From assembly GCA_021432605.1 (NCBI GenBank), contig MU271164.1, positions 124,001 to 188,000 on the forward strand: DNA of 64,000 bases. Reading direction: 5' to 3'. The notes beneath the pieces were generated by a model. That model was not told the DNA's origin and searched no databases. It saw nothing but the letters and a program-made list of their open reading frames with translations. Origin of the DNA: Coniochaeta sp. PMI_546. Its lineage: Eukaryota > Ascomycota > Sordariomycetes > Coniochaetales > Coniochaetaceae. Positions 1-64,000 of the stretch are shown here, piece after piece. Each line of letters opens with the position of its first letter. The stretch's first letter is position 1. The position numbers were made by a program, and so were the translations under genes.

Positions 1-1482
1 TAGATACCTCGGACCTTCGCCTCAGCGAGCGTGGGATACTCTCCCCCCTCGAAGAAAGGAAATTCCGTCTTATACCCCGTGGCCAGGACGATACGGTCTG
101 GTTTGACCTTGTACGCCTGCTTTGACTTAGGCACCGGAATGTACAAGGTGCCGTCTTCAGCCATGTGCGTCGGCCATCCCTTGACTTCGATGGACAGGTC
201 ACCGGTGTCCTTGATGGGCACATTGACAAAGAAGCTTCGGACCGCGTTCCAGAATCCCTTGCGGCGGCCGGCGGAGATGAACGGAGCGGCCTTGTCGGAC
301 TTCACGAGGAACACTGAGGAAGTCAGCAATATGTCAGGTATTTGTGATTGTGGTCGTCGACTCACAAGAATCGGTATAACGCCTCCGCAGTGGCACGCCT
401 CCGACCCACTGGTCGATGCCTTGAGTGGTACCAGCAATCATGAAGAACATCCACTTGATCCACAGATCATAGTACATCCACAGAAGGGCCCCGCTCTGGA
501 GAATCGATGGAACATACATCGTGTCGAAGAGACTGGCGATGGTGGTGTCGATTGGCTTGTTGGGTCGCTTGCCGGGGTACGGTTTGCCCCAGAAACGCAT
601 GAGCACCGGCTCTGGGACAACCTTTGGGACAATGAAAAAGCCATCGCGGCTGCACATGACGACTTTCTGAACGTCCGGATGATTCACGGCTTGGGCTCCG
701 ATGTCCATGGCACTCTCACCAGCGCCGAGGATGACAACGGTCATGGCGTGGTCAAAGAACTCGTCGCCCTCGTACTCTTCGGTGTGGAGAACTTTGCAAA
801 GCATCTGTTGTTTGGTTCCCGAGTCAGCGGATTCATTGGTGGGAGGCTTCGCACATGCGTAGACGGTACTGTACCTCGTTGGGATCAGTGAGCGTCAAAC
901 CTGGAACGTTCGGAATGCTGGGCTCCGCGTTGAGGCCGGAGCACACAACAACAGCATCGCACTCCCAATCCTCATAGTCGGCACCGGCAATCCTCCAGTA
1001 GGCCCAGAAACCAGAAGGTGACACAATGTTCTCGTGAATCTTTCTGAAGATGCTCACCACATGTGTGCCATCAGCGGTCCGAGTGACCTTGGTGACAGTA
1101 CTCGAGCACTCGATGTGTCTATCGAGCCCGAAGTTGGCGATGTAGGACTCAAGATACTCAAGGTATGACTCCGGGGTGGCAAAGTCAGATGCCTCTCCGG
1201 GGAAGCGATAGTCTGAAAAGGCCGTGAGATACTTGGACGAGACAAGCTACAGATCGGAACTCATTAACATCAAAGAGCAGCACGCATGGATCGACCCTTC
1301 CATGTGCAACTTACCTCACAGTCGCGGTATGCTTTCTCTCTGAAAGTGCCACCGATATCGAGCCCGGACTCAAAGAGGCGGACAGTGATCGGCTCGATAC
1401 CAGAGAAGTACTCGTGCGCGGTAGTGAGGTGTTTCAAGGCCGTGAGCCCGGAGGGCCCGCCGCCGATGATAGCAACCCTCAT
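1..1482 (-). CDS. Flavin-containing monooxygenase (FMO-like), 3' end beyond the window
   Basis: Predicted FAD/NADPH-dependent monooxygenase that would oxygenate a small substrate, probably in the cytosol. The exons I read are 1482-1315, 1246-875, 804-366 and 313 to the left edge; all junctions are GT-AG and phases agree, giving about 430 visible residues. FMOs usually have 500-600, so the C-terminus is missing. The FAD Rossmann motif IIGGGPSG lies at residues 5-12. The NADPH-binding motif LGAGESAMDI is near residue 206. The His of the FMO signature sits in VLHTEEY, residues 185-191. An ATGY motif is near residue 405. The ATG at 1482 gives the FAD motif its usual place at the extreme N-terminus. 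The substrate cannot be told from sequence, and no biosynthetic neighbours are visible on this side. Confidence 0.88.
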
Positions 1483-2693
1483 ATTGCTTTCGTCTTGTTG
1501 ACTTGTGTGAGGTTAGGTGATGGTCAAGTTCTCAACGAAGTTGTGACACAAGCTCTGAAAAGAAAGTCCCGGTTGTATAAAGAGATGAGAACCCCAGGGG
1601 TGGCCCGTGCTTAGGAGATCGTTGAAGTTATACAGCTGGTACGAGGTCGGTGACTAGAGCATTGGACCGGGGACAAGAAAGTGAGATGCAAGTACGAAGT
1701 CTGGACTTCGAAGGCATGGACCGTGCTTTATCCTACTACTTCACTTTGCTCCTTCTGGTGCAACGAAGGTCTAAAGTGGTTTGTTATCGGTATCGATATG
1801 AGCCCTGGTATCGGCCGTTAGGAGCATTGGACAGACGACTTGCGGAGTAAGATGTTCGCCCCCTTACCTATTACACATACAAACACAACGCTTGACCTTA
1901 CATCAAGCGCCGATCTGCCACAGGTTGCTCTTTCAGCTGAGTTTTGTGTTTCCTGCGGCCCGAATGCCAACCCCCTATTATTCCAGTGTGCCAATCCCGT
2001 CTGAGGACGTCAGACAAGAGGACGACATAGTGAATCATGGTTGTCTGTGGTTGTGAATTGAGTTGCAATTCCCACCAGCAGCTCTAAGCAATTCCTATCA
2101 GCAGCTATAAGTAAGTCAAAGTCTGCATAGAAATGCAATCTTTGGACAAGAAGGATGGGACTCCTCCAATTTTAGATGTCCATTGGCCTTTGCTCAGAGA
2201 ATTGGACGCCTCGAGCACAGCAAAGCTCTGAAAGATCGGCAATTCGGAAACATCTGCTTGTACGATGGGCTTGTTGACAGGTGTAAGGGCAGGTCAGCAT
2301 GCTGTGTCACCAACCTAAGTCCCGGGGCAGTTGCAGATGAAGACACATGCATGTTACCGTGTGTCAAGATCATCGTGCAACAATATGACGATGTCACTCG
2401 ATCTCTTTTGCGTGTCTTCTCCTTTGTCTTCCCCAGATCCGCGGAATAATCCATGACATGTCTACCAGGCGTTGCAGGACCCCACAGTCTTCGGACCTTA
2501 TCCACTGTGAGGGGAGGGTGCCTGTCTCAAAGTCCCTGGATATATTTGACAGCATGTGCTAACTTACTTGGGAGCAGCAGGCAGGAAAGAAGACGCCACT
2601 TCACACGCCGGGCTTCGGCTATACACCATGGCGCTGTATCGACCTTGACCCCCTTAGTGATACATCTTGAGCAGCAGACACCACTTGCCGGAA
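1483..2693. other. Intergenic, no gene supported
   Basis: This 1.2-kb stretch lies upstream of the FMO gene and so must hold its promoter. Open frames here are short and show no domain or coherent splicing. The only structure I noticed is a 23-bp imperfect tandem duplication near 2065-2110. Confidence 0.5.
2065..2110. repeat. 23-bp imperfect tandem duplication (2 copies)
   Basis: Copies at 2065-2087 and 2088-2110 match at 20 of 23 positions and share the core cagcagct. It is a small local duplication in an intergenic region, with no visible function. Confidence 0.7.
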
Positions 2694-3492
2694 TCAGAGC
2701 TGCTCTTGCTTGATGAAAGGAGTTTCTTGCTTCACAACAACCGATCTGAAGGCGTCATGCGTCATTTCAGCCAGTTCCACCTTCACAATTCCTTCGTTGT
2801 TTGACGCTGTGTCGCTGTGCTTGATGTCCCTGTCGACCTTGTCTGACGACTCTACCCAGCGGTACTCTTGTTTCAGGGTGGACTCGGGAATCTTGGCCGT
2901 GTAGACATGTGTCTTCTTCGGCAGGGGCATGCCGGGCTCCCCATACTTTCTCTTGATCTCCGCGTCAAGCTCGTCAGCATCGCGCTTTATTCTACCGGCA
3001 GCAGCTGTGATTGATGCGACTTCCGTGGGTATGTTTCGATTCTGTTGTTGCTCTCCCGGGAAGGATCCTGTAGCTCACTTGGTGGATGATCAGCTTCGGA
3101 CTACCGGCTATATATACGGTATGTGCATCGTGACAAGTGCTTACCTGTTTGGGAGTAGCGGTAGCAGCAGGCACTTCGAAAGTAAGCCTACGCCAGTTGT
3201 GATCCATGGAACAACGGTTCTGACGACGATTGTGGCGCCGGTTCCGGGTACGTTCCCTATGGCCGTTACGGCAAGGGGGATGCTAGCTGCTGGAGATGTA
3301 CATATCCGTTGCCGTTCATCGCGGGTTGGATAGGTCGACGGGCGATACTGAAACGTCTGCCAGTCATCATCATAGTCTATTAGCCTTGGCACAGTCTGAA
3401 ACGCCTACCATTCCAGCGGTGGATACTGGCGGAGTTCGGCACTGGATAGAAACCTATCAGCACGGGGTGCTCCAAGCATTGGTCCAGGGAAC
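2694..3492 (-). pseudogene. Possible small gene or remnant, frame not resolved
   Basis: I do not recognise the product. The minus strand carries coding-like segments in different frames. From 3492 an ATG opens a segment containing LRQYPPLEW. Then comes an Arg/Asn-rich segment (RRHNRRQNR) near 3210-3260. The 3' segment of about 100 residues (roughly 3060-2694) is charged, contains KRKYGEPGMPLPKK and ends in VKQE/IKQEQ repeats resembling psi-KxE sumoylation motifs. Good-looking splice sites exist (donor near 3144, acceptor near 3075), but every junction I tried leads to a stop. It is either a gene with unusual splicing or a decaying one. Confidence 0.3.
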
Positions 3493-4806
3493 ATGATGCA
3501 GATATGGAACTGAGTTATTTCAATAGTCGAGAGCACGAGAGATAACCCATGATACGGGTAGAGTGGAACATGTAGCCAGGGGAAACGAAGAACATCCGGC
3601 CCAGAAATCCTCTGGTTGAACTGATTGAGGGCAACATAATTAATACAGCGTTCACTTACTGTTGTGTGTCTGCGAAAAGGTCATGCTTCAAGCTGTCGTT
3701 ACTGTCTCGGTGATCTTACGACATATTTCCTTTCGACGTTGATGCACAAGAAGGGGAGTGTGAGGTGTGGACAAGAGAAGGATAAAGGGGATGTTTTCGA
3801 GGGGAGAAATCTTGTCAGTCATGTCAGGTTTCCATACGGCACATGGTATCACGCGACGTGCGAAGAAAGACGCGAGGTAGTGATTTCCCTCGAATGCGGC
3901 GAGGTAATACCTTCTATTTACTTGCCCGGGATGTATTCGAAGGACACTTCCACGTGAGGAAGACACGGCCCAGAGGCAACCTTCTTCAATTGGGAAGCAA
4001 CGGCTACGTGAGTTGACCTACATTCATATCTTCATCACAATTATGGTCAAGCCTTGTGCTTCACATCATAATTTTCAGGTTGCCTCCATTGTACGAAACT
4101 GGGCAGTACAGGTACCGATGTGCCACATACCGTTTAGTGATTGCTCACCTGAGAACTATGCGACTAAAGCACTCCTGCCTGCAGAAGCTGGCATTTTGTC
4201 CGTTATGAGCTACATTCTAATTTCTCGATCAATTGATGATGATGAATAGAATATTGTCGAAGATCAGGCCCTTCGGCGGTTGCATCGCCAGCCACCATCT
4301 ATCCCGTCTGTCTTAAGCATTTGTAGAAACGGTATTGGGTGACTTGCGATGGTGGCCTATTTAGACCAAGGTACTTGTGGTTGTTGTCTAAATCACTTTA
4401 CGCCCCTCGTTATACTGTGTCCAAGCGTCCACATCATCCCGCGCCATCCCTTAAAGTTGATGTGGAGTGATGCAGGGTGGTTGAGGAAGTCGAATTTGAA
4501 TTCAAGTGTACCAAGTCAACATCATGGATGCAAGGCGACGTTGGAGGTTAAGACGAAAAGCTTAACGAGTTCGCTGTATCAACGGCGTGGGTCAAGCGCC
4601 CCATCAGGATGCTACGGTAAGCTTTGCAGTAGTTTCTGGGGCTCCTGCCACAGTCTGTATCGTTAGCGACTAGCTCGGCGTGTCTATGCGCCGAACCCTG
4701 CAAACTTGGCCTTGGCTGAACCTTTTAAGACGGATGGTGAGCGTCGTTGTGAGTAACAGACCTTTAGCTCAAATCTTTCGTAGTTCTTCAATAAGAAACA
4801 GGGAAA
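3493..4806. other. Intergenic, no gene supported
   Basis: No open frame here has a recognisable domain or splice pattern. The right end is the promoter and 5' leader of the HET gene that starts at 4807. Confidence 0.5.
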
Positions 4807-6858
4807 ATGTCGTCGGGAGACCCCAACTGCGGTCTGTGCCGAGCGCAGTTCCAGGAGCGCTGGTCGTCTCTACCCGAAGTGAAAAGCCACGCCGAGGATG
4901 GCTGCCCCTACTGCGCCAACATGTTGGAGGGCCTACTTTACCTAATACCGGACCTCGAGGCCAGGTTCGGACATGATGCGAGTTTCCGCTTCCAGAATCG
5001 CCGCGACATGACCGTGTACGCGGACCCAAACGGCTCACTCCGGCACACGTCGCGGAACGAGCCCATGAAGCTCCACTACAGGTGGTTTATGGTCGATCAA
5101 CCGCAGCCGTACGAGCCACTGGGCAACACTGCTTCAGAACCGAGTTTCGAGAAAGCACAGCATTGGATTCAGGAGTGTCTGGCAAACCACAAGCTCTGTG
5201 GCAAGGACGAACCTTCTCCACTTCCAACCCGGATCCTCGACCTTGGTGAGGCGACGCAAGACGAAGAAGGGGGCGGTGAGCCAGAAATTCGACTAGTCGA
5301 GTCATCATCGGGCCAGAGCGAGCGGTACATCTCGCTATCTCACAGCTGGGGAGGGGAGCAGCCACTGACCACGACGAGGGCCACTCTCGACCAACACAAA
5401 GCCGGCATCCCGCTAGGCAGCCTTCCTGCGACCTTCCAGGACGCATTCCACGTCGCACGACGGCTAGGAATCCGGTATCTCTGGATTGACTCCCTATGCA
5501 TCATCCAGGACAGCCCGGAGGACTGGCAGCGTGAAGCCAGCCGCATGGCGAGCATCTACCGCAACTCCTGGCTGACCGTCTACGCCACCGCTTCATCCTC
5601 TCCGAGCAGCGGCATCTTCCGCGACAACCAGGCCGTCTGGATCCAGGCCGACGACCCGGAGGACGAAACACTAGACATCCTGTTCCCCGAGGCGGCCAAG
5701 CTCCGCCAAAACCTCCGGCTGTCCCTCCGCTTCGCGACCGTCCATCCCGACTTCAGCCCATACGCGGAGCCCGAGCGGCAGCAGCAGGCGCTCCCCCTGC
5801 TGAGCCGCGCGTGGGCGTACCAGGAGCGCCTCCTGGCCCCGCGGGTGCTGCACTTCGGGCCCCAGGAGGTCTTCTGGGAGTGCATGCAGGACCTGGACTG
5901 CGAGTGCGGCGGGATGAAGTGGCGGGCGCAGCACATGGGCAGCTACGCCAACCGCGACACGGCCGGCGAGCTGCCGCCCAAGATCTCGCACTACGCCGCC
6001 CTGCACGTGGGCAATGCCCAGGGGAGCAAGATCAAGGAGGCCAAGCGCAGGGGGAAACTGCTGTCGCGCTGGGAGGAGATGGTCGAGGAGTACACGCGGC
6101 GGTCGCTGACTTTCTCGTCCGACCGCCTGCCGGCATTCTCTGGTGTGGCGGAGGAGATGGTGGCGGCGCTGGGGATGCGGTATCGCGCCGGACAGTGGGA
6201 GGAGACTCTGCCGGTGGGACTGCTGTACGAGAGAGGTAACTGCACTAGCCAGGCGCGGCTTGCTGTGGATGACCCGCGCTCGGCGCCGTCGTGGTCTTGG
6301 GCGTCGGTCGATGCCCCCGTGCGCTTCCTGATCCATTTGGCTGGCCCGCCGGAGTGGGCCACACCCACAGTTCACGCACAGGTCCTGGAGCTCTGTTGTG
6401 TCCCATCTGGGACAGATGAGCGGGGTCGTGTGGATATGAAGGAGTCTTACATTATGCTCTCTGCAGAGCTAGTGGAGGCGTCTTTGTGCTTCGAGCCCGA
6501 CCCGCATGCAACGCCGTACAGGCCCTGGATGTATATTAGGGCGGCAGCCTCTAGGGGCGTCAAGGGCCCACCTCTCAAACAACTTGGAAAGCGTTCGTTC
6601 ATGGTCCGCGTCGGCAAGACTGAACCCTTGGCGTTCGTTCCTGACGTGCGGCTCTGCGACGAGAACGGCGACTGGCTGTGGAAGGGAGACGAACCGGTCT
6701 ACTGTGCCAAGATCATGGAGTCGCAGGAGTGCTTCTACTGGCTTGTTCTCAGGAGGAGTGCGCTGGAGAGCACAGCTTACGAACGGATCGGTGTTGTTGA
6801 ACACCCGGATGCCAACTGGGAGTCGAAAGACGAGAAGACAACCATCAAGCTCCTTTGA
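4807..6858 (+). CDS. HET-domain protein (heterokaryon incompatibility type), 683 aa
   Basis: Single-exon gene starting at ATG 4807. The HET domain begins near residue 174 with YISLSHSWGG. It continues with the conserved blocks LPATFQDAF (207-215), YLWIDSLCIIQD (224-235), ASRMASIYRNS (244-254) and VYATASS (258-264). The matching C-terminal block is SRAWAYQERLLAPRVLHF. The N-terminus has two CxxC pairs (CGLC at 8-11, CPYC at 33-36), often seen in fungal HET proteins and possibly metal-binding. Known HET proteins trigger cell death after fusion of genetically unlike hyphae; whether this one does is inference. A second HET gene lies at 10.9-12.7 kb, of a different subtype, so the two are not a recent duplication. 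Confidence 0.92.
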   Translation: MSSGDPNCGLCRAQFQERWSSLPEVKSHAEDGCPYCANMLEGLLYLIPDLEARFGHDASFRFQNRRDMTVYADPNGSLRHTSRNEPMKLHYRWFMVDQPQPYEPLGNTASEPSFEKAQHWIQECLANHKLCGKDEPSPLPTRILDLGEATQDEEGGGEPEIRLVESSSGQSERYISLSHSWGGEQPLTTTRATLDQHKAGIPLGSLPATFQDAFHVARRLGIRYLWIDSLCIIQDSPEDWQREASRMASIYRNSWLTVYATASSSPSSGIFRDNQAVWIQADDPEDETLDILFPEAAKLRQNLRLSLRFATVHPDFSPYAEPERQQQALPLLSRAWAYQERLLAPRVLHFGPQEVFWECMQDLDCECGGMKWRAQHMGSYANRDTAGELPPKISHYAALHVGNAQGSKIKEAKRRGKLLSRWEEMVEEYTRRSLTFSSDRLPAFSGVAEEMVAALGMRYRAGQWEETLPVGLLYERGNCTSQARLAVDDPRSAPSWSWASVDAPVRFLIHLAGPPEWATPTVHAQVLELCCVPSGTDERGRVDMKESYIMLSAELVEASLCFEPDPHATPYRPWMYIRAAASRGVKGPPLKQLGKRSFMVRVGKTEPLAFVPDVRLCDENGDWLWKGDEPVYCAKIMESQECFYWLVLRRSALESTAYERIGVVEHPDANWESKDEKTTIKLL

Positions 6859-8263
6859 TTTAGCCATCTAAGCTGGCGACACGGCTCAGTCGTCAAGCTT
6901 TCAGATAGTGAAATGTTGCTAGAAGTCTAAACTTAGTATGGTGCTTTCCAGATGTGATCTTTCCTCTACATGTTGTGTCACGAGCTCGAAGGATAGCTTA
7001 ATGTCACAGATCTGAAGAATGTGACGTTGTGTTGTTTTTCCATAGGCTCTTGCCGACTGAGTTTAGAAAGGCGAACATGTCGCTCCGTGACGGCACGTTG
7101 AATTGATGCGCAAGGACGCGTTCAGGCGGAATTCTACTCTACAACGACACCAAACCAGCAACATATAAGCACGGTTTCTGCCATTATGTTCTCATGGAAT
7201 CAGTGCCCCGATGACTGTCCCCTCAATCATACCATACTCGTAAACCACAGGCTGACTGTATAGCTTATCAGTCTCAGTCAAAGTCCTCTTTTCTGCTTTC
7301 CGGACGTGGAAAAGCTTCCAGACGATGAACAATGGCACTCATTTCTGATGAACCTGGGCCATGATATCATACAATGAATTCAGTAAGGGCGATCGTCAGC
7401 CTACGTGCGTTAGCTCATAATCATCTTCAGGGAGCGCCCATGATTTCCCCTTCTGCAACAGATGACGCCGGATATGATTCTTGGCGCTCGCGATCGGAAC
7501 GGCCTTGCGTACGAAGTGCGAAAGTGATAACGATCGGCGAAGGGACATGAAGTACGGAGTTTGTGCACTTCAAAACTTATGAGCAAGGTAGTGACGAAAT
7601 AAAGAGATCGTCGGAGATATTCTGCAATGGATCCATGCTAGTGCCATGCACATTCCACAAGAACAAGCCCAGAGCACCGGTAACATGGTAAAGGGTTCGC
7701 CGAAAGAGATAGGAATTCCGAGATCTCCGTATGTGGAGTTGGGCTAGTGCTACATTCCGGGCTCTGATTCGTAGCCCACGGTTCCGACTGGGTGAAAAGT
7801 CTCACTTCAAAGAGCTTCTGGAAGACAATGAATGACGCCCTCCGCTAACATATTCACGCCCGCCCTGGGAACCCGAACCGTCCCGCCCTAAATCGAGACA
7901 CTTGTTGGCCCAAAGGACCGGAAACCAGGCGCCAGTCTCCAGCTGTGTGCCAGTTCGGGGCGCTGCCAAGGAACGCACGTATTCGCAAGCGCCACCACGT
8001 TCGGATTTCCGACCTCGCATATTGGACCCTTTTTGTTTGTTTGCTACCGCACTTGGGCCGCGATAATTGGTGGCTCTAAAACAAACACTATTAGCGCACG
8101 TCGATTTACGTCCGTATAACACGACAATCCAAGATATAACAGTTCTTCGCATCTCATCTGTTTCACAAGCCCCGTTTTCAATGGCTCTATTCAACCCTTA
8201 TTGCAAACATAATTTCGACCTGTCCATATTGTCGATTCATATTATTCTCCACCCTCGTCCAAC
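6859..8263. other. Intergenic, no gene supported
   Basis: About 1.4 kb between the HET gene and the methyltransferase. A 130-codon minus-strand frame at 7802-8194 has no recognisable domain and overlaps the likely methyltransferase promoter. I see nothing else. Confidence 0.5.
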
Positions 8264-9050
8264 ATGACCGTGACCGACACTGCCCCTGGCGCGGCTGTTT
8301 ATAGCCCGTTCTTCTTGCGCTGGGTGTACGATGCCTGGGTCCTGAACATCTCAAATTCGGTTCGTGAAATGACCCTCCCCTCGGCATGTTCGAGCGTTTG
8401 CTGACGCATCGTAGTACGCATGGTGCTGCTCAGCAGCCAGGCAACGGGCCTTCTACAGCCGCAATCTTGCCTCAGTCCGCGGGAAAGCAGACCCGTTCCG
8501 ACTGTGCGATATTGGCGTGGCGACTGGCTACTATCTGGAGCATGCACCAATACCAGAGGGTAGCGCGGTGACCGTCGTGGACCTCAACACCAACTCCCTA
8601 GACGCTGCATCGGAGCGCCTGCTGGCAGCCCACCCAGGCGTGACCGTCAGCAAAGTCCACGGCGACTTCCTGGAGCCGGACGCGAAGAGCGAGCTTGCCA
8701 TCACACAAGCCCGCCTGGGGGGGGAGAAGTTTGACGCGATCTCGTGCATGTTCCTGCTGCACTGCGTGCCGGGCCCGCCGGCGAGGAAAGCCGCGGGTCT
8801 GCAACGGCTGGCGCCACTGTTGAAGGACGACGGCGTCTTGTTCGGGACGACGATATTGGGCAAGGGCGTGCAGCACAACTTCTTCGGCAATTTTCTCATG
8901 AGGGCGTATAACAAGGCGGGGAGCTTCGACAACTGGGATGACGACGCTGAATCGATCGTGCAGCCACTGAGGCAAACTTTTGCCGATGTCAAGTTCGAGA
9001 TTGTAGGGACGGTGCTGCTGTTTGAGGCGAGGAAACCGAAGACAGGATGA
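8264..9050 (+). CDS. Class I SAM-dependent methyltransferase, 243 aa
   Basis: Two exons, 8264-8359 and 8415-9050, separated by a 55-base intron (donor GTTCGT, branch TGCTGACG, acceptor TAG), joined in phase 0. The product starts MTVTDTAPGAAVYSPF and reaches YDAWVLNISNS before the splice. The SAM-binding motif I is CDIGVATGYYLE, followed by the acidic strand VTVVDLN and the motif IV region FDAISCMFLLH. LLKDDGVLFG is the following conserved strand. The length and the YDxWVLxISN opening match small fungal methyltransferases, many of which act on secondary metabolites. No partner biosynthetic gene is adjacent, so the substrate is unknown. The gene sits between a HET gene and the Fig1-like gene. 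Confidence 0.85.
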
Positions 9051-9852
9051 GGGACATGGGGGTTATTCTTCTGATTTGGTGTTAATTGGTTCTCTTTCTC
9101 GTATTCATGGGGATGGTCTTAGGATGGCATCTCCTCAGGTGGCGTGGTTGCTATTGCTTTGCGATACGCTTTCGTTGATGTTGGGATCTCAGTAACATAC
9201 CCACGATGGTCTTTCATCATTGAAGATACGCGACTTAGACTTTTGACAGTCGGTGTATCGGCGTCAAAACACACACCAAATCCGTTACACGACACATACC
9301 TAAAACCTAATGTCCAAATTTAGCAATCTGTGTTCTGCAGCGGATGCAAGCCCCGGCGAATTTCGTGGTCAAGGGTCGGAGGCTTTGTTTAAGCGCCGAC
9401 GAATCAGCTTGCATAGTCGCCTCTGCTGTACTCCTACTCCAGACAGGCGACAGAGTCGCGCTTGGCCAAACTTCATTGCAGACAAGCACAGCAAATCAAT
9501 ACGGTTTCGTCAAGGGACTTTAGCGAAGCTTCTTTGACGGTATTCACTTGGGGCAAGTCCGCGTCTAAGTGCTCCGGTGTATAAGTAAGTGCCAGTCATG
9601 GACGCTCTGATCTTCCTTCACCAGCTATTCGGAAAATAGCACATCTTCTTGTATTCACTCTTTCTAGCTTTATTGCTGCATAATTATAATTTTGTTGCTG
9701 TGCAACATCCACTGTCGTTCTATCTCAAATTTGGACCTCGCCTCAAGGCCTCACTCAACTGCGCAAGAGTTGAACCACTTGCTTGCTGCCAACGCTACCC
9801 GCTCAGAGCACCAGACTCCCAAGCTCCCTAATCCACTGATAAACAACTCATC
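9051..9852. other. Intergenic, no gene supported
   Basis: This is the 3' flank of the methyltransferase and the promoter of the Fig1-like gene. No supported coding or RNA feature is present. Confidence 0.5.
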
Positions 9853-10786
9853 ATGCCGTTCATTAAGGCCATTACCTGTATGAAATCAACTCCTTCAATG
9901 TTCAGCACATGAGACCCTGACTGACCAATATCATAGCCAAACTCAGCATCCGGTACATACCGTACATCCTCGTCATTCCTATCCTCCTGTTCCAGGGTGA
10001 GATTCTCCCGCCTTCTCTCCAACGTAGCCTCCGCTGACATGTCACAGCACTCTCCTTAGCCGGTTGTCTATCGACCTCACCCGCCCTGCCCGATCTATAC
10101 ATCGTCTCATTCTCCAAAAATGCCACCTCCTTCCCCGAAGTACGGTTGGGCTACTTCGGTTCGTCCCTCTCCCCCTTCTCCACCCACCATAACATAAAAT
10201 CACTAACTCAAAACCAGGCATGTGCTCAACCTCAAACGGCAGCGCAACCCACTGCCTCTCAACCGCCCGCTCCACAGCAGACACCATCTTCCCCACCCTC
10301 TTCCCGGACCTGAGCAACACAACCCAACCACGGTCCATCCTCACCCCCTCCACACTAGAACTCACATCCCTCCTGTCAGCAGCCCTAATCCTGCAAAGCC
10401 AGATCTTCATCCCCGTTCTGGCCGGCGCAGGCCTCCTCTTCCTGGCGGGCGTGATCTTCCTCACGCTGCTGAAGCGGAACATCAACAACCCCAACCCGGA
10501 CAAGCCGCGCCGGGGCGAAATGCTGCGGGTCGGCACGATGGGAAGCCTTTATCTCTCGACCGCGCTGTCCTTCACGGCCAGCCTGTCGACGAGCGAGACG
10601 GCCGGGGCGCTGCAGTACTCTTCGCTCTTGTCTGGGGTGAGCGGTGAGGCGCAGCTGGTGATCAGGCCTGGCCTGGCGTTGCAGGTCCTGCAGTGGTTGG
10701 CCTTCGGGCTCACGCTGCTGTTCACCATGAGCGTGCCGTGGCTGGTGCGGGGTGGACGCGGGGGTGGTGGAGGTGAGAAGGTGTGA
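9853..10786 (+). CDS. Fig1-like four-helix membrane protein, 254 aa
   Basis: Exons 9853-9877, 9937-9996, 10048-10158 and 10218-10786; all phases agree (765 bases including stop). The predicted protein has a first membrane helix near YIPYILVIPILLF, an extracellular segment containing RLGYFGMCSTS and a following Cys (ATHCLSTA), then helices around LLFLAGVIFLTLL, LYLSTALSFTASL and LQWLAFGLTLLF. Four helices with a GYFGxC motif in the first extracellular loop is the layout of the Fig1 (PF12351) family. Members aid Ca2+ influx and membrane fusion during mating in yeast, and hyphal fusion or development in filamentous fungi. The family call is from motif and topology only. It is flanked by genes 5' and 3' that belong to a recognition-type block. 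The C-terminus ends in a Gly/Arg-rich tail. Confidence 0.72.
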
Positions 10787-10852
10787 GTTAGTCTTCCAAA
10801 TTTGCCAAAAACAACGATCAAGGGCATTATAGCATGGAAGAGATATGTGAAT

Positions 10853-12661
10853 CTAGAATGTCGGGCGTGGAACCAGCCGCCTCTGAAGACCTGTATTGCT
10901 GGACAACGTCCTCGACGCAGTGAGGACGGGCTCATGTGACTTGGGCGCCTCCTTATTGGCACATTGTGCACAGCTCTCAACCTTGGTACCTGCAATGTGA
11001 ACCTTGACGTCGACCACATAGACCTCTTCCCCCATCAGGGAGGTCTTCTCTAGACTCCCGGCGATGCTGTAGCTGCCGCCGATGGACATGGTGAAGCGAC
11101 AGCTGTCATCCGTCGAATCCCACTCCGTACTAGCCTGCCGTCCACGGCTGCTCAGGCTGACAGGGTGATCCTCATCCTCCTGCTCGATCGGGGCCGGCTC
11201 AGCCGTCAGCGGAGCAGCCCGGTCCGGGATCGGCGACGTGACGGACGCGCGGTAGAAGGCCTTGTCCCTGGCGTAGACGGAGACCGCGAACTCGAAGCCT
11301 TCCACGTTCCGGTACCCGGCGAAGCACTCCTGGTTGATGTAGTCGTTGACCCGCAGGTGCGTCATGCGCGTGTTCCACCACTCGGGCGGCGAGCAGCACG
11401 TCGCGCTGAACATGACGTCGACCGAGTCGAGGTGGTTCTCGAGCTTGAACAGGCATTGCCGGGACGGATACGCCCGCTGGAGTCTCTGGAAGGGGTCCCA
11501 GGCAAACAGGACTTCCTTCGGCGACGGGAGTTTCTCCGCGGGGACCGAGTCCAGCCGCCGGCCGTTCACGCCGATGATGTGGTTGTTGTCCTTGTCGTCG
11601 CTGTCGGACGGCTTCCGGACTTCCAAGGCGAGACAGTCGGCGAAGTTTGTCTCCCGCCTGCACCCCAGTGCGGCGTACATCCTGCCGTTCTCCGGATTCC
11701 GATAGATGGGCAGCGTGATGCTCAGGCCTGAGTTGGTCAAGGTGTACGGGTTGCCGCTGCCGGGAGACTTCCAGCGCACGACGTCGTAGCACAGCGTGAA
11801 GTGTCTCGGGGACGGTGCGAGCAGGGGCGGAGACTTGGCGCCGTAGTTCCACGCGAATACCGACTGGTCGTCGGAGGACTTGATGATCTCTTGCTGGAGC
11901 CGTTTGAAAGCGCCCTCGCCCTCTCCGTAGAGAAGCGGCATGTTGATGTTGAACAATCCGAGCAGGGCGTAGGCAATGTCCTCGACCCGCGTTGCGGTCC
12001 GGCGCGCAGCCCATGACATCCGCCTCGCCACACAACAATGCTTCGGCTCGTTCATGCCGAGGAGCACAGCGGTGTCTATATGCGTTATGGTGTGGATGAC
12101 GCTGGCCAGATTGCCACGCGTGCCGAGAAAGGTCCAGTTCTCGGCGAAGAAGAAGACATCGGGGGGAGCAAGTAGCTCCTGCAGCGTCCAGCTGCGACTC
12201 CACCACCCGCTCTTCGCAAAGGCGGTCTTGCCGATCTGGCGGTCATGCTCAAAGGTCCGGCTGCTGCGGTGGCCTAGTTCGTCGAGAAACGGCCGCTCAG
12301 AGTCGTCCGGCACGTCAGAGAGATATGCGTAACAGGTGTCCGCGTCCTGGTACCAGGAGTACATGGAGTTGATGGACTCGGTGAGCTCGGCGCTGCTCAC
12401 CTTGTTGATGCAGCAGGTGTCGACCCAGGTATAATCAAAGCCATCGGCGAGGGCCTGTCTGCAGGCAAAGTCGATCTTGCGATATCCTTCCTTGCCCTCG
12501 AATATATCGGGCGGTCCGTTCTCCCCGTTGATGTCATTGAATGTCACCTCCTCGTCGCCCCATCGGTGCGAGAGGATACTGTACTTGGGGATATCATTGC
12601 CGTGATATTCTTCCAGCTGCCGCGTGCGCACATTCAGGAGGCGCATGTCTAGCGAGTGCAA
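10853..12661 (-). CDS. HET-domain protein of the HET-E/HET-D N-terminal type, 602 aa
   Basis: Single exon, ATG at 12661. The HET domain starts almost at the N-terminus: MRLLNVRTRQLEEY, then YSILSHRWGDEEVTF (residues 27-41), the block YTWVDTCCINK (77-87) and the SINSMYSWYQDADTCYAYL block (96-114). WWSRSWTLQELLAP follows. This arrangement is typical of the HET domains found in HET-E and HET-D like proteins, but there is no NACHT/NTPase or WD-repeat region. The second half (for example VRWKSPGSGNPYTLTNSGLS) resembles the uncharacterised region that usually follows in this subfamily. Its predicted role is incompatibility or programmed cell death signalling. It is convergent with the Fig1-like gene; their stop codons are about 66 bases apart. 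Confidence 0.92.
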   Translation of the reverse strand: MHSLDMRLLNVRTRQLEEYHGNDIPKYSILSHRWGDEEVTFNDINGENGPPDIFEGKEGYRKIDFACRQALADGFDYTWVDTCCINKVSSAELTESINSMYSWYQDADTCYAYLSDVPDDSERPFLDELGHRSSRTFEHDRQIGKTAFAKSGWWSRSWTLQELLAPPDVFFFAENWTFLGTRGNLASVIHTITHIDTAVLLGMNEPKHCCVARRMSWAARRTATRVEDIAYALLGLFNINMPLLYGEGEGAFKRLQQEIIKSSDDQSVFAWNYGAKSPPLLAPSPRHFTLCYDVVRWKSPGSGNPYTLTNSGLSITLPIYRNPENGRMYAALGCRRETNFADCLALEVRKPSDSDDKDNNHIIGVNGRRLDSVPAEKLPSPKEVLFAWDPFQRLQRAYPSRQCLFKLENHLDSVDVMFSATCCSPPEWWNTRMTHLRVNDYINQECFAGYRNVEGFEFAVSVYARDKAFYRASVTSPIPDRAAPLTAEPAPIEQEDEDHPVSLSSRGRQASTEWDSTDDSCRFTMSIGGSYSIAGSLEKTSLMGEEVYVVDVKVHIAGTKVESCAQCANKEAPKSHEPVLTASRTLSSNTGLQRRLVPRPTF

Positions 12662-14820
12662 TATACTGTTTGATGACTATACGTAACTCTGGAATGCGGC
12701 ACCCGAAAAGTCTAGACCCGGAGGCTGAATGCGGAGCTTGCGAAACACGGAGGGAAGAAAATCGGGAAATACAAAGCGGAGGTCAGGCGGAAGTTCCAGG
12801 TTCTAATTGTTTGGTTAATTGCCGTATCTAGGTACCTTGAGCCGTCAAGGCTGCCATTGATTTGATGACAGATGACCAATCTCTCGGTCGAGCTAGTAAT
12901 TCTAGTCTAGTAGCTCTCTGCGGCCGTCATGTCGGCTTGACACTACCCTTTGGAAGCATGACTGCATATTCATCGTAAACGAGCCCAATCGGCTGCGTGC
13001 CTTGAGTTCATCGCGCGCAAAGGAGACAAGACTCTGCCTTGTCGGACCCCTCGAACTGATAGCCTTCCGGGGTCTTCTCTCGCGTTTGTCGTGATTATAC
13101 TATTTATGGTACTTGCCGTCGGTTAGGTAAGCCGCTTTGTGATTCTAAAGGTGAATAGATATCAGGAAGCCTTAAGGAAGAGGCTAGGTGGTTCAAATGA
13201 TAACCGAATGTCTTATCGCAGGCTTCCATGTCATCGCAGTTGTTTAATATTGAAAAGATAAGTTGAGAGGAACCGAAAGACCGGGGGATTGGAGACTCCC
13301 TGTCCTCCATATTTGAGCTGCGGGGCGGTTGAGGAGAGCTCTGTGGAAGTTATTACAGGTCCCCCTTGCCAGCAGGTACCTCGAATGTGATGTTCCAGGT
13401 TTGATTGAGTGGCTGACATTCTTTTGCCGGTTCCTGCCCTTTTTTGCATTGCGTCTTATTTTCTGAGCCAGGTGTCATGGGTGTGCGCGGTCCCGTCGGG
13501 TCGCAGGCTGCCTTAGGTAAGTGCAGGCGGGGTAGATGGGATGATGCTCGGACCAAGTGGTCCTGCATTAGGTAGAGAGGTACCTGTAGGTACTGCACGT
13601 TGAACGTTTTATTGTCGCGAGACAGGCGTGCATCAACTGACAGTCTGCCCTTGGAACTCAAGGAGACTACACTACACTGTCGCCTCGTCCCCATTGGCAT
13701 TCCCACGCCAGGCTCTGGACCACTCTTCAGAGCCCATTTGAATCAGCAGCACGAGCCATCAATGACGTGCTTGGTCTGGAGAGACTGGCATGGAGCCAGA
13801 TTAACGAACGGATGTTGCCGCTCAGAGAGACGGGAGTCACAACAGCCTGTTAGCAAGGATCTGCACAAGGTCCAGAACCTGGGGATCGAGCTTGACCTAC
13901 CACAATAGTGTTAGGTGAGCACGCGCGCGTTGCGTGCAAAGACATTCCATTCCGGCGGTACATGGAAGACGCCTGCACAACCTTATCTGAGCTACTAGCG
14001 GCTTAGGGTCTCGGTACTGGTGGCTGCTTAATTGTTAGCGCCTACGCCTAGAGATCTAGTCCTGGCATTACTGTATAATCAAGGACTCCTTGTCGTTACT
14101 CCATGCGTGTACCTGAGAAAGTTCGGTGTAACCTGCGCTAATATAACTCATTTTACTTACTAGACTCTAGCATGTCTCCTTTGACTTTGCTTCTCCTCAT
14201 GCTGCACCAGACTCGTAGATGCCATAACAAGATCACGAAATAACAAGAGGGTCGGTATCAAGGCGTAGGACATTCAAATTCCGCCTCAGCAAAAACAAAG
14301 AGCCTGGTCAATGAGAATGCATTTCAATTCCTTCGAAACTGCCCTGAACAAGTGTTCGCTCTGTGGATGACGTCGCTTTATAACAGCTTGGGCCAATGTG
14401 TGAAGCTATGCCAAGCGGCGGCATTCCTGCACAGAGATGCGGCTGTCATGAAACATGGCTTCACCATTTCTTGTGAAATTTCAGAACGAGACAACCTGGA
14501 AGATCTAATCTCTGCGGGCCTGAGATTCAGGTCGGAGTCGAGACTGGTTGTGAGTGGCTGCAGCTGGCAGGTCATCCTCGGAATGGGAGCAGCGATCTCT
14601 TCTGACTAACATAACATGTGGTCGCGGACCGGGAGCAGCTGTTTGTGATTTGCTGTCCATCCTCCCCCTGAGTTCGGGAGGAGTGGTGATTGCCCCCCAT
14701 CATAATGCTAAATACTTCTCTCGAGCCTGTTACGAGCGTCTGTGGATGTAAGTCCAGCATATCAGCTCAGGGGTAAGTCAACAAACGGGTACCGATTCGG
14801 GGCCGTCGCCATTCACCAAC
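12662..14820. other. Intergenic, no gene supported
   Basis: This 2.1-kb gap contains several frames of 60-117 codons on both strands, none with a recognisable domain or splice-consistent extension. It should contain divergent promoters for the HET gene to the left and the surface-protein gene to the right. Confidence 0.5.
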
Positions 14821-17423
14821 ATGAAGCTACACTTCAGTATCACGAGCCTAGTCTGGTTCGCAATCTTCTCGTCTGAATCTGCTGCCGTCTCAATCACGGC
14901 AAGTAACGATGCCATGGCACTGGCAGCCGCAATTTTGAATGGCCCAGGCGTAATCGTCAACAGCGCCAGTTTTGCAGGAGCAAACAACGCCGCAGGCACA
15001 TTCACGGACGGCCCTTTTGGCATCGGGAGCGGCGCAATCTTGACGTCTGGAACGGCTGTCGGCGCCCTGCCTGGAGGCAACAACCATGTCGCCAACGGGG
15101 CAGCCGGATCATCTTACTGCGGTCCCAATACCAATGATGGCTCGGTCCTGACCGTTGGCATCACTATCCTACCTGGTTATGAAGGCCTGCTGGTCAACCT
15201 AATCCTTGCATCAGAAGAATCTGCACCGTGAGTACTCCTAGCTCAGAGTAGGCGAATTCTACGTAACTAACGCCTCGCAGGGGTGGCGTCGCCGACCCAG
15301 TCGGAGTATACTTGGACGGGACACAGTACGCTACCGATTCAAACGGGAACCGCATCACCGCCCAGTCTTCATACTTGAAAGATCCGATTTACATTCTGGC
15401 GCCGAACAGCGACACGAGTTACTACTCCTCGTCGCCACCGTTAGCTTTTTCTATGCCAGCAGCTCCAGGAGCCCACACAGTGATATTCGCGGTCTGTGAC
15501 CAAAACGACCGAGACTATGATTCAGGCTTGCTACTCAATGCTGGAGGCTGCCTTGACTGCCCAGAGTCGATATACATCAATTATGTCACGACTACGACGA
15601 CCCTGGACCCTGGCGTAGCGCCCTTTACGCAGACAATCAAAGCCCTACACACAACATCGGGGACTTTTATTGTCGGTGTGGAACCGTCGACGACGACGGA
15701 TACTTCGACCACCGAGACCACAACGACAAGCGATACTTCGACCACTGAAAGCACCACAACCGAAAGCACAACCGAAAGCACCACAACCGAAATTTCGACA
15801 ACTGAAACCTCGACAACGGACACCTCGACCACCGAGACCTCGACCACCGAGTCCTCGACAACGGAGTCCTCGACAACGGAAACCTCGACAACTGAGAGCT
15901 CGACAACCGACAGCTCGACAGCTGAAACTTCGACAACGGAAAGCTCGACTAGCAGCGATAGTTCAATAACGGTTGACACAACGACTACATCAGATTCGAC
16001 GTCCACAAGTGACAGCTCGTCGACTGTTGATTCTACGTCGACTATCGAGTCTTCAAGTTCAACCACCTCCGTAGTTACCGAGAGCACCACAACCTCCAGC
16101 GATCTTTCCACATCTACTGCCGATGAATCATCCAGCAGAGAGACATCCACGACCAGCTCCGAGACGTCCAGCTCAGACAGCAGCAGATCTGTCGAGACTT
16201 CCACGAGCAGCTCTGAGACTGAGACGTCGACGAGCACTCCAGATACGTCCACTGAGCTGCCTACCGGGTCGTCCACCACGAGTTCTGAAGCTTCCACAGC
16301 CACAACTACCTCAGCCACATCTGCGGCTGCTTCGAACTTGCCAGTTATCGGGACTTATCAGTACACCGGATGCCTGGGCTCGCCCAGTGGCTACCCTAGC
16401 TTCACAGAGCTATCAACAGATCCAGACATGACAACTGAGATATGCATATCCTTGGCTGCAGGAAGAAGATATATTGGCATCTTCAATAGGTATGTGCTCA
16501 TATTTTCAGCGAGCTACGCACTCGATAAAACTAACTCTGGTCAAAGGTCGTGTTACGTTGCGGATACCCTGGATGCGGCGACTTTTATCCCAGATGGCAA
16601 CTGCGACCTGCCGTGTCCCGGCGACCCGGGCCTGTTCTGTGGCGGCTTCGTAGCCACGACGAACCTGACCAGTCGCGCACTGAAGCGTCGCGAGCTGTCT
16701 CTTGGTCGTCGCGCTGCACCGGCTAATATTCTCCTGACGACTTACGAGCTGGCCATCGCTGTCATTGACTCGTCGAGCAGTGTTACCTCGACACTTACCA
16801 CGGCTTCCTCGGCATCCGGAGTTGGTTCTCCAGCCCTACAGACAAGCAGCCCAGTCTCCGCTTCATCCTCCAGCGGCACCCAAGCCAGTAACCCTACTAT
16901 TCCCGTTTCTAGCACGACAGTGTTATCGCAGACCACCGAGATCGCAACTACTATCATTACAGTAGTATACACTACTATCGATCCAACAGACCGAACATGT
17001 CTGATCGTAACCGAGGCCTGCGTCACACTAGCATATCACCCCTGTCAGCTGTGCGAGAATCACGGCATACCGTCGGTGGAGATGGCCACATTCACAGCAG
17101 GATGCCTAGCCTGCGGCAGCCATGGCGAGAGTGAAGTCACCCTTACAATCCCGCAGGCCGTGTTATACACCTCTGGCCAAGGTCAGCATGCGGGCGCTCA
17201 GTCGATAGGGCAGACGGCGCAGGCGGGGGCGAACCTGCCAGCTGGTGTTACCCCGGCTCACACTGTTGAGCAAGGCGCCGGGGCGGTGATTACGCAGCAG
17301 GCGGGATCGACCAGTGTGAAGGGCAATCCGCACACGTCTGCCGTCGTCACTGCTCAGGGGTCAACAATTTCAGTTGGCTGGTTTCTTCTGGTCGCAGTCT
17401 TTTGTGCTGTGGGAATACTGTAA
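14821..17423 (+). CDS. GPI-type surface protein: choice-of-anchor L domain, Ser/Thr-rich stalk, WSC domain (830 aa)
   Basis: Exons 14821-15227, 15281-16489 and 16547-17423. A signal peptide (about residues 1-22) leads into a domain with the choice-of-anchor L pattern: ASNDAMALAAAILNGPGV, then FAGANNAAGTF and GIGSGAILTSG. A low-complexity Ser/Thr stalk follows at about residues 272-485, dominated by STTES/STTET repeats and expected to be O-mannosylated. A WSC domain follows at about 490-575, starting YQYTGCLG, with CYVAD and CPGDPGLFCGG blocks. A second Ser/Thr-rich segment and a hydrophobic C-terminus (WFLLVAVFCAVGIL) suggest a GPI anchor. WSC domains bind wall glycans or sense wall stress. 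The role as adhesin or sensor is inferred. The second intron is 57 bases and stop-free, so the frame also reads through it. The WSC Cys order is better kept when it is spliced. Confidence 0.82.
16490..16546 (+). other. Stop-free 57-base intron inside the WSC domain
   Basis: Donor GTATGT, branch-like aaactaact and acceptor AAAG bound a segment of 19 codons with no stop. Removing it joins FNR to SCYVAD, the normal WSC spacing; retaining it inserts 19 residues. Confidence 0.75.
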
Positions 17424-17541
17424 AAATCGGATCACTGATAGCAGATAGAACAAGCTGTGTGTCAGGTGTGGAGTGTCTCGCCGTTATAAGAAGGCTGCCC
17501 AAAGGGTCCATTGTCAAGGCCTCGAGGCGACGACAGATGAG

Positions 17542-17584
17542 TCATTACGTGCCTCCTTTGGAACAGTCTTTAGGCACGTAATGA
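17542..17584. repeat. 13-bp perfect inverted repeat with 17-base loop
   Basis: The arm tcattacgtgcct at 17542-17554 is the exact reverse complement of 17572-17584. It lies 118 bases after the stop codon of the surface-protein gene and about 50 bases before the minisatellite. It could form a strong hairpin in the 3' region of the transcript. Confidence 0.85.
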
Positions 17585-17635
17585 AGTATTTTATTGCCTA
17601 CCTTTCTTTCGGTTTGGGTCATGGTTTCGGTCATG

Positions 17636-17793
17636 GAAAGGAGATTCACGAAAAGAGGATTCACGGAAAGGGGATTCAAAGAAAGGGGATTCACGGAAAG
17701 AGGATTCACGGAAAGGGGATTCACGGAAAGGGGATTCACGGAAGGGAATTCACGGAAAGGGGATTCACGGAAGGGGGATTCATGAAAAGGGGA
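17636..17793. repeat. 15-bp minisatellite, about ten copies
   Basis: Tandem copies of a unit close to ggattcacggaaagg fill this stretch. Variants include aaaga endings, one ggattcaaagaaagg copy and one irregular longer copy near 17731-17747. The unit is a multiple of three, so frames on both strands stay open (one reads as RGFTE repeats), but no gene structure supports translation. Copy number is likely to vary between isolates. Confidence 0.9.
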
Positions 17794-18475
17794 TGACAAG
17801 AAGCGAGAGTGATGCATAGAGGGACGGGGTACAGATAGAGTTATACGGACGGACGGGCATTATAACATTGTGCAGAACGGAGCGATAGCGGTACGTGGAC
17901 GGACGCAGCATAGTGATCACAGCATTATGGAGGAGTGTGAGTACAACAACTTTGGAAGACTAGGGGAGACTAAAGTATCAATTGATTCAATTCTTGAATT
18001 CCACCTAAATTACCACGCCAATTGTGGCATGCGGCGGTGTCGGGTACCGGCATATACGGTCCCGGCGGCCAGGGCACGCTGCCATCTAGTATGAGAGTGT
18101 AAATGAACGACCTGATGTCGCTGGGACCCTTGGGGAGTGTCGCCCCTGTCGGACCGACCAACTGTTACAGGTCGCTGCAAGATAGGCCGGTGAGAGATCG
18201 CCCTGAGGAAATATACACAGTTGTATTCTCGTTCTGGGCGGACCTCCCGGAAGCGACACTGGCATAGCGCCGCATACAAAAGAAAGCGCCGCAGGGCCGG
18301 GTTTCCGGGGGCGGAGCACCTGAAAAATACAAAGTTACCTCGGCACCCCGATTTCTCGGCCTCGGCATTATCCGCCTTCAGTACACCCTACTTCAACCCA
18401 CATGGTGTCTAGGTGCTTATCGCAAAGTTGTTTCCTTCATACCACTTGAATGGTGAATTGGGCTCGATTATCGCT
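17794..18475. other. Intergenic, promoter side of the MFS gene
   Basis: No supported gene is present. The right end is the promoter and leader of the transporter that starts at 18476. Confidence 0.5.
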
Positions 18476-19849
18476 ATGGATCATTTGGAGATGACGACAC
18501 ATGCTGTGCATCCATCATCTACACTCGATGCGCACCCAATCCAGTCCCCGGAGAGCCATGACGACACTGAGCACCCCCCACCCACCATTCAACAACTCGA
18601 GCCGACAGACCGTGGCCCTGCGGCCTGGAAGCTGCTCGGCGTTGCATTCGTATTTGAAGCTCTGCTTTGGGGATTTCCGTTATCGTTCGGCGTCTTCCAG
18701 AACTATTATTCGAGCCTCCCGGAGTTCGCGGGCAACCGCTATGTCTCCGTCGTCGGAACCGTCGCCACGGGGATATCTTACCTCGGGGCGCCATTGGTCT
18801 TACCTGTGATCAAACGCTACCAGAGATACCAGCGGCAGATGATCTGGATCGGGTGGCCGCTTTGCATTGCGGGACTGGCTGTCGGCTCCTTCACATCCAC
18901 TCTTGAAGGACTTATCCTCACGCAGGGTGTGGCTTATGGGCTTGGTTTCCTCATCTTCTATTACCCGATCTTGAACATGGTGAACGAATACTGGGTTAGC
19001 CGCCGCGGCATGGCGTACGGCCTCCTTTGCGGTGCGTCTGGCGTCTCGGGAGCAGTACTTCCCTTAGTGTCGCAGGTGCTGCTGGAGAAATACGGCTATA
19101 AAACCACACTTCGCATCATTGCCGTTGCTTTGATTGTCCTTACAGGTCCGCTCATTCCTTTTCTCAAAGGTCGCTTGCCGGCTTCAGAACACAGCGAGAT
19201 CGCCAGAACGGACTGGAGTTTCCTCCGGAGTCCGCTGTTTTGGGTCTATTCTATCTCCAACATCCTGCAGGGCTTGGGTTACTTCATCCCGTCTCTGTAC
19301 TTGCCTTCGTATGCGACATCCACGGGATTGAGCGGGCAGCAAGGCGCCCTGCTTGTGACATTGATGAGCGTGTCCCAAACGGCAGGCCAGTTTCTGTTCG
19401 GCTTCCTCTCGGACCGCAGGATACCGTTAAACATTCTCGTGGTCTGCTCGACGACAGTCGCGGCAATCGCGTCGCTCACCTTGTGGCGCCTAGCCAGCTC
19501 TTTGCCGCCGCTCATTGTGTTTGCGATAGTGTACGGATTTTTCGGCAGCGGCTACACGGCCATGTGGGCGCGGATGAGCACGAGCGTGAGCAGCAATCCG
19601 GCCACGTCACCCATGATATTCAGTCTGTTCTGCTTCGGCAAGGGCATAGGCAATGTTCTGGCTGGTCCGATCACGGGAGGCCTGATCACAGCTCTCGATG
19701 CAACAGACAAGTTTGACTTGCTGAGATACGCCGGGATCGTCATCTTCACCGGCATAAGCATGCTCCTCAGCACCTGTGCCATAGGCTCGTGGTATATCAA
19801 ACCATTGTCGCGCTCGATCAAGAAGATGTGGGCAATCCACTGCTTGTAG
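18476..19849 (+). CDS. MFS transporter, monocarboxylate-transporter-like, 457 aa
   Basis: Single exon. I chose ATG 18476 because the frame further upstream begins without an ATG. After a hydrophilic N-terminus of about 45 residues come twelve predicted membrane helices, starting with LGVAFVFEALLWGFPLSFG. The family blocks are VGTVATGISYLGAP, GLGFLIFYYPILNMVNEYW, RRGMAYGLLCGASGVSGA after helix 4, and the second-half loop LFGFLSDRRIP. A central break of about 30 residues separates two six-helix halves. This pattern fits the MCT/MCH subfamily, which in fungi carries monocarboxylates or related small acids, and sometimes riboflavin (Mch5). The substrate is not determinable here. It is expected in the plasma or an organelle membrane. 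Confidence 0.88.
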   Translation: MDHLEMTTHAVHPSSTLDAHPIQSPESHDDTEHPPPTIQQLEPTDRGPAAWKLLGVAFVFEALLWGFPLSFGVFQNYYSSLPEFAGNRYVSVVGTVATGISYLGAPLVLPVIKRYQRYQRQMIWIGWPLCIAGLAVGSFTSTLEGLILTQGVAYGLGFLIFYYPILNMVNEYWVSRRGMAYGLLCGASGVSGAVLPLVSQVLLEKYGYKTTLRIIAVALIVLTGPLIPFLKGRLPASEHSEIARTDWSFLRSPLFWVYSISNILQGLGYFIPSLYLPSYATSTGLSGQQGALLVTLMSVSQTAGQFLFGFLSDRRIPLNILVVCSTTVAAIASLTLWRLASSLPPLIVFAIVYGFFGSGYTAMWARMSTSVSSNPATSPMIFSLFCFGKGIGNVLAGPITGGLITALDATDKFDLLRYAGIVIFTGISMLLSTCAIGSWYIKPLSRSIKKMWAIHCL

Positions 19850-20348
19850 TAGAAGGAAACCTTTCATTAGACTAGACCTAGAACCGGTATTAATACGAAT
19901 TGCGGAGAATAACAAAAGGAGTTCTACTTCCAGTGAGAAGACCACTTAGGCATAGACGATGAGCTATCAAAATATCTTTGAAACTGCACGGCTTGGAGGC
20001 AGCCAGCCAAGAGCATTAGGCCCGGCCGAAGATAGATCAAACACTTGCTGTCCATTCAAAGTTGTTTGTTTGCTAATAGGCAACGTGTTTTATTCTATAA
20101 GTAATACCGGCACCACGAAAGACATATGGCACCGGATAAAGGATAAAGCCAGCACTGATCTCCGCACCACTGCTAACTTCCCAAGTCCCGTACCATACCC
20201 ATAGATGACTATGTCATACCGTCTAAACGGCACTTGCGGGCTAGTTGTCGATCGAGTATAAGATACCGAGACCGCTCCCGGCGCCCTCACCTTAGGGGAA
20301 CTCTCACCTTTCGCATGAGTAGTGATTGGCAGGTCAACGGTAAATAAG
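19850..20348. other. Intergenic, no gene supported
   Basis: This is the 3' flank of the MFS gene and the promoter of the DUF8021-type gene. I looked here for a spliced first exon that would remove the in-frame stop of that gene and did not find a convincing one. Confidence 0.5.
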
Positions 20349-21239
20349 ATGATGCTCAAAATCACCTAGGCTATTGCCCTCCTCGCAGCCCACTCCCACG
20401 CAGCATGCACGCGAGAATTTCTCAAATCCATGACAGACAAATACGTCTCCGCCCAAACCAACGGCCAACCCAGCATCTTCGGCGCCCTTGCGAGCCCCAG
20501 AACAACCTACACCGAGAATGACGTCCTAGTCCCCATCACAGAAGGCGTGCTGTCCCAAGCAATCACAATCGACCACAGCTTCAGCATCCACGACCCCTAC
20601 CTCTGCGGGACCTTCACAGAACTGATAGCCGCAAGCGACCCGCACCCGTACGTGATCGGCACCCGGATCCTGTTCGACGGCGACGGCAAGATCGGCGTCA
20701 TGGAGTCCATCGTCACCGACGCAGGAGACTGGGCCTTCAACGCCACGGGGTACCTCTACTGGACGTCCCGCGAGAACTGGGCGCCCATCCCGGAGAAGAG
20801 CAGGGATAGCAGGGAGGTCATCCAGGCCGCGGGCGATGCCTACTTTGACCGGTTCGCCAACATCAACGCCTCGGTGCCGTATGGGACTCCTTGTGCGAGG
20901 CTGGAGGGCGGGGCGTATACCGGCGGGAGGAACCTGACGGCAAACACGTGCAATCTCGGCTTGCCTTCGACGATCAAGGTGACGGACCGGAGGTACATTG
21001 TGGACGACGAGTTCGGCGTCGTCGACATATTCTTGGGGTTCCCGGGGCTAGATCGGAGTGTCGCCGACCAGCCGATGCCGGATAGCCATATGTTCCGTGT
21101 TGAGGCAGGGAAGATCAGGTACATACACACTGTCTCGTCCTGCGTCCATGCGGGTTGTGGTATGGGTGCCATGGCGGGACCTCCGGCACGCAGGTCTCTG
21201 GCGTGGAGGTCTAAGTTTGACCGTCATTTCTCTGGTTGA
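20349..21239 (+). CDS. Secreted DUF8021-type protein with in-frame TAG in its signal peptide
   Basis: The frame from ATG 20349 (or 20352) reads MMLKIT, then TAG at 20367-20369, then AIALLAAHSHAAC and an uninterrupted mature protein ending at 21239. Without the stop this is a good signal peptide. The first Met after the stop is at 20430 and would give a 269-residue protein without it. The mature region aligns with the gene at 28815-29579, sharing GTFTELI/ATFTELI, PYVIGTR/PHVIGTQ, NPCARLEGG/TPCARLEGG and RRYIVDDE/RRYVIDEV. This copy ends in a longer Cys-rich tail (CVHAGCGMG). Three readings are possible: a true nonsense mutation, an unrecognised 5' intron whose acceptor is this CACCTAG, or a sequencing error. 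The biochemical function of the family is unknown to me. Confidence 0.6.
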
Positions 21240-21970
21240 GAAGCACTCGGTTTTTGTATATTCAGAGGAATAGAATCCTGTGATGTCGATTTACCTTGAA
21301 ACCGCCAGATCAAACTTGACTCAATTCCGAGGACGGACAACTCCTCGTAGACTGTTCTTTACCCAGTGCAATGCACTTACCGGAATTCATAACCGTAGAA
21401 GCCATATAGCGAGGCTCCCAGCACATGGCAGAGCGGCACAGCACATTTTACCCGATGAATGCCCAGCCAAGCACCGTCACTGAGGCTGTGAAACCCGCGC
21501 CGCACATTGGCATCGCATGGCGAGACGGACGGCAATGGGCGAAGGAATGGAATCCTTACCTCGGGACCGACGCTTTTATGCCATCCATTGCACAGCGCAC
21601 ACGACAACAAGATCTCAAGCCTAGTGTGAAGAGCAATGTCTGGTTTAACTCCTGAAGTCGTCTCACAATCGTGGGGGGCCAGCTGTTCTGCTTGGGGTGG
21701 TCTCATGGCGCACAGACGGCGCACAAACTCGCTGTGTGTGAAGATCACTGCACCCCAAATCTTTGAGCTCCGCGAAAAGATCGCAGCGTACAGGAGTCAG
21801 AACGAAGAAGCTACTGAGGGTGTGAAGGACTGAAAAAATGATTCAATATCCCGGGGGAAATGGTATAACATGATTCCGAAACATTACCCTTGATCCGATC
21901 CATAAACTCCTCGCCTTAAACGCTCCCAAACCTAAGTTCCAAACAGCAAGCCCAATTAAAAAACACAATT
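21240..21970. other. Intergenic between convergent genes
   Basis: This stretch lies between the DUF8021-type gene and the convergent membrane-protein gene. Short frames such as 21425-21655 show no domain. Confidence 0.5.
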
Positions 21971-23024
21971 TTAGCCCGCCATCTCATAGCGAGGACTGAT
22001 CGAACCCCCCTTATGTAACCCGTCTATCTCATGTGCATCTCTCTCGGTCGGTGCCTCGGCCACGTACGTCGTGCCGATCTCGTGCGGCTTGTCCATGTAC
22101 GGGTTCGGCGGCAGAGTCGGCATGACCTTGGGCCGCTGCTGTCGCCTCCGCATCCATATGGCGAATATGGCGATCAGGATGAGGCCCACTATAGCTGCAG
22201 CCACTGCGATTCCGATCACGGCGCCCTGCGATAGCCCGTCGGACTTCGGGGTTGCTGCTGTAGATGTAGGTGGCGATGTTTGGGAGGTAGTCGTTGTCGC
22301 GCCACCCGGAAGAGGGGTGGTGCTGAGAAGGTCGGTAGCTTGCCAGTTGATCTGGATCAGGGGGGCAAAGACCAGCACGTTCTGGAGGACGGCCACAGTT
22401 ATCGAGGGAGAGCCTCCAGTGGTGGTCGGAGAGACAGTTGCTGTGACAGTTGCCGGCACGGTGACGTAGGAGAACTTGTTCGAGGTTCCCTTGGAGCACT
22501 GCACGGTCGGGAACGAACCGGTGCTGTAGTACTTGTAACAGGTCTGCGCGGCGTCGATCCCAGGGTTATAACTGCAAGAATAACCGCTGATGGACGACCT
22601 CGATCAGCGCTTGTGCTTCCCGGCCAACAGACTGACACCCAGGCTGCTATTGAATAGTGTATACGTACGTCGGACAGCATCCCACAGCCGTCTCATGAGG
22701 TAACATGGAGAATTGGAAGGGAAAGCCGCCATCCGTCCCCGCTGTAGATGCGCATGCCGTGGCGTAGCCGATCGGGCAGTCCAGACCTGGCGAATAAAAG
22801 CCCCATCCCATCACAGCGACGCCGGTCGAGAGGTTTTCGGCATCCCGAGGCGGCCAGCAGTCGAGGTTGTCTTGGACGCCCTGGGTATTAAACTGGTTGT
22901 TTCCGCATGATTGGCCTTGCCATCCGAGATTGCACGTCGAGCAATCCTGAACAACAACACTGCAAGAGGCCGGATATGTGAAGGGCGTGGTGAAAGGACC
23001 CAGGTTAGTGCGAACAGATGTCAT
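21971..23024 (-). CDS. Single-pass membrane protein with Cys-rich ectodomain, 323 aa
   Basis: Exons 23024-22669 and 22586-21971; the donor GTACGT and acceptor CAG join in phase 2. The start ATG gives MTSVRTNLGPFTTPF, a common opening of a fungal family of uncharacterised membrane proteins, with no classical signal peptide. The ectodomain has many cysteines (CSTCNLGW, CWPP, GCCPTGYSCSY), then a Ser/Thr/Pro-rich stretch (SQTSPPTSTAATP). One membrane helix follows at about 240-262 (GAVIGIAVAAAIVG onward), then RRRQQR and a cytoplasmic tail of about 60 residues. The splice is supported because it completes CCPTGYSC. I do not know its function. The layout suggests a surface receptor or wall-associated sensor. 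Confidence 0.8.
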
Positions 23025-23865
23025 CGCTGCTGCGTGCCTGCTGCGTGCTCGCCTCAATAGAGACGTTGTGCTCGAGGGTTGAGATTTCGAGACAGGATTG
23101 TCGTAGGATTGGGGGGTCAGCCCAGGATAAAAAGGCGAGGGGACCGGAAAAATCGGCCAGTTGTAGCCCAGACCGCAGCGTTGGTCGGGACTCGGGTGTA
23201 ACAGAGCGAGCCCCTGCGACCGAATCCTTCAAGACAAGCGAGGTATGACACGATTGGATAAATCAAGCGCCGTCGAGTTGATACCTATCAGTGTCTCTGA
23301 GCGACAGTCGCACACCTCTTTGGTAAGATGCTGGCGTCGTTAGAGGCGGTAAAGTAGCCCTGTAAGGCTAGACAGTCGGACCACTGGCAAGTGACCACGG
23401 ACGAATGATTGGAACATTGCGCTGAGAGCCCCTGATGATGCGGGCAGTATTAGCGAGGTTAGCGTCTGAAGTTGGAACGCTAAAGGACACCCTTGAAGGC
23501 CCGTCCCTGAAGGCGGTGGAGCTAATGAATGGGGGCGGGGCTTGATGCGTGCTAGTGCCTCTGTGCCCGTGCAGTGGCTGTGATAATCCTTCGTGGTTTT
23601 TGCCGCGGGTGGTTCGACCAATGCTGTTTATTGTCCCAAGCTGCGTAGATGAAGCGTGTTGAGGGCGGCGAAGTCTAGGACTCCAGTGTTGTCCGATGTC
23701 AAGCAGTTTAGATTTACAGAAGCCCAGAAGAATTCCTGGCCCCCTGTTCAGGCCGTCAGCGCAAACTCGGAAGAGCTTCCGAGCGACGGTCTCGCCTGGC
23801 TCGTTAGAATTTCACATTGCTCCTACGTCTCTTCGAGACAATGTAGCTTCGGCGGCGACTCCATC
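23025..23865. other. Intergenic, no gene supported
   Basis: This contains the promoter of the membrane-protein gene and the 3' flank of the F-box gene. The open frames here are not convincing. Confidence 0.5.
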
Positions 23866-25010
23866 TCAGGAGTGAATCGTCCTTTTCTCCTTTTTGAGCG
23901 CGCCAGACAGCGTATCTCGGATGTCACGCATGTAAGCCAACCTGAGATGCTCCTCTACGCGTCCAGGCTGGCCGAGTGAGCTGCTCAGGGAAAAGGGACG
24001 ACCTGTCCTCTGGTATCCGTGCTGGAAACGGTAACAGCGCACCTTGCGGCGGACCTGCTCCTGCATTCTGGTCATGCCCACTCCCGTCAGAAGTGCGTCG
24101 TCAAAATCCAGGCGTCCAGCGTGCAGACGCTCGCGCATGTGCGCTAGACGACTGTGCTGGCCCATCTACCGGAGAGTCAGTCTGCTCAACCCACCGCGCG
24201 CTGTTGGGAACGGATGCATACCTTTGCAGTTCTCTCCATGTGTCTCACACGCTCCTCTTCGGCGAGGAAATTGGTGAGCATATGCTTCCAGCAAAACGAC
24301 AATTCCAATCGATCGAAATCGACTTGAAGCCCCAACAGTTCGGTGTCATTGACCATACCACCCATGGTGATCACATGGGGAGGCTGGTTGAACTGGAAAC
24401 GCTGTAGCATAAGATGGGCATCACAGTCGGCGACGCCGTCAGCGTCAGAGTCCATCGCGGCATCGCCCAGATACATCTCAGTCCTGCGCCGCCATGACAT
24501 GACGGTGTGATCGAGGAGCTCTTCGCCCATCCTCTCCAAGGCGTCCTCATCTCGGAAAAAAGCTCGCTCCCCATCTTCAGACAAATGGCTGAAGTGAGTC
24601 GTGATGGTGCCGAGCTGGATTCTCGTGACCATCGGCGGGTTCCCGCTGCGCACGATCTTGGTTCGGTGGAATGGAATCACGATTTCCGCTGAGCGCAAGA
24701 TGCAGTTGCGCACTGCGGTCTCGATGGCAGCATTAAAACTGCGAGACACGCGCCTTAGGTTGAGCCATATCCAGCAGAGGTCGTCTGGAGTCCCCGTGAG
24801 GTAACTGGCGATTGCTGTCCAGAGCTCCAGCGGAAGCTGGGGAAGACGTGTCCTCACGGCAGAAGACGCAGGAGACATGGCGGTGTCGCGTCGAGAAGTG
24901 ACTGACACCCGGTCCTCTAGTGTAGATCTGGGGGATACTTCGTCCTCCCAGCTAAGCAGTTCATACAGACAGCCTCGCTCTCGCTCGAAGACAGGCAGTT
25001 GCTTCGTCAT
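23866..25010 (-). CDS. F-box-like protein, about 362 aa
   Basis: Exons 25010-24222 and 24165-23866, joined in phase 0 (donor GTATGC, acceptor GGTAG). The frame stays open back to an ATG at 25202, so the protein could start up to 64 residues earlier; I prefer ATG 25010 (MTKQLPVF). An F-box-like motif begins near residue 56 with LPQLPLELWTAIASYL and continues WLNLRRVSRSF. F-box proteins recruit substrates to SCF ubiquitin ligases through Skp1. The rest has no recognised repeats. The C-terminal half matches the layout of fungal F-box proteins of unknown target. The second exon is Arg-rich (RERLHAGRLDF, EQVRRKVRCYR). Confidence 0.7.
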
Positions 25011-25314
25011 GATATGTTGTACTCGCGTTCTCTCGACCCTTTGAAGACGGTCAGGTGTCAGCATCAGTGTCAGCGTGGGGGTGGTTGTGATATAGCGGGA
25101 AGCAGCTGCCCCACCTTCCCTCTGCACGAACAGCACACCACCTAAGCTCGAGGAACAACCCCGCAAGCCACCACACAACCAGTCATCGACGCACGCATCC
25201 ATCGATCATCATAAGAGCGGATTGATTGTGTTTGAACAAGGAACTTCAGATACTGTCGCTAAATACATAATCTAGATTCGTGGAATAACACACAAATGAG
25301 GATACGGTCCGCTT
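25011..25314. other. Short gap holding the F-box promoter
   Basis: Part of this may be coding if the F-box protein starts at ATG 25202. Otherwise it is the upstream region of that gene and the 3' end of the next one. Confidence 0.4.
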
Positions 25315-26255
25315 TCAGAGCTCATCTCTTACATGACTCTCCGTGTCGAGATCCAACCTCGCCCTCCTCCTCTCCTCTCGCTTCAGCTTCCTCTCCTGCC
25401 GCCGAACTGATGTATGCAGCTTCTCCCACATCTCCCTCCACGCTCGGCCGTGGTCTGTCTCAACCACATAGTAGGCCTTGATGTTGAACGTTATGTCCTT
25501 CTTCCCATGCTTGGTGTCCGGGATCTGGTGCTTGATCGGCCATGCGATGACCGAGTGGTCCTTTGCGTATGAGCTGTATTTGGTGAGGTCCAACATGTCC
25601 TCTACGGCTTCTCGTCAGTCTGTTGTAGTCTCTAAGCAGCGCATGCATCTTTCATGAAGACATCCTCACCTTCACACTCGCTTCCCTGTCCAATCCACAG
25701 CGGCAAGATCTCATACATGGCCGCCGGCGCAAACAGGACAACCCTGTCCTCGTCCTTAGGCGGTGACGTCTCGCCAACAGCGACAGACGGCCAGGTGACG
25801 ACCTTCTTTCCCTCGCTAGGCTTCTCAAAGATTCCAAAAAGCCACCATCTGCTGTTCAGATTGTCCTTATTGGCATGCTGATTCTCGATCCAATCCCTCA
25901 CCGGCTTCGGCACATCAGTCCACTCCATGATCAGGAATTCTCTCTCATCAGCATCGGGATCCGCCCCCTCCCAGCTGCCGACATAAGGATTCCAGCCGAG
26001 AAACGTCTCGATGGCAGGCGCCCACGGCGACGGCGCCTGCAGGTCCTTGAGCTTCCATTGCTCGGCCTTGAAGCTCTTCTCGACCTCGCACTTGGTGTCC
26101 ATGTTCAGGGGCGGCGAGTCGTCGTACGGAAAGGGCCGCTCCCACTTGAAAGAGCTGATCTTCCGGTGGCCGCCGTAGTCGTAGCTGTGATGCACCGTGC
26201 CTGTGACCGACGACACGGCCTGGAGGACTGTGAAGAGGGATGAGCTGAGCCTCAT
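25315..26255 (-). CDS. Putative secreted protein of unknown function, 290 aa
   Basis: Exons 26255-25670 and 25601-25315 (donor GTGAGG, branch ACTGACG, acceptor GTAG, phase 1). The N-terminus MRLSSSLFTVLQAVSSVTG looks like a signal peptide. The mature part is Trp-rich (WERPFPYDD, WLFGIFEKPS, WAPAIETFLGWNPYVG). After the splice it continues DMLDLTKYSSYAKDHSVIAW. It ends in a highly charged tail (RRQERKLKREERRRARLDL), which is unusual for a secreted protein. I do not recognise the family. The two-exon structure and phase agreement argue that it is real. Confidence 0.7.
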
Positions 26256-27631
26256 TGTGGTGGTCTGCGATGGTTCGTGCTGGTGGGTGCGAGCCTTGCT
26301 ACCGGTGCGAGGTGGAGCGAGGATTCAACGACATCAGAAGTGACGTGGGAGGGCTACCAATCCTGCAGCATGTGAAGTTGACGGACTTTAAGAATTCTGA
26401 TCACACATCCTGGTAGCTGTCCTTTTCTTTTCCTGGGTCGTATAGTCTATATTGGAAGTGGTCCATTCTGCCGAGTCTGGCAACGGCAGTGGATATAGCC
26501 TAATTCAGAACCATCCTACCACATACATTGCCCATTGTGGTTGGATGAGGACATTTTTTGATGACTACCCCAATGTCTTTGAATTTCCAAGGCATGTTGG
26601 CCTCGAGGTTCTGTGGGCTTCGACGTTGATCAAGTGACCTGATGCACCGTATATTGTCGGTACTAGCACAAGGACAAGATCGCTCGATCGTGACTGTATT
26701 TACTTGTAAACTCATGGTCCTCATGCAGGCACAAGAAAATATTCTCGACCATGAACAACCAAGCCGAAATTCCAATGTCCATGATTCTCGAATAATGTCA
26801 CGTCCGTTCTCCAAGAGACAACCCAGCATGCCTCAATGGAGCAGCTTGAGGTTGGTGACAATCGTAGAATGTCTACCCACGATATATCTTGCCTTTTGTC
26901 GCTAGACTTTACAAATGTGAGCACAGTCTCACTGACGCGGTCTCGATCTCAAAGACATGGTCGCCATCGAACGAGAGGCGATAGCATTCTGTCGTACTCG
27001 GCGGTCATCTTTTTCGGGAGACTGACGCTCAAGCTTGATATTAAAGCGGTTCCCTAAGTTCACAATCCGCCAAAACTGGCGGACAGAAGGCATTCAACAA
27101 AAAATGGAACACCGAGGCAGCGGTGAAGAAATGTTTCTAGGCAGCTTGGCCGCTGCACTTGGGTCGCCTGTCACTAGCAACACGGTATACTCCAATTAGA
27201 CGTGATTGCGCCACTAACTGCTATTACTGGACATACTTGATGCCACTGTACAGCTAGGAACTCTTGATACTCAGGGGTAGTAAGCTGGTCTTTGTATTCT
27301 GTAACCGAGCGAGATATAGTAACGTGCCTCTACCTTATCCGCTACCCGCCTCGATGTCCGAGCTTTTGTCCAGATATCCAGATCATTTCACCACTGTAGT
27401 CGCTTCTCGCCACTTTGAGAGGTCTTGTCTTTGACTAGCTTCCACTGTTCACCTCCTAGTCAAGGCAGGGACCCAAAGGTGGCCAGCTCGACTAGGAGGA
27501 GTGAAGATCCTGGGCGAAACACTCTTCAAAGCGAAGGAAATATCAATCATCATCCGACATAACCTGTAACTTATCTTACACTCTCCAGACTCACTTCCAT
27601 TCATCGTAGACGCCGCCTTCGTGACCTTAGC
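26256..27631. other. Intergenic, no gene supported
   Basis: About 1.4 kb lacking any convincing gene; scattered frames up to 109 codons show no domain. Confidence 0.5.
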
Positions 27632-28254
27632 TCACTGTATCCAGCGATCTGCCAAATAGCCCGTCACGAAGGCAAACACAAACTTGTGCACCAAGTCAAC
27701 GACCTGCTCGTCCACCGGCCACGTCCAAGGCAGACTGCCAACCCCGGTCCAGTTTTCGAGTGTCTGGTCTATCAGCAATCGGACGCCCATGAACATGAAA
27801 TCGGCGAACGGTCCGCGCACACCACTATAACTCATCACACCCCGGATGACGGCCGCGGCCGCTCCCTGGCCGTAGTGCATGGCCATGTTGAGGTTCCATA
27901 GGTCCTTTCCGGGCACGGGGCGGGCTCCGATGAGCTTTGCCAGTGTGTAGCCTGGCACATTTGAGCTGGGGCGGTTGGTGAAGAATTGCTCTATCTTCTC
28001 GGAGACGGTCATGCTGTTCGCCTGTGAGTTATGGATGATCACAAGTCACCTGTGGTGCATGCGGTGGATGAGACGGGGACTCACGCAGCTACGCCCAGGA
28101 AACCGGCGGCGGCGCCGTACACGAAGACGGTGCCCCAAGACATCTGAGGGTACGGCCTCGTCTCGTACGTGGTTCTGCGGGACATCTTGGTGACGTCTTG
28201 CTTGTGCTGCGACTCGGGAAGAATAACGTCCGGGAGATCTGTCGGCTTGACCAT
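27632..28254 (-). CDS. Conserved-looking small membrane protein, 183 aa
   Basis: Exons 28254-28085 and 28013-27632. Donor GTGAGT pairs with the acceptor GAACAG, joining FLGVAA to MTVSEK in phase 2; the nearer acceptor CACAG would cause a stop. Hydrophobic segments lie near TVFVYGAAAGFLGVA (about residues 42-56), AAAVIRGVMSY, FADFMFMGVRLLI and FVFAFVTGYLADRW. A YGQGAAAAV stretch is present. I do not recognise the family, and a mitochondrial or ER membrane location is only a guess. Confidence 0.7.
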
Positions 28255-28814
28255 TGCGATGAGAAATCAGTCTATTATCATGGAGAAATGTGAGGCGTGA
28301 GGTCCGTTGCGAGTTGAGGTTGAGTTCGGGTGGAGAAAGGTCGTGGTGTTGACGACGTCATCGTGACCTGTGAGAATGGGAAAATCGCCGATTCAGACCT
28401 AGACTTCCCTCAGAACGACACTTGACGATCTGCATTGGCTAAAACAAACGCCACGACGACTGTAATGTCGCATTGCCTGTGGTTAGGCGGTGATTGCTTT
28501 GCAAAGTCGTATCGCCTGAGAAGACTACGCGTGTGCTTCTCGTTCGAACTTGTTGGTTACGATGCGAACAGGTGCCGGTGGTGAGGGTTATGGTGCCTCA
28601 ATACAAGAAACAGGCTTCAGAGTCATTCAAGCCACGATCATCGACGAGATCCTAATCATCTACTAGCAACATCCCCCGGCAAACAAGTCATACTTGTGCA
28701 GAATCGGGCTGCAATTGGTCCCGCGTATATTCGTACAGAGGAAGGTAAGGTATATCTACAAGCATCACTGCCACGCCGTCCTCCGCACTGACCGCCCTGA
28801 CTTGACCCCGACGT
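28255..28814. other. Intergenic, no gene supported
   Basis: This is the promoter of the small membrane-protein gene and the 3' flank of the DUF8021-type gene. I see nothing else. Confidence 0.5.
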
Positions 28815-29579
28815 CTACTTCATGACAGTCATGGTATGGACATACCTCAACTTCCCGTTCTCGACCCTGAACTCATGCGAGTCCGGGTCCGCCCCGGCAA
28901 AGTCGAAGAAGACGTCGACCGCACCCTGCACCTCATCAATGACATACCGCCGATTGACATTCTTGATGCCGCTGGGCACGCCCACATTGCAGCTCGGCTG
29001 GACGTAGCTGCCTCCCTCCAGGCGGGCACACGGGTTTCCCCAAGGCACCTTGACGCTCTTGTCATTGAACAGATCCAGATACGCGTCCGCCGCCGCCTGG
29101 ATGACCGCCCTCGTGTCCCGCTTGGCCTCGTCGATCGGCCCCCAGTTCTCGGGCGCGGCGTACTTGAGCGTGCCGGAAGGGTTGAACAGCCAGTCGCCCG
29201 TGGAGGTGACGATGGTCTCCATCTTGGTCAGGGAGCCGTCGGTGAAGCGCATCTGCGTGCCGATGACGTGCGGCGTCTTGGAGTCGGTGATGATGAGCTC
29301 GGTGAAGGTGGCGCACTGCGTCGTGTCGAAGGTGCTGCGGTTGTGGTCGATCTTGAGCGGCGTCGCCAGGATGCCGGACGCGACGGTGGCGGCCTTGAAG
29401 TTCTGCGTGTAGGTGAAGTTGGCGCTGCTGGTCTTGACGCCGGCTGCCGAGCCGGCGGCTTGGGCTGCGACGTAGGCGTCTGTCTGCGACTTGAGGAAGT
29501 CCCGGTCGCAGGTCGCTGCGGACAGGGTCGGCGCCGCTAGTGCGGCGCCTGTCAAGGACAGGAACGCGAGCAGGTGCAT
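28815..29579 (-). CDS. Secreted DUF8021-type protein, intact paralogue, 254 aa
   Basis: Single exon with ATG at 29579. The signal peptide MHLLAFLSLTGAALAAP is followed by the mature protein starting near ATCDRDFLKSQTDAYVAAQ. Shared blocks with the copy at 20349-21239 are ATFTELI, PHVIGTQMRF, METIVTSTGDWLFN, APENWGPI, VIQAAADAYLDLF and NPCARLEGGSYV. The copies are in opposite orientation about 8 kb apart and the C-termini differ; this one ends soon after LRYVHTMTVMK. The fold may be related to SnoaL/NTF2-like proteins, but that is inference. The protein is expected to be extracellular. Confidence 0.82.
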   Translation of the reverse strand: MHLLAFLSLTGAALAAPTLSAATCDRDFLKSQTDAYVAAQAAGSAAGVKTSSANFTYTQNFKAATVASGILATPLKIDHNRSTFDTTQCATFTELIITDSKTPHVIGTQMRFTDGSLTKMETIVTSTGDWLFNPSGTLKYAAPENWGPIDEAKRDTRAVIQAAADAYLDLFNDKSVKVPWGNPCARLEGGSYVQPSCNVGVPSGIKNVNRRYVIDEVQGAVDVFFDFAGADPDSHEFRVENGKLRYVHTMTVMK

Positions 29580-30177
29580 GGTGACGGCTTGCTTGCTCTG
29601 GTCGACCGATGTCTTCGAAAAGCGTATGGCAGCCGTGTTCCTGGATTGAACGCCGCCATCATTCAGGTCCTATACTTATAGGTTCTGGGTAATGTGCCGA
29701 ATACATTATACCCTCAAGTGAGGTCGCCCTCGGTAGAAAAGGGTAATACACAATTTATATGAATTGTGCGGAGATCTCGGCAGCTGTCCGTTGGCTCGCT
29801 CCACCCTCGTCAACGATAACAGCCGTAATAATTCATTGTCGAAGCTTGTCTGGAGTCTGGATTCGGCATTGCCCACGGCATTTCCGTCGCCGGCCTGCAG
29901 CGTCGATGGCGGTCGGGCTTCTATCGCTGCCGCGGTCCTCCTTTGACCTTTTCGGGGAAGGGCCGCCGCTAACGGCGAGCTTGCGCCATGCACGATGTGA
30001 TGTTGGTGGTTGTCTGCAAAAACGAGGCGTAGTCATGCACGGAGTTAGCGTGGCCCAAAGCCAGTTCCTCCCAGTAATGTTCTACCTTTTCCGCCTCTCC
30101 TCCTCCTCACTTCCTCTCAAGATCCTTGGGAACACCACTGCGTCATATCTAGCCTCAGCTGCCACTGCTGAACCACA
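29580..30177. other. Intergenic between divergent genes
   Basis: This is a shared upstream region of the DUF8021-type gene (minus) and the small membrane-protein gene (plus). The open frames here have no support. Confidence 0.5.
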
Positions 30178-30573
30178 ATGCGCGCCGCGAATATCATCCA
30201 CTTCTCCATCGTAACAATCGGCTTCCTCGCCATGCTTCTGCCACCCGGTCTCGATTCCCGGGCGGCGATCATATTCGTATCAATGGCGATTGGGGGGATT
30301 ACATCCATCTGTCAGATAATAACCTACAATACCGGGTATCCCGGAAGCGACTGGTGTGTGCCAATAGGGATTCCTGCGGGTGCTGTTGCTGGAACGACGG
30401 AATATCTGGCAGTGCGTGCTCGGAAGCGGGGATCCTGGGATGTGACTGGCGATTTGAGCAATCTGTGGGAAAGGATGCGGTCTGAGATGTCAACCCAGGG
30501 GCCGAGAATATGGTGCGAGATGACTGCAGGGCGTTGGAAGGAGGGAAAACTTGTCGGACAAGAAGAGTTGTAA
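30178..30573 (+). CDS. Small putative membrane protein, 131 aa
   Basis: Single exon from ATG 30178. Two or three hydrophobic segments occupy the first 85 residues (IIHFSIVTIGFLAMLLPP, AAIIFVSMAIGGITSICQI, CVPIGIPAGAVAGTTEYL). A hydrophilic, Trp-containing tail follows (SNLWERMRSEM, RIWCEMTAGRW). I do not recognise the family. The good ATG context and hydrophobic pattern support it, but it is short and single-exon, so it could be spurious. Confidence 0.5.
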   Translation: MRAANIIHFSIVTIGFLAMLLPPGLDSRAAIIFVSMAIGGITSICQIITYNTGYPGSDWCVPIGIPAGAVAGTTEYLAVRARKRGSWDVTGDLSNLWERMRSEMSTQGPRIWCEMTAGRWKEGKLVGQEEL

Positions 30574-30779
30574 TGGAGAGCACCCTCTCTTAAGGCTGGC
30601 AAAATGGTCGGGCATGCCATAGTCCCAGAGGCCTCAGAAGTCAAGTCAGACGATATCTGGAAAGTGAGCTCTTACCAATTGCATATCAAGCAGCGAGCTC
30701 GTTCAATATCCTGTCTACCAACATTACCGTGACCCATGCGAACCATTGACCGAAACAAGCCGACGTAAAGCCCCCAAAT

Positions 30780-31852
30780 TCAAACAGACATCTTCATCGC
30801 AATGGCCTTGTGCGGATCATACCCCTTGATGATGAAATCCTCCAGCTTCCACCCGTCAATACCGCCGCCCTTCTCCCTCGCAATCTCCAGATCCGGGAAC
30901 GCCCTCGGCTCCCGCTCGAGCTGCGTCTTGAGCGCATCAACGTGGTCGAGGTACACATGCGCATCGCCCATGACGTGCGTCAGGCTGCCGGGCACAAGAT
31001 CGCACACATGGGCCAGCATGTGCGTCAGGAGCGCGTAGCTGGCGATATTGAACGGTACCCCCAGGCCCATGTCGCACGACCGCTGGTACAGCTGGCAGTG
31101 GAGGTGGCCTTTCGGTTTCTCCTCTGTACCATTGCTCTCGCCATTCTGCTGCTGCTGCCCGTTGGGTTTGTTGTGTGACCTCGGGTAGCTCACGTAGAAC
31201 TGTGCAAACATATGACACGGCGGGAGCACCATCTTGCCCAGATCCGCCGGATTCCACGCGCTCAGTATGAGCCGTCTATCGAACGGATTCGTCTTGAGCT
31301 TGTGTATTATGTGTTCCAGCTGATCGACCCCCTTGCCGGTGTAATCGGTCTTCGCATCGACATACTCGGCGCCGAAGTGCCGCCACTGGAAGCCGTAGAC
31401 GGGTCCCAAGTCGCCGACTTCGCGGTGGGTCAGACCGAGATTGTCGAGGAACTCGCGTGACCCGTTACCGTCCCAGATCTTGACGCCGACGTCGGAGAGT
31501 GGGAGGGAGGATGTCTCGCCTTTGATGAACCAGAGGAGCTCGAGGATGATGGCCCGGGTGAAGACGCGTTTGGTGGTGAGGAGGGGGAGGACCGGTTGGC
31601 CGGAGGTGTTGTGGAGAGAGAATTTTAGAGGACGGGGGGCGAAGATTGAGTAGGTGCCTGTGCCGGTCCTGTAGAGTTGTTATATCAGCATGCCACGATC
31701 CTGTATAGTGTTGCTTCCGCGAAGTATAAAACGCACCTGTCCGGACGATGTTCGCCGTTCTCGAGAATCTCGCGGACGAGGTCGAGATACTGGTACTCCT
31801 CGTGCCTGGAGGCAGGAATCTGAGCTTCTGTTGCGTCCTGCAGGGCTGCCAT
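30780..31852 (-). CDS. Thymidylate synthase, 334 aa
   Basis: Makes dTMP from dUMP using methylene-tetrahydrofolate, in the nucleus or cytosol. Exons are 31852-31737 and 31668-30780 (donor GTGCGT, acceptor CTACAG, phase 2). The N-terminal exon gives [16 protein letters not shown], followed by [17 protein letters not shown]. The active-site Cys is in [10 protein letters not shown], about residue 190. The dUMP-binding blocks [17 protein letters not shown] and [10 protein letters not shown] are intact. A Gln/Asn-rich insertion ([16 protein letters not shown]) lies just before the QRSCD block, where other fungal enzymes also carry a variable loop. It is a housekeeping gene with no sign of damage. 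Confidence 0.97.
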
Positions 31853-32266
31853 GGTTGCTATGGTGACAATCCTGCGTCCAAAGATGCCGAGTCCAAGTTG
31901 CAGAGTGTTTGAGGAGACATGGAGGATACAGAGCGCTGGTAAGTCGCGCTGCGCGTCTGAGTGACAAATTTGAACGCGTCTCGGACGCGTCCAGGGATGA
32001 GTCTTTAAGTGGTGGGGTTTATAAGGGTACTTTAGGCACCTACTGTACCCCGCCATAACTCCCCACTGGTGTGTACCTTATCATGAAGAATTCCATGTTG
32101 CTTCCTCCTGTGATGAAATGCAATTGTACACTGTGCCCCAACAATACACATATACACATGATGGCCTAACAGCCTCTTCACTCGTTACATCCCTTTCTTA
32201 TGCTCTTTCATGTACCATTCCATACCCAATGCATCCTCGCACCGAGCAATCGCCCAGGGACTCATG
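31853..32266. other. Short intergenic region
   Basis: This is the promoter of the thymidylate synthase gene and the 3' flank of the sedolisin gene. Nothing else is visible. Confidence 0.5.
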
Positions 32267-34486
32267 CTATGGCAAACTCAAGAACAACCTCAACAGCCTC
32301 GGGTATATGGGTGACCCAAGGCCGGTGACCGGATCCCAACCTTTGTGAACCGCAAACCCATTACTCCCACAGCCGGGATTGGACCCAGTCGTTATATCGG
32401 TAAACACCTCCGGATGATCATACTACACACACATTGTCAGCTCAGTCCGTCACATATCGCAAGCGGACAAGGTCACCTACCAAGACCTGATGCACAAAAC
32501 CAACAGTCCCTTTCCCTCTGGCCAACCTCTCCTCATTAATCAGCGTCAGTATGCTCGCCCAGATAGGCACAGCAACCGATGTTCCACCCAGATGATCCGA
32601 GAACCCCTGCATATGGACCAGGTAGTTATCACCGAGAGCTGCAACGTCTGGATATCCCCGTCCGGCTTTGTTGAACAGCTTGCCCGGCTCGACGCCGACG
32701 TGACTGAAGTTATTGCCGCCGCCAACGTACCCTAGATGCGACACGTTTGCACGGAAGAGGTAGTTGTCCACGTGTCGTCGCTGCCAGATCGGTGTGGGAA
32801 AGACGTTGGAGAAGCCTCCTCCGGAGGCGAAGTACGTAGGTGCTACTTCCTTGTACTTGCCCGGTCCGCGACAAGTGTCGTTTACCAGGACTGTTGCGCC
32901 TACGCTCAGGACGTATGGGCAGTTGGACATTGTCCGGGGAGAGAAGATGTCTCTGTTTGGACCGAGACAGCCAGCCTTGGGGTCGTTCCTCTTACCGCCC
33001 ACCCCGTGGTCGCCGGAGGACTCGACTACTGTCACCCCTTGCAGCACGAGCTTGAGGATCTCCAGGCACTGGCGCTGCATGTATGAGTACGGCAGCACAG
33101 ACTCCACGCCGCTGTAGCTGATTGCGATGACGTTCGTGGGCTCGTACACGCCGCACATCAGTTGGCCCTGGTAGCCACTGTCCGCGTTCGGGTTGGGGTA
33201 TTCCGGGTCCCGGCACTGGTCGCGCTTGCAGTCGCCCGTCTCGCCGAACGCGTGCAGGCGGCAGTAACTGCCGTCTATCGCGTCAAAGAAGGTGTTGAAG
33301 AACCCCGTGTACTTGGTCGTCGCCTTCTGCTGGTCAAGCTGGTACCACTCGTCGTCCGTCTGCCACAGCACCGTGCGCTGCGGATGGATCAGCGGTATGG
33401 CCACTTCGAAGTCGAGGTCTGCCTCCTCGCCCGCCGCCATCTGGTTCGTGGTCGGGCCCTCGGCGCCGTTGATGGAGCGCAGCTCCGGGTGTGTGCCGTT
33501 TGGTATCCACGGCGCCACGTTGGAGAAGTAGGTGTCCAGGTCGCGCTGGTTGTAGTGCTGACTCAGAGACTGGAAGATGCCGAGCTCGTTACCCCGTGCG
33601 GCTCTGGTTCCGTTCGGGATCTGGTACTGGGCTCTGACGCACGCTGGTGTGGTGCTTGCTGTGCAGGACCCTGGGTTGCGGAGCATGGCTATGTCGTCTG
33701 CGTCGTCTGTTTCGACGTGCGCGATGTCATATTCGTAGTTCTGTCTTTTCCTCCTTCTTCTCCTTGCAAGTTCCATTCGTTTGTCGTCGTATCCCGCATT
33801 CATCAGTTTGATGCCGGGGGTTATGTAGTCGATGTGGTGACGGATCTGCCGCGGAACGTGGTACTCGGTACATGCGATATTGCGGATGCCGGACTCGTCG
33901 TGCTCATAGACGTGGTAGCTGGTGTGGAGGATCCGTTCTGCGTCTGCTACCGTGGCGTCGAATTGTATCCATTGTTTGTTGGCAGACTGCGATATTTTCT
34001 TTGCTGGAACGCCCTCACTAATGAGCCAATCTCTCACTGCGTCTACAGACTCTTTTGCTGGCGCAAAGAAGTCGATTACTTCCTCGGAGGTCATGTGCTT
34101 GCCGTAGTTCGGCGATGTGAGATTCGATCTGGCAGTCATCACCTTCAGCTACGGAAAACGTATACATAACTCGGTTGGATCACAAAGGGTGCTCACATGT
34201 TCATCAGAACTTCATGCCCCAAGTCCACGTTTGACTGTCTGAGCCCTATCCTCATGGGCAAAATCGCGACTGGGACTGCCCTCTCTGCTCTCGTCCATCC
34301 CTCGATATGCCGCGGCTCGTGGCTTTCGTGGACGACATGGGATAGCGGTATGTGCCGCCTTGGTGGTCGGCCTGAGCCATCGGTGTCGCGTGCCGCATGG
34401 CCCTGCAGCAGCGTTCTTGACGACGCGACACCAGCTTCAACTGTGCAAGCGCCGAGCGTGGCGATGGCGAGCACGAGGAGACGCAT
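32267..34486 (-). CDS. Sedolisin (S53) tripeptidyl-peptidase-type protease, 697 aa
   Basis: Secreted acid serine protease. Exons are 34486-34197, 34128-32481 and 32422-32267. The second junction uses the acceptor GCCAG, giving LMNISNLTSPNYGKH, the conserved pro-domain block; nearer acceptors give stops. The signal peptide is MRLLVLAIATLGACTVEA. The pro-domain runs to about residue 215 and ends in a basic run (ARRRRRKRQ) that is a likely Kex2-type processing site. Catalytic residues are Glu332 and Asp336 in GEEADLDFE, the oxyanion Asp470 in SSGDHGV and Ser614 in LGGTSVAVP. The last exon carries DITTGSNPGC and GWDPVTGLGSP, which include the calcium-site region. All key residues are present. Confidence 0.93.
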
Positions 34487-35525
34487 TGGCAGCCTTCGTC
34501 TGAGCAATCCTGCTTTCCACGGAGCTGACTAGAGGACACTGTCTCGCCGCGCCACACAAAGCTCCGAAACAGCAGCGCACGCAGCCCTCAGGGTTCTCGA
34601 CGCGGACGTGTAGCTCTCATATATGAGCCGAGGCCGTGGCATTCCGTGCAACGTCAACCGGGGTCCTGGGGCTGTGACCAGGTGCCTCACTGTCACGTCC
34701 CGCATGGCGGATTGACACTTATGCACACAATAGATGGGCTATGGCGAGTGCGTTTCCTGACACGGTTCGCCATGAGGTAATGGTCGTTGCGGCCGTGACA
34801 TTTTGGGCGCCGGATAAATTGCAAGCCACGGTATGCAGATTGAACACTATGAGCAAAAGCCTCGCCCGTGCGTTCCGCGCTGTTAGCTTGGGCGAACGAT
34901 ATTAAAGGGAGGACCAGAAGCGCGCTCAGAGTTCCGAGGGATCTTCCGAATGGGATTCCCAGTTGCCACACATATATAATGTATGTGAGCAGACGCTGGG
35001 CTAGAATCATACTGCCACGGTCCAAGCCGGGACAAGTCTCTGCCAATATTTTTTTCTGCATTCCTAGCAGATGCAGCGAGGCTCAACGACTGTGTATCCC
35101 CAGTACATAATCGAGCATTGGGGTATGTGGTATTTGCCGCCAGTGCCACATATAGGGGCCCTAGGGCAAGCTGGGGTAAATTGAGCCGCCATCCGATCGT
35201 TCTTCCGCTCTCCAAAAGGCCAGATCTGGATCGGAGGCCGATACTGAGTCTTCTTAAAATAGGTCTTGGTCATCTTTTGCCACGGGTCTGCCCAAATGTC
35301 ACGAGGCAAGACTGTTATATGCTGAGACCCGCACCCCCGGAACTGGCAGCTAAGAATAGTATTGTGACGCCTTTTCAAGGCTTCGTCGTGGATACATACA
35401 GACCTCCTAACGATGTTCTAGTGGCCTACCGTACTCCACGGAGACCTGTCTAATTGAATGAGTAAAAGATGCCGACTGCCGCCATATACCAGACTTGTTG
35501 GCGCCTCAGTTGACTGATCCATCTG
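34487..35525. other. Intergenic, no gene supported
   Basis: This is the promoter of the sedolisin gene and the 3' flank of the ABC transporter. No frame has support. Confidence 0.5.
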
Positions 35526-38500
35526 TCAGCCCACATCCACCCGCTCCTCTTCACCTCTATTGTTCTGTATAATCGCTCTCAAATCAGTCGAAACTCCTTG
35601 TATGCGGCCATCTCGAAGCTGCACAACAACATCCTGTCCAGGCCGCGCATGTTCCGTAAGCACGCCCAGCCGATGAGCAATAACTATCACAGTGTGCCCA
35701 TTGTCAGTGAATTCTTGATCGATGATGTTGTGAATCGCCGCCTCAGTGGCCGAATCTAGAGAGGAGGTGACCTCATCCAGGAGGATGATCGGCTTTACAC
35801 CCTCGGTCCGCAGCCAGTGCACCTTGACTAGTGCCCGACATAGCGCGAATAACTGACCCTGTCCGACAGAGAGCTCGGAGGAGGAGGAGACCTTCTGGTC
35901 TAGAACAAGATGATCTCGATAACCGGTTTCCATGATTGTGTCGTCATCCGATCCCGGGCCGGTACCCATGGCACCTCGTTTTGTAAAGTGGTCAAAGAGC
36001 CGGGTCTTCTGTAGAGCTTCAATAATGACTTCGTCCGATACGAGAGTATCGGGATCCATGTTGAACCGCAGTGTCTCATTTGATAGTATCAGTGCGTCTT
36101 GAGACACGGTGACGAGACATCGCCGTCGTATTGTTTGTCGCGGGACTCGACTAATGTCTATGCCGTCGATTTTGATTATCCCGCACTGAAGCTCAAGCAT
36201 GCGCAATAGCGTCAGTATGATTGAGCTCTTGCCGCTGCTTATTGTCAGCATGGCACTGTCACACAAAAAGTCTTGCGGTCTCTGAAGTGGGTGTCTTTCA
36301 ACATACCTGCCAGTGCGACCGAAGAGGATGACTCTCTGCCCAGGGACAATGGTCAAGTTGATGTCTCTCAACGCCGGTGTACCGGGGCTTACAGGGGGTC
36401 AGCAAGTGCAACCTAGTCCAGACAATGTGGGCATGAGATAGAATGTCGAAACGTACTTATAGGCTGCAGTAACGCCCCTGAACTCGACAAGTCCCCCGGA
36501 CGGCCAGAATCTCGGAGGCTCATCGTTCTCGTTAGGTCTATCTTCCGGCAGGACGCTAGCCTCGAGCATTTTCAACCTTGAGATGGCACCCAGTGATACC
36601 TCGAGGGTTGTCCATGCTTGCACGAGCTTCAGCAGCGTGCTGTTCACCACGAGCATGATGTTGAGAGCCACTCCTATTTGACCTCCACTAACCTGCCCAT
36701 GCAACGTGACCGCCAGGACAATGACCCCTGTCGCGAGGGCAGCTGCTACCAGGTCGAGAACGATATTGAGCCATCTCTGCAGGGATAAGAGAAGATACTC
36801 CGGCCGTTGGGCGTTCTCCAGGCGATCAATATTCTCCTGTGTAATTGCTTGGGTCCAGCCAAAGGCGCGGATTGTTTCCAAGCCTTCAACCGATTCCAGG
36901 AAATTAGAAAACACCGCCGCCCTAGACTCCAGCTCAATGAACCGAAGTTGCCGCGAAGTACGGAGGTAGACTCTCTGAATCACGTACAGCACAGTCATGC
37001 ATCCTGGCAGGGACAGCGCAAGGTATCTCTGCGCCATGAACAGCAGAGCAGCTTGCATGATGAGCTTGAACGTCTGAACTTCCACATTGTTCAGCGCTAC
37101 GGGCAGCTGCTTGTCAATGAGCTGCATGTCCTGGCTGAACCTGTTCAGAATTGACCCGTTCTCCGTATTCGAGAAGTAAGACAGCGAAGCTTCGGTGATG
37201 ACATCAAGGAGTTTCTGGTGTAACTTCATTCCCGACTGGGGAGCGACTCGGATGAGGACAGCCCACATTGTCCCACTAGTGCACGACCAAGCGATGAGAG
37301 ACATGATCATGTAGCCAGCTGTATAGAATGCAGTGCTGCCGGCACCGGATTCTGTCCATGCAGCCAGCCACAGCTGTGGGATAGTGATGAAGAATGAGGT
37401 GATCGAGGTGCCTGCAAGGACGAGTAGCATATTGGACCCCCCGATGAATCGGAAGTAGTAGCCGTAGAGCGAAAAGTCCCCTGTCTTTCTGGCTAGGTCG
37501 ACCTCGGCCTCGTCCTTCGCACGAAGTTGGGCTTGGACCTTGTCGAGATTGACTGACTGCGGTGTGTCGTGCTTGTTTTCGATACCATCCACGGGGATGA
37601 ACTTCGATATCGCTGACAATTTTGCCTCAAGTGACTCCCAAGGGCCCTGCTCTACGACACGAGATTTGCCGATGATCACTATGTGGTCGGCAGCCGAGAA
37701 GTGCTGGACCGAATTGGTAACAAGCACCACAGTTGACTTCAGCTTCCGCAAGATTCCGTCTTTCCCGAATAAGTTGGCGAAGACTTGGTCCTCTGTCTTT
37801 CCGTCCAGAGCGCTGAACGTATCATCAAGCAAGGCAAGTTCGGGTCGACTGAAAACAGCACGCGCGAGCGCCACCCGCTGTCTCTGCCCTCCAGATAAGT
37901 TGAGTCCTCTACTGCCGATCTGCGTGTTGTCACCCTCTGGAAGAGATCTAAAGTCGTGGGTAAGACAACATGCCTCCACTACCACACGATACCACTGTTC
38001 GTCGTAGCAGTTGGTATAGCCATGTATTATGTCCTTGATGCTACCGTTGGGGAGCCTTGACCTCTGCGCGCAGTAGGCAACTCGTTTCGTGGAGAGGTTC
38101 ACCGACCCCTGGATAGGGGTCATTTCGCCGAGGATGGAGCGTAGCAGGCTTGATTTGCCGCACCCGACTGGACCGGACGTTTATGTTGATATCCTCCAGG
38201 AGCGGCACCTTGTCGCCGATGGTCAAGCTGTTGATAGCGATGGCCGGGACAGGTTGGCGAGATGCAGGGCCGGAAGCTGCACCATTGCTGCCAAGTGTTG
38301 GTATATTACCTCGAAGATCATGCAAGGACGGCCGTAGCAGGAAATTCTGGATCCTGGTGAAGCCTGCAAATGCCGCGACTCCTCTGGGCACGATCGTCAT
38401 CACCATATTCGCAGGATGCGTAACCATGCCCAAGATGGCAACGGTGGTGAACGCCGTCTCCGTGTCAAAGGGGCGAACAGTGGCAGCTGCAATGACTGCG

Positions 38501-40322
38501 TACAGGACCAGGGTGAGTGCTGGTGCGAATATGCCGAGGGCATTTGCTATGGTCGCGTCAGTAATGCTCAGTGCTTGGAGACCCAATGTGGCCTAGGATA
38601 CGGACCGCTGGCGTTGTACCACAGCATCATCCATCTGACCTTGCTGGCAGCTGAAAGCTCGGCCCTTCGAAGCATCTGTATTCCATCGGAAAGTCGGTGC
38701 TGGAAACCAAGCATCTTGACGACCTTCATGTGGGCAAGCATGTTACTCGTGGCTGCCACCCGACTCTGAGTGGCAGTGTTCCACGCTTTTTGTCGTGACT
38801 GAAGATGCTTGGCCACGTATCGGCTCATGTGGGAACAAACTAACATCATAGTCAGTACTCGAGTGGGAGCACCCGGACGCGTATAGGCCACCTACAGTAG
38901 ATGAGGACCGGAGGCAAGGGCCAGATCCACCCCACCTCCCGAGCTAGCAGGAAGATACCGATGACAACCTCGAGACACTGAGCCCAAGTCTCATGAAACA
39001 TCTCAGCTACTCCTTCAAGGCCTTCTGCATCTGTGCCCATTAGTGTGGTGGCTTCGCCATCGTCATATGCTATGCTTGGGGAGTGGATCGTCTTGTCATG
39101 GATAAGGCCGACGAGGGCGCTCTTCGTCATCAGGGTCAAGCGATTCAACGTTTGCTGATACACGGCTGTGGATATCTATGAGCTTGGAGGTTAACGAACC
39201 GCAACAATCTTCAGCGTAAAGGTGCGTACCGCAAGACCGAGGTATATCACCACAGCTGACACGATGAGCCAATAGCCTCGCATGGTAACTGCACTCTCAG
39301 AAGGCATGGAGACAAATCTGATAGAGTGTTTGATGAGCAGTGGCTGCGAATAGCGGAAGGCTGTTAAGAATAGTCGAGGAACGATAGCCGCGAGAAAGGA
39401 CTTCCGAATACATCTCAGCAGCGCCAAGGGCAACGTCCATTCCGTCTCCGGTTTTGCTGTCATCGCTGTGAGATTAAGAGAACCTCTGCTCGGTAAGAAT
39501 CCATACCTCGTTGATTCCATGTACCCAATATCGTCTCTCTTGTGCGTTCCGGCCGCATGTCGCTCCTCAGCGGCGGCAAGTCTTCAAGGGTAAGAATCCT
39601 CTTGTAGCCCTTGAGCAATATTGGGTTGATCCAGGTGAAGAATACTCTGCTAAGCACACCATTCGACTCTTCGGGAGACTTCCCCGTAGTGCCATTGCGC
39701 TGCACAGAGCGCTTGCTACTCGTGTCAGAAACCAGAAGTGCTGTATTTATCGACAGCCGAACGACGACGGGAATGGCGGTGCGTGTACTTGTGTACGCCC
39801 GCGCTGGCATTGTCAGGAGCGCCAAATCGCACCCAACAAAGGCAAGGAGATACAAAACTGCGAGATCTGAAGGTCTGGCGGATTGGCCTTGCTCTAGGAA
39901 GCAAAGAATACCCAGGCCGAGGGCTGCCACCATAGAGGCTGAGACCGACATGACATCGAAGATGTCAGCCCGGGACGACCTATCACGGACATTGACCAAA
40001 CATGCCAGCAGGAAGACAGACAGCAGTACCGCAATGCTCTATCGTGGTGGTCAAGTTAGAACCTCTCAGCAGTCTTCGAGCCGAACAATATACGAACCGC
40101 TCTGAGTATCCCTATCCAGCTTGAGGTCGACTGCGCGCGAAGTGTGCGGAGCTGCCAAAGCCGAACAGGTAGGCACAACAGAAACACCGCTGCAGTGACT
40201 GTAGAAAGCAGTTGGAAGGCGTGCTTTGGCTCTAGGTCCAAGATAACATCGCTGCCATCAAGAACCTCCTGCTGGTATTGATAGTGCGCTGGAGGTGCTA
40301 GCCCCAATCTGTAGACCATCAT
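35526..40322 (-). CDS. ABC-C (MRP-type) transporter, frame broken at the first Walker A
   Basis: Full-length ABC exporter family with two membrane domains and two nucleotide-binding domains (NBDs). Exons: 40322-40098, 40038-39507, 39465-39230, 39175-38896, 38839-38606, 38546-36457, 36387-36307, 36234-35526. All seven junctions are GT-AG. NBD1 has LNLSGGQRQRV and LLDDTFSALD. NBD2 has GRTGSGKSS (split by an intron), LSVGQGQ and ILLDEVTSSLD. In the large exon the frame ending LLEDININVR runs out of register at about 38176; the GPVGCGKSS Walker A resumes in another frame about 8-9 residues early. The exon is 2 bases short modulo three, which matches a deletion of about 26 bases. Translation would terminate soon after. 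It is either a recent pseudogene or a sequence error; the rest of the gene is intact. Confidence 0.85.
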
Positions 40323-40852
40323 TGTGAAGATGTCCTGAGTGATATCTTGATGCGATGCTTCATGTCCAATGTGGGCTCATCGGTAGAGAAGACTGCTCGT
40401 TTCATACCCTCGCCGATCCTTCCAGCGCGTAGTGCCGTAAGAGATAAGATAATTATTGATGCATCAGTCTGCACGAGGCAGCGTCATGTTATAGCGAGTG
40501 TGCTAGACATGGATTATGGTCGCCGACGTTGTACCGCTGCGATCTTCTATGCAATTATGCGGCGCAATACGAGCGGATATCTCAATGCGTTATCAAGAAT
40601 GCAGGCAAGTCTTGTCGAAACACGAACGTCTTATGTAGACATGAGAGGCAACAATCGTCGGGAGGGCTATTCCGGGAGCATAGCCTTTGAATAACTTTTG
40701 GTATTATTCTGATGACGGCTGAAGCTTGCCTTGTCGTTTCCACCATTCCGAGAACCATCCCGAGAACCATCCAACGCCCCGCAGTGTATGCATCGTCTAC
40801 CGTCGAAGCCAAAGAACCACAACATATCATTATGTCAACTCTCACACTTGCC
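40323..40852. other. Gap upstream of the ABC transporter
   Basis: This is the promoter of the ABC gene and the 3' flank of the RFC subunit gene. No gene supported. Confidence 0.5.
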
Positions 40853-42158
40853 TTATCCCATCAACTCCACGCCATTTCGTATGACACCGACCATGGCCCC
40901 GGTCTGCACCGCTTCCGAGCCGCCACCAGCTACCCGGTGCTCGATGTCGGCCAGGCCGTCGAGCCAGGAGATCATAACCTCAGGCTTGACCTGGAGCTTG
41001 GCTACCTCGTCCGACAGTGCAGTAATGATATCCGCCAGCGCCAGGCCCTGCGCCACCTTGAGCGTGTTGATCGTTGCGAGACACGACGTCACGTCGCTCG
41101 TGCTTAGTAGAGTGTCGAGAATTTTTTTGATGGCATCTGGAGGAGGGGCTGCGATGCAGTTGTAGATCGTTTCCGTCGTGATCATTTCGCGGATGATGTC
41201 CTTCTCTGGTATCTTTGGTGCGTCGCGCGGTTGTAACGGCGTGCCTGAAGTTGAACCCTGTCAGTATTGTCCTACCATATGGTTAGAACTGTCTCGTTGA
41301 TCACTTACTCGATGCGTGGCAAGCCTGCAGCACATTCAGCGCTCTTCGCATATCGCCTTTACTTAGCCGCACGAGCGCTTCCGTCGCTTCAGGCAGTATC
41401 TTGACGTTCTCCTCCTCAACGACCTTGTCCACCAAGACCCGGATATCTCGTTCTTTCAGCGGACTGAAGCGGAACCTCGTGCAACGTGACAGAAGCGCAG
41501 GGCTGAGCTTGTGACTGTAGTTCGCAATGATGCAGAACCGGGTGTTGGCCGTGTACTTCTCCATGATACGACGCAGCGCCATCTGAGCCGTGTTTGTCAT
41601 GGCGTCAGCCTCGTCGAGAATGATGAGCTTGTACGCCCCGATACTACTGCCGCCGGCCTTGGCTGTGTTTGCACCCAGGCTGAATATCTGTTTTGTGGAG
41701 GCGAATGTCTTGATCTGCTCTCGCACGACGTCGATACCACGGTCGTCGGATGCGTTGAGCTCGAGCACCATTTGCCGCACGTTCTCGGAGCCGTATATCC
41801 GACGAGCAAGTGCCAGAATAGTGGATGTTTTGCCGGTTCCCGGAGGACCGTAGAGGAGGAGATGGGGAAGGCGATTTGAGTCAACGAACTTGTTGATGGT
41901 TGCGAGGATGTCTTGATGGCCTGACACGTCTGCGAGTGTTGCCGGGCGGTATTTCTCGACCCTGCCCAAGTTTAGAGTCAGTCTCTTCTGCAACCACATT
42001 GTCTGAAGAAGGGGGCGGACATACCATGGTAAACTATCTTCAGCCTCCACGGGCAGATTCGCGGCGCTCCGCTTCCCTTTGGCCGCATTGTCCGAAGAAA
42101 ATGTGACGTCCTTGGAGACGGGGACATCAATGTCCATCTCGTCTTCGAAGTCGGACAT
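40853..42158 (-). CDS. RFC3: Replication factor C subunit 3 (clamp loader), 392 aa
   Basis: AAA+ subunit of the RFC clamp loader, which places PCNA on DNA in the nucleus. Exons are 42158-42025, 41961-41309 and 41244-40853. The N-terminus is [14 protein letters not shown], then [18 protein letters not shown]. Walker A is [12 protein letters not shown] (about residues 81-92). The small-subunit blocks [22 protein letters not shown] (Walker B) and SRCTRFRF (arginine finger motif) follow. [14 protein letters not shown] closes the ATPase core. The collar domain continues in exon 3 ([10 protein letters not shown]). The assignment to subunit 3 rather than 2, 4 or 5 rests on overall similarity to fungal Rfc3. 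Intron 1 is 63 bases, stop-free and in frame; reading through it would insert 21 residues inside the conserved LPWVEKYRP box. Confidence 0.92.
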
Positions 42159-42920
42159 CTTGGTCACCTATAACAAACACTTTGGCGAGACAAGAGACTT
42201 GTATAGTGGTAAGATTATGTACGGCGGTCGTCTGTGTGTCAATTGAACTTTCCGAGTATCGAGCTTGAAGCAATCATAGGAAATCACGGCGAGACGCGTC
42301 TGGAGCTTGAACGCGTTAATGGAAAGGACCGTGCACAATGCTGAGGTAATGGCGGGGCTCCGCTCCCTCAACTGTTCGTTGCCTTTCCCCTTCTGTTTTC
42401 TCTCCAAACTTTCGTCTCGTTCTCGCCTTACAACACCAATGGCATCTAATTTGGCAAAAAAAAAGCATACAAAGCTCTCCTCTCAGGTCCTGCCAGTGAT
42501 ATTTAGATCTGAGCAATGACGTAACAGTCTCTTACGAGGTCTTAGAGTAACAACGCCGTCCGTTCCTGCTTCCTTCAAGACATCAAAAGCGGAACATGGA
42601 CTTATTACACTTCTATGACAATTCCGCTACAAGTGTAGCGTCCAATTTAGAGCATTTTCTAGATCTGGAGCTCGATCTACCTGGCCAATAATTGACAGGA
42701 GATAGATTGAGATCCGTGCTTGGTGCTCCCGGTTTCCGTTGGCGCCTTTAGCCTGTGGAAGCCATCTCGAACACGATCAAGCAATCCCACTTGGAGCCTC
42801 TTATAAGACCACGAGGAGTATGGATGCCAAGGATTCTGTTCTGTATGTTCCTTTGGACTCATCCACGCACGTTTTGTTGTGCCGGAACCCGCAGAGGAAG
42901 ACGATATCATGGCTTCAGGC
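42159..42920. other. Divergent promoter region between the RFC3 and esterase genes
   Basis: This gap of about 760 bases lies between two divergently transcribed genes. I see no gene in it. Confidence 0.5.
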
Positions 42921-43924
42921 ATGTTTGCACGAATTCTCCCTTTGCTCTTAATTTCCACAACCATCTGTGCACCATTGCCCTCAGCTGTCAACGGGACCAA
43001 GTACTTGTTCGTGTTGTAAGTGACTCGTGGAAGCTAAGGGGCCGTTGGGACATGGTCTCGAATCTAACCACGACACAGTGGTGACTCCTACACCTCAACA
43101 GGCTTCAGCATCAATGGAGCGAAGCCATCGGCTTCCAACCCACTGGGCAACCCGGCCTTGAACAAACTGAACACCATGAGCGGAGGGCTGACTTGGCCTG
43201 GCTTCCTCACAACGCAATTCAACACTTCCTTGACTTATGCGTATGTATTCGCCGTGGCCGGCGCTACTGTGGACAATTCCATTGTCCCGGCCTACTCTTC
43301 TTCAGTCCCGAGCATCAGCGACCAGGTGAAGACGTGGACCACAAACTTGCAGAGCAAGCCGTCATATGCTCCGTGGACTGCCGAGGATGCTCTCGCTGCG
43401 GTATGGATCGGCGTGAACGATGTTGGCAACTCGTATTCCCAGTCAGGAGAAGAGGCCAGGTTGAATAAGGATCTGGACCGGTACTTCGTCTTGTTATCCG
43501 CTCTATATGCGGGTGGCATTCGAAACTTTGCGCTCCTGAACATCCCTCGTAAGTTGTATACGCATAGCACCGCTTGGTGTGTTGCTAACCACCGCTATCA
43601 GCGACCCAAAAGACTCCTCAGATGAAAGGGCAGTCTAATGTGGCAAGCCTGGTATCATCAATCACTTTCTGGAACTCGCAGCTGCCAACGAGAGTCTCTG
43701 CTTTCTTGACGTCGAACCCGGAGGCAAATGTCACTCTGGTCGATACGCAGGGGCCTTGGAACACGGTGATTGCCGATCCGAAAAGCTACGGTGCGCCCGA
43801 TGCAACATGCGTGAATGCCAACGGGAAATCCTGTCTGTGGTATAACAGTTACCACCCTGGCCAGGCCATCCAGAAAGTTGTTGCTCAAGCGGTGGCATCG
43901 GCTTTGAAAGGTTCCTTCTTCTAG
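42921..43924 (+). CDS. SGNH/GDSL esterase, CE16-like, 295 aa
   Basis: Secreted esterase likely to remove acetyl groups from plant-wall sugars. Exons are 42921-43015, 43079-43548 and 43602-43924. The signal peptide is MFARILPLLLISTTICA. The nucleophile Ser is in FGDSYTS (about residue 35), formed across the first splice. Further SGNH blocks are FAVAGATVDN and WIGVNDVGNS. The C-terminal His block is CLWYNSYHPGQA. The residue three before the His, commonly the catalytic Asp in SGNH enzymes, is Asn here. GVND and the His are intact. The family call is from these motifs and the length of about 300. There are no carbohydrate-active neighbours except the amidohydrolase further right. Confidence 0.85.
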
Positions 43925-45050
43925 GAAGAGATGAGGGTGCCAAGCACGTGGGCCCGGTGTTACGGCACCGGCGTTTTTACGCGGATGTCGGCTTCTATAC
44001 GATGTTTAGGGCTGTGAGGAAGCACTAGAGGTACCTTCGGCTACTTGGCACATCATCTAGAATAGACGCCAAGCTATGGTCAGCGCTGCTGGCTGATGCC
44101 AATCCCACTCGTCCCTGGACATTGTCCTTAAATGCAGTACTAGCTAGTGAACTAACCCGGCGATTAAGGCCGGTGTTGACATTCAGTAACGCCGTGACAC
44201 GTGCCTTGACTTGGCGTTAGAGTGGCTGTAACCTGCGAGATAGGAGACCAGGGCAGGTGCATCGACAGGGGTGATTAACGCTAGGCCGGCGCCGGACCGT
44301 GAGCTATTGCCAAGCAGCTTGCAGTAAAAACAAGCACTGTGGCTTGCACCAATGTCTTGGGCTGCCATCACCACGTGAATTGAATGGAGGAGCGAATGCA
44401 GTGTAGTCGCGAACTGCGTACTGCCTTATGGCAGAGACAGGCCATCTGTGGTTGGAAGTATTATTGTATGCTGACTGCAGTCCGTTACGTGCGCAACCAT
44501 CGCAGCATCAGAGCATTCAAATCATGACTGACAAACAGTGACGAACACATCAACAGGACTCAATGGATACCTTTTGAACCACATTGTAAACCAAAGTCTT
44601 GGTGGACTGTCACCTAGTCTTCCATGATGCAATCTTCATCTTGATGATGATGGAAGATTAACTTGAAATTATCCGAACGACATCTGGACATCTGGGTCAT
44701 CCCTGCACCATTGTGGCACCTTCCATTCCTTCCTCCTCCGCATCCTGCATCGGCCAATCAGCAAAAGCACGTGGTTGAAGGGGTTCCAACGACCATCGAC
44801 CCTCGCCGCTTCGATGTCACGGTACTATGCTTCGGGGACATTACACGTGCAGGAAATCTTCAGGGCATCCTTTCAATTCCAGGAACCGCCAGGCGGGGAA
44901 GTCGAAAATAGATATGAACGATGCATCACCCCGTCCCCAAGCGAGCACCGGTTCCTTGTCCTCGGCGCCCTCGTTCCTGTGACCTGTGACCTGTGACCTG
45001 ATAGCCCGACCAGATAAAGTTTGGTACCGGTCCCAGCCACGACATTCACG
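43925..45050. other. Intergenic, no gene supported
   Basis: About 1.1 kb with no convincing gene. Its right end holds a short tandem repeat just upstream of the acid phosphatase start. Confidence 0.5.
44976..45000. repeat. 7-bp tandem repeat (about 3.5 copies of cctgtga)
   Basis: Three-plus copies of cctgtga lie about 50 bases before the acid phosphatase ATG. They could be repeated regulator sites or simple slippage; sequence alone does not decide. Confidence 0.6.
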
Positions 45051-46389
45051 ATGCAGTCGACTCTTGCGCTCCTGCTCGCTGCAGGTAGCACAGTCCTCGC
45101 CCAGAGCTGGTCCACCGCCTACACTGCCACCGGAACCGCAGACGTCGCAGCGGCTCGCGCGACTGCAAAGACGTCGAGCCCGACTAGCCATGTGAAGGGC
45201 AAGGCGTTTGACAGGCTGGCCATCATCTGGCTCGAGAACACCGACTACGACCTGGCTGCTGGAGATCCGAACCTGGACTGGCTCGCCAAGAAGGGCATCA
45301 AGCTGACGAACCACTTTGGCGTCGCCCATCCATCGGAACCCAACTATGTGGCGGTAAATATGCCTGCGCCCAGAAGAGATGTAATGTGCGCGTGCGATAC
45401 GATACACTGACACGGCGCCACAGGCTATTGGAGGTGACTACTTTGGCATGAACAATGACAACTTCAACTTCATCGACAAGAATGTGTCCACTGTGCTTGA
45501 CCTGCTGGACACGAAGGGTATCTCGTGGGGCGAGTATCAGGAGGACCAGCCGTATTCTGGTTTCGAGGGAATGGGCTATGTGAACCAGCAGACAGTACGC
45601 ATGACCACTGTCCAGGTTCACGATTTCCTGTGCTAACATGCCCGACAGAAAGCCAACGACTACGTCCGCAAGCACAATCCGGCCGTCATCTACAACAGCG
45701 TTGCAAAGGACCAAGAACGCCTCGCCAAGATCAAGAACCTGACCATGTTCTACTCTGACCTGGCCGCCAACACCCTGCCCCAGTGGATGTTCATCACGCC
45801 CAACATGACCTCTGATGGCCACGACTCATCCGTCACCGTGGCCGGCACCTGGACCCGCACATTCCTGGAACCGCTGCTGGACAACAAGAACTTCATGGAC
45901 AACACCCTCGTGCTAGTGACATTCGACGAGAACAGCTCCTACGCGAAGCAGAACCGCATCCTAGGCATCCTCCTCGGCGATGCCGTCCCCGCAAACCTCG
46001 TGGGCACCACAGACGACAACTTCTACAACCACTACAGCGAGATCGCCACCGTCGAGGCGAACTGGGGCCTGCACACCCTGGGCCGCTGGGACGTCGGCGC
46101 CAACGTCTTCAAGGTCGTCGCCGACAAGACCGGGGACGTCATCCGGCCCTGGGCAGGCACCGTGCCCCTGTCGCAGCGGTTTTTCAACCAGAGCTACGGC
46201 GGCGTCTTCAACAACAACCCGGCGGGCACGCTGTACCCCAAGCCGAACCTGTGCATCAAGCACGCCGGTCGGTCGGTCTCCAAGGTCGTAGGCGAGACCT
46301 GGAAGGGCAGCAAGAACCCCACCTACTACGAGGACAAGATCGAGATCCCCGACGGCCTGAACCCGCCCGCCGGCTACAAGCCGCAGTAG
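45051..46389 (+). CDS. Secreted acid phosphatase, phosphoesterase family, 404 aa
   Basis: Exons 45051-45353, 45424-45594 and 45649-46389, joined in phase 0 at both introns. The signal peptide is MQSTLALLLAAGSTVLA. The family blocks are FDRLAIIWLENTDYD, KLTNHFGVAHPSEPNYVA, GYVNQQT, FITPNMTSDGHDSSV and TFDENSSYAKQNRILGILLG. These match fungal PHOa-like acid phosphatases of the phosphoesterase family (PF04185), which release phosphate outside the cell. Regulation by phosphate starvation is usual for the family but is not shown here. The metal- and phosphate-binding residues (Glu of ENTD, His of SDGH, Asp of FDEN) are present. The 7-bp repeat upstream is the only promoter feature I noticed. Confidence 0.9.
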
Positions 46390-47040
46390 GACGGCGCGGC
46401 CGGGGGCTCGTCTCGTGCCGGCCCCTCCTCCGCAGAGGTTCTGTGGATGCTTCCGATGGCCGGTGTGGGGTGGTTTCTGGCCGGCGGTCTTTTCGCGTAA
46501 GGTTTGGACGCTATCGAGCCCACTACTGCGCCCATTGGTGAGCAGTACCGGACGTTTTGCGGAGGGGAGGGTAGTGGTGACGTGCTGGAGCATTTAGCGG
46601 AGTGCGCATATAGATGAGAGCTGTATCTTGTACAAAAAAGTTTGGGCGCGGTTATAATATAATGCACATATACTCGTCGAGCACAGTTTCATATCTCCCT
46701 ATCGTCAAGCTCTACCTGAAGTGTTGATCAATTCGGCTGTCGCATCCTGGTTCACCAGCGCTTCCGGCTGCTTTCAGGCCGTTGCCGTGCACGACGGCTC
46801 GAGACGTCGCAATAGTGGAGATCAATGACGGTGCAGCACGCCAGCCACCTTGGCCGACCTTCTATCTTCAGCTAGCAGCTGGTACCTGAAAGAGGGGCAT
46901 CACCCGGGTCTTATCTGAGATGGCTTGGCCTGCTTCATCATGATCAACACTGTCTTCACAACAATTGCAAGCCAGTATTCCTACCTCACTAATTCCTCCA
47001 TCTCCTCATATGTTATTCTCTGGAGGAGGAGCGTAACTCA
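46390..47040. other. Intergenic, no gene supported
   Basis: This is the 3' flank of the acid phosphatase and the promoter of the amidohydrolase. No supported feature is present. Confidence 0.5.
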
Positions 47041-49956
47041 ATGATGGATTCCGCCCAGGAGAAAGGCGAGCTTCCGCCATACTCCAGCTCTGTCCCGCTG
47101 GTAGCGCATCCTCCCCACACAGCTCGCCCGGCTTGGCACCGCCGCGGTGTCCGGAGGTCACGAGGGCTGCGCTTTGTCGGCCTCGCGATCCTCATCTTCA
47201 TCGGCTACGCGCAGTGGAAGCAGATTCCGGAATCTGCAAATAGTGAGGTCACGTCCTACGGCCTCTCGGTCAAGCGGCTGCAGGAAGACCTCGCAACCTG
47301 CGCCAAGCTTCAGAGCAAACCTGTCGACCCAGCCGGACTGGGTCGTGAGAAGAACGCGCGGTACATCGACGGCCACAAGCCGACGCTGATCAGAAATGCC
47401 ACCGTCTGGGTTGGTGAGCCCGCCGAGGGCACCAGTTCCGAGGATGCGAGGGCCGGCAAGGGCTGGTCGTGGATCACGGCCGATGTCTTGCTTGAACACG
47501 GCCTCATCAAGCGGGTCGAGAAGGATATCTCTCTGGCCAGTGTGTCAAAGGATGTATTGGTGTATGAAGCCAATGGGCGGCCTCTAACGACGGGCATCAT
47601 TGATATGCATTCGCACGCGGGAGTAGATAGCTTGCCAGATCTGTGGGGCAACGATGACACCAACGAGCTGTCATCCGACATCACACCCTACGTCCGCTCA
47701 ATCGACGGAATCCAACCAGGGGACCACCAGATCCAAGTCATCAAGAGCGGTGGCGTCACCACATCGCTGGTCCTACCCGGCTCGGGGAACAACATGGGCG
47801 GCGAAGCCTATGTGATAAAGCACGCCGTAGGCAAGGCCGACGGACGCAACGAGACATCGGCCGCTGACCTGCTCGCCGACCCGGACCGGACATGGCGCTA
47901 CATGAAGATGGCCTGCGGCGAGAACGCCAAGCGCGTCTACGGGAAGGTCGGCGAGCACGGGCCTACCTCCCGGCTGGGCGAGAGCTGGGAGTTCAGGCAC
48001 GCCTTCGAGCAGGCTACGAAGCTGGTCCGGGAGCAGGACGACTGGTGCCGGGCCGCATCGAGCCTCGGCGTGGAGAGTGTGCGGAGCTACCTCCCCGTCG
48101 AGCTCAGGTGGGAGAGCCTGACCGCCCTGCTCCGCGGACAGGTGCATCTCAACACGCACTGCTACACCATCCCGGACTTGGAGGCGTTTGTGGACCACAC
48201 CAACGAGTTCAAGTTCAAGGTCCGCGCTTTCCACCATGCCCATCAGACGTATCTCGTCCCCGAGATCCTCAAGCGCGCTTATGGCGGGGATCCGCCCGCC
48301 TCCGCCATATTTGCGACCAATATGTGGTACAAGGCCGAGTCGTACATCGGCTCGGAGCACGCCGGGAAGTACCTCTGGGATGAAGGGCTGACGCCCATCT
48401 ACGTCAGCGACAACCCCGTGATCAACGCGCAGCACGTCATCTTCGAAGCCGCGAAGGGGTACAGGTTCGGGCTGCCCTACCATGCGGCTCTGCAATCCGT
48501 CACTACTGCCCCGGCAGAGCGGCTGGGACTCGGACAGAGACTCGGCAAGGTCAAGCCAGGCTTTGACGCGGATGTTGTGGTTTGGGACTCCGACCCGCTG
48601 TCCGTGGGCGCTGCTCCGGTCCAGGTCTGGATCGACGGGACAGCCCAGTTTGAGGACCCGGTGGAACTCAAGAAGCCAGTCCCCGAACTCATCGTCCCGG
48701 ACGAGAGCCTGGGACATATCGTGGAGGAGCCGGCGACAGTCAACTCCGTTATCTACACTGGCATCTCGAAGTCCTTCCTCGATACTGAAGTCCAAGGCTT
48801 GGTCGGAGATGAGAAAGACTTCAACGTCGTCGTCATCAACGGAAAGATAGACTGCATAGGCGTTTGCAAGTCCGCCATCCTGCAGGCAACAGCCTCCTCG
48901 CCAAAAGTCAAGACCATCCACCTGCAAAACGGCCACCTGGCCCCAGCCTTCGTAGCCTTCGGCTCCACAATCGGCCTCAACGGCATCGACGCCGAGAAAG
49001 ACACCGACAACGGCGCCTCCCACAACGCCTTTTCGCGCGGACTCGACGGCCTCGCCCTCGACACCAAGAAGCTGCGCGTCTCGCACCGCCACGGCATCAC
49101 GCGCGCCATCTCCGCCCCCAAGTTCGCCGGCGGCGCGACCCACCACGGCACCAGCGTCGGCTTCCTCACCGGCGCCGCCACCCCGCTCGAGAAGGGCGCG
49201 GTATTCGCGGCCGACGCCGCGGTGCACTACACCCTCGACCTGTCCGCCAAGCGCGGTGAGGGCACCCCCTCCATCTCCTCTGCGGTCGGAGCCCTACGCC
49301 ACAAACTGCTCGAGGCCGTGGCCGACCTCAACGAGACGCTCAAGGACCCGTACTCCGAGGCCGCCTACCTGCGCAAGGTGGTCACCGGCCAGCTACCCCT
49401 GGCCCTGACGGTGCACAGCGCAGACACCATCTCCGCCATCCTGGGGGTGAAGAAGACGGTCCAGTCCGCCCTGGCGTCGGCTTCGGCGTCGCGCCACTCC
49501 CCCACCCTGCGCTTTGTCGTCATCGGCGGCGCGGAGTCGCACCTCGTCGCCGACGAGCTGGCGGCCGCGGGCGTGGGCGTGGTCCTCGCCCCGCTGCTGT
49601 CGTACCGGACGACGTGGGACCAGCGCCGGGCGCTGACGGGCGCGCCGCTCACGAACGGCACGGCGGTCGATGTCCTCCTCGCTGCCGGGGTTAAGACGGC
49701 TATTGGCTTGGAGGAGAACTACCGCGTGCATGAGCTGGGGTTGCTGGCTGGCATTGCGTATGCGAATGGCGGGGGACGCATTGGGGAGAAGGAGGCGCTG
49801 GGGCTGGTTGGTGGGAATTTGTATGAGATTCTGGGGCTGGAGAAGGGGGAGGGGGAGGATGGGGAGCATTTTGTGGTGTATGAGGGCAGTCCGTTGGAGA
49901 TTGGGTCGAGGGTGAGGGCTGTTGGTGGAGGGAGAGGTGTGGTTAGTGTTTTTTGA
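47041..49956 (+). CDS. Membrane-anchored amidohydrolase (CE9/imidazolonepropionase-like), 971 aa
   Basis: Single exon. A cytoplasmic N-terminus of about 42 residues leads to one membrane helix (FVGLAILIFIGYAQW), so the enzyme is a type II membrane protein. The metal-dependent hydrolase domain contains IIDMHSHAGVD (HxH at about residues 190-192), SGGVTTSLVLPGSGNNMGG, VRAFHHAHQTY and PIYVSDNP. The usual amidohydrolase C-terminal block is GLGQRLGKVKPGFDADVVVW. The second half (about residues 600-970) looks like another, more diverged amidohydrolase-like region with GLNGIDAEK and KFAGGATHHGTSVGFL, but no HxH. Fungal homologues are often labelled carbohydrate esterase family 9; the substrate is unproven. 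Confidence 0.85.
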   Translation: MMDSAQEKGELPPYSSSVPLVAHPPHTARPAWHRRGVRRSRGLRFVGLAILIFIGYAQWKQIPESANSEVTSYGLSVKRLQEDLATCAKLQSKPVDPAGLGREKNARYIDGHKPTLIRNATVWVGEPAEGTSSEDARAGKGWSWITADVLLEHGLIKRVEKDISLASVSKDVLVYEANGRPLTTGIIDMHSHAGVDSLPDLWGNDDTNELSSDITPYVRSIDGIQPGDHQIQVIKSGGVTTSLVLPGSGNNMGGEAYVIKHAVGKADGRNETSAADLLADPDRTWRYMKMACGENAKRVYGKVGEHGPTSRLGESWEFRHAFEQATKLVREQDDWCRAASSLGVESVRSYLPVELRWESLTALLRGQVHLNTHCYTIPDLEAFVDHTNEFKFKVRAFHHAHQTYLVPEILKRAYGGDPPASAIFATNMWYKAESYIGSEHAGKYLWDEGLTPIYVSDNPVINAQHVIFEAAKGYRFGLPYHAALQSVTTAPAERLGLGQRLGKVKPGFDADVVVWDSDPLSVGAAPVQVWIDGTAQFEDPVELKKPVPELIVPDESLGHIVEEPATVNSVIYTGISKSFLDTEVQGLVGDEKDFNVVVINGKIDCIGVCKSAILQATASSPKVKTIHLQNGHLAPAFVAFGSTIGLNGIDAEKDTDNGASHNAFSRGLDGLALDTKKLRVSHRHGITRAISAPKFAGGATHHGTSVGFLTGAATPLEKGAVFAADAAVHYTLDLSAKRGEGTPSISSAVGALRHKLLEAVADLNETLKDPYSEAAYLRKVVTGQLPLALTVHSADTISAILGVKKTVQSALASASASRHSPTLRFVVIGGAESHLVADELAAAGVGVVLAPLLSYRTTWDQRRALTGAPLTNGTAVDVLLAAGVKTAIGLEENYRVHELGLLAGIAYANGGGRIGEKEALGLVGGNLYEILGLEKGEGEDGEHFVVYEGSPLEIGSRVRAVGGGRGVVSVF

Positions 49957-52366
49957 GTAGACTGGGCATGGAACGGTGGTGTCTTGGGGCCGGTGTCAGT
50001 ATCTCCATTGATTCAGAGTCTGCTGTAATCTCAAGAGGCACAAAGTGCGGATTGCTAGCTTGGAAGTTGGTTTAATGTGACCAACTACACGAACACTATA
50101 TTTGCACCTGAGGTACCCAATTGTCACATATTACCATGCCCTGGTAATTACAGGTGACTAAAAAGGAACTTCATACGACACAAGCTGTTCCAGCTGACAT
50201 GGTCTCACTCCCTGCATGGCAGAAACCAGGCCCCATACAGCCTTGTAACTTGCACCTGTCCACGGTACGCGATGAGCACTCAAAGAAAATAACACCGCAA
50301 TCCAGATCCGCGACCTAACTCTCCAGCTAACCTTCCAGCTTCCAGCTCCTGCCCAGGAGCACCAATGCCATCGTCTCCGCCGACTCCGTCCCCAAAATGA
50401 GTCCACTCGCCTAGATCTCTTTCGCTCTGATACATCCGATGGAGGCGCCAGATATTTGCCATATCTTTCACGGTGAGACAGCTACAGTCCAAGCAGAATA
50501 GAGATCATCAGGTGGCGTGATGTAACCGATGTTAGGCTCACAAGAACTTGGACGAAAAGACTCGGAAAAGAGAAGCCAGTACTAATCCATGTGTGTGCCG
50601 GCCCGGGAGAAAGGAATGTTGACATAGGATTGCACTATATTGTCTGACATGGAGGTTGCCCGATCTAATGCTCAAACCTTGAGCGGTCCGTGAAGCCTGT
50701 CCGTGATTCATTCTTCGCATGTTCGACGTTCACCCTCCATTCGCTCCGTTTCATTTCTTTTCTCCTTCTCTTTCCTACTCAGCTTTTCGTCGTTCCTGAA
50801 CAGTTCGACTTCTTCTCGGTTTCTGCCTGCTGGCGTCGACTCTCGGCCTTGGGACGCTCTTCCACTGCTACCACCTAGACTGATTCTGCCGCCTGCGCGG
50901 ACTTGTTCTGCGGAGATGTTATCCCAGAGCTCTTCAAGAAGCAGGCCTCAAATCCTCGCAAAATATAAGTAGAGAAGCCGAGGCGTTCCTGAGCTTTCCC
51001 TGAGCTTTCTACCAGAGGCCGAAGCTGTGTGTTCTAGACCAAGACGTGGAGCCTGGTCGGTATCATGTCACATCTTTTTCATCATATTCTTCTTCTTTTG
51101 TTTCTCTTTATTTTGCGTTGAAAAAACCTACTGGGATATTCGAAGACCTTTCTGCAGCGACATCAGAACTTAAAAGGTGTCTGGTGATTACCAAAAAGAG
51201 TAATTACTTGTTGCGCTATGTCTCGGCTGCACATAGATGGTCTCGAAGCCCTTCAGGTCCAACAATAGGGCAATAACGGGAAGCTGTTCTACCTCTCCCT
51301 TGACATTATCAAAGTGCTAGCTGGACCATCCACTATAATCTTGTTAGATCTCGGAATCCCGCCTCCAAAGAATTGAGTGATCACCTCAAAGTCAATTTTT
51401 AGCCATCCCCAAATCGGGGCTGCATGGAAGGATCATATTTGTGCTATACGACGCAACGCCCCTTGTGCTCGTACCACTATTGCATACTAGTCGGGTCGAT
51501 AACCTCTGTATATCACTTCATCGCTTCCATGGCGGGTTGGATCTTCGCGTATACTCGCCATAGAGTTTGGCCGCGAGTTGTCTGTAGAATCATTGAGCTG
51601 AAAGTCAGGCAAGATGATCTCGGTCTAATATTGTACACCGTACCTGCGTTGGCGATGACGAATATGCGTCGTCTTCGACAAGTTCGATCCCAACAAAATA
51701 CTCTGCCTGCGCATTGATCATGGCTAATTAGCCAGTCCATCAACACCGAGGGTTTCAAATATGAGGACAACATTCTGTCGAAACCATTTCTCTATGGCTT
51801 CAGCGTAGGAGGAAAATCATGGGGTTAGAATATTGTCCTAGGTCGGAATTCAAGGCGTCAAAGATTGATAGATGACGGATCATAAAAGTTTGGGGCCGGA
51901 TTTATCCTGGTTCCTTTCGACGAATCGCCGGATAGCTTACGACAGAATAGGGTTCCTACGTGACTATGGAAGAGCATGGATTCCTTGACGTTCTTCTGCT
52001 GACATTCCTCAGAATTCGACCTCATCAGTTTGGTGAATCGTCTGGCAGGAAACCAATTCCGTATTGGTTGTTGTCTCTCTGACCGCCGTGCACCACGCAT
52101 AGATCTCTCATAATCATTGCCAATACATGGCACACTTGTGTATCTGACGTCGACCTACGCAAAATCTTACAAATCATAACATATCCCGAAGTCATTTGCA
52201 CGCACCGATGTACCAAACCACACGTGCATTATTGAAGATAGTAGCCTAGGACTCAAGAAATGGTATCATGTTCGGACTCGCTCTTCACCAGCCCACTTCT
52301 CTCCAAGCCTTATTCCAAAACCCACCGCAACCTCCAACCCGACCCTTTCATCGCATCTTCCGCACA
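49957..52366. other. Large gene-poor gap
   Basis: About 2.4 kb between convergent genes with no supported coding region. A pyrimidine-rich tract around 50738-50823 looks like a fungal promoter or 5' leader, but no open frame follows it. A non-coding transcript is possible, without evidence. Confidence 0.5.
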
Positions 52367-53671
52367 CTATATCGCAGCACGCAACATGCTCTTCCCCGCC
52401 ACGAGAGGCGGCACCTTATCCACAAACAGCGTGCGGCCCTTGACATAGCTCACCATGAAGCTAAACGCCTTCCACGTCCCGATCTGCCCGGTCCCCTTCT
52501 TCTTGCCCACGGTGACAAACATCATCGTCTGGGCGCTGGGCTTGTACTCCGCCAGCGTCGCCTCGCCCTTGCCCAGCAGCGTCGCCTCGAGGTTGGGGAA
52601 GAGGTGCACCGTCTGCGACTCGGCCCTCATGGCGAGCTTGACCTCGACGTTGTTCACGTCGCCCACGGCCCAGACGTTCTTGAGCCCCTCGACGCGGAGG
52701 GTCTTGTCCACCTTGACCGAGCCGGAGGCGTCGAGGAGGTGGGCGGGGACGAAGCTCGTGTTGGGCCGCACGCCGTACAGGGGGAGGAAGACGTCGGTCA
52801 CGAGCGTCTTGCCGTTGGAGAGGGTCAGCTTGGTGCCGTCGCCGATGTCCTCGACGCCCGTCACGCGGACCTTGCGGACGAGGTCGACCTTCATCTTGGC
52901 CAGCTCGGCCTCGGCCGTCTTGCCGACCGAGGGGAGGAGGGTTGGCAGCGCGTGCTCGCCGTCGATGATGAGGGTCAGCTTCTTGGTCGTGCCGTACTTG
53001 TTGGCCAGCTCGCCGATGGTCTCAATGCCGGTGGGTCCCGCGCCGGCGACGACGATGGACTTGGCGGCCTTGACTTGGTTCTGGAGCTTGTGCCAGGACT
53101 CGATGGTCTCGCCGTATGAGCCGAGGGTCTTGAAGGGGATGTCTGAAGAGAGGGACGAGCCGGTCGCGATGACGAGCTGGTCGTAGACGAGGGTCCTGTC
53201 CTGCTCGGGGGTGCGGACCTGGACGGCGTTGCCGGCCAGATCGAGGGCTGTGGCGGTGCCGACGACGAACTCGAAGGAGCCCTTGGGGTACTTGTCGAAG
53301 CCGGGCTCAATGGGATGGAAGAGCGCGTCGTCCGGGATCTCGCCTGGGATCAGACCGCGAACGGCGGCGATGTTGAAGTAGAAGTGTGTCGAAACGCTGA
53401 CAAGGATGACCTTGAGACCCTTGAGTTTCGGGGCGGTGTGCTTCAAGAGCTTGTGGGCGGTGGCGATGCCCGATATGCCACCTCCGAGGATAACCACTGT
53501 CTTTGACATTGTGTCGTCGAAGTTACTGGCTTGTGCTGGAGGTTTTGTGTCGATAAATCTCCAGGCGGTGTTGAGGACGAAGGCTCCGAAGGCGAGGGAT
53601 ACTCCGGCGACTATCAACGACTCGGTGGAAGGAACTGTAATGTACTGGCGAAGAGACTGGAGCTGAGACAT
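52367..53671 (-). CDS. AIF/FSP1-like FAD-dependent oxidoreductase, 434 aa
   Basis: Single exon, ATG at 53671. An N-terminal hydrophobic segment (LIVAGVSLAFGAFVLNTAW) suggests membrane anchoring. The FAD Rossmann motif is VVILGGGISGIATAHKLL (about residues 58-75). The NAD(P)H motif is VVAGAGPTGIETIGELA. The FAD-closing block is NVWAVGDV. The length and two-dinucleotide layout fit apoptosis-inducing-factor-like proteins, the AMID/FSP1 group, which reduce quinones at membranes. No CxxC redox motif of the NADH:rubredoxin type is seen. Involvement in cell death is known for some members, and it is not shown here. Confidence 0.88.
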   Translation of the reverse strand: MSQLQSLRQYITVPSTESLIVAGVSLAFGAFVLNTAWRFIDTKPPAQASNFDDTMSKTVVILGGGISGIATAHKLLKHTAPKLKGLKVILVSVSTHFYFNIAAVRGLIPGEIPDDALFHPIEPGFDKYPKGSFEFVVGTATALDLAGNAVQVRTPEQDRTLVYDQLVIATGSSLSSDIPFKTLGSYGETIESWHKLQNQVKAAKSIVVAGAGPTGIETIGELANKYGTTKKLTLIIDGEHALPTLLPSVGKTAEAELAKMKVDLVRKVRVTGVEDIGDGTKLTLSNGKTLVTDVFLPLYGVRPNTSFVPAHLLDASGSVKVDKTLRVEGLKNVWAVGDVNNVEVKLAMRAESQTVHLFPNLEATLLGKGEATLAEYKPSAQTMMFVTVGKKKGTGQIGTWKAFSFMVSYVKGRTLFVDKVPPLVAGKSMLRAAI

Positions 53672-54661
53672 GGAGGGTGATGAGGGCAGGTCCCAAGATC
53701 GGACGGCACCCGCAAGTCACCTTGTCTTATATCGGATCGCGTCCGAGATTCCTTGCGGTCTCGTTCGTCGCAGCTTACAAATTAAGGGTTCTTGTTTCAC
53801 TTCAAGTCTGATTATAAGCTTTGGAACTGCTTGGGTCACTTCTGCCCTCCTTCACCAATGTGCATTCCTGGCAGGTTCCATGCCTGGCATCCCGCCGGCG
53901 ATACATGGTCTTCTTTAGGAGGCAAGCACGAACATGGAAGGGGGTCCCGCGCGGTTATGACGCTAGTGGTCCTTCCCGCTGTGGATATCAGGTCCACCCG
54001 AGCAGAATGCGACATTGCCGGCGGGAGCTCCATCTTATTGTCCGACATTCGGCTTCCTTCACTCGTGCACTGCCAAATGAGTACTATAGTAAGGTACCTA
54101 TGGTAGTCTACTTGTCTGCCGTAGTCATGATGGTACCTCACTGCTATCCTTTGGACAGTTTGGCCATGAAGCTCGGGAAACTGTCCTGCATCTGGACATG
54201 CACATGACCACTAGACAAGGAGAGAACGAAAGGAAGAATGCAATATCAAACTTCTAGACTACTGAAGCATTTTCTATAAGGCACAGGTAGTTAGCACACA
54301 CCCTTGCCTCATTGGTTTTATTTACTCACCTTCCCTGAATCATGACTTTAGAGAGTCTATGCGTTTTGATTGAAAACTCTATCATGGCCATCATCTGCTT
54401 GATTTATCGAAGCTTGCTAGAGGCGTGGTGGGAAGTTTCACGCGCGCGGGTGTCTTGGTAAGATTACGCAAGCAATTGGCAAGCTTTCGTAATCGGCAAT
54501 TGCACCTCACACAGTAAAATGTGGTCCCCAGGTATTACCACGCCACTAGGTACCTGCTAGTAACTGACAAGCCCGAGCTTAAATTGCCTACCCGTCGATC
54601 AACTCGGCCGAGCCCTCCCCCCCTAGTTCTCATTCCTTTCAAGCCTACCCAATAGTCTTAC
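53672..54661. other. Divergent intergenic region
   Basis: This gap between the AIF-like gene (minus) and the LigB-type gene (plus) should hold both promoters. The ORFs in it overlap each other and have no support. Confidence 0.5.
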
Positions 54662-55651
54662 ATGCTCTATCAAGTCTGCGCCAAACAATTGGCTCGGAGA
54701 CTTTCCACCTTGTCACAAGCGATGCCTCGCGCAGCAGCAATAGCCGTGTCCCACGGAGGTGGTACGCAGCCAGAAAAACCATCTCGCACTCCCTCGCGAA
54801 GCCTTTCTGATCGTGGTGGACACTTGCTGACAAGGATACCAGGACCCATGCCCGTGCTAGGCGACCCAGCACACAAGGACATTGTTAACTCCCTACGTCA
54901 CCGCGTGCCAAAGATCCTAAAGTTGGGCACCCCGGACGCACCGCGAGCCATCGTGGTCGTCACGGCCCACTGGTCCGAAGGCCGACCGACCATCTCGTCC
55001 GGGAAGAAACACTCCCTGCTCTACGACTACGGCGGCTTCCCGGCCGCAGCTTACAGACTCAAGTACGATGCCCCCGGATCACCCGAGGTGGCCGAGGAAG
55101 TCCGGCAGGCCTTTGTGAATGCCGGTCTCAATCCGGTCACGGACGAGGAGCGAGGCTGGGACCACGGCGTCTTCATCCCCTTCCTCCTAATCAACCCCGC
55201 TGCCGATATCCCGGTGGTGCAAGTCTCCGTCCTGCATTCCGAGGATCCGGCAGCGCACTTGAGCATGGGCCGCGCCCTCGGTGCCCTACGCGACAGTAAC
55301 ATCGCCGTCGTCGGCTCTGGCTTCGCCTCCTTCCACAATCTGCCGGCGATGCGACACCTGATGGGCTCGGGCAACCCCGGCCCCCTCCGCGCACGGACTG
55401 AGGAGTGGAACGCTGCCTTGACGGCTGCTGTGACTGAACCTGACAGGGAGAAGAGGGAGGCCAGGTTGGGTAAGTGGAGGGAGTTTCCCTATAGTTATGA
55501 CATGCATCCGCGGTATGGGGCTGAGCACTTTCTGCCGCTGTTGGTGGTTGCTGGAGCTGCGGGCGAAGAGGATGGGAAGGCGAAAGCATACAAGGATGAC
55601 TTCCTTGGGATTGATATCTGGACGTATTACTGGAGTGATGTAGAGGTTTGA
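54662..55651 (+). CDS. LigB/DODA-type extradiol dioxygenase, 302 aa
   Basis: Class III extradiol ring-cleaving dioxygenase with a single metal centre, related to plant and fungal 4,5-DOPA dioxygenase. Exons are 54662-54761 and 54843-55651; the 81-base intron (donor GTACGC, branch TGCTGACA, acceptor CCAG) is stop-free and in frame. Splicing gives AVSHGGGPMPVLGDP, the expected conserved block; read-through inserts 27 residues in the middle of it. Metal ligand regions are SHGGG, VVTAHWSEG and RGWDHGVFIPF. FASFHNL and YGAEHFLPLLV follow. An alternative start at ATG 54722 removes an N-terminus that resembles a short mitochondrial targeting peptide (LARRLSTLSQAM). The substrate is unknown. Confidence 0.9.
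   Translation: MLYQVCAKQLARRLSTLSQAMPRAAAIAVSHGGGTQPEKPSRTPSRSLSDRGGHLLTRIPGPMPVLGDPAHKDIVNSLRHRVPKILKLGTPDAPRAIVVVTAHWSEGRPTISSGKKHSLLYDYGGFPAAAYRLKYDAPGSPEVAEEVRQAFVNAGLNPVTDEERGWDHGVFIPFLLINPAADIPVVQVSVLHSEDPAAHLSMGRALGALRDSNIAVVGSGFASFHNLPAMRHLMGSGNPGPLRARTEEWNAALTAAVTEPDREKREARLGKWREFPYSYDMHPRYGAEHFLPLLVVAGAAGEEDGKAKAYKDDFLGIDIWTYYWSDVEV
54762..54842 (+). other. Stop-free 81-base intron inside the SHGGG metal motif
   Basis: The intron has GTACGC, a branch-like gctgac and CCAG. Its removal joins SHGGG to PMPVLGDP; its retention inserts a Ser/Arg-rich stretch. Confidence 0.85.
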
Positions 55652-57159
55652 GGTGTTGATGTAGACTTGAACGCGGCTTTATAACATTTACTTGGCATTA
55701 GGCACATCTATCTACTTTATGCATGTCCCCGGTCGACCGTTGCCCGTTAATGACTTTTGTCGTTGAATGATAAGAGCACTCACACTCAAACTTTCCTTCC
55801 TTGGTCCATCTCCACGTCAACTTAATCGTCAAACTTCTACGACGGTCTCAAGTGACTACTTTCCGGAAGTTCGAAACCTTGCACAGCTGCAAAGACGAAG
55901 AACATTCAAGTCGTATCATGTGGTAGACCGGGCATATGAATTCCAGGATCATTTATTACACGGGCCATAACGGCTCTTGACGGACTCTGCCGGCGGTGTC
56001 GTGTCGGCTTCTCATCCGAACAGGACAGGAACCAGCACCGCAGTACCTATGTTGCAGAGTATCGGCACGGTAGTGTACGATCAAAACGGGTCCGACCTCA
56101 AGATGCTCCTACACGTTCAACTATCTTGTCTTGTCAAGAGGAACATCAAAGTGCAGGAGACACGGTACACATACCGCCGTCTTAACCTCGATGAACATGC
56201 GACCATCCCCCGCACTCGCCCCAGCGCGAATTCCCGGTCGCGGTGCATCACCAATCGGGAGCGATGGTACCGCACCCTAATGCAGTTTATATTAACGATA
56301 TATGAAACCCGCCAGGTTGCCACATTCTGCCCATCGTCTTGTCGAGTAACGGTGCTGGATTGAAGTGAGACGATTAATTCACTGCCGCGAGTGCATGTGG
56401 CTGCACTGGGACGGGCAATGCTGTCGGCATAGATGGCTGGCAATTGAGTCGCATTTCGAGCTGTCGTCTGTCGGGTTGCACTGTGTTGCAACCACAATGT
56501 CAAGGTCCTTTTATGGTCCTTCTGTGTCTGTCTCTCGTCCAAGTGGATATACAACTTGTATCAGCGATCCGAAAGTCCTTCGAACTGGTTGTTGCGAAGA
56601 AAACTCTCGCGGCTGTCAGCACCAGCTCCCTTGGCCTAATGGCAGCAGGAGACTTGTTGGTGCTGCCCAGCAGTCTGCAGAGCCAGAGCGAGCCGCGGCC
56701 CTCACATTTATCCGCCGCTAAATTTGCGCTGGCAATACGATCGAAGGTTATTATCCCACTTACCCCGGATGAGAGGCTATAGTCGAAACGAGTCGATCTG
56801 CAAAGGTTCGATGGTATTCTGATATTGGTCTGGGGCCCAGCTGGCCTTCCTCGACAAAACCAACCGCATCCAGCGGCCGTCTGCAAGTGCAGACTCTTCT
56901 CTTACTTACTTCCGTTTTCCTTCTATTGCAATCTCTATGGTCGACTGTTGGTGTTCTTGCAGCTTACGTGCAGGGAGACAAGCGTCCTCCCTACACGGTG
57001 ATCAGCATCCCCTATTTGGCTTTCCAAGAGTTACCAACAGCATCTTTTGCGGACAATATAGTCACAATATGTCGCCTCTGATATAGCGAACAACGACATG
57101 CTCGACACCTGTTCCTCTTCACGGTCCTCTCGCTCTGTGCCTCGTCCTATACGACCGAA
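55652..57159. other. Intergenic, no gene supported
   Basis: About 1.5 kb. The frames of up to 145 codons lack domains or coherent splice structure. The right end is the protease promoter. Confidence 0.5.
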
Positions 57160-58772
57160 ATGTTGGCACTCGTTCTCTGGATTCTGCTTTCGGTGACTGC
57201 CTGTCTGTGTAGTCCCATAGCCGAACTGATATCTTCAACCGGGAACACGGATGCCGTCACGATAGAACCGCGAGATCGGAATGCCAGTTGGTGGAAGGCG
57301 AAAGAGAAACATTACCTGCGCATGCCGATAAATCGGCACGTGTTCAACGGTACTGGACGAAGGGGCCATCACCGCAAGGGGCCACATGTGGAGAACCCGA
57401 TCACGAGGCGATGGGGCTGGGAGCACCTGGAGGACCTGGGAGGGATCGCGTACATCATACAACGTGCGTTTGTCTGGGCAATTTTCTGTTCATTTCTTGG
57501 CGCTTCTGACGAGAATTCCTCACAGTCGATATTGGAACACCGCCGCAGTCGGTCAAAGTCTTCATCGATACTGGCTCGTACGAGCTATGGGTCAATCCGA
57601 AGTGCCAACAATCGGCAGACGTGAATCTTTGCAACAGCTATGGCACCTACTATCCGCGGCAGTCCAACTCCGCTTCCTTTGTCGGCGGCAACTTTGACAT
57701 TGCATACGGCACCGGCGCGGTCAGGGGACAGTACTGGTCTGATACAATGGGGATAGCAAGTATGTTGGCTACGAAATAAAGCATGTGTCCTTGCGCTAAT
57801 TACTGTCTGAAGTGTTCCAAGTACCTGCCGTGCAGTTTGCTGTTGCGTCGGACAGCAACTACACGTTTTCGGGCATCCTCGGGCTCGGGTACACATTCCC
57901 GTACTCGATCCCGTACCCGAGCGTCCTCAACCTCATGGTGGCGCAGAAACTCATCGGCGCACCAATCTTCAGCTTGGGACTGGGTGGAGAGATGGACGGT
58001 TTCAGTGAGTCGCTTTGAAAACAATGAGGAGGGCAGAGCTCTAACAAAGCACCAGGCGAGATCATTTTTGGCGGAGTCAACAGGTGGAAGTTCACTGGTG
58101 CCCTGGAACCTGTTCCGATATGGCCGCCAATAAGCAAACAGGACCCTCATTGGATCCAGTGAGTGATTCCATGGACGGCCACTCCCTAACATACTAACGC
58201 CGCTCCTCTCAGATACTGGGTCAACGTGACCTCGGTCGGCATCACCAAGCCGGGACAGCCGGGGATCATCTATACGGACAGGAACTTATTCAACATGCCG
58301 GTGCTGATCGACACCGGCTCGACCCTCTCATACTTCCGAGCCGATCTTGTCGCCCAGATAGGACAGGCATTCGGGGCAGTCATCGACTCGGGTGGCAACT
58401 ACGCCGTCGACTGCAGATATAGACAGCTGAACGGGACGGTTGACTTTGGATTCAACCGGGGCAAAATGGTGATCAACGTCAGCTATAAGGACTTTATCTA
58501 CGAGCAGTATGCGGGCCACTGCATGCTTGGCGTTCAGCCTGCGGACGTGGGCAGTACGAATTACGTATTGGGGGATACATTCATCAGGGGAGCTTATCGT
58601 AAGTTTGTGATCCGGATCGCGCTCGTGGCATCGCGTAAGCTAACTTGGTGTAGTGGTCTTCGACCAACAATCCGACATAGTATGGATGAACCAGTACTAT
58701 AACTGTGGCGACGGGGTGGTGCCGGTCGGCCAGAGTGCCAACGATACTGGCCGCATCGTCGGAGCCTGCTAA
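57160..58772 (+). CDS. Pepsin-type aspartic protease (A1 family), 445 aa
   Basis: Six exons: 57160-57463, 57526-57759, 57813-58004, 58056-58158, 58213-58598, 58654-58772. All phases agree. The signal peptide MLALVLWILLSVTACLC is followed by a pro-region with basic stretches (RRGHHRKGP). The first catalytic motif is KVFIDTGSYELWV (Asp about 116). The flap region is IAYGTGAVRGQY. The second catalytic motif is VLIDTGSTLSYF (Asp about 311). The family block YVLGDTFIRGAYLVFD spans the last splice. No hydrophobic GPI tail follows the end (RIVGAC), so it is probably secreted or vacuolar. The gene is convergent with the prolyl 4-hydroxylase (144 bases apart). Confidence 0.93.
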
Positions 58773-58916
58773 GCAATAGGCGCCTCGACGATGAGCGACT
58801 AAGCGGGGGCTGACTGAATGAATGACGTTTGGAGAGACATGAAGTTATGGTACACTTGCCATCTCATATGATACCAATTATAATAAACACAGCGACGATA
58901 GAACACGTTCAATACC

Positions 58917-59754
58917 TCACACATCAGGGCCCCTAATCTCCTCACTCAAAGGCGCCTGCCTCGTCCATATATTCATCCCGATCTTGCCACCGCTCGTCAC
59001 CGGAAGTCCGGCATGCAGCGTCCTCTGATCCCCCGTTCCATCAGGCAGCAGATTCTGCCAGAAGACCGCATTCCCCTCGACCGGGCGGAACGTGACGCCC
59101 TTGTCCCAGTCCTCGTCACAGCCGACAAACCGGCACCACCGCTCGTCTGCGGGCGCATCGACCATCGGGAAGTTGGTGCCGCCTCCCGTCGTCCCGTTGG
59201 CGACGTGCACGTAGGCGAAGAAACTCGTCGCCCGGTTCCCGCCCACGTCCGCGCCGGCGTTGGCCGGGTCGGTGTACCAGTCCGTGTGGAAGTGGAAGTG
59301 CTCGCCCACGCCGTACTTGACGAGCTGGACCGGCTCGAGGTGGCTGCGGGGCACGTCGAAGCCCTGGAATTGGAGGGCGCGGTCCTCTATGCACCGCACG
59401 ACGGCGTCGCGGGGGACATTGGTTGACTGCGAGGTCCGGATCCTGGTGTTGTAGGTTTGCGCGCCTGTTATGCCGGAGTGGGAGAATGTGTCTTTACTAT
59501 GCGGATGTTAGGCAAGGTAGGTCCAAGAGGGAGGGGATGGGGTTGACGTACGTTATTGCCTGGAGGTGGGCGCGCTCTCGTTCGGTGAGGAAATCTGTGA
59601 TGTACATGACTAAAGGTGACTTTGAGACCATGTGCACCCGGTATGACGGTTCTTCGCAGACGTAGTTGTTGGTTAATGGTAGCTGGGTGCCCTCAGTACA
59701 GCTTGCGGAACTGCTCAGAGCCAAGAGGCCGTATAGAGAGGCTTGAATTCGCAT
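58917..59754 (-). CDS. Prolyl 4-hydroxylase-type 2OG-Fe(II) oxygenase, 260 aa
   Basis: Exons 59754-59552 and 59496-58917 (donor GTACGT, branch CTAAC, acceptor CATAG, phase 2). An N-terminal hydrophobic segment (SLYGLLALSSSASC) suggests secretion or ER entry. The double-stranded beta-helix carries the iron ligands HTD in HFHFHTDWY (His138, Asp140) and the distal His in RTLHAGLPV (about 229). The 2-oxoglutarate-binding Lys is in GGKIGMNIW. The block ITDFLTERERAHL and the later TGGGTNFPM are typical of P4H proteins. It would hydroxylate proline in a protein or peptide passing through the secretory pathway; the target is unknown. It is divergent from the PDI-like gene, with about 390 bases between the two starts. 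Confidence 0.88.
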
Positions 59755-60143
59755 GTTGCTGTTTATATCAGTCTGCGTTGAAATGAAGCTGAACCGTCGA
59801 AAGGTTAGAATTAGTTCAAACGTGAATTTCAACTTTTAGAATATCTCGATATCATCAGAGTGGTGTTCATCTGACAGAAGCTCCCCTGCGCAGCACCCCT
59901 GCTTCCCGCTGTTGATGAAACAGTGTTTTGAGTCCGAGCACGCTGACAAGAAGCTTGTTCAGTCCATTTTCAGGGGTCGATGTCTCATCCCCCCCTGCTC
60001 GAGCGCTTCTCGCTCTGTGCTCACCCCATCAAATCGACATTGTCCCAAAGACATATTTGAAGGTCTCACGCTGGAATTGGTTTCTTGATCTGAAATGCAA
60101 ATCTGTCTACGAAGCCGATGAAGCCGATGAGGCCCAAGTAAAC
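59755..60143. other. Divergent promoter shared by P4H and PDI-like genes
   Basis: This gap separates two divergent secretory-pathway genes. An in-frame open stretch precedes the ATG at 60144, but the signal peptide starts there, so I do not extend the gene. Confidence 0.5.
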
Positions 60144-61498
60144 ATGGAGTTATTGGCGCTTTTGCTGCTGCATCTCTGCTGCATTGGCCAAGCACTTGCC
60201 TGGAAACATGCCACTGAAGCCGCTCTGAATGAAGCTTTGAGTTCTCAGAAATATGCTCTTGTAGCGTGTACGTATCAATCTCCAGACTTATTCCTTCGCT
60301 ATGACGGCAAATATTGACATTACCGTGAATGACCAGTTATTCTTGTGAGCCGTCAATCTCATCACCAGCAGTTTCGATCCTCACTAACCAACGGCAGCCG
60401 AATCAGTAAGGATTGTCAGAAGTCTGACCATGCGACTTGTCACTGACCACATAAAGCCGTGCAAGTGAAGCCCTCGAACCGGAATGGACGACAATTGAGA
60501 AAGAAGAGACCGACGGTCACGTAGTGAGCGTGGACTGTGCCGCGGAATCAAAAGTTTGCGAGAAACACGAGATAAGCTCATTTCCAGCAATTCGACTCTA
60601 CCAGGACCAAGGCGCCGTAACCGATAGATACCGTGGCCCGCGCAGGGCAGCATCGTATGTCAGAACTTCGTCCCAGCGAGGGTGTAAGTACCAGACAGAA
60701 ATCTGACCTTCCGGCAGTATCCAGTCTTTCCTACGAAGAATTCTCCGACCAGTACTCTCCACAGTCACTGACAAGAATCTGACTGCGTTTCGAGGTGTCG
60801 ACGATGTCGTTTTTGTGGCATACTTGCGGCCACAAGATAAAGTTCTGCGAGATCGCTTCAGCACCCTGGCCAAGCGATACCGAGATAGGTTCTCGTTTGG
60901 CGTGACTGTGACCACCCAGGCTACATCTGCCGTATACTGCTACAACAACATCCGAGGTGCTGAGATGGCGTGGGGTGACTCGACCGCCGTCGACTCGCTT
61001 CAGGACTTCGTCAGGCTGTGTTCATCTCCGCTGATCCCGGAGTTGACGAGGAGAAACGAGGTGGAATACAGCTCGGTGAGTCACAGTCCTATGTATCTGA
61101 AAGAGTTCTCTTCCGCAAAGGCTGGGTATTGACTTTGATGGTACGTACAGAAAGACAAGAGCTTCGTCCACTACTTCGTCTCGAGCGCGGATGAACGAGA
61201 TGAATATATGAAGGAGATGCTCCCGCTGGCAAAGAAGTACGAAGAGTATCTCCAGTTCACCACCATTGACGTGACAGAGTATCCGGAGATGCTGCTGGTG
61301 TATGGTCAGCAGCCAGGTTCCAGTAAGGTCTTGTCCGTGTACCATCCGAGTAATGGACAAATCTTCCCGCACAACCGAATGCGGCAAGCGAGCGCAGCAG
61401 TGGTGGAGCAGTTCTTGCTCGACATCATCGATGGGAAAGTCAGGCCATGGTCAGGACATGTGTCATCAGAAACAGATATCGGTCACGAAGAGCTGTAA
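60144..61498 (+). CDS. PDI-like protein without CxxC, two 8-nt micro-exons, 347 aa
   Basis: Thioredoxin-fold protein predicted for the ER lumen. Exons: 60144-60267, 60337-60344, 60398-60405, 60457-60654, 60718-61075, 61151-61498. The signal peptide is MELLALLLLHLCCIGQALA. Exons 2 and 3 are only 8 bases each, but every junction is GT-AG, intron 2 has a CTAAC branch, and the result YALVAFILPNHRASEALEPEW follows the PDI layout. That is where a catalytic PDI has a CGHC site; here the segment FILPNHRASEALEPEW has no Cys. The next blocks are VVSVDCAAESKVC and SSFPAIRLY (cis-Pro). A second thioredoxin-like half ends FTTIDVTEYPEML. It is likely a non-redox, chaperone-like PDI homologue. There is no KDEL-type ending (HEEL), although HEEL could act weakly as an ER retention signal. 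Confidence 0.8.
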
Positions 61499-62478
61499 AT
61501 ATAGAGCAATATGTATGAGAAAATGTGGAAAAGTACGTGGAAATAGGCATTCTAATCGACTGTTCATCTCGGGCCAAGCACGATCCAGGGCCACACCGCG
61601 CGACTTCCATGATTCAGATCTAGTTCGATACATGCTTCTCTTTGCTTGATCTCGACGAGCGTGTCGTGGAGTCCATTGACAGTGAGCGCTATTAGCAATC
61701 CGATGGAGAATTCGAGGTGAAGAATAAAAGAGCACTCCTTCACCGCAGTTTTGAGTTGATGTGCTTCCAGTTCTGATGGGGATGTGGGTCTACCTCACTG
61801 TACCGCCTGCAAAGTAGAAGGTAGACCGACCTTAGTCTTCAGATCTCATGCGAACCAATGCCGGTACGATAGAGTAGCTTTCTGACAAACAAAACGTTCT
61901 ATGTCCTAATGATGATGTGTGTTCACATTTGCATTCCCTCCCTCCGCTCACATATATATTGAATGTGGTTTCAAGGCCCTTTGAGCCGGAGGAACTGGGG
62001 ACGCCACTCAAACATGCGCTGGATCAAAATACCTGCGATGAGAGACGGCCATCGCGGCTTTTCCTGCCTTTCCACATCAATAGGGGCAAGTTCAAGCCTT
62101 GGATTGACAAAGTGTCAATGCGATCGACAAACCCCATGATCGACTCGGCTAGTGGTTGTGCTGTCGGTTGTATCGTGGTATTGCCCCGCCATTCTCAAAC
62201 CGCTACAAGGCAAGGCGAACCGCGAATACAGGGGAGTCTTGGCAACCCGAGACACAGCTGAGGATACTAGCGCTCAACAACGCGAGACCTGAAACGGCTA
62301 CAAGTGTAACGGCAAGGATGTTGGCGATGGCTTTAAGACTCGGTCACTGTGCTCAATTTCTTACTGCGTTCTCTTTCATGTTCATTTTGGAATAACCGTC
62401 TCCTACATTTGTTGAGACAACACTTTACGGCTTCTCTCTCTCTCTATCTCTCTCTCAAGTTCAAAGATCCGAGTTACA
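61499..62478. other. Intergenic; no precursor peptide seen
   Basis: About 1 kb. I looked for a secreted peptide with repeated Kex2-flanked cores, as expected beside a UstYa-type gene, and did not find one. A CT-rich tract lies just before the next gene. Confidence 0.5.
62431..62456 (+). promoter_or_regulatory. CT-rich tract in the 5' leader of the UstYa-type gene
   Basis: A run of ctctctct repeats ends about 22 bases before the ATG at 62479. Such pyrimidine tracts are common just upstream of the start in filamentous fungi and mark core promoter or leader sequence. Confidence 0.6.
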
Positions 62479-63431
62479 ATGGAGTCCCACTCACAACCGA
62501 AATACGACAATGTGCCATTAGAAGATCACGATGAAGCCGGATCTAATACCGAAGTAGACGAATCTCTGATGGGGGATGAGAAGAAGTGGCACGAACATGA
62601 TTTCCAGACGCTACGGAAAAGGTCAGGACGCTGCAGGTTAATATCGGCTCTCCGGTCCGGCCTGAACACGCTGCTCCTTCTCGCAATCCTCGGACTTCTC
62701 GTCCGACAACAGCTTCAAACAACTCCGAGAAACCAGTGGGAATTTGGCGGCGACTTCACAGGTGTGGCGCCGTCTTTCTCTCAGAAAATAACGACATTCG
62801 AGATGGAGTACAAGTATCAGCGGGAGAATACGTCCGAGTTCTTCACGGACGAAGTCATGCATGCGTGGAACGACCTCATGCCAAGTATGGATTCCAGCCC
62901 GGTGGTACAAGTCCCGTTATGCTAACTTTGTAAGGGGGAATGGGTTTCCAATCGGTGAATGACACATCGAAATACCACGACTTGCCAACGCCCATCGAGT
63001 GGCCAGATCAAACAGTCTTCACGACATCCATGACACATCAACTGCATTGTCTTGTGAGTTAGGAACATGCCATGTGCCTTCCAACTGCTCGCTGACATTA
63101 CTTCTTAGTTCGCCATTGTACGTGTATATTCGGGGCTGAAGTCAAACCACGAACTGCCTTCGGATCACGAATGGCATATGATCCACTGCTTCTCCTACCT
63201 AAGACAAGCCATCATGTGCTCTGCAGACATGGCACTTGAAGGGCATGAGACGACATTCCCGGATCACAATGGCGGTAGTGACGGCTGGGATTCCAAGCAT
63301 GGTGAGTTTTCACGTCTTCCAATTGGCCACAATCGTCGAAACTGACAAACCCTACAGTCTGTAGGGATTATAACCAAGTTATCTCCTACTTGGAGTCGGT
63401 GCGGGCATACGACGACCGGTTGATATACTAA
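62479..63431 (+). CDS. UstYa-type (DUF3328) oxidase-like membrane protein, 263 aa
   Basis: Exons 62479-62884, 62935-63053, 63109-63301 and 63358-63431; all phases agree. The hydrophilic N-terminus is followed by one membrane helix (LNTLLLLAILGLLV). The two family motifs are present: HQLHC (residues 170-174) and HMIHC (198-202) followed by FSYLRQAIMC. The opening of the lumenal part includes PRGMGFQSVND after the first splice. UstYa-family proteins oxidatively cyclise or modify ribosomal peptides such as ustiloxin and related products; others act on non-ribosomal substrates. Which of these applies is unknown. It lies beside secretory-pathway genes and an SDR. Confidence 0.9.
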
Positions 63432-63542
63432 GTCAAGAAGCTCAAAGTCATTTTCTATCACGATATCATATTCTAGCGTATATTTTGGAAAAAAATCTCC
63501 TAATGCAGTGACATGTCATGCATTCCATCCAGCAATCATTCT

Positions 63543-64000
63543 CTAAGCATACGTGAGACCACCATCAATGTTGAGTACCTGGCCTGTGACGAACGAGCTA
63601 CCCGGGCTGGAGAGGAACACGATCGCTTCAGCAGCCTCTTTGGGCGTGCCATTCCGCTTGATGGCCTGATCGGCGCGGAATCGCTGCGTGTACGGATTGT
63701 CTTCCGGAAATACCAGATCAGTCTCGATCGGTCCGAGCAAAGCGACATTGGCCGTGATACCTCTGGGGCCGAGCTCTTCGGCCCACCCGCGGGTCATGGC
63801 GTGCAGCGCAGCCTTTGAGCCCTATGAACCACTGTATTAGTGTTTTGATTTCTGGGATTGTCATGAGGTAAATTATCTTACGGTGTAGAAGTTTGCCGCG
63901 GCAACTCCGATCCTCGCCCCCACGGAGCTGACATTCACGATCCGAGCACCAGGAGCAGTGAGGTGCGGTTCAGCAGCCTGGATGAGCAGGAAGATGCTGC
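63543..64000 (-). CDS. Short-chain dehydrogenase/reductase, 5' part beyond the window
   Basis: The 3' exon is 63821-63543, and the preceding exon runs from the right edge to 63882 (donor GTAAG at 63881, acceptor CATAG). The visible protein has IVNVSSVGA (catalytic Ser region) and [14 protein letters not shown] with the Tyr-x3-Lys motif formed across the splice. The usual C-terminal SDR blocks are [11 protein letters not shown] and the ending [13 protein letters not shown]. These are typical of NAD(P)H-dependent SDRs of the 3-oxoacyl-ACP reductase-like type. The cofactor-binding N-terminus lies outside the window. It converges on the UstYa-type gene (111 bases between stops). Confidence 0.9.

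What the first reader, a model, noticed from the sequence alone, without database searches (positions are those of the whole stretch)
38150..38200. ABC-C transporter loses frame just before the NBD1 Walker A
Seen directly: the frame carrying LLEDININVR and the frame carrying GPVGCGKSS are out of register, and the usual 8-9 residue segment between them is absent. The exon length modulo three fits a net deletion of about 26 bases. All other exons, splice sites and the second NBD are intact, so if real the mutation is recent. Loss of an exporter could be strain-specific or under selection.
Basis: partly seen in the sequence, partly recalled or inferred. Interest (0 to 1): 0.7.

Follow-up and report, generated by a model that had tools for sequence, protein, structure and literature searches.

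The report
Broken fungal ABC-C transporter gene
A fungal gene for a membrane pump of the ABC-C family has lost about 26 bases just before its first ATP-binding motif, which breaks the reading frame; it is most likely a recently broken gene of a common kind, unless the assembly is wrong at that spot.

Summary
On the minus strand (40322..35526) lies an eight-exon ABC-C transporter gene. The frame carrying LLEDININV (to 38176) and the frame carrying GPVGCGKSS (from 38174) are separated by one base. All 14 ABC-C paralogues fetched from the same genome keep the segment between them, 16 residues long in the common register; here there are seven codons plus one base, a net loss of 26 bases that removes the strand leading into the P-loop and brings a stop at 38043-38041. 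A frame-change scan of 15 ABC-C regions also gave -26 here. No consensus-like intron restores the frame and keeps Walker A. Both sides of the gene are otherwise open, given a gene model with two off-consensus donors. Lack of further lesions bounds neutral decay to about 0.4-0.8% substitutions per site, so the loss is recent or the sequence is wrong. No reads, isolates or orthologue could be consulted; I favour a real, recent loss. Putative pseudogenes are already reported in this fungal subfamily. Interest is low.

The parts
35526..40322 (-). ABC-C transporter gene, eight exons, frame broken in exon 6
   Evidence: exon/intron reading; Pfam ABC_membrane and ABC_tran; the 60 PDB rows shown are ABCC proteins
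38176..40322 (-). upstream open piece, exons 1 to 5 plus the start of exon 6: N-terminal region, TMD1 and start of NBD1 (623 aa), ends ...LLEDININV
38174..38178 (-). break: last upstream-frame codon 38178-38176, single base 38175, Walker A glycine codon starts at 38174; net loss of 26 bases against paralogues
38041..38043 (-). premature stop codon reached by the upstream frame
35526..38174 (-). downstream open piece, 835 aa when spliced: NBD1 from Walker A on, TMD2, NBD2
38151..38174 (-). Walker A of NBD1, GPVGCGKS
36388..36456 (-). intron 6, GTACGT...AAG, 69 nt
36235..36306 (-). intron 7 inside the NBD2 Walker A, GTATGT...CAG, 72 nt; spliced reading GRTGSGKSS
38547..38605 (-). intron 5, donor GTCCGT (off-consensus at +3), 59 nt; same place as in paralogue L038
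40039..40097 (-). intron 1, donor GTTCGT (off-consensus at +3), 59 nt; same place as in paralogue L038
38156..38207 (.). imperfect 9-nt inverted repeat (8 of 9 paired), arms 38156-38164 and 38199-38207, flanking the break; may be chance

Best explanation
A full-length fungal ABC-C exporter gene has been inactivated recently by a short deletion (net 26 bases) in exon 6. The deletion removes the beta strand before the NBD1 P-loop and shifts the frame. The transcript would meet a stop as the 45th codon after the break and probably be degraded; at best it would give a stub with the first transmembrane domain and no ATP-binding domain. Shown: the two frames, the missing length, the stop, the absence of a rescuing consensus-like intron, the open remainder. 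Inferred: that the deletion is real in the organism, that it is recent, that the transcript is degraded, and that no functional transporter is made.
For: Frames and stop. 14 of 14 fetched paralogues keep the segment. Net -26 in a separate scan. Of 131 loose GT-AG pairs of the right phase, 40-400 nt long, six have a consensus-like donor and acceptor; all six start at 38163, inside Walker A, and take out its lysine (the other 125 were not looked at one by one). A scan with a branch-site requirement lists no intron between 38519 and 36988. No direct repeat longer than 8 nt in 38080-38280, so repeat collapse by an assembler is not suggested. No N in the window and one copy. No further stop in 4377 coding bases; under neutral decay this gives d below 0.0083, 0.0055 or 0.0041 at 95% for assumed indel ratios of 0.05, 0.10, 0.15. 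Putative pseudogenes are reported in fungal ABC-C group V (PMC2848647, passages seen), and about 300 of more than 1300 ABC gene models in mycorrhiza-forming fungi are fragments or putative pseudogenes (PMC4692070, passages seen).
Against: No reads, second assembly, transcript or orthologue was seen, so an assembly error is open, and an otherwise open gene is also what an error would look like. A second ABC-C gene of the assembly has a net -1 frame break, which fits some indel error rate. The age bound rests on my gene model, in which two donors are off-consensus; if those are defects the bound loosens. In a tree built on columns of the window gene, and so biased toward it, the window branch (0.218) is shorter than its sister L038 (0.673), no sign of relaxed selection.
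Confidence: 0.72

Rival explanations
1. Assembly or sequencing error: the organism's gene is whole and the assembly dropped bases at this spot.
For: The rest of the gene is open. Another ABC-C gene in the same assembly (L032, contig C5) shows a net -1 frame break in NBD1 with no intron at the place (5 of 41 queries that hit the region; DNA seen), which would fit an assembly with some indel errors.
Against: A loss of 26 bases is not a typical base-call indel; no homopolymer longer than three lies at the site and no direct repeat above 8 nt lies near it. 13 of 15 ABC-C regions show no supported small frame break, though the scan sees only places that an alignment bridges, so it can miss breaks.
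Confidence: 0.24
2. The gene still works by an unusual route: an unrecognised splice, a ribosomal frameshift, or two separate polypeptides.
For: The two pieces stay open over 623 and 835 residues.
Against: None of these routes brings back the missing strand before the P-loop (inference); the six consensus-like rescuing introns cut out the Walker A lysine; the downstream piece would lack a proper start to NBD1.
Confidence: 0.04

Closest known systems
Fungal ABC-C transporters, probably the Pezizomycotina-expanded group V of 'Phylogenetic analysis of fungal ABC transporters' (PMC2848647)
   Same: Full-length ABC-C order of domains, many paralogues in one genome, putative pseudogenes already reported in the group
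   Different: This gene is broken before the NBD1 Walker A; placement in group V is inferred, no reference sequence of the group was compared
Human MRP1 (ABCC1), ABCC2 and yeast Ycf1 (solved structures; species names recalled)
   Same: Downstream piece matches at 3.4e-80 (8vt4, MRP1), 7.9e-80 (8jx7, ABCC2) and 7.6e-69 (7mpe, Ycf1)
   Different: Those are whole; this one lacks the strand before the P-loop and its frame
Nearest paralogue L038 (G000:C14:291000-298500)
   Same: 50.4% identical over 791 of 835 columns of the downstream piece; introns at agreeing places by eye
   Different: Keeps the segment before Walker A

Membership tests
ABC-C (MRP) transporter | two ABC transmembrane regions and two ABC ATP-binding domains in the order TMD1-NBD1-TMD2-NBD2 | tested here: met
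   ABC_membrane in the upstream piece (33.3 bits, cut-off 28) and in the downstream piece (95.8 bits); ABC_tran 64.3 and, in the last frame read with intron 7 unspliced, 47.1 bits
ABC-C (MRP) transporter | closest solved relatives are ABCC proteins | tested here: met
   the 60 rows shown of 457 matches are ABCC members, MRP1 first; that Ycf1, CFTR and SUR1 count as ABCC is recalled
ABC-C (MRP) transporter | N-terminal TMD0 (many, not all members) | tested here: inconclusive
   TMD0_ABC 20.1 bits, E 0.00076, below the 27-bit cut-off
ABC-C (MRP) transporter | complete NBD1 in one frame | tested here: not met
   membership therefore holds for the lineage of the gene, not for a working protein
pseudogene | disabling lesion against intact homologues | tested here: met
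   net -26, stop at 38043-38041
pseudogene | no consensus-like splice that restores the reading | tested here: met
   six strict candidates of 131 loose ones, all six starting inside Walker A; the 125 others not examined singly
pseudogene | lesion present in the organism's DNA by independent reads | not testable with these tools
   no reads or second assembly held
pseudogene | no functional transcript or protein | not testable with these tools
   no expression data held
fungal ABC-C group V | clusters with reference members of that group in a tree | not tested
   only paralogues of the same genome were put in a tree

The most novel reading that the evidence does not exclude
The 26-base loss is a recent, segregating null allele of an ABC-C exporter that differs between isolates and was favoured by selection, possibly together with the second frame break in the ABC-C gene on contig C5.
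Probability: 0.06. Interest if true: 0.4.

Novelty: new member of a known kind. Interest (0 to 1): 0.12.

Why it matters
It is a clean example of a single short deletion in an expanded transporter family, useful for annotation: an automatic gene caller may hide the break with a false intron or split the gene. By itself it changes no picture of ABC-C transport or of fungal gene loss.

Tried and rejected
Rescue by splicing: 131 loose and 6 consensus-like introns of the right phase were listed; the 6 take out part of Walker A; the other 125 were not examined singly. Older decay: no other stop in the two pieces under my gene model. In the scan of 15 ABC-C regions a net +2 call at window intron 5 (1 of 36 queries) and a net -11 call in L032 (1 of 41 queries) were set aside, the first because it falls inside an intron, the second as a single alignment that I did not check further. 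The other printed calls of that scan were net +38 to +77, intron-sized; four calls were not printed. A second copy or haplotype in the assembly: none found. An orthologue among prokaryote genome records (stray fungal contigs): two Brenneria loci at 26% and 25% identity, not orthologues. The viral, phage and plasmid collections were not searched, and no scan of the metagenome collection was allowed. Paralogue L038 looked at first like a second pseudogene because of stops; the stops appear to fall in introns (judged by eye). The 14 paralogue regions were picked by eye from the 63 matches, one of which is the window gene; other ABC matches, among them C2:1344815-1347403, were not fetched. Species identity was not settled: the rRNA search failed twice for machine reasons.

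One paper search with five terms gave no paper; three others gave listings, from which I saw passages of two papers and no other text beyond listings. The off-consensus donors may be a mild second defect; not settled.

Full report
What is there. The window lies at 124001-188000 of contig C22 in a 33.5-Mb assembly of 24 contigs. HET-domain genes and an RFC3-like gene and introns of 50 to 72 nt fit a filamentous ascomycete; that is an inference and the species was not identified. On the minus strand, 40322..35526, an ABC-C gene can be read in eight exons and seven introns. Splice sites were chosen by me so that the frame is kept; their places agree by eye with the nearest paralogue. The upstream piece carries an ABC transmembrane region and a TMD0 match below the cut-off; the downstream pieces carry NBD1 from Walker A on, the second transmembrane region, and NBD2. 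The best solved relatives of the downstream piece are MRP1 and ABCC2; Ycf1 follows.

The break. The frame with LLEDININV ends at 38176, one base follows, and GPVGCGKSS starts at 38174 in another frame. In 14 ABC-C regions fetched from the same genome the stretch before Walker A is present in 14; at a fixed spacing of 16 residues 13 of 14 have L, V or I at the anchoring position, L032 has G, and L040 could also be read with 15. Here there are seven codons and one base, so 26 bases are missing. A separate scan, in which open frames of the other ABC-C regions were aligned to each region and changes of frame were measured, gave net -26 at this place with both queries that bridged it, of 36 that hit the region.

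Can the cell get round it. Among GT-AG pairs of 40-400 nt and the right phase that bridge the break, 131 are loose and six have a consensus-like donor and acceptor; all six begin at 38163 inside Walker A and would delete its lysine. A branch-site scan lists no intron between 38519 and 36988. Read as it stands, the upstream frame reaches a stop at 38043-38041 after 44 further codons. A ribosomal frameshift could not return the strand before the P-loop, which every fetched paralogue keeps.

How old. No other stop was found in 4377 coding bases under the gene model. With assumed indel-to-substitution ratios of 0.05, 0.10 and 0.15 (85% of indels frame-shifting, 28 splice bases), neutral decay beyond d = 0.0083, 0.0055 and 0.0041 would have left a further lesion with 95% probability. 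So either the loss is recent or it is not real. Against full confidence: donors of introns 1 and 5 read GTTCGT and GTCCGT, where the nearest paralogue has GTATGT and GTAAGT. Both give the right frame and both introns have a CTAAC or CTGAC branch-like site, but a mild defect is possible and would loosen the bound.

Allele or error. For a real deletion: 26 bases rather than one, no direct repeat above 8 nt near by, no N in the window, one copy. For an error: the rest of the gene is open, and one more ABC-C gene of this assembly, on contig C5 (L032), has a net -1 frame break in NBD1 (5 of 41 queries; DNA). Two of 15 regions scanned thus hold a supported small break; a break that no alignment bridged would have been missed. 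Without reads or an orthologue (one search found none among prokaryote records) I put 0.72 on a real recent loss and 0.24 on an error; these odds are judgement, not computed.

Setting. PMC2848647 (passages seen) describes an ABC-C group V with two to thirteen members per species in Pezizomycotina and U. maydis; some of those of A. oryzae are putative pseudogenes, and at least four of seven in A. [quoted passage not shown] PMC4692070 (passages seen) counts about 300 fragments or putative pseudogenes among more than 1300 ABC models in mycorrhiza-forming fungi. A broken member of a large ABC-C set is therefore ordinary. The Pfam hits on the 20 reading frames of the window that I scanned for context include no polyketide synthase or peptide synthetase; shorter frames were mostly not scanned.

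Verdict. Observation confirmed, interpretation partly supported, interest low.

Noticed in passing
L032, G000:C5 about 344535-344553 (minus strand): A second ABC-C gene of the same genome has a net -1 frame break in NBD1, after the Walker B region, with no intron at the place: another recent pseudogene or an assembly indel.
   Followed up: partly
window 40097-40039 and 38605-38547, minus strand: Introns 1 and 5 of the ABC-C gene have donors GTTCGT and GTCCGT; each has a GTAT four bases downstream that would put the frame out.
   Followed up: partly
window 38156-38207: An imperfect 9-nt inverted repeat flanks the break with 34 nt between the arms; it could have helped a deletion or be chance.
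   Followed up: no
window 4795-6858 (+) and 10853-12676 (-): Two HET-domain (heterokaryon incompatibility) genes in one window.
   Followed up: no
window 30780-31679 (-) and 32442-34148 (-): Thymidylate synthase in one open frame of 299 aa beside a protein with a pro-kumamolisin activation domain.
   Followed up: no
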